NCBI GenBank assembly: GCA_943788055.1
Contig: CALSOU010000004.1
Span: forward strand, 186,001-250,000
Source of the DNA: an uncultured Saprospiraceae bacterium
GTDB lineage: Bacteria; Bacteroidota; Bacteroidia; Chitinophagales; Saprospiraceae
DNA: 64,000 bases
Direction of reading: 5' to 3'
The notes beneath the pieces were generated by a model. The model was given only the letters and a program-made list of their open reading frames with translations, was not told the DNA's origin and searched no databases. The stretch's first letter is position 1. Every line of letters begins with the position of its first letter. This document shows, in pieces, positions 1-64,000 of this stretch. The position numbers were made by a program, and so were the translations under genes.

Positions 1-1056
1 ATGCATTCAAATAAACAAAATCCTATTGATAGAGTAGAGGCAGGGGATATTGCTGCGGGTGTAGGGTTCAAAGATATTAGAACAGGTGACACTTTAAGTG
101 TACAATCTGATCCAATTGTTTTGGAAAGTATGGTATTCCCCGATCCTGTTATCGGAGTTGCCATCGAGCCTAAATCTCAGAAAGATCTTGATAAATTGGG
201 AATGGCATTAGCAAAATTAGCTGAGGAGGATCCTACATTTAAAGTGAGATACGATGAAGACACTAACCAAACTGTGATAAGTGGTATGGGTGAGCTTCAC
301 TTGGAGATTATCGTTGATAGACTACGTAGAGAATTCAAAGTGGATTGTTCGCAAGGAGCACCGCAAGTAAACTACAAAGAAGCACTCACAACAACAGTTG
401 ATCACACGGAAAGATTGAAAAAGCAGTCAGGTGGATCAGGTTTGTTTGCTCAAATGCAATTTACGTTAGGACCTGCTGACGAAGAGTTTCTTGATTCTGA
501 CGACTTCAAAAGTGGAAAAACAATTCTTCAGTTTGAAAACAAGATTGTTGGAGGATCAATTCCTAGGGAGTTCTTCCCATCAATTATCAAAGGTTTCAAT
601 GCTATGATGAGTAACGGTATATTAGCTGGTTACAATATTGATAGTATGAAAGTTAAGTTGTATGACGGTGCTACGCACGCAGTTGATAGTAAGCCTATTG
701 CCTTTGAGCTTTGTGCGAAAGAAGGTTTCAGAGCAGCAGCAGCAAGCGCAAAACCAGTACTTCTTGAACCGATCATGAAGTTAGAAATTATTACACCAGA
801 AGAGTATACTGGTTCTGTAATTGGTGATTTGAACCGAAGAAGAGGCCTACCAAAAGGACAAGAGACAAGAGCTGGAGGAGCAATTAATATTTCTGCTGAA
901 GTGCCTTTGTCTGAAATGTTCGGGTATGTTACAGATTTACGTACTATTACTTCAGGTAGAGCAAATAGTACGATGGAATTTTCTCACTACGCTGCAGCTC
1001 CTAAGGGAGTAGCTGAAGAGGTTATAGCGAAAGCTAAAGGTGAGGTAAAAGTTTAA
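1..1056 (+). CDS. fusA: Elongation factor G, C-terminal half (5' end outside window)
   Basis: Translational GTPase that drives ribosome translocation and, with RRF, ribosome recycling. The 351 visible residues begin inside domain II ([21 protein letters not shown]) and run through domains III, IV and V. The conserved [10 protein letters not shown] stretch of domain III is at about residues 96-105 and the domain IV loop [12 protein letters not shown] at about 182-193. The GTPase domain lies upstream of the window, so base 1 is an internal Met codon and not the true start. It ends 78 bases before rpsJ, the usual fusA-rpsJ order in Bacteroidota. Identification is certain from the conserved text. 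Confidence 0.97.
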
Positions 1057-1066
1057 TTAAATTTAA

Positions 1067-1096
1067 TTGTCCAAGTTGAAAAGTTGTATATCTTTG
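1067..1096 (+). promoter_or_regulatory. Bacteroidota-type promoter for the S10 operon
   Basis: A TTG at 1067-1069 is followed after exactly 19 bases by TATCTTTG at 1089-1096. This matches the Bacteroidota housekeeping pattern of a -33 TTG and a -7 TAnnTTTG. It lies in the fusA-rpsJ gap, 39 bases before the rpsJ start, so the ribosomal operon can be transcribed independently of fusA. Promoter activity is inferred from the motif alone. Confidence 0.7.
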
Positions 1097-1134
1097 CGGA
1101 ACTTTTCAATAAGGTATATTTATAAAACAAGGTA

Positions 1135-1443
1135 ATGAATCAAAAAATAAGAATTAAATTGCTCTCTTATGATCACAATTTAGTTGATAAGTCAACTGAA
1201 AAGATTGTAAAGACTGTTAAGAACAGTGGAGCAGTTGTTTCGGGGCCGATTCCGCTGCCAACCGAGAAAGAAATCTTTACTGTCTTGCGTTCACCGCACG
1301 TCAATAAAAAATCTCGAGAGCAGTTTCAATTGAGAACCCATAAGAGACTAATCGAGATTTACACTCCTACACAAAAGACAGTAGACGCGCTATCCAAGCT
1401 CGAACTACCAAGTGGAGTTGATATTCAAGTCAAGTTGACTTAA
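1135..1443 (+). CDS. rpsJ: 30S ribosomal protein S10
   Basis: S10 of the small-subunit head; it also serves as the NusE antitermination factor. The 102-residue product has the family's normal length and shows the typical RIKLLSYDH start, the [28 protein letters not shown] core (about residues 36-63) and the SGVDIQVKL end. It is the first gene behind a promoter at 1067-1096, so it heads the S10-spc-alpha superoperon; 89 bases separate it from rplC. Confidence 0.97.
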
Positions 1444-1532
1444 TTCTGTATCAGCTAATCTCATTATTTTCTTAAAATTATATTCTCCTTAAATGGAGTT
1501 ATTTGATTTGTAAATCTTTAAATCAAAAGGTA

Positions 1533-2156
1533 GTGAACGGTATCATAGGTAAAAAAGTTGGCATGACCAGTGTCTTTGACGAGACTGGAGCTAATATAGC
1601 TTGTACAGTTATTGAAGCGCAGCCCAATGTAGTAACTCAGATAAAATCAGCGGATGGTGCTGATGGATACGACGCTTTGCAGATATCTTACGGTTCGGCA
1701 AAAGAAAAAAACACAAGTAATGCTTTAGTTGGGCACTACGAAAAAGCTAAAACTACTCCAAAGAGAAAGTCTTTAGAGTTACGTGATTCAAGTATTGAAG
1801 CTGAATTAGGAGACGAAGTCAAGGTAGAGGACGTATTTGTAGTAGGAGATAAGGTTTCTGCTGTAGGTATTACTAAAGGTAAAGGTTTCCAAGGTGTTGT
1901 TAAAAGACATGGTTTCCGAGGAGTTGGAGATGCGACACATGGTCAGCATAATCGTGGAAGAGCTCCTGGATCTATTGGTGCAGCATCATACCCAGCGAAA
2001 GTAATGAAGGGTATGAGAATGGCCGGTCGAATGGGGGGTACTCGTGTAAAGATTAAGAATTTGCGTGTAGTAAAATTGTTCCCTGAACAAAACTTAATAG
2101 TAATCAAAGGTGCAGTTCCTGGTCATAAGGGCTCATTGGTTTTAATTGAAAAATAG
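1533..2156 (+). CDS. rplC: 50S ribosomal protein L3
   Basis: L3 is an early-assembly protein near the peptidyl-transferase centre. A GTG at 1533 gives the canonical beginning [11 protein letters not shown] and 207 residues. The open frame extends upstream to a TTG at 1503, but that would add ten non-homologous residues. The central [13 protein letters not shown] and the [13 protein letters not shown] segment are conserved. rplD starts 5 bases downstream. Confidence 0.95.
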
Positions 2157-2161
2157 CAACG

Positions 2162-2788
2162 ATGAATATCGAGGTATTTAATAAAGAAGGAAAGAGTACA
2201 GGTCGTTCAATTGACCTTTCTGATGCAGTGTTTGGTATTGAGCCAAACGAACATGCAATCTACTTAGCTGTGAAGTCTTATTTGGCAGCTCAGCGTCAGG
2301 GAACGCACAAGGCTAAAGAAAAGGGTGAAATTACCGGATCTACTAGAAAGATTAAGAAGCAAAAAGGTACTGGTACAGCGCGTGCTGGTTCAATTAAGTC
2401 TGGTGTATTCCGAGGTGGTGGACGGATGTTTGGTCCTAGACCTAGAACATACAGTGTCAAGCTGAATAAGAAGGTTAGCCAGCTAGCAAGAGCTTCTGCT
2501 TTATCTCAGATGCTTTCTCAAGGAAGTTTGAAAGTCGTTGAAGATATGAAGTTTGATGCTCCTAAGACAAAAGATTATGTTGAAGTTCTAAAGAATCTCG
2601 AGGTTGTAGATCAGAAGTCATTACTAGTAAGCGGAGATCATGATCAGAATTTGTATCTGTCAGCGAGAAATGCTGAGAAGTCAAGGGTAGTAAATGTAAA
2701 TGAGTTGAGTGCTTACGATATCTTAAATTGCAAAACGCTTCTAATATCAGAAAGTGCTGCCAAAAGCTTAGCTGAAAAGCTTGCTTAG
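2162..2788 (+). CDS. rplD: 50S ribosomal protein L4
   Basis: L4 lines the exit tunnel with its extended loop and can autoregulate the S10 operon in some bacteria. The product is 208 residues. The loop segment KKQKGTGTARAGSIKSGVFRGGG (about residues 66-88) with the following FGPRPR motif is diagnostic. It sits tightly behind rplC and 39 bases ahead of rplW. No S10-leader-like attenuator is evident from reading the sequence. Confidence 0.96.
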   Translation: MNIEVFNKEGKSTGRSIDLSDAVFGIEPNEHAIYLAVKSYLAAQRQGTHKAKEKGEITGSTRKIKKQKGTGTARAGSIKSGVFRGGGRMFGPRPRTYSVKLNKKVSQLARASALSQMLSQGSLKVVEDMKFDAPKTKDYVEVLKNLEVVDQKSLLVSGDHDQNLYLSARNAEKSRVVNVNELSAYDILNCKTLLISESAAKSLAEKLA

Positions 2789-2827
2789 TAGTTAGGTACT
2801 AGACGAACATATATTAAAATATATATT

Positions 2828-3124
2828 ATGGCAAAGGAAATATTAATAAAACCAATTATATCTGAGAAGTCAGAAAAGCTTTCTGAGAAGTTAACTCAGT
2901 ATAGTTTCATAGTCAACAAGTCAGTCAATAAGATTGAGATTCGCAAGGCGGTAGAAGACCAATATGGCGTTACTGTTTCTAGAGTCAATACACTTATTAT
3001 GCCTAAGAAAGCTCGATCAAGAAATACAAAAAGTGGAGTATTGAAGGGGCATTTATCTTCTTTCAAGAAAGCGATTGTTACATTAGAAGAAGGTGAAACG
3101 ATTGATCTTTACGATCAACTTTAA
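2828..3124 (+). CDS. rplW: 50S ribosomal protein L23
   Basis: L23 sits at the tunnel exit and docks SRP and trigger factor. The 98-residue frame begins AKEILIKPIISEKSEKL, the family's N-terminal motif, and keeps the basic loop PKKARSRNTKSG (about residues 58-69). The length is normal. It is the fourth gene of the operon, 25 bases from rplB. Confidence 0.96.
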   Translation: MAKEILIKPIISEKSEKLSEKLTQYSFIVNKSVNKIEIRKAVEDQYGVTVSRVNTLIMPKKARSRNTKSGVLKGHLSSFKKAIVTLEEGETIDLYDQL

Positions 3125-3149
3125 TTAAGATATTACAATACAATAGATT

Positions 3150-3983
3150 ATGCCAGTAAGAAAATTTAGTCCAGTTACTCCAGGAACTCGTTTTAGAGTT
3201 GGTGCTGACTTTTCTGGTCTCTCTAACGTCGAGCCAGAGAAAAGCTTGATCGCTCCGTTGTCTAAATCAGGTGGTAGAAACCATGATGGTAAGATGACAA
3301 TGAGACAGATCGGTGGAGGACACAAGAGAAGATATAGAATTGTTGATTTCAATAGAACTAAGGAAGGTATTCCAGCGACAGTAAAGTCAATTGAGTATGA
3401 TCCAAACAGAACTGCTTTTATAGCCCTACTTGTGTATGCTGATGGAGAGAAAAGATACATTATTGCTCCTGATAAATTAGAAGTAGGATCAAAAGTGCAA
3501 TCAGGAAGAGGTAGTGAACCAACTGTCGGTAATGCATTGTATTTAGATGAGATTCCATTGGGTTCAAGCATTCATGCGATCGAAATGACACCTGGGCGAG
3601 GAGCTGCTTTAGCGAGAAGCGCTGGTACTTTCGGAACATTGATGGGTAAAGAAGGTAAATATGCGATCGTTAAGTTGCCTTCAAGAGAGGTTAGACGTGT
3701 TCTTTTGACATGCAAAGCAACGATTGGAACTACTTCAAATCCAGATCATGGTCTAGAAGTGAAAGGGAAAGCTGGTCGTAATAGATGGGTTGGAAAGCGA
3801 CCAAGAGTAAGAGGTGTGGCGATGAATCCAGTTGATCACCCGATGGGTGGTGGTGAAGGACGTGCTTCTGGAGGACATCCAAGATCAAGAACTGGTATTA
3901 TGGCTAAAGGTCAAAAGACTAGAAACACGAAGAAGTATTCTTCTAAACTTATTATTTCTAAAAGAAAGACTAAAAAAGGATAG
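3150..3983 (+). CDS. rplB: 50S ribosomal protein L2
   Basis: L2 is needed for subunit association and peptidyl transfer. The 277-residue product has the N-terminal [10 protein letters not shown] segment, the OB and SH3-like domains and the highly conserved C-terminal [20 protein letters not shown], which contains the catalysis-linked histidine. rpsS follows after 2 bases. Long open frames on the opposite strand here are shadows of this gene. Confidence 0.97.
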
Positions 3984-3985
3984 TA

Positions 3986-4252
3986 ATGGCAAGATCATTA
4001 AAGAAAGGACCTTACATATATCACAAGCTGCTTAGGAAAGTTGAGAAAGCTAAAGATAGTTCTCGTAAAACTGTTATCAAGACGTGGTCAAGATCATCTA
4101 TGATCATTCCTGATATGGTAGGTGAAACCATCGCTGTGCATAATGGAAAGACATTTGTTCCTGTTTTTGTAACTGAAAACATGGTAGGTCATAAACTTGG
4201 AGAATTTTCACCAACTCGCACCTTTAGAGGTCATGGAGGTAATAGAAAATAA
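3986..4252 (+). CDS. rpsS: 30S ribosomal protein S19
   Basis: S19 is in the small-subunit head and contacts S13 and the A-site finger. The 88 residues begin [10 protein letters not shown] and contain the [21 protein letters not shown] core and the [16 protein letters not shown] end, all family signatures. The start lies 2 bases after the rplB stop, suggesting translational coupling. Confidence 0.96.
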
Positions 4253-4280
4253 TTGAATTAAAATAGAAACTTTTATCTAG

Positions 4281-4658
4281 ATGAAAGCTGTTGCAAAACT
4301 TAAAAATTGTCCGCTATCTGCGCGAAAAATGCGTATGGTGGTTGACTTAATTCGCGGTAAGTCCGTTGAAGAGGCAATAAATATTCTTAAGTATAACAAA
4401 AGAGAAGCCTCAGAGTGGACTACAAAAGTTGTCCTATCAGCCGTATCCAATTGGGAAAATAAAGGAGACATGGCTTATAGTGCAGACGACTATAAGTTAT
4501 ACATATCTGAAATATTCTCTGATGAAGGTACTTTCTTAAAAAGATTCAGACCGGCTCCTCATGGTAGAGCTCACAGAATACGTAAAAGAACAAACCACCT
4601 TACAGTGGTAGTTGAAAATAGAGTTCCAATTAAAGAACTAGATAACAGTAATTCGTAA
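4281..4658 (+). CDS. rplV: 50S ribosomal protein L22
   Basis: L22 reaches into the exit tunnel with a beta-hairpin, a common site of macrolide-resistance changes. The 125-residue product starts with the KNCPLSARKMRMVVDLIRGK motif and ends with the hairpin FRPAPHGRAHRIRKRTNHLTVVV (about residues 90-112). Length and order are normal; rpsC begins 11 bases later. Confidence 0.96.
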   Translation: MKAVAKLKNCPLSARKMRMVVDLIRGKSVEEAINILKYNKREASEWTTKVVLSAVSNWENKGDMAYSADDYKLYISEIFSDEGTFLKRFRPAPHGRAHRIRKRTNHLTVVVENRVPIKELDNSNS

Positions 4659-4669
4659 AATAACGATCA

Positions 4670-5371
4670 ATGGGTCAAAAGACAAATCCAATAGGTAACC
4701 GTTTAGGTATAATCAAAGGCTGGGATAGTAACTGGTACGCAAGTAAAGATTATGGTAGCAAAGTTGTTGCGGATGAAAAAATACGTAACTATTTGAATGC
4801 CCGTATTAACAAAGGTGGTATCTCTAGAATTATCATTGAACGTACTTTGAAAAGAATTACGGTAACAATTCATACATCAAGACCAGGTATAATTATTGGT
4901 AAAGGTGGTTCGGAGGTTGATCGTATAAAAGAGGAGTTGAAGAAGTTAACTGGAAAGGAAGTTCAGATTAATATAGTAGAGCTGAGAAAGCCAGAGCTTG
5001 ATGCTAACATTGTTGGCGAATCTATAGCGAAGCAGGTTGAGGCTAGAATAAACTATAAGAGAGCTATCAAAATGGCCATTCAAGCTGCAATGAGAGCTGG
5101 AGCAGAAGGGATAAAAGTGAGAATTTCTGGTAGGTTGAACGGCGCTGAGATGGCGAGATCTGAAGAATTCAAAGATGGTAGAACGCCACTCCATACTTTT
5201 CGTGCAGATATTGATTATGCATTGAAAGAATCACTAACAGTATATGGTAAGTTAGGTGTAAAGGTTTGGATTTGTAAGGGAGAGGTTCTAGGTAAAAGAG
5301 ACTTGTCACCAAATGTAGGTGTAGATAAGAAAAAGGCAGGAGGAAGAAAACGAGGTAGAGGTAGGAATTAA
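4670..5371 (+). CDS. rpsC: 30S ribosomal protein S3
   Basis: S3 lines the mRNA entry channel and has helicase activity together with S4 and S5. The 233 residues begin [12 protein letters not shown]. The type II KH domain carries [18 protein letters not shown] (about residues 72-90), and the C-terminal domain has the [12 protein letters not shown] motif (about 157-168). A short basic tail, [10 protein letters not shown], ends the protein. A 62-base gap to rplP holds a possible internal promoter. Confidence 0.97.
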
Positions 5372-5386
5372 TTCCTGAAAATGTAT

Positions 5387-5394
5387 TAATTTTG
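5387..5394 (+). promoter_or_regulatory. Possible internal promoter -7 box before rplP
   Basis: TAATTTTG at 5387-5394 matches the TAnnTTTG box, and the gap here (62 bases) is longer than most in the operon. There is no TTG at the expected -33 spacing, so this is a weak candidate. A short CTCC/GGAG inverted repeat follows at about 5397-5415. Confidence 0.3.
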
Positions 5395-5433
5395 CGCTCC
5401 CGAAATTTTTAGGAGTGTGGTAAAATATTTATA

Positions 5434-5853
5434 ATGTTACAGCCAAAAAGAACGAAGTACAGAAAGCAGCAGAAAGGAAGAAACAATGGTATTGCACACC
5501 GTGGTAGTACTATTTCTTTCGGATCATTTGCTTTAAAGTCATTGGAGCCAGGTTATTTGACTAATCGTCAAATTGAAGCTGCGCGTATTGCAATGACAAG
5601 GTATATGAAAAGGGAAGGTAAGGTTTGGATTCGTATTTTTCCAGACAAGCCGATAACTAGTAAGCCTGCAGAGGTAAGGATGGGTAAAGGTAAGGGTGCA
5701 CTTAGTCACTACGTTGCTGTAATCAAGCCAGGTAGAATTTTATTCGAGATGGATGGTGTTCCATACGAAACGGCTAAAGAGGCATTGCGACTTGCAGCAC
5801 AAAAACTACCTGTTGCAACTAAGACAATTGTAAGAAGAGATTATTCTGAATAA
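5434..5853 (+). CDS. rplP: 50S ribosomal protein L16
   Basis: L16 organises the A-site tRNA acceptor region of the large subunit. The 139 residues start [16 protein letters not shown] and include the [22 protein letters not shown] motif (about residues 68-89), which carries the usual arginine hydroxylation region. Length is normal. It is followed by rpmC after 23 bases. Confidence 0.97.
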
Positions 5854-5876
5854 ACCATTGGTATAAACTATAAATA

Positions 5877-6131
5877 ATGGCAACTAAAAAACATACTGAA
5901 TTAGCACAGATGTCTGTAGAAGAGCTACAAAGCACTTTGACAGAAACAAAGTCCGGGTACAGTAAGCTAAAATTTGATCATGCTGTCCAAGGTTTGGAGA
6001 ATCCAATGCGCCTCAGAGAGGTAAAAAAGGATATAGCTAGACTTGCAACTGAGTTAAGAGCTAGGGAAATTGCTGCAATGACTCCGGAGCAGATAGCAAA
6101 AAGATCACGAATCAGAACAAGAAGAAAGTAA
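5877..6131 (+). CDS. rpmC: 50S ribosomal protein L29
   Basis: L29 is a small helical protein at the tunnel exit beside L23. The 84-residue product is slightly longer than the usual 65-70 because of an N-terminal extension and a C-terminal tail ([11 protein letters not shown]). The signature is [26 protein letters not shown] (about residues 32-57). The position between rplP and rpsQ is canonical. Confidence 0.93.
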
Positions 6132-6142
6132 ATAACAGTATT

Positions 6143-6409
6143 ATGTCTGAACAAGTAACAGTAAAATTAAGAAAGCAACGTACAGGAGTTGTCAGTAGTA
6201 ATGCTTCTGATAAAACAATATCTGTATTGGTTGAAAGAAAGTTACGTCACCCTATATATGGTAAGTTTGTTAAGAAATCCAAAAAATTTCTTGCTCATGA
6301 TGAAAAGAATGAGTGTAATGTAGGTGATACTGTAAGAATTATGGAAACGAGAAAGTTGAGTAAGAGAAAGTGTTGGAGGCTCGTGGAAATAACTAGTAGA
6401 GCGAAGTAA
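6143..6409 (+). CDS. rpsQ: 30S ribosomal protein S17
   Basis: S17 is an OB-fold protein of the small-subunit body. The 88 residues contain the family core [42 protein letters not shown], the [20 protein letters not shown] motif and a short tail. It sits 11 bases after rpmC. Confidence 0.96.
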
Positions 6410-6440
6410 GGTTTAAAATAACGACTGAAAATATAAAATA

Positions 6441-6806
6441 ATGATCCAGCAGGAATCCAGACTTAGAGTCGCAGATAATAGTGGTGCAAAAGAAGTTCTT
6501 TGTATCCGAGTTTTAGGTGGTTCTAAAAGAAGATATGCTTCTATAGGCGACACCATTGTCGTTTCGGTTAAGGCGTCAACGCCAGGAGGTGTTAAGAAAG
6601 GTACTGTGTCAAAGGCAGTGATAGTTCGAACAAAGAAAGAGATTAGAAGGAGAGATGGTTCTTACATTCGCTTCGACGATAATGCTGTCGTTTTACTTAG
6701 TGCAAGTGATGAGCCTAGAGGTACTCGAATTTTCGGTCCAGTCGCAAGAGAATTGCGAGAGAGAGACTATATGAAGATTGTTTCATTAGCTCCAGAAGTA
6801 TTATAA
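6441..6806 (+). CDS. rplN: 50S ribosomal protein L14
   Basis: L14 lies at the subunit interface, where it forms bridge B8 and contacts the silencing factor RsfS. The product is 121 residues. It starts [20 protein letters not shown] and ends [19 protein letters not shown], both diagnostic. It begins the spc part of the cluster. Confidence 0.97.
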
Positions 6807-6832
6807 TAATTAGTCGATAAAAACCTATTGCG

Positions 6833-7144
6833 GTGAAGATAAATATAAAAAAAGGAGATAAAGTAATTGTTATTGCAGGCAATAACAAAGGTCAATCTGG
6901 CGAAGTTAGGGAAGTTCTGAGAGCTAAGAACAGAGTTATTGTCTCTGGGCTTAACTTAGTTAAGAAGCACACTAAAGCTACGCAAGATGAAGAAGGTGGT
7001 ATCAACGAAGTTGAAGCTCCTCTCCATATCTCTAATGTAGCGTTAGTAGATCCAAAATCTGGAGATGCGACAAGAATTGGTCGAAAAAAGGTGGATGGTA
7101 AAGCTGTTCGCTATTCTAAGAAATCAGGTGAAATTATTAAGTAA
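6833..7144 (+). CDS. rplX: 50S ribosomal protein L24 (GTG start)
   Basis: L24 initiates large-subunit assembly. The 103-residue product reads [22 protein letters not shown], the KOW motif, directly after a GTG at 6833; no ATG lies in a better position, so GTG is taken as the start. The stop overlaps the rplE start by one base (TAATG), implying coupled translation. Confidence 0.95.
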
Positions 7145-7701
7145 TGAGTTATATACCTAGATTAAAGGCAGCATACAGAGAAAAGATCGCTAAAGATCTT
7201 ATGAGTGAATTCAAGTACAGCTCTGTAATGGAAGTTCCTAAGTTGGTGAAGATATGTATCAACCAGGGTGTTGGTGATGCAACACAGGATAAAAAATTAG
7301 TTGATAACGCTTTGAGTGAAATCACTATGATCACAGGTCAGAAAGCTGTGCCTACAATTGCAAAGAAATCTGTTTCCAACTTCAAGTTGAGAGAAGGTAT
7401 GCCAATTGGAGCACGTGTGACTTTGAGAGATGAGCGTATGTATGAATTCCTCGAGAGATTTGTTTCTGTAGCCTTACCCCGTGTACGTGACTTCCGAGGT
7501 ATAAGCGATAAGAGTTTCGATGGAAGGGGTAATTATTCATTGGGTATCAAGGAACAAATTATTTTCCCAGAGATCAATTTAGACAAAATCAATAGAGTAA
7601 CTGGTATGGATATTACTATTGTTACAACAGCTAAGACTGATGCCGAAGCATTGGCCTTGTTGAAGCATTTGGGACTTCCATTCAAAAATCAAAGAAATTA
7701 A
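7144..7701 (+). CDS. rplE: 50S ribosomal protein L5
   Basis: L5 binds 5S rRNA in the central protuberance and touches S13. The 185-residue product carries [19 protein letters not shown] (about residues 27-45), the [20 protein letters not shown] core and the [28 protein letters not shown] segment. It overlaps rplX by one base, and rpsN starts 2 bases after its stop. Confidence 0.97.
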
Positions 7702-7703
7702 TA

Positions 7704-7973
7704 ATGGCTAAAAAATCCGTAGTAGCGAGAGAAGCTAAAAGACAGAAGCTTGTAAATAAGTACGCTGATTTACGAAGGCAATTAAAGGAAGAAGGTCGTT
7801 GGGATGAATTAGATAAATTGCCGAAGAATTCTTCACCCGTCAGATTACACAATAGATGTCAGTTGACAGGTAGGCCTAAGGGTTACATGAGAAAGTTTGG
7901 TATTTGCCGAGTTGTTTTTAGGAAAATGGCTAACGAAGGAAAACTTCCTGGTGTTACTAAAGCTAGTTGGTAA
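7704..7973 (+). CDS. rpsN: 30S ribosomal protein S14, zinc-free long form
   Basis: S14 of the small-subunit head. The 89-residue length and the absence of a CxxC pair mark the C-minus form, which does not need zinc. The family end [22 protein letters not shown] (about residues 47-68) and the final KASW are clear. L36 and S4 in this operon also lack their zinc-ligand cysteines. Confidence 0.96.
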
Positions 7974-8000
7974 TTAAATAATAAGAGAAACAAAGTAAAA

Positions 8001-8405
8001 ATGGCTTTAACTGATCCAATAGCAGATTATTTAACTAGAATACGAAATGCACATCAGGCTAATCACCGAATTGTGGAGATTCCAAGTTCTAGAATGAAGA
8101 GAAGTATTACTGAAATTCTTTACAATCAAGGTTATATCTTAAAGTATAAGTTTGAGGATACTGAAAATGGGCAAGGTGTTATCAAGATAGCATTAAAGTA
8201 CAATGCTGACTCAAAAACTCCAGTAATCCAAAAACTTGGTAGAATCAGTAGACCTGGTTTGAGAAAGTTTGTACCAGTAAATGAAATCCCAAGAATTATT
8301 AACGGTATGGGTGTCGCTGTTATGTCGACCTCTAAGGGAGTTATGACAGGTAAGAATGCAGTAGCTGAAAATGTCGGTGGTGAATTGATTTGCTACGTAT
8401 ACTAA
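8001..8405 (+). CDS. rpsH: 30S ribosomal protein S8
   Basis: S8 binds helix 21 of 16S rRNA and, in E. coli, represses the spc operon. The 134 residues begin with LTDPIADYLTRIRNAHQA and end with the STSKGVMTGKNAVAENVGGELICYVY motif, both conserved. It stops 20 bases before the broken rplF. Confidence 0.97.
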   Translation: MALTDPIADYLTRIRNAHQANHRIVEIPSSRMKRSITEILYNQGYILKYKFEDTENGQGVIKIALKYNADSKTPVIQKLGRISRPGLRKFVPVNEIPRIINGMGVAVMSTSKGVMTGKNAVAENVGGELICYVY

Positions 8406-8425
8406 TTAGATTAAAAAGATAAATT

Positions 8426-8980
8426 ATGTCTAGAATAGGAAAAGCTCCGATTGAGTTTGCATCAAATGTAAATATTTCTGTATCAAAGAGTAATTTGGTA
8501 ACGGTAAAAGGGACCTAAAGGTGAACTTAACCAGCAGATCGATCCGGATTTAACACTAGAGGTAAATGAGGAGTTGCTGAATTGAAGAGACCAACAGATC
8601 AGAAAAGACATAGATCGGTGCATGGTTTATATAGAACGTTACTTGCAAATTGTATCGAAGGTGTAACAAACGGCTATAAGCATGAATTAGAACTAGTTGG
8701 TGTAGGTTACAGATGTACCAATGCCGGTCAGCTTTTGGAACTTACCTTAGGTTATTCGCACCCTATCTACTTTGTTGTACCAAACGAAGTAAGTTGAGTA
8801 CTGTAACTGAAAAGGGAAAGAGCCCTACCGTAGTTCTTGAGTCTATCGACAAGCAATTGATTGGTCAGGTTGCTGCTAAGATTAGAGAATTCAGAAAAGT
8901 TGAGCCATATAAAGGAAAAGGTATTCGTTTTGCAGGTGAAGTCGTAAGACGTAAAGGCTGGTAAAACTAGTGCGAGTTAA
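8426..8980 (+). pseudogene. rplF: 50S ribosomal protein L6, frame broken by four single-base indels
   Basis: L6 sits near the factor-binding site of the large subunit. Reading from ATG 8426 gives SRIGKAPIEF and then a stop at 8516. One extra base in 8510-8513 must be skipped to continue with PKGEL. A base is missing near 8581 before LKRPTDQKRH, and another near 8791 between VVPNEV and [10 protein letters not shown]. One extra base near 8956 hides the expected end, A-G-K-T-S-A-S and stop at 8978-8980. The indels sum to zero, each sits at or beside a short homopolymer, and the repaired product is about 184 residues, the family length. Every segment is otherwise well conserved, so true decay is unlikely; consensus error is favoured. 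Confidence 0.9.
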
Positions 8981-9008
8981 TTTTAAAGGAATTTAGAACA
9001 TTTATAGA

Positions 9009-9362
9009 ATGAAAATTTCAAAATCAGAATCCAGAACTAGGATCAAAAGACGTATCAGAAAGAAAATTTCTGGAAGCGCAACAAAACCAAGGTTGTCTGT
9101 TTACAAGAGTAATAAGGCAATTTACGCTCAATTGATTGACGATGTTAGTGCTGTGACTCTTGCAGCTGCGTCTACACAAGATGGTGATGTATCAGCAACT
9201 GGAAATAAGTCTGATCAGGCGAAAGCCGTTGGTATGCTAATCGCTGAGAAAGCGAAGGCTCAAAAAATTAATAATGTTGTCTTTGACAGAACTGGTTATT
9301 TGTATCATGGACGTGTTAAAGCTCTAGCTGAAGGTGCTCGTGAAGGAGGACTTAATTTCTAA
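9009..9362 (+). CDS. rplR: 50S ribosomal protein L18
   Basis: L18 binds 5S rRNA with L5. The 117 residues show the [35 protein letters not shown] start and the [28 protein letters not shown] end, both typical. The frame is intact, so the disruption in the preceding rplF does not extend here. Confidence 0.96.
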
Positions 9363-9382
9363 ATAATTGATATTTATTAGAC

Positions 9383-9895
9383 ATGCGAAATAATAGAAAT
9401 AACGTAAAAAATGATTCCGATCTGAAGGAAAAACTTGTGACTCTTAATAGGGTTGCTAAAGTTACTAAAGGTGGACGTACGTTCAGTTTTTCTGCTATTG
9501 TAGTGGTAGGAGATGGTAATGGTAAGGTTGGTCACGGTCTAGGAAAAGCTAGAGATGTATCTGAAGCAATTAAGAAAGCTGTTGATGAGGCAAAGAAAAA
9601 CTTAATAACATTCCGACTGATCAATGGAACCATACCCCATGAGCAGAAAGGAAGATACGGTGCAGGGAAAATATTCATGAAGCCTGCCGCGGATGGTACA
9701 GGTGTAATTGCTGGTGGTGCGATGCGTGCTGTCCTAGAAATTGCTGGAGTACAAAACGTACTTGGTAAGTCTCAAGGATCGTCTAATCCTCATAATGTTG
9801 TAAAGGCCACTATCGACGGTCTTTCAAAATTGCGAGATGCGCGCACAATTGCAAAGCAACGTGGAATTTCAATGGAAAAATTATTCAAGGGATAG
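9383..9895 (+). CDS. rpsE: 30S ribosomal protein S5
   Basis: S5 has an N-terminal double-stranded-RNA-binding-like fold and affects translational accuracy with S4. The 170-residue product includes [34 protein letters not shown] (about residues 23-56) and the [32 protein letters not shown] segment. Its length is normal. Confidence 0.97.
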
Positions 9896-9934
9896 TCGAA
9901 CAAAGCGTTCAACTACTAGAAAATTGAAGTCAAT

Positions 9935-10114
9935 ATGGCAACTATAAAAGTAACACAAGTAAAAAGCATTATCGACCGTCCAAAGAAGCAAAAGGATACT
10001 ATCAAAGCTCTAGGATTGAGAAGAATGAATCATACTGTTGAAAAAGAGGCAACTCCTCAGATTATCGGTATGGTTAAGAAAGTAAGCCATCTCGTAAAAG
10101 TAGAAGGTCTATAA
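9935..10114 (+). CDS. rpmD: 50S ribosomal protein L30
   Basis: A short 59-residue frame from ATG 9935 with the family core [33 protein letters not shown] and the ending [17 protein letters not shown]30 is a small large-subunit protein found in this operon position between rpsE and rplO in many bacteria. Homology and synteny make the call firm despite its small size. Confidence 0.95.
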
Positions 10115-10146
10115 TCTATATTAATATAATATCAAAAGTTAACATA

Positions 10147-10593
10147 ATGGGTCTACATAATTTAACACCAGCAGATGGCTCTGTAAAATCAGGAAAAAGG
10201 ATCGCAAGAGGACAGGGTTCTGGTAGAGGCGGTACGTCTACAAGAGGACATAAAGGTGCTAAGTCAAGATCAGGATACAGTAGGAAAAGAGCTTTCGAAG
10301 GTGGTCAGATGCCTCTTCAAATGAGACTTCCAAAAAGAGGATTTAAAAATCCAAATGCTGTTACTTATATTGGTTTAAACTTGGATTGGATATCTGCTTA
10401 TGCAGAAAAAAACAATATCACTTCTATTTCTCCAGACTCTTTGAAAGCAGCTGGGGTTATCAAGAAGAATGATAAAATTAAGGTTTTAGGTAGAGGTGAA
10501 TTAACTCGAAAAGTTACAATCTCTGCACACGCAGTATCAGAATCAGCAAAGAAATCCATTGAAGATAATGGTGGCACGTTCACTCTAGTATAA
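10147..10593 (+). CDS. rplO: 50S ribosomal protein L15
   Basis: L15 is a late-assembly large-subunit protein with a long basic extension. The 148 residues begin GLHNLTPADGS and contain the glycine/arginine-rich GKRIARGQGSGRGGTSTRGHKGAKSRSGYSRKRAFEGGQMPLQMRLPKRGF region (about residues 17-67). secY starts 7 bases downstream. Confidence 0.96.
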   Translation: MGLHNLTPADGSVKSGKRIARGQGSGRGGTSTRGHKGAKSRSGYSRKRAFEGGQMPLQMRLPKRGFKNPNAVTYIGLNLDWISAYAEKNNITSISPDSLKAAGVIKKNDKIKVLGRGELTRKVTISAHAVSESAKKSIEDNGGTFTLV

Positions 10594-10600
10594 TCAAAGC

Positions 10601-11959
10601 ATGAAAAAGTTTATAGAAACTCTTAGGAATATTTGGTCTATCCCTGAACTGCGTAAAAGAATACTCTTTACGCTTTTCATTTTGGCGGTATATAGACTTG
10701 GGGCACATGTCGTGTTACCTGGTGTTGTACCTTCAGTTCTGGATGCAGCAGTTGGTCAAAGAAGTGGTACAGATATTTTGGGATTAATCAATATCTTCTC
10801 GGGTGGAGCATTCAATAATGCATCCATTTTTGCATTAGGTATCATGCCATATATTACAGCTTCGATAATTATTCAATTGTTGGGTTTTGTGGTTCCATAC
10901 TTTCAGAAGCTTCAACAGCAAGAGGGAGAGTCTGGTAGAAAGAAGATCAATCAGTATACAAGGTTTTTGACTTTATTGATAACCTTGGTTCAAGGTGCAG
11001 CTTATATAGGTTATATTCAGTCTTTACAGGCTGTTGATCCAGATGTAAGTCAATCACTTTTCTGGGTATCTAGTATAATTATACTTGCTACAGGTACTTT
11101 GTTTGCTATGTGGTTAGGTGAGAAGATTACTGATAGAGGTATTGGTAACGGTATTTCATTATTGATCATGGTTGGTATTATTGCAAGTTTACCAATAGCT
11201 TTTGCTTCTGAGTTTGTTTTAAGAGCTACTGATAATGCGTGGTTTACTCTGATTCTTGAGATTGCTGGCTTGTTCATTGTAACTATGCTTACACTGATGG
11301 CAGTTCAAGGTATTAGAAGAATACCAATCCAATTCGCAAAACGGATGATTGGTAGATCTAGTGCAAATATGCCTCAAACTGGTGCAAGAGATTATATTCC
11401 ATTGAAAGTTAACGCTGCGGGGGTTATGCCAATAATCTTTGCTCAAGCGATTATGTTCCTACCAGTAACGCTTTCTTCAAAGCTAGGTGGAGGGAATAAT
11501 GCTTTTATTGCCTCTTTAGGTGATTGGAAGTCAGTTCCGTACAACATCATATTCTTCTTACTTGTAGTCTTATTCACATACGTTTACACTGCATTGCTCG
11601 TTAATCCACAGCAATACGCAGAGTATCTTAAGAGACAAAATGCATTTATTCCTGGTATCAAACCTGGAAAAAGCACAGAAGATTATATTGATACTTTGAC
11701 AACTAGAGTGACTTTACCTGGATCAATTTTTCTAGGTTTCATTTCAATCCTTCCTGCGATAGTAGGTCGTATGGGTGTAAATGATGCATTTGCTATCTTC
11801 TTTGGTGGAACATCCTTATTGATCATGGTTGGTGTAGCGTTGGATACTCTACAACAGATTGAAAGTTATCTTCTAAGAAGAAAGTACGATGGTCTAGTCA
11901 AGTCGGGTAAAATCAAAGGTCGTAGCAGTGGTATGCAGAGTATCGGTGCTGGTATCTAA
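10601..11959 (+). CDS. secY: Preprotein translocase channel subunit SecY
   Basis: SecY forms the inner-membrane protein-conducting channel with SecE and SecG. The 452-residue product shows about ten hydrophobic segments. The plug region follows the first, ALGIMPYITASIIIQLL marks the second (about residues 79-95), and the cytoplasmic GESGRKKINQYTR motif and the IGRSSANMPQTGARDYIPLKVN loop (about 249-270) are present. Encoded between rplO and map as is usual, it supplies the export step used by the many secreted proteins in this window. Confidence 0.97.
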   Translation: MKKFIETLRNIWSIPELRKRILFTLFILAVYRLGAHVVLPGVVPSVLDAAVGQRSGTDILGLINIFSGGAFNNASIFALGIMPYITASIIIQLLGFVVPYFQKLQQQEGESGRKKINQYTRFLTLLITLVQGAAYIGYIQSLQAVDPDVSQSLFWVSSIIILATGTLFAMWLGEKITDRGIGNGISLLIMVGIIASLPIAFASEFVLRATDNAWFTLILEIAGLFIVTMLTLMAVQGIRRIPIQFAKRMIGRSSANMPQTGARDYIPLKVNAAGVMPIIFAQAIMFLPVTLSSKLGGGNNAFIASLGDWKSVPYNIIFFLLVVLFTYVYTALLVNPQQYAEYLKRQNAFIPGIKPGKSTEDYIDTLTTRVTLPGSIFLGFISILPAIVGRMGVNDAFAIFFGGTSLLIMVGVALDTLQQIESYLLRRKYDGLVKSGKIKGRSSGMQSIGAGI

Positions 11960-11961
11960 AT

Positions 11962-12771
11962 ATGATTATTTACAAGACACAAGAAGAAATAGAGATTATC
12001 CGTGAGAATTGCCTACTAGTAGGTAAAACTCTTGGATTAGTTGCGTCCCTTATTAAACCTGGTGTTTCAGGTTTAGAAATAGATAAGAAGGCTGAGGAGT
12101 TCATTCGCGATCATGGCGCAGTGCCAGGCTTCAAAGGTTACAACGGTTTTCCAGCTACCTTATGTGTATCACCAAATCAGTGTGTAGTTCATGGTATTCC
12201 CGGAGACAAAGTATTTGAAGATGGCGATATTGTGTCAGTGGATTGTGGTGTATACAATAACGACTACTTTGGCGATGCTGCTTATACATTCGCTTTAGGT
12301 GATGTTGATGAGAAGAAGATGGAATTGCTGAGAGTTACTAATACTTCTTTATACAAAGGTATCGAGATGGCTGTTATAGGAGGAAGATTGGGTGATATCG
12401 GTTGGGCAATCCAAGATTACACTGAAAAGCAACATGCATATGGAGTTGTTCGTGAGTTAGTGGGTCATGGTTTGGGCAGGAATCTACATGAAAAACCAGA
12501 AGTTCCAAATTATGGCAGACGCGGTAGAGGAGCTCAATTGAAAGAAGGATTAGTGATTGCAATAGAGCCAATGATTAATTTAGGGACTAAGAGCGTACGA
12601 TCTTCTAGAGATGGATGGACAATAGAAACTGCTGATAAGTTGATAAGCGCTCATTATGAGCATACTATAGCAATAACGAAAACAGGACCAGATATTCTCT
12701 CGTCGCATGATTACGTGGTGGATGCAATAAAAAATAATGTTGAAATCAAAGAAGTTTCAATAAAAAAATAG
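11962..12771 (+). CDS. map: Type I methionine aminopeptidase
   Basis: Removes the initiator methionine from nascent proteins. The 269-residue product has the pita-bread fold motifs: VDCGVYNNDYFGDAAYTF carries the first two metal-binding aspartates (around residues 93-104), VGHGLGRNLHEKPEVPNYG carries the metal histidine, and the last glutamates are in AIEPMINLG and in WTIETADKLISAHYEHT. It starts 2 bases after secY. Confidence 0.96.
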   Translation: MIIYKTQEEIEIIRENCLLVGKTLGLVASLIKPGVSGLEIDKKAEEFIRDHGAVPGFKGYNGFPATLCVSPNQCVVHGIPGDKVFEDGDIVSVDCGVYNNDYFGDAAYTFALGDVDEKKMELLRVTNTSLYKGIEMAVIGGRLGDIGWAIQDYTEKQHAYGVVRELVGHGLGRNLHEKPEVPNYGRRGRGAQLKEGLVIAIEPMINLGTKSVRSSRDGWTIETADKLISAHYEHTIAITKTGPDILSSHDYVVDAIKNNVEIKEVSIKK

Positions 12772-12795
12772 ATATTTGCAGTCCGAAAAAAAAAT

Positions 12796-13014
12796 ATGGC
12801 TAAACAAGACCTAATAAAACAGGATGGAATTATTGAAGAAGCATTGTCAAATGCCATGTTTCGAGTAAAGTTGGAGAATGGACACTCCATTGTTGCAACT
12901 ATATCTGGAAAAATGAGAATGAATTACATTCGAATACTTCCTAGTGACAAAGTTGCAGTAGAAATGTCTCCATATGACTTAACAAGAGGTAGAATTACTT
13001 ACAGATATAAGTAG
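12796..13014 (+). CDS. infA: Translation initiation factor IF-1
   Basis: IF-1 occludes the A site during initiation. The 72-residue OB-fold protein reads [29 protein letters not shown] and ends [11 protein letters not shown], as in other bacteria. A 104-base gap to rpmJ follows, the longest inside the superoperon. The preceding gap contains GATATTTGCAGTCC, one mismatch from a -7 box, but lacks a -33 TTG. Confidence 0.97.
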
Positions 13015-13118
13015 TTCTTATTCAATTATATACGTACATTTTGTAAAAGTGTGCTATTCCCTAAACGTGCGAATTGATTTTACGTATTAGTAGTGGGGCA
13101 CGCTCAAAGTAGTTAATA

Positions 13119-13235
13119 ATGAAAGTAAAAGCATCAATTAAAAAGCGTTCTGCAGATTGTAAGATCGTTCGCAGAAAAGGTAAATTGTATATTATTAATA
13201 AGAAGAATCCTAGATTCAAGCAGAAACAAGGATAA
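13119..13235 (+). CDS. rpmJ: 50S ribosomal protein L36, zinc-free form
   Basis: A 38-residue frame starting [20 protein letters not shown] and ending NPRFKQKQG. Of the usual Cys3His zinc ligands only the cysteine at position 14 remains; the others are replaced, so this is the C-minus form. It lies between infA and rpsM as in most bacteria, 12 bases ahead of rpsM. Confidence 0.93.
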
Positions 13236-13247
13236 AAAAGAATTATT

Positions 13248-13625
13248 ATGGCAAGGATTTCAGGTGTTGATCTTCCAAAAAATAAGAGAGGTGTAATCGC
13301 TCTCACGTACATATACGGTATTGGTTTGACTTCTGCTCAGGCAATTCTCGACGGTTTGGGTATCGATAGAAACACAAAGGTTAATGATTGGAGTGATGAT
13401 AACGTCAAGCAAATCTCCTTAACCATCCAGAATGATTACACAACAGAAGGTGAGCTAAGATCTGAAGTGCAGCTTAGTATAAAGCGACTCATGGATATTG
13501 CTTGCTATCGTGGATTGCGTCATCGTAGAAGTCTTCCTTTAAGAGGTCAGCGAACTCAAACCAATGCTCGTACTAGAAAAGGTAAGAGAAAAACTGTTGC
13601 TAACAAGAAAAAGGCAACTAAATAG
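13248..13625 (+). CDS. rpsM: 30S ribosomal protein S13
   Basis: S13 contacts the P-site tRNA and bridges to L5. The 125 residues begin [25 protein letters not shown], with the helix-hairpin-helix region, and contain the [27 protein letters not shown] tail (about residues 87-113). It starts the alpha-operon portion of the cluster. Confidence 0.97.
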
Positions 13626-13656
13626 TAATTGATACACAGCTTTCAATAAGAATATA

Positions 13657-14043
13657 ATGGCAAAGGAAAGAAAAGTTAGAAAAAGGAATGTAGTTGTGAA
13701 CCCACAGGGAACAGTTCACATTCATGCATCTTTTAACAATATTATTATCTCATTATGCAACAAGCAGGGTCAAGTGATTTCTTGGGCTTCTGCCGGTAAA
13801 GCCGGTTTTAGAGGTTCAAAGAAAAATACACCGTACGCAGCACAAGTTGCTGCAGCTGACGCAGCACAAGTTGCTTATGATGCTGGTATGAGGAGTACTG
13901 AGGTTTTTGTAAAAGGACCGGGTGCAGGTCGTGAAGCTGCAATTCGAGCGATTGACGGTGCTGGTATTAAAGTAACTCGGATTCATGATGTTACGCCCAT
14001 ACCTCACAATGGTTGTCGTCCTCCGAAGAAAAGAAGAGTTTAA
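13657..14043 (+). CDS. rpsK: 30S ribosomal protein S11
   Basis: S11 forms part of the platform and supports mRNA selection in the E site. The 128 residues carry the [37 protein letters not shown] core (about residues 21-57) and the [15 protein letters not shown] end that is nearly invariant. Confidence 0.97.
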
Positions 14044-14070
14044 TTTTAAATTAATATAAGTCATAAACTA

Positions 14071-14682
14071 ATGGCAAGATATACAGGTCCAAAGACTAAA
14101 AAAGCGAGAGCATTCGGTGAGGCTATCTACGGCCCGGACAAATCTTTCGATAAGAAAAAGTATTCTCCAGGAATGCATGGTAACAGCAGACGTAGAAGAC
14201 AAAAGTCTGATTACGCTATGCAGTTAATGGAAAAGCAGAAAGCGAAATATACTTATGGTGTTTTGGAGCGCCAGTTCAGAAATGTATTTGACAAGGCATC
14301 TAGAAAAGGTGGTGTAACCGGTGAGGTACTTCTACAATTTTTGGAAGCACGTCTTGACAATGTTGTCTACCGATTAGGTATTGCTCCTACGCGTGACGCT
14401 GCTCGTCAATTAGTAACTCACAAACACATTCTAGTTAACGGGGTATTGACAAATATTCCGTCAATGCACATGAAGCCAGGTGATCTTATCTCGATAAGAG
14501 CTAAGTCTCGCAATAATGTAAATATTGTTGAAAGTATTGCCAGTAATTCATCTGCAAGAAACTTTGGATGGATCGAATGGAATAAGGATCGTCAAGAGGG
14601 AAAAGTATTAGCTTATCCAACTCGAGATGAGATTCCTGAGAAAATCAATGAGCAGCTAATCGTTGAACTTTATTCTAAGTAA
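14071..14682 (+). CDS. rpsD: 30S ribosomal protein S4, zinc-free form
   Basis: S4 nucleates assembly of the 5' domain of 16S rRNA. The 203-residue protein has the N-terminal [19 protein letters not shown] segment without the CxxC zinc knuckle of the C-plus form, and the S4 domain [31 protein letters not shown] (about residues 93-123). It precedes rpoA by 59 bases. Confidence 0.97.
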
Positions 14683-14741
14683 TATTTCGAGTATTGTGCG
14701 TCAAGTACACATTCCGTCATCTTAATTAAAAATTTGCTTAC

Positions 14742-15740
14742 ATGAGTATCCTGAATTTTCAGAAACCCGATAAAATAATTTTACAGAAAGCAGATGACTT
14801 TGATGGTTCATTCGAATTTCGACCATTGGAGCCTGGTTTTGGCCAGACTATCGGTAACTCTCTTAGAAGAATTTTGCTTTCTTCTTTGGAAGGATATGCA
14901 ATTTCTGCCATAAGAATTGCTGGTGTTGATCACGAGTTTGCTACAATCAAAGGTGTTGTTGAAGATATGGTTCAGATTATTTTGAACTTGAAGCAAGTAC
15001 GCTTGAAAGGAGTAAATGCTTCCGATGATTCATTGGAAGAAAAGATATATTTAACTATTAGTGGTAAGGACCAATTTGTAGCTGGAGATATTTCGACTTC
15101 TAATAACATTTTTGAGGTAATGAATCCTGATCATGTTATTTGTAGAATGGAACCTTTCGTTAATTTGGAGATAGAGCTTACAGTATCGAAAGGTAGAGGC
15201 TATGTTCCTGCGTCTGAGAGTTTACCAAAAGATGCAGCTATAGGCGTGATTCCTGTGGATGCAATTTATACTCCAATCAAAAAAGTAGCTTACAAAGTTT
15301 CTTCAACTCGTGTAGGGCAGAAAACTGATTACGAGCAATTGAACATTGACGTACAAACTGATGGTACCATACATCCTGAAGAGGCAATTAAAGAAGCTTC
15401 TCGGATCATGGTTCAGCACCTAATGTTGATAACTGATGAAAACATTACGTTTGATGACGCTTCAACGCGTGAGGACAATGTAGTTGATGAGCATATATTA
15501 CACATGCGTAAACTTCTTAAGACTTCACTTGAGGACTTGGATCTTTCAGTTAGAGCATACAATTGTTTGAAGGCTGCTAAGATTGATAGTTTAGGAGAAA
15601 TGGTGCGTTACGATACCCACGAGTTGCTTAAGTTCAGAAATTTTGGCAAAAAGTCACTTGTAGAAATAGAAGAGCTTCTTGTTAATAAAGGTCTTACTTT
15701 CGGTATGGATTTATCTAAGTATAAATTAGAAGAAGAGTAG
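14742..15740 (+). CDS. rpoA: RNA polymerase alpha subunit
   Basis: Alpha dimerises to start RNA polymerase assembly, and its C-terminal domain contacts DNA and activators. The 332 residues comprise the N-terminal domain, with the GFGQTIGNSLRRILLSSLEGYAI motif (about residues 31-53), and a C-terminal helix-hairpin-helix domain (about 258-325) including LDLSVRAYNCLKAAKIDSLGEM. Length and position are normal. Confidence 0.97.
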   Translation: MSILNFQKPDKIILQKADDFDGSFEFRPLEPGFGQTIGNSLRRILLSSLEGYAISAIRIAGVDHEFATIKGVVEDMVQIILNLKQVRLKGVNASDDSLEEKIYLTISGKDQFVAGDISTSNNIFEVMNPDHVICRMEPFVNLEIELTVSKGRGYVPASESLPKDAAIGVIPVDAIYTPIKKVAYKVSSTRVGQKTDYEQLNIDVQTDGTIHPEEAIKEASRIMVQHLMLITDENITFDDASTREDNVVDEHILHMRKLLKTSLEDLDLSVRAYNCLKAAKIDSLGEMVRYDTHELLKFRNFGKKSLVEIEELLVNKGLTFGMDLSKYKLEEE

Positions 15741-15807
15741 AATTTATATGAATAACTGCATAAACCGCGCTGGATTCTCTGCGTAGTGATGCGAAGTAAA
15801 TAAAATT

Positions 15808-16281
15808 ATGAGACACAGTAAAAAGTTTAACCACTTAGGTCGTAAAAAGGGACATAGAGCAGCTCTATTGAAAAACCTTACTCAAGCACTTATCAAGAAT
15901 AAGCGTATTAATACAACTTTAGCGAAAGCAAAAGCATTGAGAGTTCATGCTGAGCCTATCATCACTAAGTGTAAAACAGATACTACACATTCGCGCCGTG
16001 TTATTTTTTCTTACGTGCAAGATAAAGAAACTGTAAAAGAACTATTTGCTGTAGTTGCTCCTAAAATTGCTGATAGACCTGGTGGATATCTTAGGATTAT
16101 TAAAACTGGTTTTAGACAAGGTGATGGTGCCGAAACTGCAATGATTGAATTTGTTGACTTTAATGACACTTATAAGAATACAAAAAATACTAAAAGTTCT
16201 GGTAAGAAGCGTTCTAGAAGAGGTGGAAAGAAAGCTTCTTCGAAAGCAGCTGCTCCAGTAACTACAAGTGAAGAGGAGTAA
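15808..16281 (+). CDS. rplQ: 50S ribosomal protein L17
   Basis: L17 lies at the tunnel-exit side of the large subunit. The 157-residue product has the [23 protein letters not shown] start and the [36 protein letters not shown] core. A lysine- and alanine-rich tail of about 35 residues extends beyond the usual 116-120, as in other Bacteroidota. It is the last gene of the superoperon and is followed by a terminator. Confidence 0.96.
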
Positions 16282-16303
16282 TCTTTAAGGATAATAGTAA
16301 AAC

Positions 16304-16342
16304 AAAGCGTTAGTTGATTGATTTCAACTGGCGCTTTTTTTG
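16304..16342 (+). terminator. Rho-independent terminator of the ribosomal superoperon
   Basis: AAAGCG (16304-16309) pairs with CGCTTT (16332-16337), and AGTTGA (16312-16317) pairs with TCAACT (16324-16329), with a TT/GG internal mismatch and a six-base loop. A run of T follows to 16341. It starts 22 bases after the rplQ stop. Confidence 0.85.
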
Positions 16343-16844
16343 TTTGAAGAAGGTTGTTAACAAGTTTGGCGTAACATCATCAAGATTGGTTTCATATTTT
16401 TGAAAAATCCTTTATGGGGGTAGATTATTGTCAAGGGTCCAAATGTTGTGTTGGGATATTATAAACGAAAAGAGAACCACAACTCAGATCAACGGCAGGA
16501 ATAAGGCTAGTTGAATTCTGTATTTTTTATCCAGTTAAACATGCCTGCTAAATTATGGCAAAATACGACACAATTAAAACGATTGGCCCGCGTAACGGAT
16601 GGCAGCAGCGGGAGCTTGCGACTGTCCCGAGGTTCATAGCTATAGATTATTCATACACATTTTCTACCGCTTGAGAGTTTTGAATGGTTACTCTTGGAGA
16701 AAAGGGATGAAACTGCGAAGAGCCGGACCTATGCCTTTTATTGTTAGATGTAAGTTTAGCAGTTGTTTAAATGAAACAAGATGTAAAAGTAGTTCTAATA
16801 TTCAAGGCATAGGGCACGCCCAAATCAAGAAAATCAAGAATAGT
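16343..16844. other. 502-base convergent intergenic region with GC-rich, structure-prone core
   Basis: No convincing protein gene is seen. One open frame of 89 codons (16599-16868, +) has no recognisable motifs and runs into mhpE on the other strand. The stretch at about 16587-16640 is much richer in GC than its surroundings. In it, CCCGC and TCCCG can each pair with the shared GCGGG, giving two exclusive hairpins. Further on, CCTATGCCTT (about 16729) and AAGGCATAGG (about 16804) form a 10-base inverted repeat enclosing about 65 bases. I do not recognise tmRNA, RNase P or SRP RNA signatures. A structured RNA is possible but unproven. Confidence 0.35.
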
Positions 16845-17864
16845 TTAAGCTTCGTTTTTAGAACGTAACATATCTAATGCCACATCGACGATCATATCTT
16901 CTTGTCCTCCGACCATATTTCGTTTACCTAGTTCTTCTAGAATTTCTCGAGTATCAAGGCCATATTTTTGAGCTGCTCGTTCGGAATGGAGTAGAAAACT
17001 TGAATAAACACCTGCGTAACCCAAGGATAATGTTTCACGATCTACTCTAACTGGTCTAAGCTGGAGTGGCCGAATAAGGTCATCAGCAGCGTCCATTAAT
17101 TGATAAACATCCGAATTGTGGGAAATATGCATTTTGTTGAGCACAGCAACTAGTACTTCCAATGGGGCATTTCCAGCACCGGCTCCCATTCCTGCCAATG
17201 ATGCATCGAGACGATTTGCTCCATGTTGCATAGCCACGATAGTATTTGCAACTCCTAGTGATAAATTGTGATGGCAATGGATTCCTATTTCAGTTTCAGG
17301 TTTCAGAATATCTTTGAATGCTTTGATTCTGTCTGCTACTCCATCCATCAGAAGAGCTCCAGCTGAATCAGTTACATAGATGCAATCAGCACCTGCATCT
17401 TCCATGATTTTTGCTTGTTGCGCTAGCTTTACAGGCTTATTCATATGTGACATCATTAAAAAGCCACCTACGTCCATACCAAGTTTTTTCGCTGCTTCTA
17501 TATGCTGAGGAGCAATATCTGCTTCTGTACAGTGTGTTGCGATACGCACGGACTCAACTCCTAGATCACGCGCTTTTTTGAGATCGTGAATGGTAGCAAT
17601 TCCAGGTAGGACGAGTGTTGTTAACTTTGCATGTTGCAGTTGATCTTTCATTCCTTCCAACCATTCCCAGTCTGTGTGTGCTCCAAAGCCATAATTGAAA
17701 CTTCCGCCAGCAAGTCCGTCTCCATGAGATATTTCAATAGCATCAACTTTTGCTTTATCTAGGGCTAGTGCGATAGATTGAATTTGCTCTTTTGAATATT
17801 GATGTCTAATAGCGTGCATTCCATCACGAAGCGTTACATCTTGAATATATATTTTATGATTCAT
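16845..17864 (-). CDS. mhpE: 4-hydroxy-2-oxovalerate aldolase (MhpE/BphI/DmpG family)
   Basis: Class II pyruvate aldolase that splits 4-hydroxy-2-oxopentanoate into pyruvate and acetaldehyde, normally the penultimate step of meta-cleavage pathways. The 339-residue TIM-barrel product begins with the metal/base motif [13 protein letters not shown] (residues 9-21), has [14 protein letters not shown] after strand 2, and keeps the HCHHN metal-binding cluster near residue 200. The C-terminal domain (about 275-339) matches the part that docks onto the dehydrogenase. The partner mhpF-type gene ends 20 bases upstream on the same strand, so an aldolase-dehydrogenase channelling complex is likely. No other meta-cleavage genes are in the window, so the physiological substrate is uncertain. 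Confidence 0.92.
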
Positions 17865-17884
17865 CTTGAATTCTTGTGGTCTGA

Positions 17885-18814
17885 TTATACTGATTGTTGT
17901 GCAATAACTTGTTCTGCAGTAGCTCTTGCTGCTGATGTCATGATATCGAGATTTCCTGCATAGGCTGGAAGGTAATGACCGGCTCCTTCTACTTTGAGTA
18001 ATACTGTAGTTTTCAAGCCATGACAGTGGCCTAATCCTTCTATAAATACTGGGTTGGATTCGGGGATTTCTTCAAATTGCACTTCTTGATGTAATTCATA
18101 TCCTGGCACATAGGCTTTCACGTCTTCAACCATTTTATGTATACTTTCTCGAATGGCCTCTTGATCTGCTGATTCAGAAAGCGTAAACACGGTATCTCTC
18201 ATGACGAGAGGTGGTTCTGCTGGATTGAGTACTATGATTGCTTTTCCTCTTGTAGCACCTCCTACATCTTCAATTGCCTTGGATGTCGTTTCTGTAAATT
18301 CGTCAATATTGGCTCGAGTTCCTGGCCCTGCTGATTTACTTGCGATGGAAGCAACGATTTCACCATAGTGTACTTTTGTAACTTGATTGACTGCAGCTAC
18401 GATGGGAATGGTTGCTTGTCCTCCACATGTGACCATGTTGAGATTTGAAACATCAAGGTGTTCGTTTAGATTGACAGTAGGCACTAGATATGGACCTATA
18501 GCAGCTGGAGTAAGATCAATCATCTTTTTGTCGGGAAAGGCTTGAATTTTATCCCAATTGTATTGATGAGCACGAGCTGAGGTGGCATCAAAAATGATTT
18601 TTATTTCCTTCCATTCGGGCATTTTGATTAGTCCATCTACACCAGTGTGGCAGGTATCGATTTCCATCCTCCTTGCACGAGCTAAACCATCTGATTCAGG
18701 ATCTATTCCTACGAGTACTGCTACTTCTAAAGTTTCTGAAAGGCGAATGATTTTGATCATTAGGTCGGTACCAATATTTCCAGATCCTATGATAGCACAC
18801 TTGGTTTTACTCAT
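17885..18814 (-). CDS. mhpF: Acetaldehyde dehydrogenase (acylating), MhpF/BphJ family
   Basis: Converts acetaldehyde, CoA and NAD+ to acetyl-CoA. The 309-residue product has the Rossmann motif [13 protein letters not shown] (residues 6-18) and the catalytic cysteine C130 in [14 protein letters not shown]. The segment [23 protein letters not shown] also matches the family. It is the first gene of a two-gene minus-strand operon with the aldolase, and the two enzymes are known to form a complex that channels acetaldehyde. The family assignment is firm; the pathway served here is not evident. Confidence 0.93.
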
Positions 18815-18916
18815 GTATTATATATTTAAATCATTACGTTATGATGAACTCAGTAAAGGTAACGAAAAGCATATAAACGAGTGAAATTGGAATTCAGAGA
18901 TTCTAGAGCTTTTGCT

Positions 18917-19684
18917 CTATTCAGCTTTCATTTTATTCCCTACAAATTCTAGTTCGGTTTGTAGTGCATCTATTTTTTCTAGCAGGCCATTTTGGAAGTG
19001 CCTTTCAGAGCTGTCTTGTACTGTAATAGCTGCTACAAATTCCCAGATTTCAAGGATTTCTTTTCCTTCGATAGTGAAGTCTCGATAACGCGGATTATCT
19101 GATTGTAGATGTAGTTCTCGGTTCTCTATTTTGAAGATTCTTTTGAAGACGATTCCTTCATCTCGTGAAACGATTATGTACCGACTTCCGGGCTTGATTT
19201 CATTAATTGTTGCGATATACTTGCCGATAATGTACGAACCGTCAATAATGGGAGGCATGGAATCTCCATTTACGGGAAAAGCTCTACAGTTTTGGATGTT
19301 GGGAAGGAAGGGTAGAGATAGGTGTTCTAGTTGTTCTATGTATTCAGGATCACTGTAATTACCAAGGTATCCTGCGCTGGCATCTTGTGGAACAATTTCG
19401 ATTTTTTGGTCGCCTTGTGTGTCTACCTGAATTGGTAGGACGATTTTATTTTGATTTTGTAGCTGAGTGACGTCGACTTTTGATAGGTCAATGGTCAAAA
19501 GCATATCAATAGTCAGATGGAAATATCTTGACATTCTCAACAGAACTTCTATTCCTGGATCATGCAGCCCTTTTTCGTATTTGGCAAGATTGGATCTGCT
19601 TATGAGGATCTTTTCAGCGAGACTCTGCTGGGATAGTTTTTGAGCAGTTCGAAGATGCTTGAGGTTTGAAGCTAAATAAATCAT
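18917..19684 (-). CDS. XRE-S24 self-cleaving repressor, LexA-like
   Basis: Likely SOS-type transcriptional repressor. Residues about 5-62 form an XRE helix-turn-helix (LKHLRTAQKLSQQSLAEK ... SRSNLAKYEKG). Residues about 98-215 are a peptidase S24 domain with an Ala-Gly scissile pair at 104-105 (DASAGYLG), the nucleophile Ser142 in NGDSMPP and the general-base Lys181 in IVFKRIF. All three elements needed for RecA-stimulated autocleavage are thus present. It is divergent from the Pol IV/DnaE pair across a 91-base gap that holds an inverted repeat, so it probably controls them and itself. Its DNA-binding domain is XRE and not the winged helix of classical LexA, so the name lexA is avoided. Confidence 0.88.
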   Translation of the reverse strand: MIYLASNLKHLRTAQKLSQQSLAEKILISRSNLAKYEKGLHDPGIEVLLRMSRYFHLTIDMLLTIDLSKVDVTQLQNQNKIVLPIQVDTQGDQKIEIVPQDASAGYLGNYSDPEYIEQLEHLSLPFLPNIQNCRAFPVNGDSMPPIIDGSYIIGKYIATINEIKPGSRYIIVSRDEGIVFKRIFKIENRELHLQSDNPRYRDFTIEGKEILEIWEFVAAITVQDSSERHFQNGLLEKIDALQTELEFVGNKMKAE

Positions 19685-19691
19685 TGTTCGT

Positions 19692-19728
19692 ATTTGTCAC
19701 ACAAAATAATATAATTATTGGGACAAAT
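19692..19728. promoter_or_regulatory. Inverted repeat in the repressor/polymerase divergent gap, candidate operator
   Basis: ATTTGTC (19692-19698) and GACAAAT (19722-19728) are perfect complements 23 bases apart, with an AT palindrome (AATAAT, ATA, ATTATT) between them. The site sits 8 bases upstream of the repressor start and 47 bases before the polymerase start, so a bound dimer could shut off both directions. Function is inferred from position and symmetry. Confidence 0.45.
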
Positions 19729-19775
19729 GTACGCAATTTTGAATTTCATTCCTAAATTTTTTTTAAAAATTTCAC

Positions 19776-21032
19776 ATGGATAAAGCAGTCGTCCACTTAG
19801 ATCTTGATACGTTTTTCGTTTCTTGTCAGAGGCTTGTAGATTCTTCATTGATTGGTATTCCTTTGATTATAGGGGGAAGTAGCAATCGAGGAGTTGTTTC
19901 TTGTGCCTCGATGGAAGCGCGGAAGTTTGGCGTGCGATCGGGCATGCCCCAGTACCTTGCAAATAAGCTTTGCCCACAAGCAAAAGTTATTCGAGGAGAC
20001 TTTGAATTATATACGAAGTGTTCCGATTTAGTTACAGATATAATACAGGAGAGTTCACCATTGATGGAGAAATCTTCTATTGATGAGTTTTACTTGGACA
20101 TTACAGGACTTGATAAATATTTTGGTTGTTATAAATGGAGTACAGAATTGCGACAACGTATCATAAAAGAGTCTGGACTTCCGATTTCTTTTGGATTATC
20201 TGTTAATAAGACGGTTTCCAAAATGGCGACTAATGAAGGGAAGCCATTGGGCGCGTTGAAGATTGAAGCGCCTGAGATTCATTCGTTTATGAACCCACTC
20301 TCAGTTAAAAGACTTCCAGGTATCGGTAATAGCACTTTTCAGACGCTTTCTCGAATAGGCATTCGCAAGATAGGTACGCTTGCGGAGGTACCTATGGAGG
20401 TGATGGGTAAATTGCTAGGGAAGAGTGGAATGACGATTTCACAACGAGCGAAAGGTATCGACCATACACCTGTAAAGCCCTATAGTAAGCGCAAGAGTCT
20501 TTCGAAGGAGCGGACTTTCCAACAAGACACGATCGATAAAGGATATCTAAGGACTTTATTGACTGGAATGGTAGAGGATTTATGCTTTAAATTACGTTCG
20601 GATAATTGGTTGACATCCAATATTTCTGTCAAGATTAAGTACACCAATTTTGATACGGAGAGTAAGCAGTATTCTATCAATTACACATCCTGTGATTTTA
20701 CACTCATGCGCTTGGCCTTTGAGTTACTCGAGTCTGTATATCAACGACGTATGAGAATACGATTGATCGGGGTCTCTTTCAATAAGTTGGTAAAAGGGCG
20801 TCATCAGATAGACATGTTTGAAGATACAGAGGAAAAGCTTGCCTTGTATAATACGATGGATCGTATCAAAACACGATTTCATAAAGGTGCAATACAATGG
20901 GGGACAGGATTTATGAGCAAGCAGAAAGAGGAAAAGGATGATAGCGAGATTAAGCCAGCACAAGATATCTTATTCCCGAGTAATCGACATCTGTATGAAT
21001 CGGTAGGTGGTGACCAAAAATATCATAGATAG
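19776..21032 (+). CDS. dinB: Y-family DNA polymerase (Pol IV/DinB-ImuB-like)
   Basis: Translesion polymerase. The 418 residues include the palm motif HLDLDTFFVSC (Asp9 and Asp11), the catalytic SSIDEFYLD motif with Asp103-Glu104, the helix-hairpin-helix KRLPGIGNSTFQTLSRIGI (about 178-196) and a little-finger domain. QIDMF at 344-348 resembles a beta-clamp-binding motif. The metal-binding acidic residues are intact, so this is an active polymerase, unlike true ImuB proteins. Its stop codon abuts the start of the following dnaE-like gene with no gap, so the two are co-translated, and it lies divergent from an S24 repressor. Confidence 0.93.
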   Translation: MDKAVVHLDLDTFFVSCQRLVDSSLIGIPLIIGGSSNRGVVSCASMEARKFGVRSGMPQYLANKLCPQAKVIRGDFELYTKCSDLVTDIIQESSPLMEKSSIDEFYLDITGLDKYFGCYKWSTELRQRIIKESGLPISFGLSVNKTVSKMATNEGKPLGALKIEAPEIHSFMNPLSVKRLPGIGNSTFQTLSRIGIRKIGTLAEVPMEVMGKLLGKSGMTISQRAKGIDHTPVKPYSKRKSLSKERTFQQDTIDKGYLRTLLTGMVEDLCFKLRSDNWLTSNISVKIKYTNFDTESKQYSINYTSCDFTLMRLAFELLESVYQRRMRIRLIGVSFNKLVKGRHQIDMFEDTEEKLALYNTMDRIKTRFHKGAIQWGTGFMSKQKEEKDDSEIKPAQDILFPSNRHLYESVGGDQKYHR

Positions 21033-24000
21033 ATGTATCTAAATTGTCACACACAATACTCGTTAAGATATGGCACGATATCTATTAGTGAGTTAGTACA
21101 GCAAGCAAAACGAGCTGATATAAATGCATTAGCCATTACAGATATTAACAACACAACAGGCGTTTATGATTTTATACAAGACTGTAGAGAAGTAGATATA
21201 AAACCGATTGTAGGAATTGATTTTAGAACTGGGAATCATCAGCATTTTGTAGCATTGGCTAAGAATAGAGAAGGCTTTCGCCAAATGAATGAATACTTGA
21301 GTTCTATTCATATTTCGGGAGTAAAGTTAGGAGAAAGGGCACCTGAATGGAATGATTGTATAGTGATATATCCTTTTGGGCTCGAGCCCAAAAATCTAAG
21401 AACGTATGAATATGTGGGAGTAGAAATATCACAGCTCAATAAATTAAAGATGAGCAAATGGCATACTCAGCAGGATCGAGTAGTCATCCATCATCCAATT
21501 ACATATAGTACAAAAGCAGAATACCAATTGCACGGGGTCTTAAGAGCAATAGATAAGAATATCTTGCTATCCGATCTCAAGAAGGAGGATCTTGCATCAC
21601 GAGCGGAGTACTTAATGAGTAGGTCTGAACTACTAGAAGAATACGAAGATTTTCCAGAAGTCATCAAGACAACAAAGGACATTATCGAGCAATGTAATTT
21701 TACATTTGATTTCAAGACTCCCAAGAATAAAAAGACTTATACGAATTCTAGATATAACGATAAAGTATTGCTGACAAAGCTTGCATTAGAGGGTATGCAG
21801 CGACGCTATGGTAGAAATAATGAGTACGCTAAGAAACGTATACTACATGAAATTGATATCATTGATAAGCTCGAATTTTCGGGTTACTTCCTGATTACAT
21901 GGGATATAGTGAAGTATAGCATGACATCGGGGCATTACCATGTTGGTAGGGGAAGTGGTGCAAATAGTATCGTTGCGTATTGTCTCAATATTACCAACAT
22001 ATGTCCACTGGATCTGAATCTATATTTTGAGCGATTTCTGAATCCTGAACGAAAGACACCACCTGATTTTGATATAGATTGGTCATGGCAAGATCGAGAT
22101 AACATTCTACAGTATATTTTCACAAGATTTGATAGTGATCGCGTAGCTTTTGTATCAGCGATAGGAACCTTTAAGCATAGAAGTACTTTTCGTGAGATTG
22201 GTAAGGCTTATGGTCTTGCCAAAGAAGAGATTGATGGATTGACTAAAACCCATTATTCGACACATCGAATGAATTCAGTAGTCAAAAAAGTACATAAATA
22301 TGCTAAGATGTTGGCGGGATTTCCAAATCAGCGTTCCTTACACGCTTGTGGGGTGATCGTTTCCGAAGAGCCGCTGACTTATTACGGTGCATTGGATATG
22401 CCACCAAAAGGATTTCAGACGATACAGTTTGACATGTATGTTGCAGAAGAAATAGGATTTGAGAAGCTAGATATATTGTCTCAGCGGGGAATAGGCCATA
22501 TCAATGACGCAGTGGAGATAGTAAAAGAGAATCGAGATATTGATATAGATATTGAAGATTTCTCGATTATGAAAGAGGATATATCCGTAAATACGAATCT
22601 TGCAAAAGGAAAAACACTAGGTTGTTTTTATATAGAATCTCCGGCAATGCGTGGATTACTAAGAAGGTTACGGTGTAATAACTATTATACACTAGTCGCA
22701 GCGTCTTCGATTATCAGACCAGGAGTAGCTAAATCAGGAATGATGCGTGAATATGTTTTTCGGCATAATCATCCAGATCAGTTTGAGTATTTTCACGAAG
22801 TTTTTGAGGAACAGTTGAGCGATACCTATGGAGTTATGGTGTATCAAGAAGATGTAATGAAGATAGCCCATGCATTTGCAGGTCTTGATCTATCTCATGC
22901 TGATATATTACGAAGAGGTATGTCTGGAAAGTCAAGATCAAAGAAAGAATTTCTACGCGTAAAAGAAAGCTATTTTGCCAATTGCAAAGCGAAGGGTTAT
23001 CCTGATAAACTGACTAACGAAGTGTATCGCCAGATCGAATCATTTGCTGGATATTCTTTTTGTAAAGCGCATTCAGCATCATATTCGGTGGAAAGCTATC
23101 AGAGTCTTTATCTCAAGACTTATTATCCTATTGAATTTATGGTTGCAGTCATCAATAACTTTGGTGGGTTCTATCGAACAGAAGTTTATATTCATGAGGC
23201 TAGAATGGCTGGAGCAGAGATTCAGACACCATGTGTTAACACCAGTGATAAACTTACTTGTGTAAAAGGCAAAGTTGTATATCTAGGATTTATTCACTTA
23301 AATAATGTTGATAATGAAGTTCAAAAAAGTATTGTTGAAGAACGAGAAAGAAATGGACTATATCTGAATCTCGTAGATTTTATAGAACGAGTGACGATTG
23401 GTATAGAAACGCTTCAAGTTTTAATTTATGCAGGTGCATTTAGGTTTACTGGCAAACCCAAAAGTGAATTAGTCATTGAGGCTAGGATGATACTAGTTAA
23501 TTATAAGCCGGTGACAACTAGCCCACGATTGTTCAAGACGCCATCTGTTGATTATAAGTTACCAGAATTGGAACACAGTTATCTTGAAGATGCATATGAC
23601 GAATTGGAAATATTTGGATTCCCAGTGAGTTGTTCTCCATTTGAATTATTGGAGACAAGCTATAGAGGGTCAGTTATGGCTTCGGCTCTAGAGAAGTATA
23701 AGGGGAATATGGTTAAGATGGTTGCATATCTGATAAGTAGGAAGAATGTACCAACAGTCAAGGGAAATATGAATTTTGGGACTTGGATAGATGCAGAGGG
23801 TAATTATTTTGATTCGACACATTTTCCTAGAAAGTTGATTGAATATCCTTTTGAAGGAGGAGGATGTTATTTATTATTAGGAAAGGTTGACGTTGATTAT
23901 TCGTTTCCATCCGTAGTTATTGAGAAGATGGCTAGGTTGGCGTTCAAACCAGATCCTCGTTATGTAGATGATGAGAAGAAGAAGTTTGATCAACGCACAC

Positions 24001-24086
24001 GATTCAAGGAAGATTACAGTGGAACACAGCGAAAGCCATATCCATCGGAACAGGCGATAGGCTTACCGAGAGGGAAGATGGAGTGA
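21033..24086 (+). CDS. DnaE-type DNA polymerase III alpha subunit, SOS-cassette paralogue
   Basis: C-family polymerase, probably an error-prone second alpha subunit and not the main replicase. The 1017-residue product is shorter than typical replicative DnaE (about 1160). The N-terminal PHP domain is degenerate: the usual HxH is NCH (residues 4-6) and the usual DHGN is DINN, so its metal site is unlikely to work. The palm keeps PDFDID with Asp345 and Asp347, plus GRGSGANSIVAYCL just before it. The finger region SYSVESYQSLYLKTYYPIEFM is conserved. A helix-hairpin-helix-like segment, NLVDFIERVTIGIETLQVLIYAGAF, is near residue 785. It starts immediately after the Pol IV stop. Equivalent to DnaE2 of imuAB-dnaE2 systems by inference. 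Confidence 0.9.
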   Translation: MYLNCHTQYSLRYGTISISELVQQAKRADINALAITDINNTTGVYDFIQDCREVDIKPIVGIDFRTGNHQHFVALAKNREGFRQMNEYLSSIHISGVKLGERAPEWNDCIVIYPFGLEPKNLRTYEYVGVEISQLNKLKMSKWHTQQDRVVIHHPITYSTKAEYQLHGVLRAIDKNILLSDLKKEDLASRAEYLMSRSELLEEYEDFPEVIKTTKDIIEQCNFTFDFKTPKNKKTYTNSRYNDKVLLTKLALEGMQRRYGRNNEYAKKRILHEIDIIDKLEFSGYFLITWDIVKYSMTSGHYHVGRGSGANSIVAYCLNITNICPLDLNLYFERFLNPERKTPPDFDIDWSWQDRDNILQYIFTRFDSDRVAFVSAIGTFKHRSTFREIGKAYGLAKEEIDGLTKTHYSTHRMNSVVKKVHKYAKMLAGFPNQRSLHACGVIVSEEPLTYYGALDMPPKGFQTIQFDMYVAEEIGFEKLDILSQRGIGHINDAVEIVKENRDIDIDIEDFSIMKEDISVNTNLAKGKTLGCFYIESPAMRGLLRRLRCNNYYTLVAASSIIRPGVAKSGMMREYVFRHNHPDQFEYFHEVFEEQLSDTYGVMVYQEDVMKIAHAFAGLDLSHADILRRGMSGKSRSKKEFLRVKESYFANCKAKGYPDKLTNEVYRQIESFAGYSFCKAHSASYSVESYQSLYLKTYYPIEFMVAVINNFGGFYRTEVYIHEARMAGAEIQTPCVNTSDKLTCVKGKVVYLGFIHLNNVDNEVQKSIVEERERNGLYLNLVDFIERVTIGIETLQVLIYAGAFRFTGKPKSELVIEARMILVNYKPVTTSPRLFKTPSVDYKLPELEHSYLEDAYDELEIFGFPVSCSPFELLETSYRGSVMASALEKYKGNMVKMVAYLISRKNVPTVKGNMNFGTWIDAEGNYFDSTHFPRKLIEYPFEGGGCYLLLGKVDVDYSFPSVVIEKMARLAFKPDPRYVDDEKKKFDQRTRFKEDYSGTQRKPYPSEQAIGLPRGKME

Positions 24087-24305
24087 GTGTGATGGAAACG
24101 GTTAAAGTTGGAATACTAGGTTTTGTAGAATACATATGATGACATGTCTGAAGAGTTTTGAGCAATTTTTCTTCCCCTTCCTATGAGTTAGACAGCGTTT
24201 GTTATTTGATATACGTACTTATCTGCAACTTTTAACGTCTTCTAATTATTAGTTGATCAATTGAACAAATAGATTTGATTTTACCCTAGAACAGATTGCT
24301 AAATT

Positions 24306-25400
24306 ATGTTAGAAAATCAACAAGTAGATATATGCATCATTGGCGCTGGACTGACGGGCTTATTGCTAGCCTATCGTTTAGAGAAAACTGATAAAAAGGT
24401 CGTTATTATTGAATCACGTGAACGTATCGGAGGTCGGATATACACTGATAGTAAGGAAGGTTTAGCACCGGTTGAAATGGGCGCAACATGGTTGTTTGAC
24501 CAGCACACCCAACTTCGATCATTAATGAAGGAGTTAGAACTAGATACTTTTGCTCAAGTAATCGATCGACAAGTTATTTATGAAGCAAGTGATGAAAGTC
24601 CATATATCCATGCAAAACTACCAGATAATCAAGAAGTATCATACAGAATTCGTGGAGGTACAGCACAGATTATTAATGCCCTAAGACAAAAGCTAGAGCG
24701 AACCAAAATCTATCTTAACAAGCAAGTAGTAGCAATAGAAGATCATGGGTCATTCATACAATTAACCTTGTCGAATACGACTGGTGAACAAAAGCTGGTA
24801 GCTAAAACAGTCATTTCTACACTTCCTTCCAACTTACTCGTGAATACAACACGATTTGAGCCCCGTTTGCCAAGAAGTTTTACTGATGTAGCTAATAGAA
24901 CGCACACTTGGATGGGTGAATCGATCAAGATAGCACTGAGATATGATGAGCCGTTTTGGAGGAAAAAAGGTGCAACTGGGACAATCTTTAGTAATGTTGG
25001 TCCGATTACAGAAATGTACGATCACTCAGATTATGATGATCAGAATTATGCTCTCATGGGATTCCTCAATAACTCTTTTCATGGATTGTCGAAAAAGGAA
25101 CGCAAGGCGCTCGTATTGAGACAGTTAAAGAAATACTACGGTAATGAAGTATTCAATTTAATTGATTACATCGAGACAGTCTGGTCTCGTGACAAGAGTA
25201 CTTATCATGAATACGTTTCACATGTGGTTCCACATCAGAATCAAGGACACCCGATTTATCAACAGGCTCAATATAACGGAAAACTGTGGTTTGCCGGAAC
25301 TGAGACATCAAGAGAATTTCCTGGTTATATGGAAGGAGCTGTGAGAAGCGCTGGATATGTTATGAAGTCTTTAGAGTTAGCTAAATCAAGGATCTCCTGA
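24306..25400 (+). CDS. FAD-dependent amine oxidase-like oxidoreductase
   Basis: Flavin amine oxidase superfamily protein (monoamine oxidase/protoporphyrinogen oxidase type), 364 residues. An N-terminal FAD-binding Rossmann motif IIGAGLTGLLLAYRLE lies at residues 11-26, followed by ESRERIGGRIYTD and GATWLF. The C-terminal FAD motif LWFAGTETSREFPGYMEGAVRSAGYV completes the cofactor site. No signal peptide or membrane segment is seen, so it is cytoplasmic. The substrate cannot be told from sequence. It stands alone, with a 219-base gap upstream that shows no clear promoter. Confidence 0.85.
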   Translation: MLENQQVDICIIGAGLTGLLLAYRLEKTDKKVVIIESRERIGGRIYTDSKEGLAPVEMGATWLFDQHTQLRSLMKELELDTFAQVIDRQVIYEASDESPYIHAKLPDNQEVSYRIRGGTAQIINALRQKLERTKIYLNKQVVAIEDHGSFIQLTLSNTTGEQKLVAKTVISTLPSNLLVNTTRFEPRLPRSFTDVANRTHTWMGESIKIALRYDEPFWRKKGATGTIFSNVGPITEMYDHSDYDDQNYALMGFLNNSFHGLSKKERKALVLRQLKKYYGNEVFNLIDYIETVWSRDKSTYHEYVSHVVPHQNQGHPIYQQAQYNGKLWFAGTETSREFPGYMEGAVRSAGYVMKSLELAKSRIS

Positions 25401-25479
25401 TTCTTTAAATAAAGTTTTGCTGATATGAATAAGACTAGAACAAAAGAAACTTTGAATTTCATTTAGTAGCTTCATTTTT

Positions 25480-25580
25480 TATGCAAGCCGGTGCAGAGGA
25501 ACGAACGAGCCTGTAGGGTGAAGTACGGCAGTGTTTCAAGAGAGAGAACTGCGAAAGCGGGTGGGTTGCGTCCCGACATT
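25480..25580. other. GC-rich non-coding stretch downstream of the amine oxidase and tRNA-Thr
   Basis: About 100 bases richer in GC than the flanks, without a coding frame. It contains repeated ACTGCGAAAGCGGGTGGG-like purine-rich text and could fold locally. I cannot assign it to any known RNA family. It lies past the terminator of the minus-strand tRNA-Thr and 80 bases past the + strand gene end. Confidence 0.25.
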
Positions 25581-25588
25581 GGTGAATA

Positions 25589-25626
25589 ACAAAAGGGAGA
25601 CAACCTTTTGGTTATCTCCCTTTTGT
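25589..25626 (-). terminator. Strong hairpin terminator downstream of tRNA-Thr
   Basis: ACAAAAGGGAGA (25589-25600) pairs perfectly with TCTCCCTTTTGT (25615-25626), extended by AACC/GGTT around a TTTT loop with a single C/A mismatch. It lies 3 bases beyond the 3' end of the minus-strand tRNA-Thr. Because it is symmetric with T runs on both sides, it may also stop + strand transcription. Confidence 0.75.
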
Positions 25627-25629
25627 GTG

Positions 25630-25703
25630 AGCCGGTGGAGGGACTCGAACCCCCGACCTGCTGATTACAAATCAGCTGCTCTAGCCAGCTGAGCTACACA
25701 GGC
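25630..25703 (-). tRNA. tRNA-Thr (anticodon UGU)
   Basis: The reverse complement folds as a 74-base cloverleaf: acceptor GCCTGTG pairs with CACCGGC (one G-T pair), D-stem GCTC/GAGC, anticodon loop TTTGTAA with anticodon TGT, and T-loop TTCGAGT. The discriminator base is T and no CCA is encoded. It reads threonine ACA codons. Confidence 0.96.
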
Positions 25704-25745
25704 ATTAGGCTTTCATCGTAATTGACATTAACCTTATATAAAATG

Positions 25746-25775
25746 AAAGGGCCTCAATATTAATTGAGACCCTTT
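25746..25775 (-). terminator. Hairpin between tRNA-Asp and tRNA-Thr
   Basis: AAAGGG (25746-25751) and CTCAAT (25753-25758) pair with ATTGAG (25763-25768) and CCCTTT (25770-25775), with one C/A bulge pair and a four-base loop. On the minus strand it lies just after tRNA-Asp and is followed by a T-rich run, so it probably ends that transcript before tRNA-Thr. Confidence 0.6.
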
Positions 25776-25776
25776 G

Positions 25777-25850
25777 CGGTCTGGACGGGACTCGAACCCG
25801 CGACCCCCTGCGTGACAGGCAGGTATTCTAACCAACTGAACTACCAGACC
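25777..25850 (-). tRNA. tRNA-Asp (anticodon GUC)
   Basis: The reverse complement gives a 74-base cloverleaf with acceptor GGTCTGG/CCAGACC, the anticodon loop CTGTCAC with anticodon GTC between CCTGC-type stems, T-loop TTCGAGT and discriminator G, as expected for aspartate. No CCA is encoded. It lies upstream of tRNA-Thr on the same strand. Confidence 0.96.
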
Positions 25851-26166
25851 GAATGCTATTAGCATTGATTGCTTTTCTTTCAAAGCGACGCAAATTTAGT
25901 CAATTGTTAGAATTGTAAAAACAAAAAGCTTTGTTTTTTAAATCTTTTTTTCACCTTCTTTACATCAGTACAATAGGCGTATATGTAAGTCTCTAGAATC
26001 CAAGTTGTTGATACTACCGTTAAACAGCCCTTAAATTCTGTTATTTCTTGAAGAAATTGATGAACGTTTAATCATTCAGTTCATTTTGATGTTTATGTCT
26101 TTGTTGATCACTGATGAACGAATTAAAATTCGTATTTTGAAGTCAATTAAATAATGAAATGTTATT
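25851..26166. other. 316-base AT-rich gap upstream of tRNA-Asp and the surface-protein gene
   Basis: No gene or RNA is seen. The only recognisable element is a minus-strand -7 box at 25891-25898 serving tRNA-Asp. No promoter match was found for the + strand gene at 26167. Confidence 0.5.
25891..25898 (-). promoter_or_regulatory. Candidate -7 box of the tRNA-Asp gene
   Basis: On the minus strand TAAATTTG matches TAnnTTTG exactly and lies about 41 bases upstream of the mature tRNA 5' end. The -33 position reads TTT instead of TTG at 19-base spacing, so the element is partial. Confidence 0.45.
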
Positions 26167-29100
26167 ATGAAGCACTTATTATTCTTGATGTTTTGCCTTT
26201 GGGTAGTAAGCTTCACTACTGCGGATGCTCAAAATTTATGTCCTAATCCCAATTTTGCTGAGTATAACTCATGTCCAGTAGATATTTCTGACTTTTCAGT
26301 TTCACAGTGGAATAATGTTGTTACAACAAGTGATTATTTTAATGTCTGCGCAACTGGAAATTCTGGAATTCCAAATAATCTTGTGGGATTTCAGAACTCA
26401 TTGTATGGAGATGGGTACGTTGGGTTAGTGATTTATGAACAAAACACAGGATGGAGAGAGTATGCGCAAGCAACCTTTAATGAACCTCTACTGCCAGGAT
26501 GTTATCAGATTTCTCTTTACTACAGTAATGCAGATTTTGCATCGCTAGCTAACGGACTGGGAGTCTATTTGTCAGAGGGAACACCTAATTCTTATGTAGG
26601 AGTAGAACCTCAAGTAGAGGTTGAAACAGCTATAGATAATTATGACGAATGGTTTGAAATCACGGCAGAATATAATACTGCTGGCGGAGAAACGCATGTA
26701 ACTTTTGGTAATTTTCGAACTGATACCGATACTGATTTCATGAGTCGAAGTGTAAGTTTTCCATCATTGTCATATGTATACATTGATTCAATTTCTGTTG
26801 AATATTCTGGGATTCCTGGTGCATTGGCTGTCGACTTGGGAGAGGATTTAACTTTATGTCCTGACGACTTCCCCTACACTATAGAGTCAGGTTTTTCTTC
26901 GGGAATTGTAAATTGGAACACAGGTGAAACTGGGAGCTCAATAGAAATAGATGGTCCAGGAGTTTATTCCGTAGAGGTCATTGATAATTGTGAGCAAGGA
27001 ATGGATGAGCTTGTAATATCGCTTTATGATGTACCGTCCGTTGACGTTGAGCCACAATTGGAGATATGCGAGGGAAGTTCGACATCTATAGATCTGGATG
27101 GAAGTTTGGGTGATTATACTTGGAGTGATGGGTCAGAAGGTCCGAGTATAATAATTGATGAAGCTGGTAGTTACACTGTTAGTTTAACTTATTTCTGTGG
27201 TGTGATTGAAGAAACATTTGATGTCATCCAAGTACCTTCAATTAATCTACCCGTAATTGAAGATATCGTAATATGTGAGAATGAGCTCCCCGTAGTAATT
27301 GATCTATCTGCATTTATTGATCCTTTTAACACGTTTAACTGGTCGGACGGATCCAATGGGGCAGGACTCATCGCGTTTGCAGAAGGAGAGTATGATGTTG
27401 AGGTTTTTAATTCTTGTTTTTCAGATATAGAGTCTTTTTCAATTGATATTGAACCTGAATTACCAGCATTTATTCCTTTTGCTGATGATACAGCTTGTGA
27501 GGGAGAACAGGTTGTCATTTTAGTGCCAATTGTTGAGTCAGAATATTTGTGGCAAGATGGCTCAACTGATCCATTCTTTTTAGCGGATGGTCCTGGAATT
27601 TATGAATTGACCATGTCAAATGCATGTGGGACAAATCAATACGACTTTGAGATAGTAGAACCACCTCTAGAGAGTTTAGATTTGGGTGCTGATATAAGTA
27701 TTTGTCCTGGAGATTCAGTCCTATTATCAGATGATCCACAACTTACATATGAGTGGAGTACAGGAGAGACTGAAACTAGTATTTGGGCTCCTGGAGCGGG
27801 GACATATATAGCAAGTTTACAAGGTGCTTGTGAAATAGTAAGTGACACGATTGTTATTACCGAAAATGGTTCTGCTCCGATGTTGACATTATTGGATACG
27901 ATCACTTTATGTGAAGGAGATTCGATTTACATAGAATCGACAGAACAAGCAGATGGAGTGATATTTGAATGGAATACAGGTTCTGATCTGTCAGGTATAT
28001 CGATAACGGAAGGTGGCGTATATTCAGTTCAGGCAAGTAATAGCTGTGGAGTGGCTGAAGACAGTATTATTGTACTGTTAGGTGAACCACGTCCTACGAT
28101 AAGCTTAATTGATCAAGATTCAATCTGTTTTGGAGAGACATTGTTGTATGAGATTGATTCAGAAGATACTGAAGTACTGTGGAATGACGGTAGTTCATTG
28201 GATAGTTTTGTTGTGGGAGCAGCAGGCACATACTGGGTAGAATTGACAAATGGATGTGGATCGACGAGAGATAGCTTTACGGTAACCGAGTTGCCCTTAC
28301 CTCAAAAGCCAGATGTGGGTGATGATGTCTCCATATGCCAAGGAGATAGTATTTTACTTTCAAGTTCTGTTTTGAATGACCAGAATACCTGGGCAAACGG
28401 CACACAAGGTATTTCTCAAATGGTTTACGAAACTGGAATATATATACTTGAAGGATCAAATATTTGTGGGAGTTTAAATGATACAATAGAGGTGTTTGAT
28501 TTGGGTCTTGGCCCAAATGTGGATTTAGGAGTAGATCAGCAGTTTTGTGCAGGCGATAGCGTTACGCTCATAGCGACAGGATTCTATGAAGAAGTTACTT
28601 GGAGTAGTGGAGAACAGACATCAGAAATTACAATTGATCAAGCAGGAACGTACATAGTGAACGTAAGTAATCAATGCGGAGTGGAGTCAGATACAGTGGT
28701 TGTAGAACAGACGCAAGAAGTCCCACAGGTCAGTCTAGGAGAGGATATGGTATTATGCTCTGGAGATAGCTTACTATTAAGTCCAGATAATACAAGTGGA
28801 ATAATAGAATGGTCGACTGGAGCTGATGAGAGTCAAATATGGGTGAGTGAAGGGGGATGGTATAGTGTAAGTCTGAGTAGTTCGTGCGGTATGTCAACTG
28901 ACAGTGTATGGATAGACGAAATTGCGGAAATTTCTAGTGTATATTTAGGACCAGATACGTTGATCTGTTTTGTCGATAATTGGGAATATGATCTAAACTT
29001 ACCAAACGACTTTGAAGGAGAAATACTGTGGAGTAACGGAACAACGGAAGAGACGGTTAGCTACTTTATCGCAGGTACTATATGGGTGAATATCAGTAAT

Positions 29101-30093
29101 TCATGTAGTACAGTTACAGATACAATACAGGTTGACTATATTCCTTCGATTGAAAGTTGGAGTTTGCCAGCTGATACCTTGCTTTGTGATGTAAATGGAT
29201 TTCTAGTAGGACCTGATGTAAATCATAGCGATGTAACTTATTTGTGGAATACGGATGATACTAGTCAAGAGATATTGGTCACTGAACCTGGCACTTACTC
29301 GCTAGAGATTTCAAATGAATGTGGAACGACATTCGATGGAATAAATGTTCTTTTGGGCGTAAGCCCGACTCCTTTTAGTTTTCCAGAAACAGATACCATA
29401 TGTAGCGGTGAAGAATTAATTTTGACTGAAGATCAAGGCGTAAGTTTTGACTATTTGTGGCAAGATGGAAGTGATGAAACGAGTTTCGAAATTTTGATGT
29501 CAGGTACATATAGTCTAAGTATTTCAAATGCTTGTGGACTTGAGATTTCAAATTCTACAATAGTGGTGCTTCCAAACGATGACTTTGAAATTGAAATAGA
29601 AGATGAATATGTTGATTGTGAAGGAGAAGAGATTTTAGTTGACATCGCACAGCAGATAGGATCTACAATCGAGTGGTTTGATGGGTCAACAGATTGGAGT
29701 AACAGCTTTATTGAAAGTGGCTTATACAGCTTGTCGCTTTTCAACGATTGTCGAGATACTTTAATTGACTTACTAGTCCGATTTGAAGACTGTGATCAAT
29801 CGATTGATATATACATTCCCAATACATTTACACCTGATGAAGACGGAGTCAATGATTTTTTTACCATATATCATCCCGATAACCGAGAAATTCTATCATC
29901 AAAAATCAGCATCTATAATCGCTGGGGCGAGCAGATGTTTTATTCTGAGGAAACCAACTTTCAGTGGTATGGGGATTTCAAAGGTAGGAGTGTTCAGAGT
30001 GGGGTTTATGTCTATATTTATGAGGTAGAGTTTATTGATGGAGAGGAAACCATAAGCCGCACAGAGATGGGAGATTTGACAGTATTAAGATAG
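26167..30093 (+). CDS. Giant secreted repeat protein with type B T9SS C-terminal domain
   Basis: A 1308-residue surface or secreted protein. A signal peptide spans about residues 1-22 (KHLLFLMFCLWVVSFTTADA). An N-terminal globular domain (about 23-215) starts LCPNPNFAEYNSCP, as in many Bacteroidota gliding-associated proteins. About twelve repeats of 75-90 residues follow, each with an L-C-x-G-D/E-S/E start, a central W-S/N-x-G-x-x motif, a G-x-Y/W-x-V turn and an N-x-C-G end. The last ~95 residues (IPNTFTPDEDGVNDFFTI ... NRWGEQMF ... GVYVYIYEV) are the gliding-motility type B T9SS sorting domain. Export by Sec and then T9SS is implied. The repeats resemble Ig/PKD-like adhesin modules; the ligand is unknown. 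Confidence 0.9.
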   Translation: MKHLLFLMFCLWVVSFTTADAQNLCPNPNFAEYNSCPVDISDFSVSQWNNVVTTSDYFNVCATGNSGIPNNLVGFQNSLYGDGYVGLVIYEQNTGWREYAQATFNEPLLPGCYQISLYYSNADFASLANGLGVYLSEGTPNSYVGVEPQVEVETAIDNYDEWFEITAEYNTAGGETHVTFGNFRTDTDTDFMSRSVSFPSLSYVYIDSISVEYSGIPGALAVDLGEDLTLCPDDFPYTIESGFSSGIVNWNTGETGSSIEIDGPGVYSVEVIDNCEQGMDELVISLYDVPSVDVEPQLEICEGSSTSIDLDGSLGDYTWSDGSEGPSIIIDEAGSYTVSLTYFCGVIEETFDVIQVPSINLPVIEDIVICENELPVVIDLSAFIDPFNTFNWSDGSNGAGLIAFAEGEYDVEVFNSCFSDIESFSIDIEPELPAFIPFADDTACEGEQVVILVPIVESEYLWQDGSTDPFFLADGPGIYELTMSNACGTNQYDFEIVEPPLESLDLGADISICPGDSVLLSDDPQLTYEWSTGETETSIWAPGAGTYIASLQGACEIVSDTIVITENGSAPMLTLLDTITLCEGDSIYIESTEQADGVIFEWNTGSDLSGISITEGGVYSVQASNSCGVAEDSIIVLLGEPRPTISLIDQDSICFGETLLYEIDSEDTEVLWNDGSSLDSFVVGAAGTYWVELTNGCGSTRDSFTVTELPLPQKPDVGDDVSICQGDSILLSSSVLNDQNTWANGTQGISQMVYETGIYILEGSNICGSLNDTIEVFDLGLGPNVDLGVDQQFCAGDSVTLIATGFYEEVTWSSGEQTSEITIDQAGTYIVNVSNQCGVESDTVVVEQTQEVPQVSLGEDMVLCSGDSLLLSPDNTSGIIEWSTGADESQIWVSEGGWYSVSLSSSCGMSTDSVWIDEIAEISSVYLGPDTLICFVDNWEYDLNLPNDFEGEILWSNGTTEETVSYFIAGTIWVNISNSCSTVTDTIQVDYIPSIESWSLPADTLLCDVNGFLVGPDVNHSDVTYLWNTDDTSQEILVTEPGTYSLEISNECGTTFDGINVLLGVSPTPFSFPETDTICSGEELILTEDQGVSFDYLWQDGSDETSFEILMSGTYSLSISNACGLEISNSTIVVLPNDDFEIEIEDEYVDCEGEEILVDIAQQIGSTIEWFDGSTDWSNSFIESGLYSLSLFNDCRDTLIDLLVRFEDCDQSIDIYIPNTFTPDEDGVNDFFTIYHPDNREILSSKISIYNRWGEQMFYSEETNFQWYGDFKGRSVQSGVYVYIYEVEFIDGEETISRTEMGDLTVLR

Positions 30094-30100
30094 AATTTGC

Positions 30101-30511
30101 CTAGCTCCAGATCGTTGCCACAATCTTTCGAGAGCCGCCTTGATTCCTGAATTCACAAAGATAGATACCTTGCCAAGTGCCTAGATTAAGTTTGTAATTT
30201 GTTATTGGAATCGTTAGGTCGCTTCCTGTCAGGGTTGTTTTAATGTGTGCAGGCATATCATCCGGGCCTTCAAGTGTATGTTTTAGACCTGAAATGTTTT
30301 CAGGCACTAAACGATCGAAAACGTATGCATAGTCGTGGAGCACATCTGGGTCTGCATTTTCATTTATACAAATACCTGCTGATGTGTGTTTACAAAAAAT
30401 ATGAAGTAAACCAGATTTAGGTAATTCGGGTAAATACTGCGAAATCTCTGACGTTATGAGATGGAAACCTCTACTTCTTGAAGACAGTTTAAATTCAACT
30501 TGCCTGATCAT
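30101..30511 (-). CDS. yjbQ: YjbQ family protein (UPF0047)
   Basis: Small 136-residue cytoplasmic protein of the UPF0047/YjbQ family, some of which have weak thiamine-phosphate synthase activity. Signatures are LLHIFCKHTSAGICINENADPDV (about residues 35-57), EGPDDMPAHIKTTLTG (about 81-96) and the LGTWQGIYLCEFRN end. Its ATG overlaps the stop of the upstream PDZ gene by 4 bases (ATGA), implying translational coupling. The true cellular role of the family is not settled. Confidence 0.93.
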   Translation of the reverse strand: MIRQVEFKLSSRSRGFHLITSEISQYLPELPKSGLLHIFCKHTSAGICINENADPDVLHDYAYVFDRLVPENISGLKHTLEGPDDMPAHIKTTLTGSDLTIPITNYKLNLGTWQGIYLCEFRNQGGSRKIVATIWS

Positions 30512-31185
30512 TTTGAATCTAACTGCAGTTTTGCAGTTTCTAGTTGTCCTGCTCGTTCATAACTTATTTTCACTTTATCTCCAGCTTGGTAAGAACCCAA
30601 ATGCTCAAGAAGACCACGAATGCTATAGATTTTCTGTCGGTCTATTTTTACAATGATATCTCCAGCTTTCAACCCAGCTTTTTCTGCTGCTTTTCCATCG
30701 AGAACTTGAACAATTTTTCTGTTTTCATCGATTTCGACACCAAGAGATACTTTTGATTTTGGTAGTGGTTCAACATCAACTCTATTTTCATCGATTTCCA
30801 CTTCAAAGCCTTTTTCTGCCTGGCGTATGCCCTTTTCTATATGGACTTCTATCTCAGATTTGTCTATATTTTCAGAGATAGCCTCAATCGTGATAGTCTT
30901 GGTACCATCTTCGGAAACCTTAACTTTAACATCAATATTTTCTACTTCATTGTCACTTAAATTTAGACTTTGAATTAGTGAATCTACTTCCGAGTCAATT
31001 TCTGTATGGTCTTGAGACTTTAGTACAATCACCCGCTTTTCAATATTCTTTTCATGATCTCCTTCTTCGATGATTGTCACTACTTTCTCAATAGTTTTTG
31101 AAGTGGAATTCTTAACGTTATTCTGTTTTTGCGCGCTCAAAGTTGAGAGCGTCAAGATGCTAAATGCAAGAAAAAAATATTTCAT
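30508..31185 (-). CDS. Exported PDZ-domain protein
   Basis: A 225-residue protein with a signal peptide (KYFFLAFSILTLSTLSAQ, residues 2-19), a charged and acidic middle region (about 20-140) and a single PDZ domain (about 145-225: KVSLGVEIDENRKIVQVLDG ... KAGLKAGDIIVKIDRQKI). No protease catalytic domain is present, so it is a binding module, probably periplasmic. It is translationally coupled to yjbQ downstream. The partner is unknown. Confidence 0.8.
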   Translation of the reverse strand: MKYFFLAFSILTLSTLSAQKQNNVKNSTSKTIEKVVTIIEEGDHEKNIEKRVIVLKSQDHTEIDSEVDSLIQSLNLSDNEVENIDVKVKVSEDGTKTITIEAISENIDKSEIEVHIEKGIRQAEKGFEVEIDENRVDVEPLPKSKVSLGVEIDENRKIVQVLDGKAAEKAGLKAGDIIVKIDRQKIYSIRGLLEHLGSYQAGDKVKISYERAGQLETAKLQLDSK

Positions 31186-31267
31186 ATCGATTTATTATTT
31201 CATTAAAGATACATTATCACGCCAAGCTATTATCTTCATGCCATCAAATTAACAGAATCTTAAATCT

Positions 31268-32791
31268 ATGGCAAAGTCCATTCAATCCAATGCTAATTTG
31301 CGCACGGATAGTACTTTCGTACTGCTGAGTCTAGCAATTTGTTTGTATGTACTCCTTATACTTTACCATGGATTTATTGCATTTGGAAGGGATACGATAG
31401 AGACCGTTCCGTATGCTCTTTGGATGGCGGATCATAGACTATTCGCTTCAGATTTTCATCTTTCACATCTGCGCAGTATTTTCCCTAATGAGCGCTGGAT
31501 CATAGCTTGGAGCTTACATTTTTTTGCAGAGCAAATCAAGTTGGCAAGTTGGGTATTCCACGGTATATTCAGTCTTACTTTATTAGCAGGTATGCTGAGA
31601 GTGAGCGATCATATCTTACGTAATATTGAAATGGCAGTATTAGCTGTTTTTATCTGCTTGTTCAGTCTCTATAATATCAACATCGGTAGTAACGAGTTGT
31701 ACTATAATATGTATGTACCTAGCTTGGCAGGCAAAGCGGTTGCTGTTTGGGCATTATTCTATTTCTTGAAAGAACGATATTTACAAGCCTCAGTATTATT
31801 GGCAATGGCGAGTTTTCTTCATCCGCTAGTTGGTTTTCAGCTTTTTGTGATCGCTTCAGCAATGCTTGTATGGAAAGTAGTATTCAGTAAAACTGAGAAG
31901 AAGTTTAGTAATGTTTTAAAGTTTATTATTCCATATCTTCTTACTGCAGGAATATGGATTGTTTTATTGTTGGGTGCTCAGGGCCCAAAGGAATTGGGTG
32001 AGATTCCATTTTTCGATATTGTTCGATTTCGGATAGCGCATCATTTTTTTCCGGCATTTTTTCCATTAAAGTCGATGATATTACTGGGTGGTTTATATGT
32101 CATTTCGATGTATTACTATTATGTAAAGAAGTCTCTACTTCAAGTATTTTTTTATGTTTCGATTCTAGGAATGATTTTTTATGTTGTTGGACTTAACGCA
32201 GAAGTAGAGTTAGTGCTGTCCTCGCAATGGATGAAGGTTAATATTTGGTTGAAGTTTTTTGGAATAATTGGATTTCTTGAGCTATGTCAGAAGTTGATTG
32301 AGAAACGCTACATAAGAGTGTTAACCCTTATTTTATTTTTGGGAGCTTTGGTAATTGCCCTTTTACGTTTCAACCCAAGTTGGGATAAAGCTCCACCAAC
32401 TGATCTGTATGCTTGGATATCAATTAATTCGGATACGGATGATTTATTTTTAGTTCCACCTGAACTAGTTGATTTTAAAGCACGTACTTGGAGAAGTAGC
32501 TATTTTGATTTTAAAGCAATGCTTCATCATCAGCCTGCGATCTATGAATGGGCGGATAGATTTACTTCGGTTTATGGCATCGAGATTACAGATCGAAAAC
32601 CTGCTGACGATATCTTCATGAAGGTCAAAAATGCTTATTTTTCGACGGAGGTTTTGACAAAGATTCCTGAGGTAAAATATGTGATAGTAAAGGATGATCA
32701 ATTATCAGAGGAACGAGAAAAAGCTTTGTCTAGTTCATGGAAGCTTGTATTTGAAGGAAATAGCTACATGGTTTATGAGCAAGGAGAATAA
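31268..32791 (+). CDS. Polytopic membrane protein of unknown function
   Basis: A 507-residue protein with around ten hydrophobic segments from residue 15 onward and a soluble C-terminal part (about 385-507). The layout, with an early loop containing DTIETVPYALWMADHRLFASDFH after the first membrane segment, resembles GT-C-like integral membrane enzymes and the DUF6798 group, but I see no decisive catalytic motif. It is divergent from the PDZ gene with an 82-base gap. Confidence 0.6.
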   Translation: MAKSIQSNANLRTDSTFVLLSLAICLYVLLILYHGFIAFGRDTIETVPYALWMADHRLFASDFHLSHLRSIFPNERWIIAWSLHFFAEQIKLASWVFHGIFSLTLLAGMLRVSDHILRNIEMAVLAVFICLFSLYNINIGSNELYYNMYVPSLAGKAVAVWALFYFLKERYLQASVLLAMASFLHPLVGFQLFVIASAMLVWKVVFSKTEKKFSNVLKFIIPYLLTAGIWIVLLLGAQGPKELGEIPFFDIVRFRIAHHFFPAFFPLKSMILLGGLYVISMYYYYVKKSLLQVFFYVSILGMIFYVVGLNAEVELVLSSQWMKVNIWLKFFGIIGFLELCQKLIEKRYIRVLTLILFLGALVIALLRFNPSWDKAPPTDLYAWISINSDTDDLFLVPPELVDFKARTWRSSYFDFKAMLHHQPAIYEWADRFTSVYGIEITDRKPADDIFMKVKNAYFSTEVLTKIPEVKYVIVKDDQLSEEREKALSSSWKLVFEGNSYMVYEQGE

Positions 32792-33004
32792 GTTAAAATG
32801 CAAAAAAGACTAACCAAGTCCTCATAAGATTTTTACTGCTGGAAAGTTCCGAAAGGATCTTACGAATATCAATGCGCAAATAAGACTCAACTGTAGGTTT
32901 TATAATGCTTTATTAAAAGTAAAACTAAGATCATTTTGTAATCTAAAATTTTTAACAATGACTTACAGCGTAAGGTCTCTCATCAATAAAGGTCATCGTA
33001 AATA

Positions 33005-33041
33005 ATAAAGCAGTTTATCTCTCAGAGATAAACTGCTTTAT
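33005..33041. terminator. Perfect 17-bp hairpin, bidirectional terminator
   Basis: ATAAAGCAGTTTATCTC (33005-33021) is exactly complementary to 33025-33041 around a three-base loop. TTTTT follows at 33044-33048 on the + strand. It lies between convergent genes ending at 32791 (+) and 33073 (-). The rest of this 281-base gap shows nothing else. Confidence 0.75.
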
Positions 33042-33072
33042 ACTTTTTAGCTAAGCGCTTGATAGATCTTTA

Positions 33073-33612
33073 TTATTTGCTTTTCAAAAATGCACCAGTA
33101 GCCATAAACTTATATTCCATGGCTGGTTCTGTGATCTTTGCTACCTCTTCAGCAGACTTTCCTTCATCTTCTGCATAATGTCTTAATTCTTCGACTGCAG
33201 TCACCTCGATATAAGCTTTTCCGTTTAGTACGATGTTTTTACCATCACAATCTAATGGCAAGAAGAATCCATAGTCCTTAAATTTTACAAATAGATTTTG
33301 TTCTGAATCCATCCGTGAGCCCACGTTTGTCCAACAACCTTTTGATTTACAAACTTTTTGAACGACACCAGCAACTTGGACTTCCATTGTGTCCTGTGCG
33401 CCAAGTCTCTTAATAACATTTTCAACTGCGGTAGGACTTGTAATTTTAAATTTTTCACCAAAATATTCACCTGGGAGGGCGTCTCCAACAGTTCTCTTTG
33501 AAGTTTTTGAGATTTTTTCCGTTTTGCTACTCTGTAACTTCTGTGCAGATACTTCACTTGAAGAAAAAGCAAAAAAGATAAAAAGAGCAAGGATAAGTGT
33601 AGATTGTTTCAT
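33073..33612 (-). CDS. DUF4920 family exported protein
   Basis: A 179-residue protein with a signal peptide (KQSTLILALFIFFAFSSSEVSA) and the DUF4920 domain (about residues 45-175). Diagnostic segments are VCKSKGCWTNVGS (about 86-98), VKFKDYGFFLPLDCDGKNIVLNGKAYIEV and VEELRHYAEDEGKS. The paired cysteines of CKSKGCW may bind metal. It is downstream of the GH13 lipoprotein gene by 17 bases on the same strand, so the two are probably co-transcribed. Function is unknown. Confidence 0.85.
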   Translation of the reverse strand: MKQSTLILALFIFFAFSSSEVSAQKLQSSKTEKISKTSKRTVGDALPGEYFGEKFKITSPTAVENVIKRLGAQDTMEVQVAGVVQKVCKSKGCWTNVGSRMDSEQNLFVKFKDYGFFLPLDCDGKNIVLNGKAYIEVTAVEELRHYAEDEGKSAEEVAKITEPAMEYKFMATGAFLKSK

Positions 33613-33629
33613 AATTATTTTTTTTAAAG

Positions 33630-35327
33630 TTAAGGTATTATTGTTTCTAATAGAACAATTTTATCAAGAGAATTAATAAGTGCAAAGCCGTTCTTTACTA
33701 CTGCAGTTGCTCCTGAATATGCATCTCTGACGGTCTCTCCATCTTTAAATATGAAATCTACTGGAATCTTTTTTGAACCGATCGGTTGCTCTAGTGCTAT
33801 AATGACTTCATCAATGAAGCTTTTATCAACATATCTTCTTGCAAAGATATAAGGAGCATCACTTATGTTGTATTGAACACCTGCTCCAATGCTAGGGTGA
33901 CGCTGTCTGAATTGTCCTAGTTTTTGCCAATGCGTCAATATTTCTCGTGTTGTTGAGCGACCTAACAGTTTGTTTTTCTCAAGATCATCCCAATTCATGA
34001 GTGTTCTTAATTGAGCATCGCCATTTGCTTGAGCAGTTAGTGCACGAGCTGTTTCATCTCCATAATAAATTTGTGCTCCTCCTTGAGTCAAGAGTAATTT
34101 TGTACCTGCCTCAATTGGATTTTTTCTTTCACGATCATAAGGTGAATGGTCATCGTGTGAACTTATATAGTTCAGTGTAGATTTATCTTTGAATGCATAT
34201 TGCAGTGCCGATTGATATTTAGAAAAGATCGTTTGATAGTTACTATTAGCGTCAGATTTAAAGTCAAAATTTACCAAGGCATCAAAACTCTGGTCGTAGA
34301 AATCAACCTTCTTGTCACCGTAGTCAAAAAGTCTACCACTAGACAAAGAGTAATTATAAACTTCACCGACCATATAGAATTCATTGTCGTCAAGCACTTT
34401 GTCGGGATTTTTGGTTTTCCATTCTGTAAAGGCTTTATCAGCTTCTCTCCTAAGATCTTTCCAGACCACTTCTTCAGTGTGTTTTGCAGTATCAACTCTG
34501 AACCCATCTATTCCATATTTCTTGATGTAATCGACAAGCCATTTGATGATATAGTAATACGGTCTCCTTGGGTAATTTGTTTCTTCAAAAAATGCCTCTA
34601 GTTCTTCAACTTCTTGTTCATATCGACCTTCCTTTTTCCATTTTTCTGCAAGAAATTCTGGAAGTTCAACTTCTTCTGTAGATTCAGTTTTTACATCTGG
34701 AAGATTTTCAACAAGGGTGCATGCAATGGTGTTTGGTGCATTGTCATACTTGCATGTTGGTTCGGTTCGAACCCATGAATCGGGCCATTTTTCATCAAGG
34801 GGAGTCACTGGTCCAGTATGATTAACAATGACATCCATAATAACTCGAATACCATGATTATGAGCTGTTTCAACAAATTCAGCATAGTCTTGATCAGAAG
34901 TAATTCTTGGATCAAGACTTGTCCAATCTTTTGGCCAATAGCCGTGGTAAGCGTAGGAAGTCCCTGTACCTTCATCGACAGATCCTTCAATGTTTTTGTT
35001 GACAGGAGTAGTCCAAATAGCATTGACACCCAAACTGTCGAAATAGCCATCTTTGACCTTTTGTGTAACACCTTTGATGTCTCCTCCCATGAACCCGCGA
35101 AGTGCTGCCGGAGTTTCAGAGGTTGGATGAATAAAGTCATTACTTGTATCACCATTATTAAATCGATCCGTCAAAAGGAAATATATGGTCGCATTATTCC
35201 AAGTAAAATAGCTCGATGATTCCGCACCCATGGTATCTGATGAAACTGATGCTGTAGTTGACGTTTGATTGCATGCTGAAGCCGTCAGAACGAATATACT
35301 AATTAGGATTAGGGAGGCTTTTTTCAT
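33630..35327 (-). CDS. GH13 alpha-amylase family lipoprotein
   Basis: Starch- or maltodextrin-active glycoside hydrolase, anchored as a lipoprotein. Start is set at ATG 35327 because it places a classic lipobox (LTASAC, Cys19) after a hydrophobic stretch; the open frame extends 17 codons upstream. The four GH13 regions are visible in the 565-residue product: MDVIVNHTG, GFRVDTAKH (nucleophile Asp), MVGEVYN (acid/base Glu) and ISSHDDHSPYDR (transition-state Asp). A beta-sandwich C-terminal domain follows. Location at the cell envelope is inferred from the lipobox. It heads a short operon with the DUF4920 gene. Confidence 0.88.
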   Translation of the reverse strand: MKKASLILISIFVLTASACNQTSTTASVSSDTMGAESSSYFTWNNATIYFLLTDRFNNGDTSNDFIHPTSETPAALRGFMGGDIKGVTQKVKDGYFDSLGVNAIWTTPVNKNIEGSVDEGTGTSYAYHGYWPKDWTSLDPRITSDQDYAEFVETAHNHGIRVIMDVIVNHTGPVTPLDEKWPDSWVRTEPTCKYDNAPNTIACTLVENLPDVKTESTEEVELPEFLAEKWKKEGRYEQEVEELEAFFEETNYPRRPYYYIIKWLVDYIKKYGIDGFRVDTAKHTEEVVWKDLRREADKAFTEWKTKNPDKVLDDNEFYMVGEVYNYSLSSGRLFDYGDKKVDFYDQSFDALVNFDFKSDANSNYQTIFSKYQSALQYAFKDKSTLNYISSHDDHSPYDRERKNPIEAGTKLLLTQGGAQIYYGDETARALTAQANGDAQLRTLMNWDDLEKNKLLGRSTTREILTHWQKLGQFRQRHPSIGAGVQYNISDAPYIFARRYVDKSFIDEVIIALEQPIGSKKIPVDFIFKDGETVRDAYSGATAVVKNGFALINSLDKIVLLETIIP

Positions 35328-35454
35328 ATGTAGAGTATTTACTTCGTGTAAACTTAACACAATGCCATTTGAAATCAAATTAAACTAGAACTATTCATTA
35401 GATCTTTGTCATGCGAGATAAATTGCGATTAGGATAAGGGATTGTAAGAATGAC

Positions 35455-35748
35455 CTATATTGATGACCACATTGATTGATTAGAAAAATTCAATTTAAGC
35501 CCCTTTCTCCTTACAAAATGCTTCACCTTTCTTTCTAGATTTTTCCCCCAGTCAATAGTTACCAAGACGAGTTGATGTGTTTTTGGACCTTGTCTACTAT
35601 TTAGTTGTTCAAGATAATGCAACTCTGCAACACAAGGTGTGCACCAAGTTGCCCCGAAATTGACAACGTGAATTCTATCATCTTTGATATTTATGATGTC
35701 GGCTTGAAATTTATAAAACGAGGAAGTACTTATAACGTTTGATCGCAT
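35455..35748 (-). pseudogene. Truncated TlpA-like thioredoxin-fold gene
   Basis: The 97-codon frame reads IHVVNFGATWCTPCVAELHYLEQLN with the redox CxxC at about residues 36-39, then LVTIDWGKNLERKVKHFV, as in the TlpA/AhpC-TSA-like family. It lacks the signal peptide or N-terminal anchor and stops before the cis-proline strand that completes the fold. The ATG lies at a junction with a trpA fragment on the other strand. A functional mini-thioredoxin cannot be excluded, but truncation is the simpler reading. Confidence 0.6.
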
Positions 35749-35927
35749 ACAAGCTGAAAAATCCAGTTATGGCTGGATTTGGTATAAAGTCTAGCAAAGA
35801 CTTTTCCTTTGTGAATTCGATTGTTGGCGGAGTAATCCTCGGCTCAGCTTTTATAAAGCATTTGAGTGCAATCGGTACTTCCGCAGAGCCAGTAAACAGA
35901 TTTGTCTCTGGATTAAAATATAAATAA
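35739..35927 (+). pseudogene. trpA: 3' fragment of tryptophan synthase alpha gene
   Basis: About 60 codons read KLKNPVMAGFGIKSSKDF followed by VGGVILGSAFIKHL, which is the last beta-alpha units of the TrpA barrel (phosphate-binding glycines included). An in-frame stop at 35733 lies just upstream and the first three-quarters of the gene is absent. No other trp genes are in the window. It is a remnant, overlapping the start of the truncated tlpA-like frame by about 10 bases. Confidence 0.65.
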
Positions 35928-35984
35928 AAAAGGGACTGCCATTTTAAATGACAATCCCCGACACATATTTTTTCAATTCTAAAA

Positions 35985-36803
35985 TTACCGCTTAGTAATT
36001 TTTTGTACTGTTTTTCTATTATTACTATTATCAATAATCGAAAGAAAATAGATACCCGTGTTTAGAGAGCTCAAGTTGAGCTCAGTTTGTGTTCCTAGTG
36101 CTTCAGTGTTCATTACTACTTTACCAGTAATATCACTGACTGAAATGTTTACTGCTTTATCATTTCCCCACTTTATTGTTGTGAAATTATCAACAGGATT
36201 AGGATACACAGTCAATTGTAATTGCTCATCTAAAGTATTTGAGACCGTAGTTTCTTGAAAAGTGATAGAACTCTGAGTTGAGTCGTCACCATTCGTACTA
36301 CCGTTCGCATTACTGGCATGTCCAGCAGCGTAAAAGCTTACAGATCCACTTCCATTTACAGGAGCTGTCCAATCACTTTCAAAAACATCTGAAGATGAAA
36401 GACCTTGCTGTTCAAGATAGGTACGACCCATTGCACTTACAATTTGTGAGTTAGATGAAGGGTTTGAGAATCCTTCAGTATCAACGTCTCCATTGTCAAT
36501 TAAGCCAACCATTTGTAATCCATAGCCACCGGGAGTTGAAGTAGTTGTTATTTGGGCCTGGACGGTATAAGTTTCACCACCTAGGTATTCAGATACCTCT
36601 GAACCTGTCATGTCAAACATTTTGATTTCTATCTCAGCTCCGAAATCACCACCACCATGACACGAGGCACATGTTTTTGAATCATCTCCTGGAGCACCAG
36701 TATTTCCTTCTCCAAAAATACTAGCTCTACCTCCTGAATTGGACATGAATACCAAACAGAAAGAGGCTAGGACAAAAAAATTGATTGTAAATCTTAGTTT
36801 CAT
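35985..36803 (-). CDS. Secreted CxxCH protein with type A T9SS C-terminal domain
   Basis: A 272-residue protein. A signal peptide spans about residues 1-28. A single CASCHGG motif near residues 46-52 looks like a heme c attachment site. A beta-rich domain follows (about 55-190: GETYTVQAQITTTSTPGGYGLQMVGL ... FYAAGHASN), matching the choice-of-anchor V/Reeler-like group. The C-terminal ~75 residues (LTVYPNPVDNFTTIKWG ... GIYFLSIIDN) are a type A T9SS sorting domain. It is presumably exported and surface-attached. Heme binding is inferred from the motif only. Confidence 0.82.
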   Translation of the reverse strand: MKLRFTINFFVLASFCLVFMSNSGGRASIFGEGNTGAPGDDSKTCASCHGGGDFGAEIEIKMFDMTGSEVSEYLGGETYTVQAQITTTSTPGGYGLQMVGLIDNGDVDTEGFSNPSSNSQIVSAMGRTYLEQQGLSSSDVFESDWTAPVNGSGSVSFYAAGHASNANGSTNGDDSTQSSITFQETTVSNTLDEQLQLTVYPNPVDNFTTIKWGNDKAVNISVSDITGKVVMNTEALGTQTELNLSSLNTGIYFLSIIDNSNNRKTVQKITKR

Positions 36804-36897
36804 AAAGTGATTTTTGTTGTTAGGTGAAGACTACTTGCGTAATCATACTTGAGAATGATTGTCAAACAAGCGTAAAATTATTTAGTTCAAACAATAA

Positions 36898-37458
36898 CTA
36901 GACACCTTCCGTATATAGATAGCTGTACTCAGGAATCTTTCCTTTTGTCGTGCGGAAGTAATCATCAATCATTTTAAGATCCTTCTCTCTATTTCCACTT
37001 AATGTGACTTCATCGGAAAAGTGCACAACTTTAGTTCCCCAGTCAAATTTTACGAAGAATAAAGGGACTTCTGCTTTTAGACATATGTAATAGAATCCAG
37101 TTTTGAGCTTGTCTACTTTTTTACGAGTACCTTCGGGAGCTATTTGAATCGTGAGAGCGTCTCGTTCTTTAAAAAGTTGAACTGTGGATTCGACAAAATT
37201 ATTTGATTTTGATCTGTCAACTGGGACACCTCCTAGCCACTTGAATATGAATCCAAATGGAGGCTTAAAAAGGGAGTCTTTAGCTAAGAAATTAATTGTT
37301 GCTTTGAGTTTGGTCCTCACTAGTATTCCTAGTAGAAAATCCCAATTAGAGGTATGAGGTATAACGATGAAAACCTTCTTTTTGGCATGATATGGGTAAT
37401 TTCCAGTAATTTCGAATCCCGATATTTTGAGAATAAGACCAGCCAATTTTGATAACAT
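36898..37458 (-). CDS. PlsC-like acyltransferase
   Basis: A 186-residue glycerolphosphate acyltransferase-family protein. The HX4D catalytic motif is HTSNWD (about residues 34-39), followed by GGVPVDRSKS (about 74-83) and APEGTRKK (about 106-113), the usual blocks I-III. It is shorter than typical PlsC (about 240) and lacks a long N-terminal membrane helix. It is likely involved in phospholipid or lipid-anchor acylation; the exact substrate is unknown. Confidence 0.85.
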   Translation of the reverse strand: MLSKLAGLILKISGFEITGNYPYHAKKKVFIVIPHTSNWDFLLGILVRTKLKATINFLAKDSLFKPPFGFIFKWLGGVPVDRSKSNNFVESTVQLFKERDALTIQIAPEGTRKKVDKLKTGFYYICLKAEVPLFFVKFDWGTKVVHFSDEVTLSGNREKDLKMIDDYFRTTKGKIPEYSYLYTEGV

Positions 37459-37632
37459 AGAAGTAGGTTTTGTCCTACAAGTTTAAAATAAATTCATGAC
37501 AAGGTAGGTTTGACTTTTTCGAGAATAGAACCAAAGGCAACTAGATGCTAAAAAAATCTTTCTAAATTTAATAGCTCAAATAAACCATTTACTAAAGAAG
37601 TAGTCATAACATTGACTGATTGAATAGATTGC

Positions 37633-38184
37633 ATGACAGATGAACAGATCATAGATTGTTTGCAAAATAGACAGCAAACAAATACCGCTTTTAGGATGCT
37701 TATGTCAAAGTATCAAGAACGGTTGTATTGGCATATTCGACGCTTAGTCGTAAGTCATGAAGATACTGATGATGTTTTGCAAAATACATTTATGAAAGTT
37801 TATAAAAATATTGCTTCGTTCAAGAGTGAATCGAAATTATATACATGGATGTATCGAATAGCCACTAATGAGAGCATGACTCACTTAAAGAAGAATCGTC
37901 GAAATTCTAAGCAAGAGGGTTTGGAAAGTCAAGAGGACTTTCTGAATAAGTTGGAAAGCGATGTAGGATTCAATGGAGATGTGATAACAAAAAATTTGCT
38001 TGCAGCTATTGCTATTTTACCTGAAAAGCAGCGTCTCGTTTTTCAATTGAAATACTTTGATGAATTAACTTACAAAGATATTTCTGAAATAGTTGGTACT
38101 TCCGAAGGGGGGCTGAAGGCATCGTACTATCACGCATCACAGAAAATTAGAGAACAACTAAAGCAAGTAGAATTTCTTGAGTGA
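37633..38184 (+). CDS. ECF-family RNA polymerase sigma factor
   Basis: A 183-residue group 4 sigma factor. Region 2 (about residues 22-92) includes YWHIRRLVVSHEDTDDVLQNTFMKVY and the promoter-melting TWMYRIATNES. Region 4 (about 120-178) has LPEKQRLVFQLKYFDELTYKDISEIVGTSEGGLKASYYHASQKI, the -35-binding helix-turn-helix. The next two genes encode a small membrane protein and a Spy-like periplasmic protein, a layout expected for an envelope-stress sigma with its own regulators. Confidence 0.93.
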   Translation: MTDEQIIDCLQNRQQTNTAFRMLMSKYQERLYWHIRRLVVSHEDTDDVLQNTFMKVYKNIASFKSESKLYTWMYRIATNESMTHLKKNRRNSKQEGLESQEDFLNKLESDVGFNGDVITKNLLAAIAILPEKQRLVFQLKYFDELTYKDISEIVGTSEGGLKASYYHASQKIREQLKQVEFLE

Positions 38185-38264
38185 TAAAAACTCTAATTAA
38201 GAGTAGAGTTTATTTTAAATTAATTGATAGCAAAAGAAAAGAAATAAAGATTAAAAATTTACAG

Positions 38265-38687
38265 ATGAAAGATAAAGGTCAAGAAATGGGACCATTGGAA
38301 GACTTAAAGTCTAAGATCAATGCAAAAAACGGAGTATGTAACCAACAGGGCTTTGCCTTGCCAGAAAACTATTTCGAAAAAATGCAAGCGGAAGTGCTTG
38401 ATAAGGTAAAATCCAAACCATACTCGAGCGTAGGCTCGATTCGAAAAATGTGGATTCCAGCTGCTGCAGCTTGTCTGCTGATTGCATCAATATTTTTCTT
38501 ACGGAATCAAGAAATTCATAGTTCCCGAACTGGCGCCTATGCAATGCAAGAGGAAGTAAGTTCAGAAGATGTATTTGATTACCTAATTGAAAATTCAGAG
38601 GTAGTTTCAGAGGATGTTTTATTGGAAATGAACGGAATAGAGGAAGTTATTGAGAGCTTGGAAGATGAGATATACTTTAATTTTTGA
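38265..38687 (+). CDS. Small single-pass membrane protein, probable anti-sigma partner
   Basis: A 140-residue protein when started at ATG 38265. A GTG at 38181, overlapping the sigma-factor stop, would add 28 unconserved-looking residues. The cytoplasmic N-terminus (LEDLKSKINAKNG ... LPENYFEKMQAEVLDKV) resembles the short cytosolic tails found beside ECF sigma genes in Bacteroidota. One transmembrane helix follows at about residues 61-80 (WIPAAAACLLIASIFFL), then an acidic extracytoplasmic tail. The anti-sigma role is inferred from position and topology. Confidence 0.65.
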   Translation: MKDKGQEMGPLEDLKSKINAKNGVCNQQGFALPENYFEKMQAEVLDKVKSKPYSSVGSIRKMWIPAAAACLLIASIFFLRNQEIHSSRTGAYAMQEEVSSEDVFDYLIENSEVVSEDVLLEMNGIEEVIESLEDEIYFNF

Positions 38688-38737
38688 TACTTGATTATTG
38701 AAATAAAAATTTACAAACAAATTATAATTATAAAAAG

Positions 38738-39214
38738 ATGATACATAGATCAATATTGACCTTCATGTTATTTGCAGGATTTGTAGGAATTACCTTTGCA
38801 CAACCCAACGATCGTAGGGAAGTAATGAAAGAGAAGATTAAATCGATAAAAATAGCATTCTTAACATCTGAATTGGAGTTGACACCCGAAGAAAGTAAAA
38901 CTTTTTGGCCTCTCTATGAAGCTCATGAGAACCAAATAGAAGCTTTGCGCAAAGATATACGAACCGGTAATTCAGATCAAGATTTGAATGATGAAGAAGC
39001 TAGACAATTACTTAATAAGCATTTTGACATGGAAAAGGAGAAGTTGAAGCTCGAGGAAGCTTTTGTTGCAGAAATGATTCCTATAATCGGTCCTCAACGA
39101 GTCATTCGGATGAAGAAGAGTGACGAAAAATTTAACAGAAAGCTCCTTGAACGCACTCGAGAAAACCGCTCAGGAAATGCTCGACAGAGAGGTCGATCAG
39201 GAGGCAGATTTTAA
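38738..39214 (+). CDS. Spy/CpxP-like periplasmic protein
   Basis: A 158-residue protein with a signal peptide (about residues 1-21, ending in FAQ), helical charged body and LTPEESKTFWPLYEAHE (about 48-64), the helical motif shared by LTXXQ-type Spy-like sensors of Bacteroidota. The tail is basic (RENRSGNARQRGRSGGRF). It is third in the sigma-membrane protein-Spy-like row and is likely to monitor or buffer envelope stress. It converges with pyrD 2 bases away. Confidence 0.75.
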   Translation: MIHRSILTFMLFAGFVGITFAQPNDRREVMKEKIKSIKIAFLTSELELTPEESKTFWPLYEAHENQIEALRKDIRTGNSDQDLNDEEARQLLNKHFDMEKEKLKLEEAFVAEMIPIIGPQRVIRMKKSDEKFNRKLLERTRENRSGNARQRGRSGGRF

Positions 39215-39216
39215 GC

Positions 39217-40251
39217 CTACTTAAGTATCGACCGATTTATATCACGGACTATTGTCGGCCCGTAATAGACCATACCACTATAGATTTGAATTAGGGAAGC
39301 ACCTGCATTAAGTTTTGCCTTTGCAGCTTCTGGACTATCTATTCCGCCTACTCCGACAATCGGGAAAGAACCTCCGCTTTTTGTATGAAGGTATTTAATT
39401 ATTTCAGTACTACGTTCTTTTACAGGTGTGCCACTAAGTCCGCCAGCGCCGATTGAATTGATAAGCTCTGAAGAAGTATTTAAACCATCTCTTGAAATAG
39501 TCGTATTAGTGGCGATGATGCCATCAATCTTTGTTGATGCTACAATTTCAATAATATCATCAAGCTGTGAGCTTGTTAGGTCTGGTGCAATCTTAAGAAG
39601 AATTGGTTTCCGAGATTCTTTCTGATTGTTAAGTTTTTGAAGTGTGTTCAGGAGATGAGTTAAAGGTTCTTTATCCTGAAGATCTCGAAGGTTTGGTGTG
39701 TTCGGAGAAGAAACATTAACGACGAAATAGTCTACATAAGCGAAGAGTTTCTCAAAACAAATAACATAGTCGTCAACCGCTTTTTCATTGGGTGTTATTT
39801 TGTTTTTTCCAATATTACCACCGATTATATAATTACGTTTTTGGTTTTCTTGTTTTTTTAACCTTTCGACGAGCGCGTCAACGCCCTCATTGTTGAAACC
39901 CATTCTATTGATTAAGCCTTTGTCTTTAGGTAATCTAAATAGTCTAGGTTGCGGATTCCCATCTTGACCCAAAGGAGTTACAGTTCCAATTTCGACAAAA
40001 CCAAAACCTAATTGCGCCATTGGATGATAGTACTTGCCGTCCTTGTCAAAACCAGCTGCTAAACCCACGGGATTTGAGAACTTTAAACCAAAAAGCTCTT
40101 TTTCTAGAGACTTACTTTCAACTCGAAGGTTTTTTCGAACTATGCTCGATAAAAGTGGTATAGCTAAAATGAATTTCCATAGGCTTACCGTGATGTGATG
40201 TGCCTTTTCTGGAGAAATAAGAAAAATGAGTGGTTTGAAAATCGAATACAA
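39217..40251 (-). CDS. pyrD: Dihydroorotate dehydrogenase (quinone), class 2
   Basis: Oxidises dihydroorotate to orotate with FMN, passing electrons to quinone in pyrimidine synthesis. The start is uncertain: TTG at 40251 gives 344 residues beginning with a [18 protein letters not shown] membrane-association helix, which matches the family; the frame is open to another TTG at 40296. Conserved segments are [46 protein letters not shown] (with the class 2 catalytic Ser) and [11 protein letters not shown]. It follows nadC on the same strand. Confidence 0.94.
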
Positions 40252-40323
40252 TGCCTTGAGTTTATTTTTTTGACTATTTGGGCGAGCGAAGCGCAAGCCC
40301 TTTTTTTCTAATTTACTTTGAAT

Positions 40324-41181
40324 TTAATCTTGTATCACCTTCAAGCTAAGGTCCAATTGACCTGCACTATGTGTCAGCGCACCAGACGAAATATAATTGA
40401 CTCCCGTTTTTGCAATATTTCTCACAGTATCCAGAGTAACGTTGCCTGAAGCCTCAACCTCATATTCGCCGTTAATTATTTGGACAGCCTCTATCATAAT
40501 AGGAAGTTCAAAGTTATCTAACATGATTCTAGTAACTCCTCCGACTTCCAAAACTTGATGCAATTCGCCTAGATTTCTAACTTCAACCGTAATACCTAAT
40601 TTGAGTTTGTTTTCGTCTAGATAGTCGAGTACATTTTTGATTGCTTGCCCCACCGTTCCACATGCATCAATGTGGTTATCCTTTATCATTATCCAATCAT
40701 ACAATCCATCTCGGTAGTTGTAACAGCCGCCGTTACGTACAGCAAACTTTTCAAGAAATCTCATTCTAGGAGTAGTCTTCCGTGTGTCTAAAATTTTAAC
40801 AGGAAGATCTTCCACTTCAAACGCAAACCGATTGCTCATAGTAGAGATGCCGCTCAGTCGTTGTATCGTATTGAGAACTAATCGTTCTGTTTTTAGCAAC
40901 GCTTGTGCATTCATTTCGATAGTAAAAGCAATGTCGCCATATTGAACTTCTTCGCCGTCAGCGATCAATTCTGTGAAAACTGCTGTAGGATCTATACGTT
41001 CAAAAATGTATTTCGCGATAGATACACCGCAAATGATTCCGTCATCTTTAACTATTAATCTTGCATCATCTCTTTTGCCTTTCGGAATGCAAGCTTGAGA
41101 AGTGTGATCACCGTCACCGACATCCTCGCGCATTGCTTCATCAATGTAACGATCTAGCTCTTCTAGATTAACCTGTTTCAT
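40324..41181 (-). CDS. nadC: Nicotinate-nucleotide pyrophosphorylase (carboxylating)
   Basis: Converts quinolinate and PRPP to nicotinate mononucleotide in NAD synthesis. The 285 residues contain EDVGDGDHTS near the start, LNTIQRLSGIST (about 102-113), LDTRKTTPRMRFLEKFAVRNGG (about 130-151) with substrate-binding basic residues, MIKDNHI and the phosphate-binding SGALTHSA end. It is upstream of pyrD in a likely two-gene unit. No nadA or nadB is nearby. Confidence 0.96.
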   Translation of the reverse strand: MKQVNLEELDRYIDEAMREDVGDGDHTSQACIPKGKRDDARLIVKDDGIICGVSIAKYIFERIDPTAVFTELIADGEEVQYGDIAFTIEMNAQALLKTERLVLNTIQRLSGISTMSNRFAFEVEDLPVKILDTRKTTPRMRFLEKFAVRNGGCYNYRDGLYDWIMIKDNHIDACGTVGQAIKNVLDYLDENKLKLGITVEVRNLGELHQVLEVGGVTRIMLDNFELPIMIEAVQIINGEYEVEASGNVTLDTVRNIAKTGVNYISSGALTHSAGQLDLSLKVIQD

Positions 41182-41464
41182 GTTGTTTTAATTTGACTTT
41201 TGCAAAAGACATTCAAGTGAAAAGTTCTATATGTATCTATTTATAAAACAGTCTCTCGCAAGTGAAACAAATGTAATTTTACAAAGTAAATATAAATTAA
41301 GAGTTTCGAAGTGGATATGGAGCGAAATGTCTTGGAAAAAAGTGAATCAGTACAATAGAATTTGCTCATATTTCTTAGCTTTTGCTTAATTTTAAAAGCA
41401 ATCTTCTTAAATTATAGATAATTTCGTTTGATCAGCTTGTGAAATCTGCATTTTAAACTTCCTA

Positions 41465-42178
41465 ATGAACATGTCTATGAATTTGACTAACATAAAAGCA
41501 ATACGAGGGTTATTACATCTTTTTTATCCCAAATTGTGTGTTGCTTGCGAAGATGAAGTGCCGGTGGAAGGAGAGGTCTTCTGTTTAATGTGTCAACAAG
41601 CTCTCTATTATACAGATCAAAGCAGCAAACGAAATAATGAATTTGAAGCGCATTTCTTAGGTAGAATACCTTTAGAGCGAGGAGCGGCAATGTTTTACTA
41701 TAGAAAGGATACTCCGATTCAGTCCATAATGCATGCATTGAAGTATGCAAAAAAGGCCGATGTTGGTTCGAAATTGGGAGCGGAGTTTGGAAAGAGATTG
41801 AAGAGAGAAGGGTTTATGAATGGAATTACAGCGATAGTGCCTGTTCCTTTGACTTGGAGAAAGCAGAAGGCAAGAGGTTACAATCAAGCAGAGATTCTAG
41901 CCAAAGCAATTTCAATAAGTACAGGAGTCCCATGTTTCGGCGATTTCTTCATCAAGACACACGAGACTGAAAGTCAGACAAGTAAATCAAGGCAAGAGCG
42001 TGTAGAAAATGTAGCTCAGGCATTCGAGATTAATGAGTCATATAAACTGGAAGAAGACCACATTTTGTTGGTTGATGATGTCTTAACAACGGGAGCGACT
42101 CTTGAGGCTTGCGCCAAAAAGCTCAACTTGGATAATGTGAAGGTTTCTATGGTCACCTTAGCAATTGGACGAATCTAA
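41465..42178 (+). CDS. comF: ComF family phosphoribosyltransferase-like protein
   Basis: A 237-residue ComF-type protein, linked in transforming bacteria to single-stranded DNA uptake. Four N-terminal cysteines (CVACED and FCLMC, about residues 24-42) form a zinc knuckle. The phosphoribosyltransferase fold ends in ILLVDDVLTTGATLEAC (about 199-215), the PRPP-binding loop. An earlier VPVPLTWRKQKARGYNQAEILAKAI block is typical. The upstream 283-base gap shows nothing notable. Confidence 0.88.
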   Translation: MNMSMNLTNIKAIRGLLHLFYPKLCVACEDEVPVEGEVFCLMCQQALYYTDQSSKRNNEFEAHFLGRIPLERGAAMFYYRKDTPIQSIMHALKYAKKADVGSKLGAEFGKRLKREGFMNGITAIVPVPLTWRKQKARGYNQAEILAKAISISTGVPCFGDFFIKTHETESQTSKSRQERVENVAQAFEINESYKLEEDHILLVDDVLTTGATLEACAKKLNLDNVKVSMVTLAIGRI

Positions 42179-42267
42179 AATTGAAATCATAGGCTTGCGC
42201 CCAAAAATAAGGCTTAACCGCGACTGTTAAATTTGAGAGTAAGTCTAATAATAGGGAATCATAACGG

Positions 42268-42447
42268 CTTGCAGATACTTTAGATAATGGACAATTATTT
42301 CAGCAGAATAGTCAAGAAGGCATATATGTTAAGTTAGAAGGTGCAAATAAGAATAAGGTTATTCAGATTTTTAAAACTTATGCAATGCTTGATTCTACTA
42401 CTTTAGTACTTGATGATCCTGTAAATCTGTATTATTTGCTTGAATAA
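42268..42447 (+). pseudogene. Possible C-terminal remnant of an unknown gene
   Basis: A frame of 59 codons with no start codon reads protein-like (LADTLDNGQLFQQNSQEG ... TTLVLDDPVNLYYLLE) and is preceded by an in-frame TAA. Its composition fits a coding remnant more than random AT-rich sequence, but I cannot name a family. The surrounding gap 42179-42554 otherwise holds only a terminator. Confidence 0.3.
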
Positions 42448-42458
42448 GAGTGACTTAC

Positions 42459-42501
42459 ATGACTTGTGCAATAAATAAACTCTTTTACAAGTCATTTTTT
42501 T
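42459..42501 (+). terminator. Hairpin terminator downstream of comF and the remnant
   Basis: ATGACTTGT (42459-42467) pairs with ACAAGTCAT (42487-42495), followed by a T run ending at 42501. The loop is 19 bases. Confidence 0.65.
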
Positions 42502-42554
42502 CAACACAAAAAGTAAAATCCGCAACCAAAAACCACCCGCACATTTCCAGTCAT

Positions 42555-45500
42555 CTACCTCTTTACAACTTTTTGATAACTCAATTCACCTTCTACTACA
42601 ATTGCAGCCATATAGACTCCGCTTGCTAAATAACCAAAGTCCAATTCGATTAAATTTTGACCGGCTTGTAGCGCTGTTTCCAACTTACCACCAACCCTTT
42701 GTCCTACTACATTGACTAGGTAAATTTCAACGTCATTTTGAGAAAATGACTCCCACTCCAAGTAAAGAGTTTCATTAAATGGATTAGGATAAAGTCGCCA
42801 AGCTGTGGCGATTTCGAAATCGATATCTAGAATAGTCTGATTAAGTGAAATTGTACAACCATTCGCATCAATTACTTCTATTTCGTAACTACCATTTGGT
42901 AAACTGGTAAACGTACCCTCATCTTGCCATTCCCCATTATTTAGACGATATAGATATGGAGCGGTTCCTCCTTCCACTTCAACAAACAAGTCAGTTAGAT
43001 TATCCATGTTGATGCTCTCTTGTATGTCTACTATACTTAATAGTTCTGGAGAGCTAATCTCAAGCGTGTCGTAGATAACACAAGATGCTGTATCTTCTAT
43101 TTCGAACGGATAGATTCCTGGACCTAAATTCTCAAACAATCCATTGTTATTTGATTTGCCATTAAAGGTAAAAATGAATGCTCCTGTATCTTCGGTTTCA
43201 AACTGCACACTTCCGTCCATTGCATCAAAGCAGCTAATATTGTTTAACTCACTAATGCTGTACGAGAATGCATCGCTTTGTCCAATAGTGAATTGAACTA
43301 CATTAGTACATGCTGTAGCATCAGTAATACTTAGTGCGTAATTTCCTGCATTAAAATTTTGGAAATATCCACTTGTATTTTCAATTTGTCCAACTGCATA
43401 ACTATAGGGAGGTACACCAGTAGTTGCTTGAACTTGAATATCTCCTCTGATGCTTCCGTCACAATTTGCATCTGATTGCTCTAGTATTTCCCATTGAATT
43501 GCTTCCTCGTCAAATACCTCGACTAATTCGCTAGCAGTACAACCATTTTCATCCTCAACTAGTATTGTGTAGATACCAGACGAAAGCATATTAGCCTCAG
43601 CCTCTTGACCACCTTCATCAACTATGATAATATCAATAGATCCTTCTGCATTTTCTACGCTGGTAATTTCAATTTGACCATCTGAAGCTCCAAAGCAGTT
43701 CGTTGAATCAATCTCGATTCCTATTAACTGAATCTGAGGAATATTAAGAACTTCATACTCGGTTTCAAGTGTACAGCCTGCTTCATCTGTAATTGTAAAA
43801 GTGTAATTGCCGACTGCAAGACCTCCAAAAAAACCAGACTCATTTTCTTCGCCATTGCCGCTAAAAATAAATCCACCAGTACCTCCCGTTGCAGAAAGAT
43901 TAATCGCAGCATCACTTCCATCGTGACAACTAATGGCGGTAGATTCTGATTCTATTTGAATCGGCAGGTTTTCTTCAAGATTAAGCAATATTTCAGTTAT
44001 ACAACCACTGTCGTCAGTTGCAGTGACCGTGTAATTACCAGCACTCAGATTAGTAAATAAGCCGCTTTGCTGATAATTCAAACCATCGATACTATAACTT
44101 ACCATTCCTTCGCCGTTTGTAGCGCTAACAGCTATTGATCCACTATTTTCCCCTGCACATAGGACAGTTTCAATCATTTCTATCTCTAAAATGAGTGCTG
44201 ATTCTTCGGTTAATGTCCATTCCTCGCTTGTTATACAACCATTTATATCACTAGTGATTATTTGATAGGTGCCACTCGTTAGATCATTAAATATACCTGT
44301 GCTATTCGATTCACCTGTTTGGGAAAGTAAATAAGTATATGGTGCAACACCATTTTGTGCTTCGACAGAAATACTTCCACTTTCTGAATTACCACAACTA
44401 GGGCTTTCGATACTCAATTCACTAAGTGAAACTACATAACCCTGATTTATAGTAAATGTAGTTTGACTCAAGCAATTGTTGGCATCTAGGATTTCAGCGG
44501 TGTAGTCACCAGCATCCAATAGTTCAAAAGTGGGGTTGGCCCCAAATGGACTGCCGTTGATCGAATATGCATAGGGTTGAGTGCCTCCTTCTGCTCCTAA
44601 AGTAACACTCCCCAAATCTACGCCCGAACATGTTATAGATTCGATATTTTCAATAAATCCTGTTAGAAGGTCTGGTTGCGATATTTCAAATGAATTGAAT
44701 CCTATACATCCTAAGGCATCGACTGCCTGAATATCATAATCTCCGGCAGGTAGATTTATAATAGCATTATTGCTTATTGGATTTCCATTAAGAAGCACTT
44801 GGTATCCAGGGGTCCCTCCAAATACAGTGAAATCGACACCACCATTTGGTTCTCCAAAACATGATACTTCTACAACCTCATCAACAGTTATAAGTACCGG
44901 AAGAGGTTCAGTGATTTCGTATTGAATTGTCTTTTCGCAAAACTCCGAATCCATGATTATGGAAGTATAATTACCAGTTGCTAGATTCGATATCAAATAT
45001 TGATTTCCAGAAGCGGCTTGACCATCTACAAAATATGGTGGAATACCACCATCTAATTGAAGAATTACCGATCCTTGGCTAAATCCTGAACAGGGATTGT
45101 TTTGTATGGAGTTGACCGATACAAGTAGCTCTTCATTTGAACTTATAAGAACGCTGATACTTGCAGTGTTACCGTTATCATCGGTAACCTCAACGTCATA
45201 GCTTCCGCTAAGAAGTTGATTGAAGACTCCACTTCCTTGACTAGCTCCGTTATTTATTGAATAACTATAAGGTGGGACTCCACCTCCAGCGGCAACTTCT
45301 AAGGATCCTGTAGCCTCTCCAAAACAAGTAACATCAGTAGAAGTTATTAACTCAATTGTAAGCGCAACCACATTGTTGCAGAGTGTACTTGCTGCATTAA
45401 GTAGAGATGATCTAGAAGTATTTAATATGGTTTGCATGTAATCTCCCTGCTGTACTGAGAATGCATTCATGCAGTTGTCATTTACATAGTCCATATAATT

Positions 45501-46334
45501 CATGAACATATCGTTACTACCACATGATTGCTGCGGATGAGTAGGACATCCAAAATATTCATCGTCTTGCAAAGGGGTATCTGCGAAACCATCATCACTA
45601 TTACATCCATTGTTTCGCCAGATATGAAGCAAGCCGAGATAGTGACCGATTTCATGTGTAACAGTTCTCCCAAGATCATATGGATTATTCGTTGCAAAAC
45701 CAGGTCCACCGAAAGATCCAGCAGCGCAAACAACTCCATCCAAAGTAGCGTTTGGTAGGTTCGTTGTAGATGGAAGGTATGCCCAACCTAGTATTCCTCC
45801 AAGATTCGGAGCAGACCAGATGTTTAAATAGTCATTGCGATTCCATCCAGTCGCTGACTTGATGGAAAACTCATTACTATTCATATTTTGAGTTGTTGAA
45901 TAACGTGTTATTCCATCAGTCGGATTCCCATTTGGATCAACTGATGCGAGACAGAATTCTATTTCTGAATCACCGGCAGCAAATTCACTAGGTGTATTAC
46001 TTGAATCACTGTTCAGTCTCCTGAAATCTTCATTCATGACATCTATCTGAGATTGTACATGTTCGACACTGAAATTTGTGCCTGTTCCAATCGCTTGTCC
46101 CGGGTTATGAACCAGAATAACATGTACGGGTATAGTGATAATAGTTGAACTTGATTTCTGAGCACCATTGCCATTGAATTCTTGAATACTCTTTTCCACA
46201 CTTTTTAAAAATGCGGGGTAGTTCTCGTAAGCCGCGGGAGCTTTTTCGTCGATACTACATCTTATAGTAGTTTGTGAATATATATTTTGTAATAGGCCAA
46301 CGAATATCACTAGTGTAAAAAGGTACTTAAACAT
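42555..46334 (-). CDS. Secreted M43-type metalloprotease with SprB repeats and T9SS signal
   Basis: A 1259-residue exported protein. A signal peptide covers about residues 1-20. The protease domain (about 65-340) has the zinc motif HEIGHYLGLLH (His227, Glu228, His231, His237) and the Met-turn MNYMDYVNDNCMNAFS, as in pappalysin-like M43 enzymes. About ten to eleven SprB-like repeats of 75-85 residues follow, each with C-F/S-G-x-x-x-G-S, G-G-x-x-P-Y-x-Y and G-x-Y-x-x-x-V-x-D-x-x-G-C. The C-terminus (LYPNPFNETLYLEWE ... GVYMAAIVVEGELSYQKVVKR) is a type A T9SS sorting domain. Surface attachment is inferred. Confidence 0.92.
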   Translation of the reverse strand: MFKYLFTLVIFVGLLQNIYSQTTIRCSIDEKAPAAYENYPAFLKSVEKSIQEFNGNGAQKSSSTIITIPVHVILVHNPGQAIGTGTNFSVEHVQSQIDVMNEDFRRLNSDSSNTPSEFAAGDSEIEFCLASVDPNGNPTDGITRYSTTQNMNSNEFSIKSATGWNRNDYLNIWSAPNLGGILGWAYLPSTTNLPNATLDGVVCAAGSFGGPGFATNNPYDLGRTVTHEIGHYLGLLHIWRNNGCNSDDGFADTPLQDDEYFGCPTHPQQSCGSNDMFMNYMDYVNDNCMNAFSVQQGDYMQTILNTSRSSLLNAASTLCNNVVALTIELITSTDVTCFGEATGSLEVAAGGGVPPYSYSINNGASQGSGVFNQLLSGSYDVEVTDDNGNTASISVLISSNEELLVSVNSIQNNPCSGFSQGSVILQLDGGIPPYFVDGQAASGNQYLISNLATGNYTSIIMDSEFCEKTIQYEITEPLPVLITVDEVVEVSCFGEPNGGVDFTVFGGTPGYQVLLNGNPISNNAIINLPAGDYDIQAVDALGCIGFNSFEISQPDLLTGFIENIESITCSGVDLGSVTLGAEGGTQPYAYSINGSPFGANPTFELLDAGDYTAEILDANNCLSQTTFTINQGYVVSLSELSIESPSCGNSESGSISVEAQNGVAPYTYLLSQTGESNSTGIFNDLTSGTYQIITSDINGCITSEEWTLTEESALILEIEMIETVLCAGENSGSIAVSATNGEGMVSYSIDGLNYQQSGLFTNLSAGNYTVTATDDSGCITEILLNLEENLPIQIESESTAISCHDGSDAAINLSATGGTGGFIFSGNGEENESGFFGGLAVGNYTFTITDEAGCTLETEYEVLNIPQIQLIGIEIDSTNCFGASDGQIEITSVENAEGSIDIIIVDEGGQEAEANMLSSGIYTILVEDENGCTASELVEVFDEEAIQWEILEQSDANCDGSIRGDIQVQATTGVPPYSYAVGQIENTSGYFQNFNAGNYALSITDATACTNVVQFTIGQSDAFSYSISELNNISCFDAMDGSVQFETEDTGAFIFTFNGKSNNNGLFENLGPGIYPFEIEDTASCVIYDTLEISSPELLSIVDIQESINMDNLTDLFVEVEGGTAPYLYRLNNGEWQDEGTFTSLPNGSYEIEVIDANGCTISLNQTILDIDFEIATAWRLYPNPFNETLYLEWESFSQNDVEIYLVNVVGQRVGGKLETALQAGQNLIELDFGYLASGVYMAAIVVEGELSYQKVVKR

Positions 46335-46400
46335 GTAGTTACAATTATGAAGTAATAAAAAAAGGAGCGCTGTTAGTGAGTTAGGATTTCAAAAGAATCG

Positions 46401-46430
46401 CAAAATAAAAAAAATGAATATATGAGTCAA
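46401..46430 (-). promoter_or_regulatory. Candidate promoter of the M43 protease gene
   Basis: On the minus strand a TTG (46430-46428) is followed after 19 bases by TTATTTTG (46408-46401), one mismatch from TAnnTTTG. It lies 67 bases upstream of the start codon. Confidence 0.45.
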
Positions 46431-46494
46431 TACATAGTTTGCCTTTAACTGTCGATTGTCGCTTATTCTTGATTTGTTTCGACACAATTCTTTA

Positions 46495-47619
46495 TTACAC
46501 GACAAAGAAAAGAGCACTTCCCACGAAATCTGCAAACATAAGACCTTCTCTAGATAATGAAATGGTGGATTGTTTCCGGTTAAGAAAGGTCTTAGGTATT
46601 TCTAGTAAGCTGTCATCAAAATGTTCAATGTATTCAGCAAAATTTTGCTTTAATATTTCTAGTGAAATCCCTGAAGATTTACGAATATTGGTCATTACAA
46701 ATTCATTATACTGATCTACTTTTGATAGATTCTCAGTCTCTAAATTTAGCTGCCCTTTGTTGACGCCTTCAAGATATTTTGGCAGATGAGCGATGTTCCA
46801 TGATCTAGATTCTCTATTGTAAGAATGAGCTGAAGGTCCTATTCCAAGATATTTCTTTCCTTCCCAGTATGAGCTATTGTGCTTAGCTGCATATCCAGGA
46901 AGACCGTAATTTGATATTTCATAGTGTTTGTAACCTTTTTTACTCAGAAAATCATGCGCCATGTAAAACTGCTCTTCAGTCTCGGTATCTTTTATTGCTG
47001 GACTTTTACCGTTCTTAATTTGGTAATCAAGCGCAGTTTTTGGTTCAACTGTCAAGGCATAGCATGACACGTGTTTTGGGCGAAATCCCGATAGAATATC
47101 AAGATTTTGCTGCCACTTCTCTCGGCTAGAGATTGGAATCCCTAGAATAAGATCCACACTGTAATGATCATATTGATAGGATTCTACTAGTTCGAGACAA
47201 CGCTTTGCTTCCTCAGAATTATGAGCACGATTCATCCACAGGAGTTCATCTTGATGAAAAGATTGAATTCCTATTGAAAAACGATTTACGTCTGTTTTCT
47301 TTAATTCTTCCAGATACGGCTTAGTGAGATTATCAGGATTCGCTTCAAGTGTTATTTCAAGTTCAGAATCTACTGAGAAGAGATTTTTGACTCCATCAAT
47401 TAACGTTTGAATTTCGGAGGGAGGAAGCATACTCGGAGTACCACCTCCAAAGTAGATTGTCTGAATTGTTTCTCCCGAGAGATAATCTTTACGATATTCA
47501 AGTTCTTTGAGCATCGCTTCGGTTGTCGAATTAAGGAAGCGCTTTGATGTAGTGAAGAAAAAATTACAATAATGGCATGCTTGCTGACAAAAAGGAATGT
47601 GAAAGTATATACCTGCCAT
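46495..47619 (-). CDS. hemW: Radical SAM heme chaperone HemW
   Basis: Heme-binding radical SAM protein, formerly annotated as a second coproporphyrinogen III oxidase. The 374 residues begin AGIYFHIPFCQQACHYCNF: the 4Fe-4S cysteines are 11, 15 and 18, with Phe20 where true HemN has a further cysteine. GGGTPS (about 59-64), the EANPDNLT SAM-contact segment and a HemN C-terminal domain (about 300-370) follow. It would deliver heme to respiratory proteins. Confidence 0.93.
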   Translation of the reverse strand: MAGIYFHIPFCQQACHYCNFFFTTSKRFLNSTTEAMLKELEYRKDYLSGETIQTIYFGGGTPSMLPPSEIQTLIDGVKNLFSVDSELEITLEANPDNLTKPYLEELKKTDVNRFSIGIQSFHQDELLWMNRAHNSEEAKRCLELVESYQYDHYSVDLILGIPISSREKWQQNLDILSGFRPKHVSCYALTVEPKTALDYQIKNGKSPAIKDTETEEQFYMAHDFLSKKGYKHYEISNYGLPGYAAKHNSSYWEGKKYLGIGPSAHSYNRESRSWNIAHLPKYLEGVNKGQLNLETENLSKVDQYNEFVMTNIRKSSGISLEILKQNFAEYIEHFDDSLLEIPKTFLNRKQSTISLSREGLMFADFVGSALFFVV

Positions 47620-47679
47620 AAATCTTTTACGTTTTGTAGTTTTACATCGTTACAACGCTTTATGTACGTAACAAGATTG

Positions 47680-47687
47680 CAAAAATA
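47680..47687 (-). promoter_or_regulatory. Candidate -7 box of hemW
   Basis: Minus-strand TATTTTTG matches TAnnTTTG and lies about 60 bases upstream of the hemW start in the divergent gap with the barrel-protein gene. No TTG is found at the -33 spacing. Confidence 0.35.
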
Positions 47688-47710
47688 CGACATTCTTGAT
47701 CGATAGATTC

Positions 47711-49507
47711 ATGGACACATGCTCTCCCATTGGAAAGCAAATTTTCCTTACTGGGCTTCTGATTTGTCTAGGGTGGGGCTCGTGGGCCCAAACTACTAGT
47801 ATAACATACTTTTCGGATGAAAGTAACACACGGTTTATTGACTCAACTTCAGTAGATTTTCCCGAGGAATTAGATTCTTCAATGGTGGAATTTATGATGA
47901 GACAGAATATACGGGAGTTTCAGAAACAAGGTTTTTTATCAGCAAATCTCGATTCCGTGGTGTTTGAAAGAGACAGTTCTGTGAACGTTCATTTCTACAT
48001 TGGAAATAAACTGGAATACGGAATTTTTGATTGGACTGGCTTGGAAAAGTCTTTTTACAACATACCAACGCTGCGTAATTTTAATCCTAAGCGATTTCCA
48101 ACGAATCCAGCTGATTTTCAAGAAATATCATATTCTATCCTTGGAAAGCTCGAAGACAGTGGATATCCATTAGCACGGATTTATCTTGAAAATAAAAGAT
48201 TGATCAATGATACTATCCATGCAGAGGTAGTGATTGATAAGGGTCAAAAAATTGTTTTTGGAGGATGGATCAACAAAGCAGATTCAGTCATATCACAGAA
48301 TTTCCTTTCAAGGTATTTGGATATTAAGCCTGACATGCCTTTTCAAATGTCAAAGATTAACAGTATACAAGAACAAATAAATCAACTTTCATATGTGCGT
48401 TTAAAGGCTAATCCTGAAATTCAAGTGCGCGGAAGTAAAGCATATTTACACATTCCACTCGCTGAAACTCCAGCCAGTAGATTTGATTTTCTTATCGGTG
48501 TACTCCCAAATGTTGAAAATCCCGAACGTTTTACGATATCAGGTGAAGTAACCGCGGATTTCAAAAATAAATTGAAGAGAGGAGAGGAGTTATATTTTTA
48601 TTTTAGACAATTGAAACCCGAAACACAACGAATTGATTTTCGTGTAGTATATCCCTATTTGCTTAATTTACCTTTTGGAGTACATGGAGATTTTGCACTT
48701 TACCGAAATGGTCGAGAATCGCGAGATTTGAATGCTAAAGGCGGAATTCAATATCGTTCTGGTAAAAATCTAGAAAGTAGATTTTTCGTTGATTTTCAAT
48801 CGTCTAGACTGATAGAAATTGATACACTACAGTTACTGAGCACAGGTGAATTGCCGGCTTCCTTAGATGTTTCTCTTAACAGTATAGGAGCTAGAATCAC
48901 GAGTGACCAGCGCGATTATCGATTTAACCCTAGAAGGGGTTTGCTATTTGAACTTGCAGTCACAGCAGGTATAAAAAGTATTATTCCCAACCTTACAATC
49001 ACTTCTCTGAGTAACGCTGACAATGATTTTGTAGCAGCCTATGATTCGCTTGATCTCCAAGTTTTTCAAACAAGTGCCGAATCTACAATCAATTACTTTT
49101 TACCGTTGGGGCGTTCTTCAACTCTGTTGATCGGTAATAGATCAGGAGTAAAATGGAGCCAGCAACCTATATTTTTCAACGAGTACTATAGAATTGGAGG
49201 TTCAGGAATTCTGAGAGGTTTTGATGAAGAGAGCATTCGAGCTCAATACTTTAGCGTCTTAACAGCGGAATTTCGATACCTTCTAGGATTGAATAGCTAT
49301 TTCTCAACGTTTGTTGATTACGCGGCTGTCTACAATGACTTTAGGGAATCTCAAAAATGGGATTTACCGTTTGGTTTTGGAGTGGGTTTGAGTTTTCAAA
49401 CTTCAGCAGGAATTTTTGCACTCAATGTAGCCTTAGGTCGCCAACTTCAAAACCCACTAGATTTTCGGAATGCGAAGACCCATTTTGGTTTTGTAAGTTT
49501 GTTTTAG
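47711..49507 (+). CDS. BamA/TamA-like outer-membrane barrel protein
   Basis: A 598-residue protein. ATG 47711 is preferred because it leads directly into a signal peptide (IFLTGLLICLGWGSWAQ); the open frame reaches a TTG at 47696. POTRA-like segments occupy about residues 60-240. The C-terminal half is a beta-barrel with the Omp85 landmarks GNRSGVKWSQQPIFFNEYYRIGGSGILRGFDEESI and a final FGFVSLF strand. It is probably an outer-membrane insertion or translocation protein of the Omp85 superfamily, smaller than BamA (about 800). Confidence 0.82.
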   Translation: MDTCSPIGKQIFLTGLLICLGWGSWAQTTSITYFSDESNTRFIDSTSVDFPEELDSSMVEFMMRQNIREFQKQGFLSANLDSVVFERDSSVNVHFYIGNKLEYGIFDWTGLEKSFYNIPTLRNFNPKRFPTNPADFQEISYSILGKLEDSGYPLARIYLENKRLINDTIHAEVVIDKGQKIVFGGWINKADSVISQNFLSRYLDIKPDMPFQMSKINSIQEQINQLSYVRLKANPEIQVRGSKAYLHIPLAETPASRFDFLIGVLPNVENPERFTISGEVTADFKNKLKRGEELYFYFRQLKPETQRIDFRVVYPYLLNLPFGVHGDFALYRNGRESRDLNAKGGIQYRSGKNLESRFFVDFQSSRLIEIDTLQLLSTGELPASLDVSLNSIGARITSDQRDYRFNPRRGLLFELAVTAGIKSIIPNLTITSLSNADNDFVAAYDSLDLQVFQTSAESTINYFLPLGRSSTLLIGNRSGVKWSQQPIFFNEYYRIGGSGILRGFDEESIRAQYFSVLTAEFRYLLGLNSYFSTFVDYAAVYNDFRESQKWDLPFGFGVGLSFQTSAGIFALNVALGRQLQNPLDFRNAKTHFGFVSLF

Positions 49508-49527
49508 GTATACTGATAGTATTTTTG
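49499..49527 (+). promoter_or_regulatory. Candidate promoter of the TspO-like gene
   Basis: A TTG at 49499-49501 is followed after 18 bases by TATTTTTG at 49520-49527. Spacing is one base short of the usual 19, and the TTG overlaps the end of the preceding gene. Confidence 0.35.
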
Positions 49528-49594
49528 AAATCAGAATACTTATATTAGTCATCATCAAATTTTTGACGATTAACCTCTAACAGAAATTTTTTTT

Positions 49595-50356
49595 ATGAAA
49601 AAACAGCTCGTTATAATCAATACAATCATAACAATTATCATCGTGATTTGGAATGGAATTGCCGGATCGCGTGGGGTAAACGGTAAGACTGTTGGTGAAC
49701 TGAGTGACGAGTATAATAATCTTATAACCCCAGACGGCTATGCATTTTCTATTTGGGGGATTATTTTTATTGCCTTGCTCTTATTTTGCGGATATCAAGT
49801 AAAGAAGGTATTTCTTGATCAGAGAGAAGATGAGTTTGTTCTCCATATGGGTTATTGGTACTCATTGGCCAATGTAATGAATGGGCTTTGGTTGGTTTTC
49901 TGGCTCAATGAATATATCGGATTGTCCGTAGTTGTAATGACTATTCTATTAATCAGCTTACTGATGGTTGTAATTCGATTGGGGATATTTGACAAAGATA
50001 AGTCAATGGGTCATAAAGCATTTGTTCATTGGCCAATTGGAATATACACAGGATGGATTTCGATTGCTATTATAGCAAATGTCGCCTCGTATCTAACCAA
50101 AATTGATTTCGCTTTTTTAATGTCAGAGGAATATTGGGCCATTTCTTTGATCGTAATTGCAACATTGATAAACCTTTACATGGTCTTAAAGCGTGGTGTT
50201 ATATCTTATGGCCTTGTTGGTATTTGGGCACTTGTTGCGATTTCTGTAAGACATAATAGTGGTATGGATTCGCTCTATTATACATCCTTGATTACCGCCG
50301 GGATTATAGGACTGGCTATTTTGCTTAAATTCGTTAGATCGATGCGTGCAGCCTGA
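49595..50356 (+). CDS. TspO/MBR-like tryptophan-rich membrane protein
   Basis: A 253-residue inner-membrane protein with about seven hydrophobic helices. TPDGYAFSIWGIIFIALLLF (about residues 46-65) resembles the TspO motif with the conserved PxxxFxxxW spacing region. It is longer than bacterial TspO (about 155 residues, five helices), so it belongs to a TspO-related, larger subgroup. Ligand is unknown. It is convergent with the methyltransferase gene, 2 bases apart. Confidence 0.72.
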   Translation: MKKQLVIINTIITIIIVIWNGIAGSRGVNGKTVGELSDEYNNLITPDGYAFSIWGIIFIALLLFCGYQVKKVFLDQREDEFVLHMGYWYSLANVMNGLWLVFWLNEYIGLSVVVMTILLISLLMVVIRLGIFDKDKSMGHKAFVHWPIGIYTGWISIAIIANVASYLTKIDFAFLMSEEYWAISLIVIATLINLYMVLKRGVISYGLVGIWALVAISVRHNSGMDSLYYTSLITAGIIGLAILLKFVRSMRAA

Positions 50357-50358
50357 AG

Positions 50359-51549
50359 TTAGGCTTCGAAAGTTGGTACTAATTTCGTCCAAATCAACTT
50401 TTTCTTACCAAGATTCTTACAAGCTAAAAGGTAGTCATTTCCTGCAGCAATGAGCTTGAATCTATTTCGTATTTGCTCGGATGAAAGGGGGTGATTTCTC
50501 GAAATAACATGCGCTTTGTTTGATAAAAAAACTGAGCTAAATGCTTTTTGCTTCATAGGAAGTTCCTTTTCTACCTCGAAAATCCTACCAGGATAGTTTG
50601 CAATAAGTTCGTCAGAAGTATAAAAGTGCGTAAATGCATCTAGTTTTTCCAATTCATAATACATACCTACATGATTTTGCAGTTGTAGTTTTAGAATTGC
50701 TTTATTTGGTTCGTAAATGTACTTTTTGAACTTTGAATTTGGGCAAGTAATATCTGGCTTTTCTTCGCTCTCGAAGTATTGTTCACGCATTGATGAATCC
50801 AATAGGTTGATGGCAATTCGACGTCTTTGCTCTTTCTCTTTAGAAAGAATGACCAATAACTCCTTAACTTCATTTTTGTAAGAAATAGCGACAGTAGTTT
50901 TGACGTCGGGTAGTTGCTCGATCACAGCTTGCACGTCGAGCATCGGAGCTAGCTTAATTATGATTTTTGTGGATGTTTCAAAAAGCTTTTCATATATCGA
51001 TACTACATTTGGACTGAAGTCCTCCAAGAAAAATGCTCTGCTATTTTTGTCAGACTTAGTGTTTTTCCTTCTCGCAGGATCCAAATAAATGATATCATAA
51101 TTCAATTCCTTTTTGAGGAAATCAATACTATTTCCAACAACTATTTCGATATTCTCTTGACCAAGATGCTTAAAGTTATGTTGGTTAATAGACGCTAGAT
51201 TCGATTGCTGTTCAACAAGTGTATACTTATCTACTTTTTTTGAAATATAATAGGCATCTACACCGATACCACCTGTCATATCAAGAACCGTTCTACCATC
51301 AAAAAATAATGCTTTTCGTTGGGCGGTAAATTGGGAGGAACATTGTTCCATTGACAGATATGGAGGGTATATTATTTGTTTATTCTTAGCCCATTCTGGC
51401 AATTTTTCTCTTGCCTTTCGTCGCCCTTTTATCTGGTTAATTAAAAAGTCAACATCTACTTCTTCAGGAAATGACTGTAACGCTAGGGCATCCAAGTCAG
51501 AGTGATAATGCAACTTAACTAACTTTTTCACCAAAGGATCGATCTCCAC
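50359..51549 (-). CDS. Class I SAM-dependent methyltransferase with THUMP-like domain
   Basis: A 396-residue protein. After a helical N-terminal region (1-85), the Rossmann SAM site is VLDMTGGIGVDAYYISKK (about residues 88-105), followed by LVEQQSNLA and YDIIYLDPARR, the DPAR catalytic-site variant. The C-terminal ~130 residues match the ferredoxin-like and THUMP-like parts of the PG_1098 family. An RNA-modifying role is likely but unproven. It lies 7 bases downstream of rmlA on the same strand. Confidence 0.82.
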   Translation of the reverse strand: MEIDPLVKKLVKLHYHSDLDALALQSFPEEVDVDFLINQIKGRRKAREKLPEWAKNKQIIYPPYLSMEQCSSQFTAQRKALFFDGRTVLDMTGGIGVDAYYISKKVDKYTLVEQQSNLASINQHNFKHLGQENIEIVVGNSIDFLKKELNYDIIYLDPARRKNTKSDKNSRAFFLEDFSPNVVSIYEKLFETSTKIIIKLAPMLDVQAVIEQLPDVKTTVAISYKNEVKELLVILSKEKEQRRRIAINLLDSSMREQYFESEEKPDITCPNSKFKKYIYEPNKAILKLQLQNHVGMYYELEKLDAFTHFYTSDELIANYPGRIFEVEKELPMKQKAFSSVFLSNKAHVISRNHPLSSEQIRNRFKLIAAGNDYLLACKNLGKKKLIWTKLVPTFEA

Positions 51550-51556
51550 AATACTC

Positions 51557-52417
51557 TTACTTCAAAAGATTCAATAGATATTCCCCGTAACCACTCTTGA
51601 TGTATTTATGACCTAGCTTTACCAACTGTTCGTCATCGATAAAACCTTCTTGCCAAGCAATTTCTTCTATACAGCCTATTTTGAGGCCTTGTCGTTCTTC
51701 AATAACCTCGATAAACTGTCCAGCCTGCATGAGTGATCTATGAGTTCCCGTATCAAGCCATGCTACCCCTCGCTCTAAAACACCTACTTGCAGCTTCCCC
51801 ATCTCAAGGTAGATCTTGTTGACATCTGTAATCTCATATTCTCCTCTAGCACTTGGCTTTAGGTTTTTCGCAATATCTACAACAGAATTATCGTAAAAAT
51901 ATAGACCAGGCACAGCGTAATCAGACTTCGGTTCTGTTGGTTTTTCTTCTATTGAAATGGCTTTAAAATTCTCATCAAATTCAACGACCCCATAGCGCTC
52001 TGGATCACTTACTCGATAGGCAAAAACGACTCCTCCATCAGGATCACTGCTTGCTTTAAGTAGTTTCTGCATACCACTTCCGTAGAAAATATTATCTCCT
52101 AGGATTAGACTTGCAGGATCATTGCCGATAAACGATTCACCTAAAACGAACGCTTGAGCTAGCCCGTTCGGATTATGCTGCGGTACATAAGAGAAATTAC
52201 ATCCGATATCTGATCCGTCACCGAGCAGCTTCTCGAAATTTGGTAAGTCTTGAGGAGTTGAAATGATAAGAATATCTCTTATTCCAGCACTCATTAGCGT
52301 CGAAAGTGGATAGTAAATCATTGGCTTATCATAGACTGGCATAAGTTGTTTACTAACAGCCATAGTCAGCGGATATAGACGAGTCCCTAGCCCTCCGGCA
52401 AGAATAATTCCTTTCAT
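51557..52417 (-). CDS. rmlA: Glucose-1-phosphate thymidylyltransferase
   Basis: Makes dTDP-glucose from dTTP and glucose-1-phosphate, the first step to dTDP-rhamnose. The 286 residues have the nucleotide-binding [35 protein letters not shown] (about 8-42), [10 protein letters not shown] (about 106-115), [20 protein letters not shown] and AWLDTGTH. Other rml genes are not in the window. It heads a two-gene unit with the methyltransferase. Confidence 0.95.
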
Positions 52418-52576
52418 TGTTTTCGTTTAATTCATGTTTGATCTAGCTCAACAATTCCTTTTTGGATAGTCAAGCAATTTTTTAAGTTCTTATTTATAAC
52501 GGATTATCTGCAATAAATATGCCATCCTCTACCTTTGCTTTTCGCGAAAGACGCAAAATAATCGTGTTATAGTCCA

Positions 52577-52584
52577 TATATTTG
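52577..52584 (+). promoter_or_regulatory. Candidate -7 box of pheT
   Basis: TATATTTG matches TAnnTTTG exactly and lies 48 bases before the pheT start. No TTG occurs at the expected -33 spacing. Confidence 0.45.
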
Positions 52585-52632
52585 CCGCTTTTATCAAATT
52601 AATCAGGCCGAGCCTGAAGATAATATGAAAAT

Positions 52633-55059
52633 ATGAAAGTTTCATTAAACTGGCTAAAGGACTATATTGATCTCAATGCTTCAAAAGACGAGATCGAAGA
52701 AATGCTCACAGCAATTGGTCTTGAAGTTGAAGGAATGGAAGAGACCAAAACTGGACCGGATCTAACAGGAGTACTAGTAGGAGAGGTTCTTACTTGTGAA
52801 CAACACCCTAATGCTGATAGGTTAAAAGTGACAACCGTTAATGTTGGTATTGAAAATCCACTCAACATTGTATGTGGTGCACCTAATGTGGCTCAAGGCC
52901 AAAAGGTACTGGTAGCAACAATAGGCACAATTCTTCCCACAGAAGACGATTCGGTTTTCAAAATAAAGAAAGGTAAAATCAGAGGGCAGGTATCTGAAGG
53001 TATGATATGCGCTGAAGATGAACTTGGAATCGGTGTCAACCATGATGGAATTATGGTCCTTCCAGATGAGACAGAAATAGGAATAACTGCAGAAGACTAT
53101 CTTAATTTTGAAACGGATGTAATCTATGATATCGGATTGACTCCCAATAGATCAGACGCCACTTCTCACTTAGGTGTTGCACAAGATTTATTGGCATATA
53201 TAAAGGTCAATTTGGGTCAAGCCCTAAAATTACGTAAACCAGATACTAGCAATTTCGTTGCAGGAGAAGGTCAACCAATTGAAATTGAAGTAAGAGATAC
53301 AAAAGCTTGTCCTAGATATTCCGGAATTCTTCTGGAGAATATCAAGATACAAGCTTCACCCGAGTGGATGCAGAATCGCTTACGTTCAATTGGTGTAAGG
53401 CCGATATCGAATATTGTTGATATTACAAATTACATACTTCATGAATTGGGGCAACCACTGCATGCTTTTGACGCCGACAAAATTGCTGGCAACAAAATCG
53501 TAGTTACGCAATTACCACAAGACAGCTCCTTTACTACACTAGATGAGAAAGAAAGAAAACTTCACGCAGAGGACTTAATGATCTGTGACGGCAATGAGCA
53601 GGGTATGTGCATTGCTGGTGTTTTTGGAGGAATGCAATCCGGAGTTACAGATTCAACAAGTAGAATTTTTCTAGAAAGTGGGCATTTTGAGGCTTCAAGC
53701 CTTCGAAGAACAAGTTTTAGACACTTGTTACGTACCGATGCTGCAATGGTATTCGAAAAAGGAAGTGATCCCAATGTTACAGTTTACGCACTTGAAAGAG
53801 CCGTCCAACTGATGCAGGAATATGCTGAAGCAACTGTTGCATCAGAGTTGATGGACGTTTATCCAGCGCCGATTACTGAAGCTGAAGTTACTTTGACTTT
53901 TGAGAAAGTCCGAAAACTTATTGGAGGTACAATTTCTGACGATGAGATTAGAAATATACTAGCTGCACTAGAAATGAAATTGAAAGCGGATGATGGAGTA
54001 AGTTTTACAGTTGCAGTTCCAACAAATAAAGCCGATGTGACGAGGGATGTCGACGTAATTGAGGAGATACTGAGAATCTACGGCTTCAATCAAGTTGAGT
54101 TACCTGGTTATATACACAGCGCAATTCAAGTTAGTTCAGGAGTGAACAGCTTCCGAGTCAAGAATGATATCGCAAATTTGCTGACAGGTGCTGGTTTCAG
54201 TGAAATGATGGGACTTTCGTTAGTTGATCAGAGTCTTTTTGAATCTCTCGACGATAAGGTTACTATCAATAATACAAGTAATGTTACTCTGAATGTGATG
54301 CGACCCTCAATGGCTTATACTGCCCTTGAGACGGTAATCAACAATCAGAATAGACAACAACTAAATTTAAGGTTGTTTGAAAATGGACGTTCTTTCGCCA
54401 AAAATGGAGATGATTTTAAAGAGACAGATCACTTGAGTCTCACTATGGTAGGAGATCAGCTTGAGGAAAGCTGGATGAATGATGAGAAGCGCAGTCTAAG
54501 TTTCTATGATCTAAAAGCTTACGTAGAAATGATTCTTACGAAATTGGGAATGAATAGTTACCAGGTTTTAGAGTTATCGAATACGGATGATGTGTTTAAC
54601 TACGGTTTGTCTTATCACAGAGGTCCCCAAGTTCTGGTCGATTTTGGAGTATTGTCAGACAATCTAAAAAAGAAATATGGGGTAAAACGCGATGTTTTCC
54701 ATGCTATTTTTAATTGGGATGTTATCTTGCGCTTCATGAAGAAAACGTCTATTTCTGTGAAGGAAATTACGAGATTTCCTGTGGTTAGGAGAGATCTTGC
54801 TCTTGTAGTTGATACTAAAGTAAAGTTTAGTGAAATCACTGCAATAGCTTTTAAAACCGATAAGAAACTTTTGAAGGATGTAAGTTTGTTTGATGTTTAT
54901 GTTAACAAGGATCAACTAGGCGAGGGAAAGAAATCCTATGCAGTTAGTTATTCATTTGAAAATCTTGAAAGAACCCTGAAAGATAAAGAGGTGAATAAGA
55001 TCATGGATCAATTGATTCGTAAATATGAAACTCAGCTAGGAGCTATGATAAGAAAGTAG
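52633..55059 (+). CDS. pheT: Phenylalanine-tRNA ligase beta subunit
   Basis: Beta chain of the heterotetrameric PheRS, which binds tRNA and edits Tyr-tRNA. The 808 residues show an N-terminal EMAP-like tRNA-binding domain (about 40-155, with VGEVLTCEQHPNADRLKVTTV and GAPNV), the B3/B4 editing domain (NYILHELGQPLHAFDADKI), B5 and core domains (PTNKADVTRDVDVIEEILRIYGFN) and a C-terminal anticodon-binding FDX-ACB domain (about 715-808, ITRFPVVRRDLALVV). pheS is not in the window. Confidence 0.97.
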   Translation: MKVSLNWLKDYIDLNASKDEIEEMLTAIGLEVEGMEETKTGPDLTGVLVGEVLTCEQHPNADRLKVTTVNVGIENPLNIVCGAPNVAQGQKVLVATIGTILPTEDDSVFKIKKGKIRGQVSEGMICAEDELGIGVNHDGIMVLPDETEIGITAEDYLNFETDVIYDIGLTPNRSDATSHLGVAQDLLAYIKVNLGQALKLRKPDTSNFVAGEGQPIEIEVRDTKACPRYSGILLENIKIQASPEWMQNRLRSIGVRPISNIVDITNYILHELGQPLHAFDADKIAGNKIVVTQLPQDSSFTTLDEKERKLHAEDLMICDGNEQGMCIAGVFGGMQSGVTDSTSRIFLESGHFEASSLRRTSFRHLLRTDAAMVFEKGSDPNVTVYALERAVQLMQEYAEATVASELMDVYPAPITEAEVTLTFEKVRKLIGGTISDDEIRNILAALEMKLKADDGVSFTVAVPTNKADVTRDVDVIEEILRIYGFNQVELPGYIHSAIQVSSGVNSFRVKNDIANLLTGAGFSEMMGLSLVDQSLFESLDDKVTINNTSNVTLNVMRPSMAYTALETVINNQNRQQLNLRLFENGRSFAKNGDDFKETDHLSLTMVGDQLEESWMNDEKRSLSFYDLKAYVEMILTKLGMNSYQVLELSNTDDVFNYGLSYHRGPQVLVDFGVLSDNLKKKYGVKRDVFHAIFNWDVILRFMKKTSISVKEITRFPVVRRDLALVVDTKVKFSEITAIAFKTDKKLLKDVSLFDVYVNKDQLGEGKKSYAVSYSFENLERTLKDKEVNKIMDQLIRKYETQLGAMIRK

Positions 55060-55198
55060 GTGTATAATTGAGATAAGGCGAGTTCTTTGATTTAATTTCA
55101 ATAGTCCTATTAATCCGAGCTATATATATATAGAAAAACACTTATATTACGAGCTGTCTATATAAGCGATATTCTGAAATAAACGTATATTTACTTTC

Positions 55199-55495
55199 AT
55201 GTTGAGTTACGAAGACAGAATATCAGCCATTGTCAAGCAGATACAAAGCTTAAAGGATGCAAACAAGCAGCTCGAAAGAGAGCGAGACTTATTGGAAAAC
55301 CAAGTGACTGAATTAAAAACACAACAGCTAGCCTTTAAAAAGGAAAGAAAGGCTTTTGAAGAAGAACAAAGAGAAGAACAAAAACGAAAAGTAGGAGAGG
55401 AGGAGATGTCTATGTCAAGTGTGGAATTGAAACAAGAGATTAACAGACATATTGAGAGTATAGATGAATGTTTGGATTTGTTGAAAACAATATAA
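55199..55495 (+). CDS. Small coiled-coil protein upstream of zapA
   Basis: A 98-residue, highly charged helical protein (about residues 8-65 form a continuous coiled coil, IVKQIQSLKDANKQLERERD ... LKKERK-like heptads). No enzymatic motif is seen. Its gene ends 4 bases before zapA, so they are co-transcribed. By position and shape it may act as a ZapB-like partner in Z-ring organisation; that is inference. Confidence 0.7.
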   Translation: MLSYEDRISAIVKQIQSLKDANKQLERERDLLENQVTELKTQQLAFKKERKAFEEEQREEQKRKVGEEEMSMSSVELKQEINRHIESIDECLDLLKTI

Positions 55496-55499
55496 AGAA

Positions 55500-55784
55500 A
55501 TGGAAGAATCTCCCACTGCAAAAGCGATAATTACCATAGTTGGTATAGAGTTTCCGCTGATGCTTAACGAAGTGGAAATGGGTAGACTTCATTTGATAGA
55601 AGAAGAGATCAACAAAAAGGTAATACAGTACCAATCGCAATATGAGCATATTAGTCTCAAAGATGCGATTACACTAGTATTAATATCCTATGCCTTTGAA
55701 CTAAAGGGATCGAAAGCTAATCAGTCCTCTGAAAAGCTAGACCAAGCATTAAATCAACTTGAATCAATACTCCTGGTCAACTAA
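55500..55784 (+). CDS. zapA: Cell division protein ZapA
   Basis: Binds and bundles FtsZ. The 94 residues have the ZapA layout: an N-terminal beta part (ITIVGIEFPLMLNEVEMGRLHLIEEEINKKV) and a C-terminal helix for dimerisation (LISYAFELKGSK ... LDQALNQLESIL). It lies between a small coiled-coil gene and rny, an arrangement found across Bacteroidota. Confidence 0.82.
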   Translation: MEESPTAKAIITIVGIEFPLMLNEVEMGRLHLIEEEINKKVIQYQSQYEHISLKDAITLVLISYAFELKGSKANQSSEKLDQALNQLESILLVN

Positions 55785-55914
55785 TTTTTCGTGTGTTTTT
55801 ATTTTGTTTTAACTTGCTAAGTCCAAGATTGGATGAAGCAAATGCCTCATGGGGGGGCGAATACAACATATGTGTTGTATCATTTTTACATTGACATATA
55901 AATAACAAAAGAGC
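55785..55914. other. 130-base gap between zapA and rny with hairpin and G run
   Basis: The gap contains a run of seven G (about 55851-55857) directly before ATACAACA/TGTTGTAT, an 8-bp stem with a TATG loop at 55861-55880. In many bacteria the gene after zapA is the 6S RNA gene, so a small RNA or a leader of rny is worth considering; no 6S core is recognisable by eye. Confidence 0.3.
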
Positions 55915-57576
55915 ATGGAATTAGGAATGGGATTACTGGCTGGCCTTTTAATAGGTGGTTTAGTAGGATTTCTTGTGGTCTATTTCATGATGCGTAACTT
56001 GAATAAGAATCGTATCAATGAAATCAATAATAAAGCAGACCTGACATTGAAAGAAGCTGAATTAACAGCTAAACGAAAATTAGACGAAGCGGAAACTAAA
56101 GCCGATAAGATTACTGCAGCTGCAGAGCAGAAGAATGAAAAAATAAAACAAAGAAAGATTAGCGAAGCTAAAGAGCGATATGCTAAGATGAAATCTGAGT
56201 TTGAAAGTGAAAAAGCGGATCATAAAGTTCAATTGAAAGAACGCGAAATTGAAGTTAAGTCACTTGAAAAAGAACTTCAATCAAACCGCGATAAGCTAAG
56301 GAATGAACAAGAGAATTTTGAGAGCGAACAAGCAGAGGTAAAATCAATTAAAATTAATCTTGACAAGCAATTGAAGATAGTTGCAAAGAAGAAAGAAGAA
56401 TTAGATGCTGCTAATGAAGAACGAATCAAAGCTCTTGAATCGATCTCAAAATTAACTCAGAACGAAGCGAAAGAACAATTACTTGAAGCAGTGAAGGCAA
56501 AGGCACAGAATGCCGCTTTAGCAATTGAGAAAGAAGCTGTGACAAGAGCTCAAGCAAACGCTAGTAAGCAAGCTAAAAAGATTGTAATTCAGTCAATTCA
56601 AAGAATGTGCGCTGAATATACAATTGAGAATACAGTTTCTGTATTTAATTTGGAATCTGACGATATCAAAGGTCAAATCATCGGTCGTGAAGGTCGAAAT
56701 ATCAGGGCTTTAGAAGCAGCAACTGGAGCAGAGATCGTTGTAGACGACACTCCTGAAGCTATCGTGATAAGCAGTTTTGATCCAATTCGAAGAGAGGTTT
56801 GTAGATTAGCACTCAAAAGACTAGTAGCAGACGGTCGGATACACCCAACAAAAATTGAGGAGATCGTTGCGAAGACCAAAAAGCAACTTGATGAACAGAT
56901 AGTTGAAATTGGAGAACGAACGGTTATCGATCTTGACATACATGGACTTGATCCATATCTAGTGAAGATGGTAGGACGTATGCGATACAGATCTTCTTAT
57001 GGTCAAAACCTTCTAAAACACAGTATCGAAACTGCTCATCTTTGTGCGATTATGGCAGCAGAGCTTGGACTCTCTCCAAAACAAGCTAAAATGGCTAAAA
57101 GAGCTGGGTTACTTCATGATATTGGTAAAGTCTCAGAGGATGAAAGCGAATTGTCTCATGCTTTATTGGGTATGAAATTATGTGAAAAACATAATGAAGA
57201 TGCTATTGTTTGTAATGCGGTGGGAGCGCACCACGATGAGATAGAAATGAATAATATTTTATCTCCAATCATTCAAGCATGTGATGCAATTTCGGGTGCA
57301 AGACCAGGGGCTAGAAGAGAGATTCTAGAGAGTTACCTAGAGCGTATCGGAGAGTTGGAAGATTTGGCAATGGGTTATGAAGGCGTGCAAAAAGCATATG
57401 CCCTGCAAGCTGGTAGAGAATTGAGAGTAATTGTAGAAAGTGATAAAGTAACTGATGCTTTTGCTGACGACCTGTCATTTATGATATCTCAAAAAATACA
57501 GGATGAGATGCAGTATCCAGGTCAAGTAAAGGTAACCGTTATTCGTGAAAAGCGAGCAGTTTCATTCGCTAGGTAA
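55915..57576 (+). CDS. rny: Ribonuclease Y
   Basis: Membrane-anchored endoribonuclease that starts mRNA decay. The 553 residues have an N-terminal transmembrane helix (about 4-26), a long coiled coil (about 30-205), a KH domain (about 240-310, [24 protein letters not shown]) and an HD domain (about 365-460) with the metal motif LLHDIGK. Length is close to the usual 520. A terminator follows. Confidence 0.96.
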
Positions 57577-57606
57577 AAACTTGAACAGTTACAATCCAAA
57601 ATATCT

Positions 57607-57644
57607 GAAGAGACATGTACCTTAGAGTGTATGTCTCTTCTTTG
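57607..57644 (+). terminator. Hairpin terminator after rny
   Basis: GAAGAGACAT (57607-57616) pairs with ATGTCTCTTC (57631-57640), with a 14-base loop and a short TTTG tail. It is 30 bases past the rny stop. Confidence 0.65.
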
Positions 57645-57658
57645 TTGATATAAAATCG

Positions 57659-58603
57659 ATGAGGACTCTTCTTAAAATATTATTTGTATTGCTTATTGCT
57701 CTTAGTCACGTAGTTCTAAGTGCTCAAAAGGATAGTGTGTATATTGATGAAACAGCAGAGACTTTTACTTTTGGTGTGCATTTAAAGTATCGAAATAATA
57801 ATGCAATCTTAGCTTTGAATAACGACGAGCACTTTGTAATTCATGAGGAGGCACTGTTGGCTGGAATTAGATTAAGATATAAGTGGCTTTCTAGTGTTTT
57901 ATCAGTCCCTATCATTGATGATATTCGCAATACAGGTATCAGGCCTGCAACGTATAGCGTTACTGCTAGAGCATATCCTACGCACTTCTACGGTCAATTA
58001 AATGCTCAATTTGTTTCACTTTCTGAAGAGTCTTTGATTACTTCTTTTGACAGATCATTTGCCGCTCTTGAGGAAGCTTATATAGCTCAGGCAAATGCTC
58101 TCCTTGTTTATGGCTTCAATAAAGACAAACTTTCAATGTCTGCGGCTTACAGCTTTTTTGAGCGACAGAATAAGTCGGTCGGCTGTTGGTTATTGGCTGG
58201 GCAGTTTGACGGAACTTGGTGGCACTTGCCAGAAGCGCAGTGGGAAGAATGGGAGGAGTATCGGTTAGATTTTGATAGAGTTAATACTTACAGGTATATG
58301 TTGGGGGGAGGGTATTCGTATTCTTTGGTATATAAGTCGTTTTTTGCCAACATCATGGCTACGACCGGGGTAGAATTAGTATCTTCTGTTAGAAAAGATT
58401 CCAAAGAGATGCAAGAAATTGATCGTACTAGTAGCTTTCGATATGTACCACTACCTAGACTAATGGGCTCCGTAGTACACTATTTTTCGGATTACTACAT
58501 AGCAATGACTGCTGAATATAAAGCTGATTCAACTCCAGAGAAGCTGTACCGCACTAGATTAAGAGGTGGCTTTGTTCGTATCTCATTTGGAAGATTTCTT
58601 TGA
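57659..58603 (+). CDS. Exported barrel-like protein, possible DUF4421
   Basis: A 314-residue protein with a signal peptide (TLLKILFVLLIALSHVVLSAQ) and a strand-rich body ending in GGFVRISFGRFL, as expected of an outer-membrane barrel. The segment AGIRLRYKWLSSVLSVPIIDD and YPTHFYGQLNAQFV resemble DUF4421 proteins of Bacteroidota. Function unknown. It starts 14 bases after the rny terminator, so it has its own transcript. Confidence 0.6.
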   Translation: MRTLLKILFVLLIALSHVVLSAQKDSVYIDETAETFTFGVHLKYRNNNAILALNNDEHFVIHEEALLAGIRLRYKWLSSVLSVPIIDDIRNTGIRPATYSVTARAYPTHFYGQLNAQFVSLSEESLITSFDRSFAALEEAYIAQANALLVYGFNKDKLSMSAAYSFFERQNKSVGCWLLAGQFDGTWWHLPEAQWEEWEEYRLDFDRVNTYRYMLGGGYSYSLVYKSFFANIMATTGVELVSSVRKDSKEMQEIDRTSSFRYVPLPRLMGSVVHYFSDYYIAMTAEYKADSTPEKLYRTRLRGGFVRISFGRFL

Positions 58604-58888
58604 TAAGAATCTTTAGATTCCCCACATAGTATAATTTTCTATATGATTTTTTAACAAACGTAAATTTTCTCCACCTTAACTTTTCTTACTATTGTGATAA
58701 GGTGCAAGAATTGCGATACATTTTGGACGTAAGTCCCTATTCAATCTTGAAAAAGGCCTATAATCAGAATTATTAGTATCTAGATTTTAGTTAAAAAAAA
58801 ACGTGAATTTTAAGCACTTGCACTTAGATTTAAATCATACTTTGACCAATAATAAAACGAAATTATTCCGATCCAAAATTAAAACGAT

Positions 58889-61327
58889 ATGAAAAACCTA
58901 CTGGTAGTATGCGTCGCGGTACTTATGTCCTTCATGGCATATGCACAGCCAACACAGACAGTTCGTGGTCAAGTTGTTGATAGCGAATCGCAATTCCCAC
59001 TTATAGGTGTTGCAGTTATAGTTGTAGACCAGTCTGGGGTGCAAAAAACTGCAACCACTGATGTGGAAGGTGTTTTCAGAGTTGACAATGTTCTTGTTGG
59101 TCGAGCAGTAGTCACTTGTAGTTATTTAGGTTATCAAGATTTTGTGCTTCCAGACTTAATTGTCAATTCAGGTAAAGAGAATATTCTCGAAGTCAAGATG
59201 TCAGAAGCTTTTGAAGAAATTGCGGAGGTTGAGATTGTTGCAAGAAAAGCAGGTGAAACGGTGAATGATATGGCGATAGTCAGTGCACGTGAATTCTCAG
59301 TGCAAGAGACAGACCGGTATGCAGGATCGAGAGGAGAGCCTGCTAGGATGGCAAGCAATTTTGCAGGTGTTCAAGGTGCTGACGATTCGAGAAACGACAT
59401 CATTATTAGAGGTAATTCTCCGCAAGGTGTTCTGTGGCGTTTGGAAGGTATTAATATTCCAAACCCAAATCACTTTTCAATTCCAGGAACAGGAGGTGGT
59501 CCAGTAACAATTCTCAATAATAAGTTTCTCAAGAATAGTGACTTCTTCACAGGGGCTTTCCCCGCGGAATACGGAAATGGAATTGCAGGTGTATTTGATC
59601 TACGCATGCGCAACGGAAATAATGAGAAACACGAATTCAGCGGACAGTTGGGTTTTTTGGGTACTGAGCTAATGGCGGAAGGGCCACTCAGAAAGAAATC
59701 TAAAGCATCGTACCTTGCAACGTATCGATATTCGACGCTTCAGTTATTTCAATTTCTAGGAATTAACGTAGGAACTGATGCCATTCCTCGATATCAAGAT
59801 GGTGCATTTAGACTAAATTTTCCACTGAAAAATGGAGCGAACGTAGCTGTTTTTGGAATTGGGGGAACGAGTACAATCGATATTGTACTAAGTGAAGATT
59901 TAGTGCCTGACACTACAACTCTAATTTTTGGTAGTAATGATAGAGACCAATATTTTTCATCTCGGATGGGAATCTTGGGAGCAACTTATACTCAACCAAT
60001 TGACGAGAATACATTTGTTAAGTTGGGTATCGCCGCTTCACATTCTCAGATTGATGCCAATCACAATTACATCGTACGTCGAGAAGTCGATAATATGTAT
60101 GTGATCGATTCCTTGCCTCCGATTCTTGATTACACTTTTCGTGAAAATAAGTACTCGGCATACGGATATATCAATCGTAAGTTAAACCGACGATTATCAA
60201 TGAAAGCAGGGATAAACTTTGATGCTTTTGATCTACGTTATATCGATAGCGTTCGAAACGTTACGTTCCAAAATCCAGATAATCCAGACCCATCGCAGGT
60301 TAACCTTAGTCCTTACACAACAAGGTGGAATTCTGATGCCATCAATGTGCTTGTTCAGCCTTATGTGCAATTCAAGTATCGCGTGAGTCAGAAGCTAACA
60401 GCAACTGGTGGTTTGACCGCACTCTATTACAGTATTAATGAAAATAGCTTATCTCCAATTGAACCGAGACTAGGTCTAGCCTATCAAATTGACGATCGAC
60501 AGAAGCTTTCATTTGGTTTAGGTGTTCATTCCCAAACCCAATCAAACTATCTGTACTACTACGGAGATTCCAATCCGGATGGATCGGTCACTACCTATAA
60601 TAGTGGAATGGGGCTTACAAGAAACAATCATGCTGTATTGGGATATGACTTGAATATCGGGCGAGCGGCAAGGATGAAAATTGAAACTTATTATCAATAT
60701 TTGAATAATGTGCCTGTCGAAATGGGTCCTTCTGGATTCTCATTAATTAATGCTGGCTCTGGATTTTCAAGGTTGTTTCCTTCCCAACTGGAAAACACAG
60801 GAATTGGTAGAAATTACGGTATCGAGTTGACAATGGAAAGAGCATTTAGTAATAACTACTTTTTTCTTGTAACTACGTCTCTGTACAATGCTGAGTATAA
60901 AGGTAGTGATGACATATGGAGAAATACAACATTCAATGGTAACTACACAGTTAACACGCTTTTTGCAAAAGAATTCAAATTCAAGAGCTCATCGCTGAAT
61001 TTAGGAGGTAAGATTACAGCTGCGGGAGGCAGAAGATATGGTGATGTAGATGAGCCCGCATCAGTAGCTAATCAAGAAATTGTATACCTAAATAATGAAA
61101 ATCTAAATGAATATCAATTTAGACCATACTTTCGAACTGATGCAAAAGTAAATTATCGTTTTAATACAAATAAAATTACGCATGAAATAGCGATCGATTT
61201 TGTCAACATTTTCAACACAAGAAATATCTTGACATTAACTTATGTGCCAGATCCAAGCGTTGACTTTCAACGTGAAGAATACCAGCTAGGATTCTTACCA
61301 TTGTTTTATTACAGAATTGACTTCTAG
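58889..61327 (+). CDS. TonB-dependent outer-membrane receptor
   Basis: An 812-residue receptor. A signal peptide covers residues 1-19. A CarboxypepD_reg-like domain follows (about 23-112, VRGQVVDSESQFPLIGVAVIV), then a plug domain (about 125-240, RNDIIIRGNSPQGVLWRLEGINIPNPNH ... FPAEYGNGIAGVFDLRMRNGN) and a 22-strand-type barrel to the C-terminus. No SusD partner is adjacent, so it is a stand-alone receptor; the substrate cannot be inferred. The 285-base upstream gap shows no convincing promoter. Confidence 0.9.
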   Translation: MKNLLVVCVAVLMSFMAYAQPTQTVRGQVVDSESQFPLIGVAVIVVDQSGVQKTATTDVEGVFRVDNVLVGRAVVTCSYLGYQDFVLPDLIVNSGKENILEVKMSEAFEEIAEVEIVARKAGETVNDMAIVSAREFSVQETDRYAGSRGEPARMASNFAGVQGADDSRNDIIIRGNSPQGVLWRLEGINIPNPNHFSIPGTGGGPVTILNNKFLKNSDFFTGAFPAEYGNGIAGVFDLRMRNGNNEKHEFSGQLGFLGTELMAEGPLRKKSKASYLATYRYSTLQLFQFLGINVGTDAIPRYQDGAFRLNFPLKNGANVAVFGIGGTSTIDIVLSEDLVPDTTTLIFGSNDRDQYFSSRMGILGATYTQPIDENTFVKLGIAASHSQIDANHNYIVRREVDNMYVIDSLPPILDYTFRENKYSAYGYINRKLNRRLSMKAGINFDAFDLRYIDSVRNVTFQNPDNPDPSQVNLSPYTTRWNSDAINVLVQPYVQFKYRVSQKLTATGGLTALYYSINENSLSPIEPRLGLAYQIDDRQKLSFGLGVHSQTQSNYLYYYGDSNPDGSVTTYNSGMGLTRNNHAVLGYDLNIGRAARMKIETYYQYLNNVPVEMGPSGFSLINAGSGFSRLFPSQLENTGIGRNYGIELTMERAFSNNYFFLVTTSLYNAEYKGSDDIWRNTTFNGNYTVNTLFAKEFKFKSSSLNLGGKITAAGGRRYGDVDEPASVANQEIVYLNNENLNEYQFRPYFRTDAKVNYRFNTNKITHEIAIDFVNIFNTRNILTLTYVPDPSVDFQREEYQLGFLPLFYYRIDF

Positions 61328-61369
61328 GGAAGTTTGTTTGAATTGTTTGGAAGGGTAAACAGGACTACT

Positions 61370-61966
61370 TTACTTTCGAACTCTTCCTTGATTCTCTTTA
61401 ACGAAGCTTTCCCATGAACTATGTTTTTTACCTTTTGACTTTGGAATTTTTGATTGAGACTTTGAGGGTGCGAGGTTGATCCGACCTTTTGTGTTGTAGA
61501 ACGTCATTGCTGCGGCAAGTGCGTCTGTTGCATCTAGGTATTCATCTACAAATTTGACTTTTAAAATGTGACCCATCATGGCTGCTACTTGCTCTTTGGA
61601 AGCATTGCCGTTTCCAGTTACAGCCTTTTTGATAGATTTTGGACTATATTCATAGATATCTAGCCCCATAGTCATACCAGCTGACATTGCCACACCTTGC
61701 GCACGGCCCAATTTCAACATAGATTGTACATTTTTACCAAAAAAAGGTGCTTCGATAGCAAGTGTTGCGGGCAAGTAAGTTTCAATGATTTCTTGAAGTT
61801 GGAGAAAAATTTCCTTTAGTTTAGTTACATGATCAGGATGCTTCGACAAATGTAGTACTCCCATCGCTTCTACCTCCAAGTGATTGCCTTCAAATTTCAA
61901 TATTCCGTATCCTAGGAGATTGGTCCCTGGATCTACACCTAAAATCTTATTTTCGATTAATCGCAT
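61370..61966 (-). CDS. ruvC: Crossover junction endodeoxyribonuclease RuvC
   Basis: Resolves Holliday junctions. ATG 61966 gives 198 residues and the expected start RLIENKILGVDPGTNLLGYGI with the first catalytic Asp (Asp11); the open frame extends 32 unrelated codons upstream. Other acidic catalytic residues lie in LAIEAPFFGKNVQSMLKLGRAQG and in VDEYLDATDALAAA. A basic C-terminal tail (KSQSKIPKSKGKKH) extends beyond the usual 175. It is divergent from the flippase-like gene. Confidence 0.93.
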   Translation of the reverse strand: MRLIENKILGVDPGTNLLGYGILKFEGNHLEVEAMGVLHLSKHPDHVTKLKEIFLQLQEIIETYLPATLAIEAPFFGKNVQSMLKLGRAQGVAMSAGMTMGLDIYEYSPKSIKKAVTGNGNASKEQVAAMMGHILKVKFVDEYLDATDALAAAMTFYNTKGRINLAPSKSQSKIPKSKGKKHSSWESFVKENQGRVRK

Positions 61967-62014
61967 CAATATTCCTATTACTTTTGCGTAAAGATAAACG
62001 AAGTCAAAGCAAGT

Positions 62015-62992
62015 TTGAGCAGAGTCCCCAAAAAGAAAAGTAGAAGAGGTAGAATCATTCAAGCATTTGCTTGGCTTATTCTAGCTATTATTCTGTACCG
62101 GTTTGTTTATCGGGATATTAAACTTAGTTCGTTTATTAATGAGTTGAGTTCGATTAGCGAGATGCGATCTATATTACTTTTTAGTATTTCTGTTTTGTTG
62201 ATGCCTTTGAATTGGTTACTTGAAAGCAAAAAATGGCAATCAAGTTTGAGAGGCATTGTTAGGCTAACTACCGCTAAGGCCTTTCTTTATGTCTTTCAAG
62301 GAATTAGTTTGGGCATCGTCAGTCCAGGTCGCATTGGAGAGTATGGAGGTCGCGTCATTTATCTACCCAAAGAGTCTCAAGTATCTGGAGCTTTAGGCGT
62401 TTTTCGATGCAGTCTTGCACAAAATCTAATGAATATCGGAATCGGAATTTGGGGGTTTTTGATATTATCGCCAACTCTAAATGGTTTTGCAGATATCAAT
62501 GATGTACTCATTTACGCATTCGGTTCTGCCGTTCTCATTGCAATATTTGTGGCTTATATTCAATTACCTTGGCTTGTAGGAAAACTAGTTAGGATCTCTC
62601 TTGTGAAAAAATGGATTCCTTCTCAATTAGAAAGTCAAACGAATCGCTTAACTTTTGAAGCTAATATTAGGATCGTTATTTTTTCATTGCTAAGATATGC
62701 TGTATATGCCGCTCAGTACATTATAATTCTTTTGGCTTTTGGTATCGAGATACAGCCGATTCAGTATTTAGCAGGAGTTGCGTTGATATTTGCAATTCAG
62801 TCTCTTTTGCCGTTAACGCCTCTGTTGCAATTTACAATACGAGGTTCAATTGCTGTTTTTGTATTTGCTTCGATAACACAACAAGAGGCCTCACTTGTAT
62901 TAAGTAGTTATGCTATGTGGCTGCTCAATTTATTAGTTCCCGCTATTTTTGGCGTAGGCTCATTGCTCTTGATGAAAGTAAGCAATCAGTAG
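62015..62992 (+). CDS. Flippase-like membrane protein (LPG synthase transmembrane family)
   Basis: A 325-residue polytopic protein with about eight hydrophobic helices, related to the lysylphosphatidylglycerol synthase transmembrane region/UPF0104 group. QGISLGIVSPGRIGEYGGRVIYLPK (about residues 97-121) is the most recognisable loop. Start is a TTG at 62015; downstream ATGs would remove the first helix. It is 48 bases from the ruvC start, on the opposite strand. The carried lipid is unknown. Confidence 0.75.
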   Translation: MSRVPKKKSRRGRIIQAFAWLILAIILYRFVYRDIKLSSFINELSSISEMRSILLFSISVLLMPLNWLLESKKWQSSLRGIVRLTTAKAFLYVFQGISLGIVSPGRIGEYGGRVIYLPKESQVSGALGVFRCSLAQNLMNIGIGIWGFLILSPTLNGFADINDVLIYAFGSAVLIAIFVAYIQLPWLVGKLVRISLVKKWIPSQLESQTNRLTFEANIRIVIFSLLRYAVYAAQYIIILLAFGIEIQPIQYLAGVALIFAIQSLLPLTPLLQFTIRGSIAVFVFASITQQEASLVLSSYAMWLLNLLVPAIFGVGSLLLMKVSNQ

Positions 62993-63069
62993 ACTATTCT
63001 CATTGATTTGTCAAGGAAATAGAAATCGAACTGTAGACGTATGGTGTAGCCGAAACAAGTTAGCTGAGC

Positions 63070-63097
63070 GGATCCGAAGCTAGCCTCGGATCCTTTT
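63070..63097 (+). terminator. Hairpin terminator after the flippase-like gene
   Basis: GGATCCGA (63070-63077) pairs with TCGGATCC (63086-63093), followed by TTTT. It overlaps the stop of the convergent lipoprotein gene at 63080-63082. Confidence 0.6.
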
Positions 63098-63664
63098 GAG
63101 AACTGCCCTTTGGTATGTTTTTGTTTGATAGGAATTAACAGGAGGAATGACATTTTCGTTTACTTTCATGTCACCTGTAGTATTAATGATTTCAATAGGA
63201 CCTGCGATTACTTCAAAAACCATGTCATCTTCAAGGAATGTATTCATAGTCGTAAGAAGCGTACCTCCTACATCAAAAGTAGAAATCAGCTTATTTTCAA
63301 AAAGAAAACAGTCTAAGATAATTCCGTTGTCTTCATCGATTTTGTAATGATTACGTTCCTTATTATGCATGAGTAGAAGGTATGGACGTCTGTCTTCTTG
63401 GTCCCCAGGATTGTATATTAATTCCCATTGAAATACAACAGGGTCTAGCGTTTCATCGATTAAAACAGCCATGGGGACCGTTTGAAGAAGGCTATCTACT
63501 CCATAAATTTCCAATTGTCCTTCCCAATATCCCAGCACATCATACGGGAAATCGAGCGAGATATTCTGAGATTGTTGCGCTTCGTCTAGTTTTAAGGTCT
63601 TTTGTCGAGCTTTGCAGGAAATTAGCCCGATAAGAATTATTATTGTAGCTAGATACCTAAACAT
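63080..63664 (-). CDS. Lipoprotein of unknown function
   Basis: A 194-residue protein with a lipobox-like N-terminus (FRYLATIIILIGLISCKA, Cys17). The body appears beta-rich (LGYWEGQLEIYG ... FQWELIYNPG ... FEVIAGPIEI). I do not recognise the family. It is divergent from the M1 peptidase gene with a 30-base gap. Confidence 0.6.
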   Translation of the reverse strand: MFRYLATIIILIGLISCKARQKTLKLDEAQQSQNISLDFPYDVLGYWEGQLEIYGVDSLLQTVPMAVLIDETLDPVVFQWELIYNPGDQEDRRPYLLLMHNKERNHYKIDEDNGIILDCFLFENKLISTFDVGGTLLTTMNTFLEDDMVFEVIAGPIEIINTTGDMKVNENVIPPVNSYQTKTYQRAVLKRIRG

Positions 63665-63694
63665 AGAATTTTTCTTTGTAAAAATTTGAAACAG

Positions 63695-64000
63695 ATGATG
63701 ATCAGATTAGTAAAGCATTCAGAGACCTTTTTCTCCTTTCAATACACTAAAAGTAATAGAATCTCTACGATTGGACATTCTATTTGCTTGATTATTGTGT
63801 GCTTTTTGATTACTTCAAATGCGATTAATGCACAAATGGTGAATCGAGCCTCTTCTGAGAAGTCTTTCGAACCATATTTCCAACAGACGGTAAATACAAC
63901 CATCGATGTAAGCTTGGACGATGTGAAGCATCGATTGGATGGTAGCATCTCAATGGATTATATAAATAATTCTCCAGATGTGTTGGACACTATCTTCATA
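63695..64000 (+). CDS. M1-family metallopeptidase, N-terminal part (3' end outside window)
   Basis: An open frame of 102 codons from ATG 63695 runs off the window. A hydrophobic signal-type helix lies at about residues 27-46 (HSICLIIVCFLITSNAINAQ), followed by YFQQTVNTTIDVSLDDVKHRL and the NNSPDVLDTIFI strand, the beginning of the M1 aminopeptidase N-terminal sheet domain common in Bacteroidota. The zinc motif (HEXXH) lies beyond the window. Confidence 0.8.
   Translation, partial: MMIRLVKHSETFFSFQYTKSNRISTIGHSICLIIVCFLITSNAINAQMVNRASSEKSFEPYFQQTVNTTIDVSLDDVKHRLDGSISMDYINNSPDVLDTIFI

Follow-up and report, generated by a model that had tools for sequence, protein, structure and literature searches.

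A likely Bacteroidetes-type translesion cassette, with a LexA-like repressor beside Y-family and DnaE-type polymerases, in a Saprospiraceae genome

Introduction

The window, a 64,000-nucleotide stretch of DNA from an uncultured Saprospiraceae bacterium, contains a cassette composed of a repressor, a Y-family DNA polymerase (PolY), and a DnaE-type polymerase. The cassette is likely to be of the DNA-damage-inducible translesion kind published for Bacteroidetes, in which a non-canonical LexA is found beside a DnaE2B-PolY-RecA mutasome. Judged from its sequence, the polymerase pair probably lets the cell copy damaged DNA. Both the sequence and published studies of such cassettes (PMC8565304) support the SOS-like character originally predicted for the locus. 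The locus is a further example of an arrangement already described for the phylum, with a few lineage-specific details.

Non-canonical LexA paralogues of Bacteroidetes are reported to have diverged motifs (PMC8565304). Work in Elizabethkingia anophelis showed that such a repressor binds to its own promoter and that mitomycin C induces both the repressor and the error-prone polymerase gene lying opposite it (PMC8565304). No word beginning with Saprospir- or Haliscomenobacter occurs in the main text of that paper. The literature searched contained no experiments on the present genome. No paper from 2019 onward was found on Flavobacterium, DNA polymerase IV, and SOS, and only PMC8565304 was found on Elizabethkingia.

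The PolY2/DnaE2 two-polymerase mutasome of Bacteroidetes was proposed in 2019 (PMC6511836), and the pair was named DnaE2B-PolY-RecA in 2026 (PMC12926913). The later paper proposes that RecA takes the place of ImuA by way of a RecA-like motif in the tail of PolY. Each of its 11 module types, of which DnaE2B-PolY-RecA (section 20) is taken to be one, had representatives whose AlphaFold complexes exceeded the authors' thresholds (PMC12926913). The module is presented there as predicted, not characterized. A two-polymerase mutasome, as originally suggested for the window, matches these proposals and is therefore not new.

Gene order of the cassette

The coordinates, strands, domains, and divergent repressor of the original prediction agree with the open reading frame positions and Pfam matches (Table 1). 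The repressor is divergent from the polymerase pair across a 91-bp gap. Inspection of the cassette genes identified neither an ImuA nor a UmuD gene, and the cassette has no further gene. The polymerase genes had been described as touching without a spacer. This is true in the window, where the polY stop codon (TAG, 21030-21032) is followed by the dnaE start codon (ATG, 21033) with 0 bp between them, but it is not a fixed trait among relatives.

Table 1. Features of the cassette, in positions of the window.
Feature	Position	Strand	Description
rep	18917-19684	-	255 aa; XRE/CI-like HTH and S24 peptidase repressor, non-canonical LexA kind; Pfam HTH_3, Peptidase_S24
Candidate operator copy 1, TGTTCGTATTTGTCACA	19685-19701	+	Immediately upstream of the start codon of rep; exact match to the pattern TGNNNNNATTTRTCMCA
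Candidate operator copy 2, TGCGTACATTTGTCCCA	19719-19735	-	Inverted, polY side; exact match to the pattern TGNNNNNATTTRTCMCA
polY	19776-21032	+	418 aa; Y-family DNA polymerase, Bacteroidetes PolY2 kind; IMS E=1.8e-40, IMS_C E=3.1e-23
Beta-clamp-binding-like motif QIDMF	20805-20819	+	PolY residues 344-348; Qxx[LMI]F here in 77/77
RecA-N-terminus-like (DUF4113) motif	20838-20915	+	PolY residues 355-380; weak; candidate RecA docking site
dnaE	21033-24086	+	1017 aa; DnaE-type (C-family) polymerase; PHP, DNA_pol3_alpha, DNA_pol3_finger, HHH_6 domains

Gene order was counted in the best 80 of 515 confirmed relatives; because 47 of the 80 loci are titled Flavobacterium, the counts lean to that genus. 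A survey of this kind had been called for originally. In 77 of these 80 loci PolY lies upstream of DnaE, and 60 have a divergent repressor, 7 of them on the strength of weak repressor matches. The PolY-DnaE gap, overlaps included, is at most 6 bp in 51 of the 77 pairs, exactly 0 in 5, and at least 50 bp in 17; for one locus with a broken DnaE (L042), it was measured from the tblastn start. Alignments were assembled from the same best 80 of 515 relatives by length limits, with the window included in each, and hold 54 repressors, 77 PolYs, and 80 DnaEs. They omit the 7 repressors with weak matches, a fragmentary PolY (L057), and the broken DnaE of L042. Cultured environmental relatives that carry the cassette include Portibacter marinus (L002) and Flavobacterium omnivorum (L050).

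The repressor and its candidate operators

The repressor possesses an N-terminal CI-like HTH_3 domain (PF01381, residues 8-60, E=2.8e-12) and a Peptidase_S24 domain (E=9.8e-11). The Ala104-Gly105 pair, Ser142, and Lys181 of the original prediction are all present; A104 is kept in 49, and G105, S142, and K181 in all 54, of the 54 aligned repressors from the best 80 of 515 relatives. The combination of HTH_3 and S24 domains, the Ala-Gly and Ser-Lys residues, and the position divergent from an error-prone polymerase gene are shared with the non-canonical LexA proteins (PMC8565304), which have an operator at their own promoter with a motif that differs among paralogues. At the corresponding place the window has candidate operators, two copies of TGNNNNNATTTRTCMCA; none of the three published motifs (CTAA-N5-TTAG, GGA-N5-TCC, and TTAC-N5-GTAA) occurs exactly in the gap. 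The whole genome has three S24 matches, in frames of 259-296 aa that are all longer than E. coli UmuD. By visual inspection, the two genes other than the repressor start with an HTH-like segment.

The 17-bp pattern TGNNNNNATTTRTCMCA was derived from the same gap in which its copies are then found. In one relative (L001) the first copy occupies the same place, and in another (L002) it is close to the start of the repressor. The second has an exact inverted copy in L001 and a looser copy in L002. L185, apparently the L002 genome again, was not treated as independent. Kept in these two relatives, the pair is a candidate operator. Exact matches to TGNNNNNATTTRTCMCA in the genome are the two gap copies and one on contig 9, which is inside an open reading frame and is taken as chance. 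At no more than one mismatch, the pattern occurs 90 times in the genome, compared with 53 for a reversed control. Upstream of recA, ssb, dinB, uvrA, and the two other S24 genes (ssb and uvrA being named by eye), there is neither an exact copy of the published motifs nor the 11-base half of TGNNNNNATTTRTCMCA with at most one mismatch. The initial operator guess was TTTG-N5-CAAA, which forms a perfect 4-N5-4 palindrome within the gap. It was discarded on two grounds: the genome contains 175 occurrences per strand, versus 110 for the reversed control, and L001 does not retain it.

The two polymerases

The Y-family member was originally said to retain its catalytic Asp and Glu residues. D9, D103, and E104 are indeed found in 77 of 77 PolYs aligned from the best 80 of 515 relatives, implying selection on catalysis, and the clamp-type motif is present in the same 77. 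The match of the PolY tail to DUF4113 is weak, at E=0.081 and 13.4 bits for the whole protein and E=0.016 and 15.7 bits for the tail alone, where the Pfam cut-off is 24. By eye, the tail motif resembles the N-termini of E. coli RecA and of the genome's own RecA. The predicted PolY model (mean pLDDT 63) has a helix at residues 352-368 within a low-confidence model.

In DnaE (predicted model pLDDT 74), D347, D349, and D480 are found in all 80 aligned sequences (best 80 of 515 relatives, window included), and all 13 polymerases of a further alignment have Asp in the columns of E. coli D401, D403, and D555. The window DnaE has a shortened PHP domain, with N4, Y13, and I38 where the genome's own DnaE1 has His, Asp, and His. 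By this alignment, the PHP site is degenerate, and a degenerate PHP active site is usual in DnaE2. In a strict scan, the window DnaE shows no clamp motif. This is weak evidence because the genome's own DnaE1 and 7 of 8 canonical DnaE2s likewise show none in this kind of scan. A loose match is observed in the expected region of 16 of the 80 cassette DnaEs (best 80 of 515 relatives). The reading of the window DnaE as a canonical DnaE2/ImuC is rejected by a tree in which 16 cassette DnaEs and 8 canonical DnaE2s fall into two separate clades (support 100/100 each); the tree has no PolC root and no DnaE2B reference rows, and the program warned of long branches meeting.

The absence of an ImuA/RecA-like gene from the cassette, as first described, extends to the genome for a second RecA or an ImuA. 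The Pfam RecA and ImuA (NF033429) models each have one genome-wide match, the single RecA gene; among 148 genomes of the phylum, the ImuA search picked up a separate gene resembling ImuA in 5, with no genome or control passing its cut-off. The only two Y-family genes, by Pfam IMS, are PolY and DinB. ImuB was assessed through Pfam IMS; a PolY blastp missed 5 of 5 Bacteroidota ImuBs. There are two C-family genes and no third.

Comparison with known systems

The window cassette resembles DnaE2B-PolY-RecA in its active Y-family polymerase, its adjacent DnaE outside the canonical DnaE2 clade, its clamp-type motif and weak, candidate RecA-N-terminus-like motif in PolY, and a genome in which no ImuA was found. 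No difference in composition is seen against the module of PMC12926913 and PMC6511836; the window copy differs in its lineage-specific candidate operator and exact gene abutment. Like ImuA-ImuB-DnaE2 (DnaE2A), it has a Y-family protein and a DnaE-type polymerase, which here are predicted to share one operon controlled by a damage-responsive repressor. It differs in its catalytically intact Y-family member, the absence of ImuA, and the clade of its DnaE. The contrast in the active Y-family partner and the missing ImuA was drawn originally and agrees with the sequence and with published work on such cassettes. As in Pol V (UmuD'2C-RecA), the Y-family polymerase is expected to take RecA, here through the RecA-N-terminus-like tail; unlike Pol V, the cassette has a DnaE and lacks a UmuD gene.

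Proposed working and alternatives

From the observed genes, domains, catalytic residues, motifs, arrangement, and candidate operators, we infer a course of repression, cleavage, complex formation, and divided work. At rest, the repressor would occupy the two operator copies in the gap and silence both itself and polY-dnaE. RecA on single-stranded DNA would then cause the repressor to cleave itself at Ala104-Gly105 using Ser142 and Lys181, after which the abutting polY and dnaE would be co-translated. PolY would act as the hub, with QIDMF holding the sliding clamp and the RecA-like tail taking one RecA protomer, replacing the ImuA-ImuB pair. DnaE, whose PHP proofreading site is degenerate and which itself lacks a clear clamp motif, would join through PolY. 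Because both active sites are kept, PolY would likely be responsible for lesion insertion and DnaE for error-prone extension. It is conceivable, though we doubt it, that the two active enzymes form an inserter-extender relay, in which PolY makes the contacts with the clamp and RecA and passes the primer end on to a DnaE that is tethered, lacks proofreading, and does not touch the clamp itself, and that the cassette is a private regulon with its own repressor and 17-bp operator TGNNNNNATTTRTCMCA.

A rival that we consider unlikely is that one repressor co-induces two polymerases with separate tasks: PolY would act with RecA as an enzyme resembling Pol IV, and DnaE would independently fill gaps at low fidelity. 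The intact active sites of both would fit, and the missing clamp motif of DnaE is not diagnostic, given the result for DnaE1. Of 29 PolY loci in the same family, 9 have a DnaE match within their short flanks (~1.5 kb) and 20 have none there, some loci being incomplete; the pairing is thus not obligatory. The PolY-RecA dimer without DnaE is also the most abundant type in PMC12926913. The tight and frequent abutment in the best 80 of 515 relatives argues against separate work, as do the published complex models for all module types. PolY could also be in effect an ImuB, a docking hub whose retained active site is idle while DnaE performs all synthesis. Canonical ImuB is an inactive hub (PMC6511836), and the window PolY carries clamp-type and RecA-like motifs, but the invariant catalytic acids of the 77 PolYs from the best 80 of 515 relatives make this improbable.

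Least credible, and very improbable, is a mobile-element accessory that serves plasmid or prophage spread and not host repair. A whole copy of the cassette is located on a 68.8-kb mobilizable Chryseobacterium plasmid, and its distribution in the family is patchy; a genome of the same genus (G043) has a PolY of 54% and a repressor of 39% identity with no DnaE in the stretch examined. The window cassette, however, is flanked by chromosomal-type genes, namely a ribosomal and rpoA cluster, an aldolase, and a dehydrogenase.

Significance

To the published cassette kind, the present analysis adds the clamp-type motif in all 77 PolYs from the best 80 of 515 relatives, the candidate 17-bp operator pair, and three sampled genomes that carry both a PolY-DnaE pair of the cassette kind and imuA-imuB-dnaE2. 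PolY matches at 33-38% identity may belong to other PolY groups. The candidate operator makes regulation directly testable by gel shift. The locus is a compact test case for two translesion polymerases, both predicted to be active, in one operon without ImuA, and the genomes with both systems would allow the two mutasomes to be compared in one host.

Cassette Layout and Neighbors

The cassette is made up of rep, an S24 repressor gene of the non-canonical LexA kind, polY, a Y-family polymerase gene, and dnaE, a C-family polymerase gene. Rep and polY are separated by 91 bp, and the dnaE ATG directly follows the polY stop codon, TAG. Gene positions, strands, and this abutment confirm the layout and coordinates originally predicted. 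An aldolase and dehydrogenase gene pair lies between the repressor and a ribosomal protein and rpoA cluster (named by eye). A repeat-rich protein of 1308 aa is encoded on the other side.

Features of the window and of related loci (L-numbers)
Feature	Position	Strand	Description
repressor	18917-19684	-	Pfam HTH_3, Peptidase_S24
polY	19776-21032	+	Pfam IMS, IMS_C
dnaE	21033-24086	+	Pfam PHP, DNA_pol3_alpha, DNA_pol3_finger, HHH_6
Candidate operator copy 1, TGNNNNNATTTRTCMCA	19685-19701	+	repressor-polY gap
Candidate operator copy 2, TGNNNNNATTTRTCMCA, inverted	19719-19735	-	repressor-polY gap
Aldolase and dehydrogenase genes	16845-18814	-	4-hydroxy-2-oxovalerate aldolase, acetylating acetaldehyde dehydrogenase
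Repeat-rich protein	26167-30093	+	T9SS type B sorting domain at end
Plasmid cassette	L222:2004-7057		complete repressor-PolY-DnaE cassette, Chryseobacterium shandongense (NZ_CP033916.1)
Portibacter marinus gap	L002:3961-4844		884 bp between repressor and PolY
Second repressor relative, own genome	L123:6145-7011	-	39% identical, S24 match

Conservation and Spread

PolY is directly upstream of DnaE in 77 of the best 80 of 515 related loci; the remaining three have no PolY match, and two of these are at contig ends. The gap between the two genes is at most 6 bp in 51 of the 77. A divergent repressor relative lies within 2 kb in 60 of the 77 (7 on weak matches); the other 17, 4 of them at contig ends, have no repressor match. 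Phylum-wide, PolY matches at E <= 1e-60 occur in 47/148 sampled genomes, own included, an upper bound because weak matches may be other PolY groups. In the window's own family the count is 39/61, own included. For the 29 listed own-family PolY loci outside the own genome, however, the short flanks match DnaE at only 9 loci and the repressor at 11.

A complete cassette is carried on a mobilizable 68.8-kb plasmid of C. shandongense, where its genes are annotated LexA family transcriptional regulator, DNA polymerase IV, and DNA polymerase III subunit alpha. This copy and the patchy distribution suggest some exchange. At two more distant PolY loci (L212, L213), DnaE-like open frames flank PolY on both sides, in opposite orientations.

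The Cassette Proteins

Residues were counted in alignments from the best 80 of 515 related loci, window among the rows. Repressor A104 is kept in 49/54 and G105, S142, and K181 each in 54/54. PolY D9, D103, and E104 are kept in 77/77, and DnaE D347, D349, and D480 in 80/80. The repressor residues and the retained Y-family catalytic Asp/Glu residues are as the original prediction had them. Positions equivalent to E. coli D401, D403, and D555 are Asp in all 13 rows of a C-family alignment.

NCBIfam Pol IV models are listed for PolY, none reaching its cut-off. For the window DnaE, PRK05673 (DNA polymerase III alpha, 583 bits) outscores PRK05672 (error-prone, 492 bits), both below cut-off; the TIGR00594 superfamily model is the only one above. 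The AlphaFold2 model (pLDDT 74) has DnaE-type Pol III alpha as its best structural matches.

The PHP domain of this DnaE is shortened, and N4, Y13, and I38 align with His, Asp, and His of the genome's own DnaE1. The three are nearly invariant among 22 aligned cassette DnaEs, at columns that we take to be PHP metal-site positions. The assignment agrees with the PHP motif given in PMC12926913. With these replacements, intrinsic proofreading is unlikely. Bacteroidetes DnaE2 cores are described as shorter, with PHP and thumb reduced (PMC3919608).

A tree built from 27 C-family polymerases groups the 16 cassette DnaEs together (100/100) and puts the 8 canonical DnaE2s, 5 of which come from Bacteroidota imuA-imuB-dnaE2-like loci, in a second clade (100/100). 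Judged by this tree, cassette DnaE separates from canonical DnaE2; being unrooted with long branches, the tree does not rank DnaE1 or DnaE2 as nearer.

PolY carries the clamp-type motif QIDMF at residues 344-348, and Qxx[LMI]F is at the same place in 77/77 aligned PolYs. Along its whole length the window DnaE lacks Qxx[LMIV][FL], and 16/80 cassette DnaEs have a loose match within residues 803-872. In a control scan past residue 750 for Qxx[LMIV]F, E. coli DnaE shows QADMF and Aneurinibacillus DnaE shows QLDLF, 1 of 8 canonical DnaE2s has a match, and own DnaE1 has none, so the absence in the window DnaE is weak evidence. The stretch directly after the PolY motif, LALYNTMDRIKTRFHKGAIQWG, looks similar to the RecA N-terminus (KALQLAVDKLDKTYGKGTIMKLG in own RecA). 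The DUF4113 match in PolY is weak and below cut-off (E=0.081 with full-length PolY, 0.016 with its tail). Homology between DUF4113 and the N-terminus of RecA is reported in PMC6511836, where RecA is proposed as an ImuA substitute.

Candidate Operator and Possible Regulon

The candidate operator is a 17-bp pattern drawn from the window gap, so its weight lies in relatives. Exact TGNNNNNATTTRTCMCA occurs three times in the own genome, twice in the gap and once within an open reading frame; at one mismatch or fewer there are 90 matches versus 53 for a reversed control. The related locus L001 keeps the two copies in the same positions; in L002, TGTTCGTATTTATCACA stands at the repressor promoter and at the polY promoter. 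The longer L002 gap has room for a small extra gene. Several Flavobacterium loci have a palindrome such as TTACAATTTGTAA at the equivalent place, sharing the form of TTAC-AAATT-GTAA, bound in Elizabethkingia (PMC8565304); other loci differ in sequence.

No exact candidate operator or published motif precedes recA, ssb, dinB, uvrA, or the two other S24 genes, which hints that the cassette may be a private regulon. Across 13 kb, the neighbors of the second repressor relative include no polymerase gene, and its upstream region lacks exact copies of the published motifs.

ImuA and ImuB

The own genome spans 3.0 Mb in 13 contigs and is 96.85% complete. Besides the cassette polymerases it encodes a C-family polymerase on contig 9 (taken as DnaE1) and a Y-family polymerase on contig 3 (taken as DinB), and it has three S24 proteins and one RecA. 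RecA is the sole match to the ImuA model NF033429, and no ImuA/RecA-like gene lies in the cassette, as originally predicted. The model's cut-off itself says little, since it is reached in 0/148 phylum genomes and 0/14 controls.

A second NF033429 match, in frames of 244-257 aa scoring above RecA, is found in 5/148 sampled genomes (G139, G158, G181, G197, G205). At each, genes the size of ImuA and of ImuB (the latter about 500 aa) and a DnaE2-like gene follow one another. Three also have a window-like PolY-DnaE pair: G139 (L205, with the imuA-imuB-dnaE2-like locus at L218), G181 (L206, L216), and G197 (L199, L214). G158 has PolY without DnaE in the stretch examined; in G205, no match to PolY reaches E <= 1e-60. 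The DnaEs of L205, L206, and L199 are 41-44% identical to the window DnaE over the N-terminal parts compared. DnaE2B members are stated to occur in genomes without ImuA or ImuB (PMC12926913); if these DnaEs are DnaE2B, the three genomes, which have both kinds of locus, would be exceptions.

Relation to Published Systems

The original reading as an SOS-like two-polymerase mutasome is right in outline and is not new. PMC8565304 describes the repressor kind together with its DNA binding and its induction by mitomycin in relatives. Pairing of an active Bacteroidetes PolY2 with DnaE2 was termed unusual for its two seemingly active polymerases (PMC6511836) and was later named DnaE2B-PolY-RecA (PMC12926913). 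The latter source also reports models above its authors' thresholds for representatives of all 11 module types. Given the repressor, pairing, and module described in these papers, the window cassette is a further example of an already described repressor, PolY, and DnaE kind.
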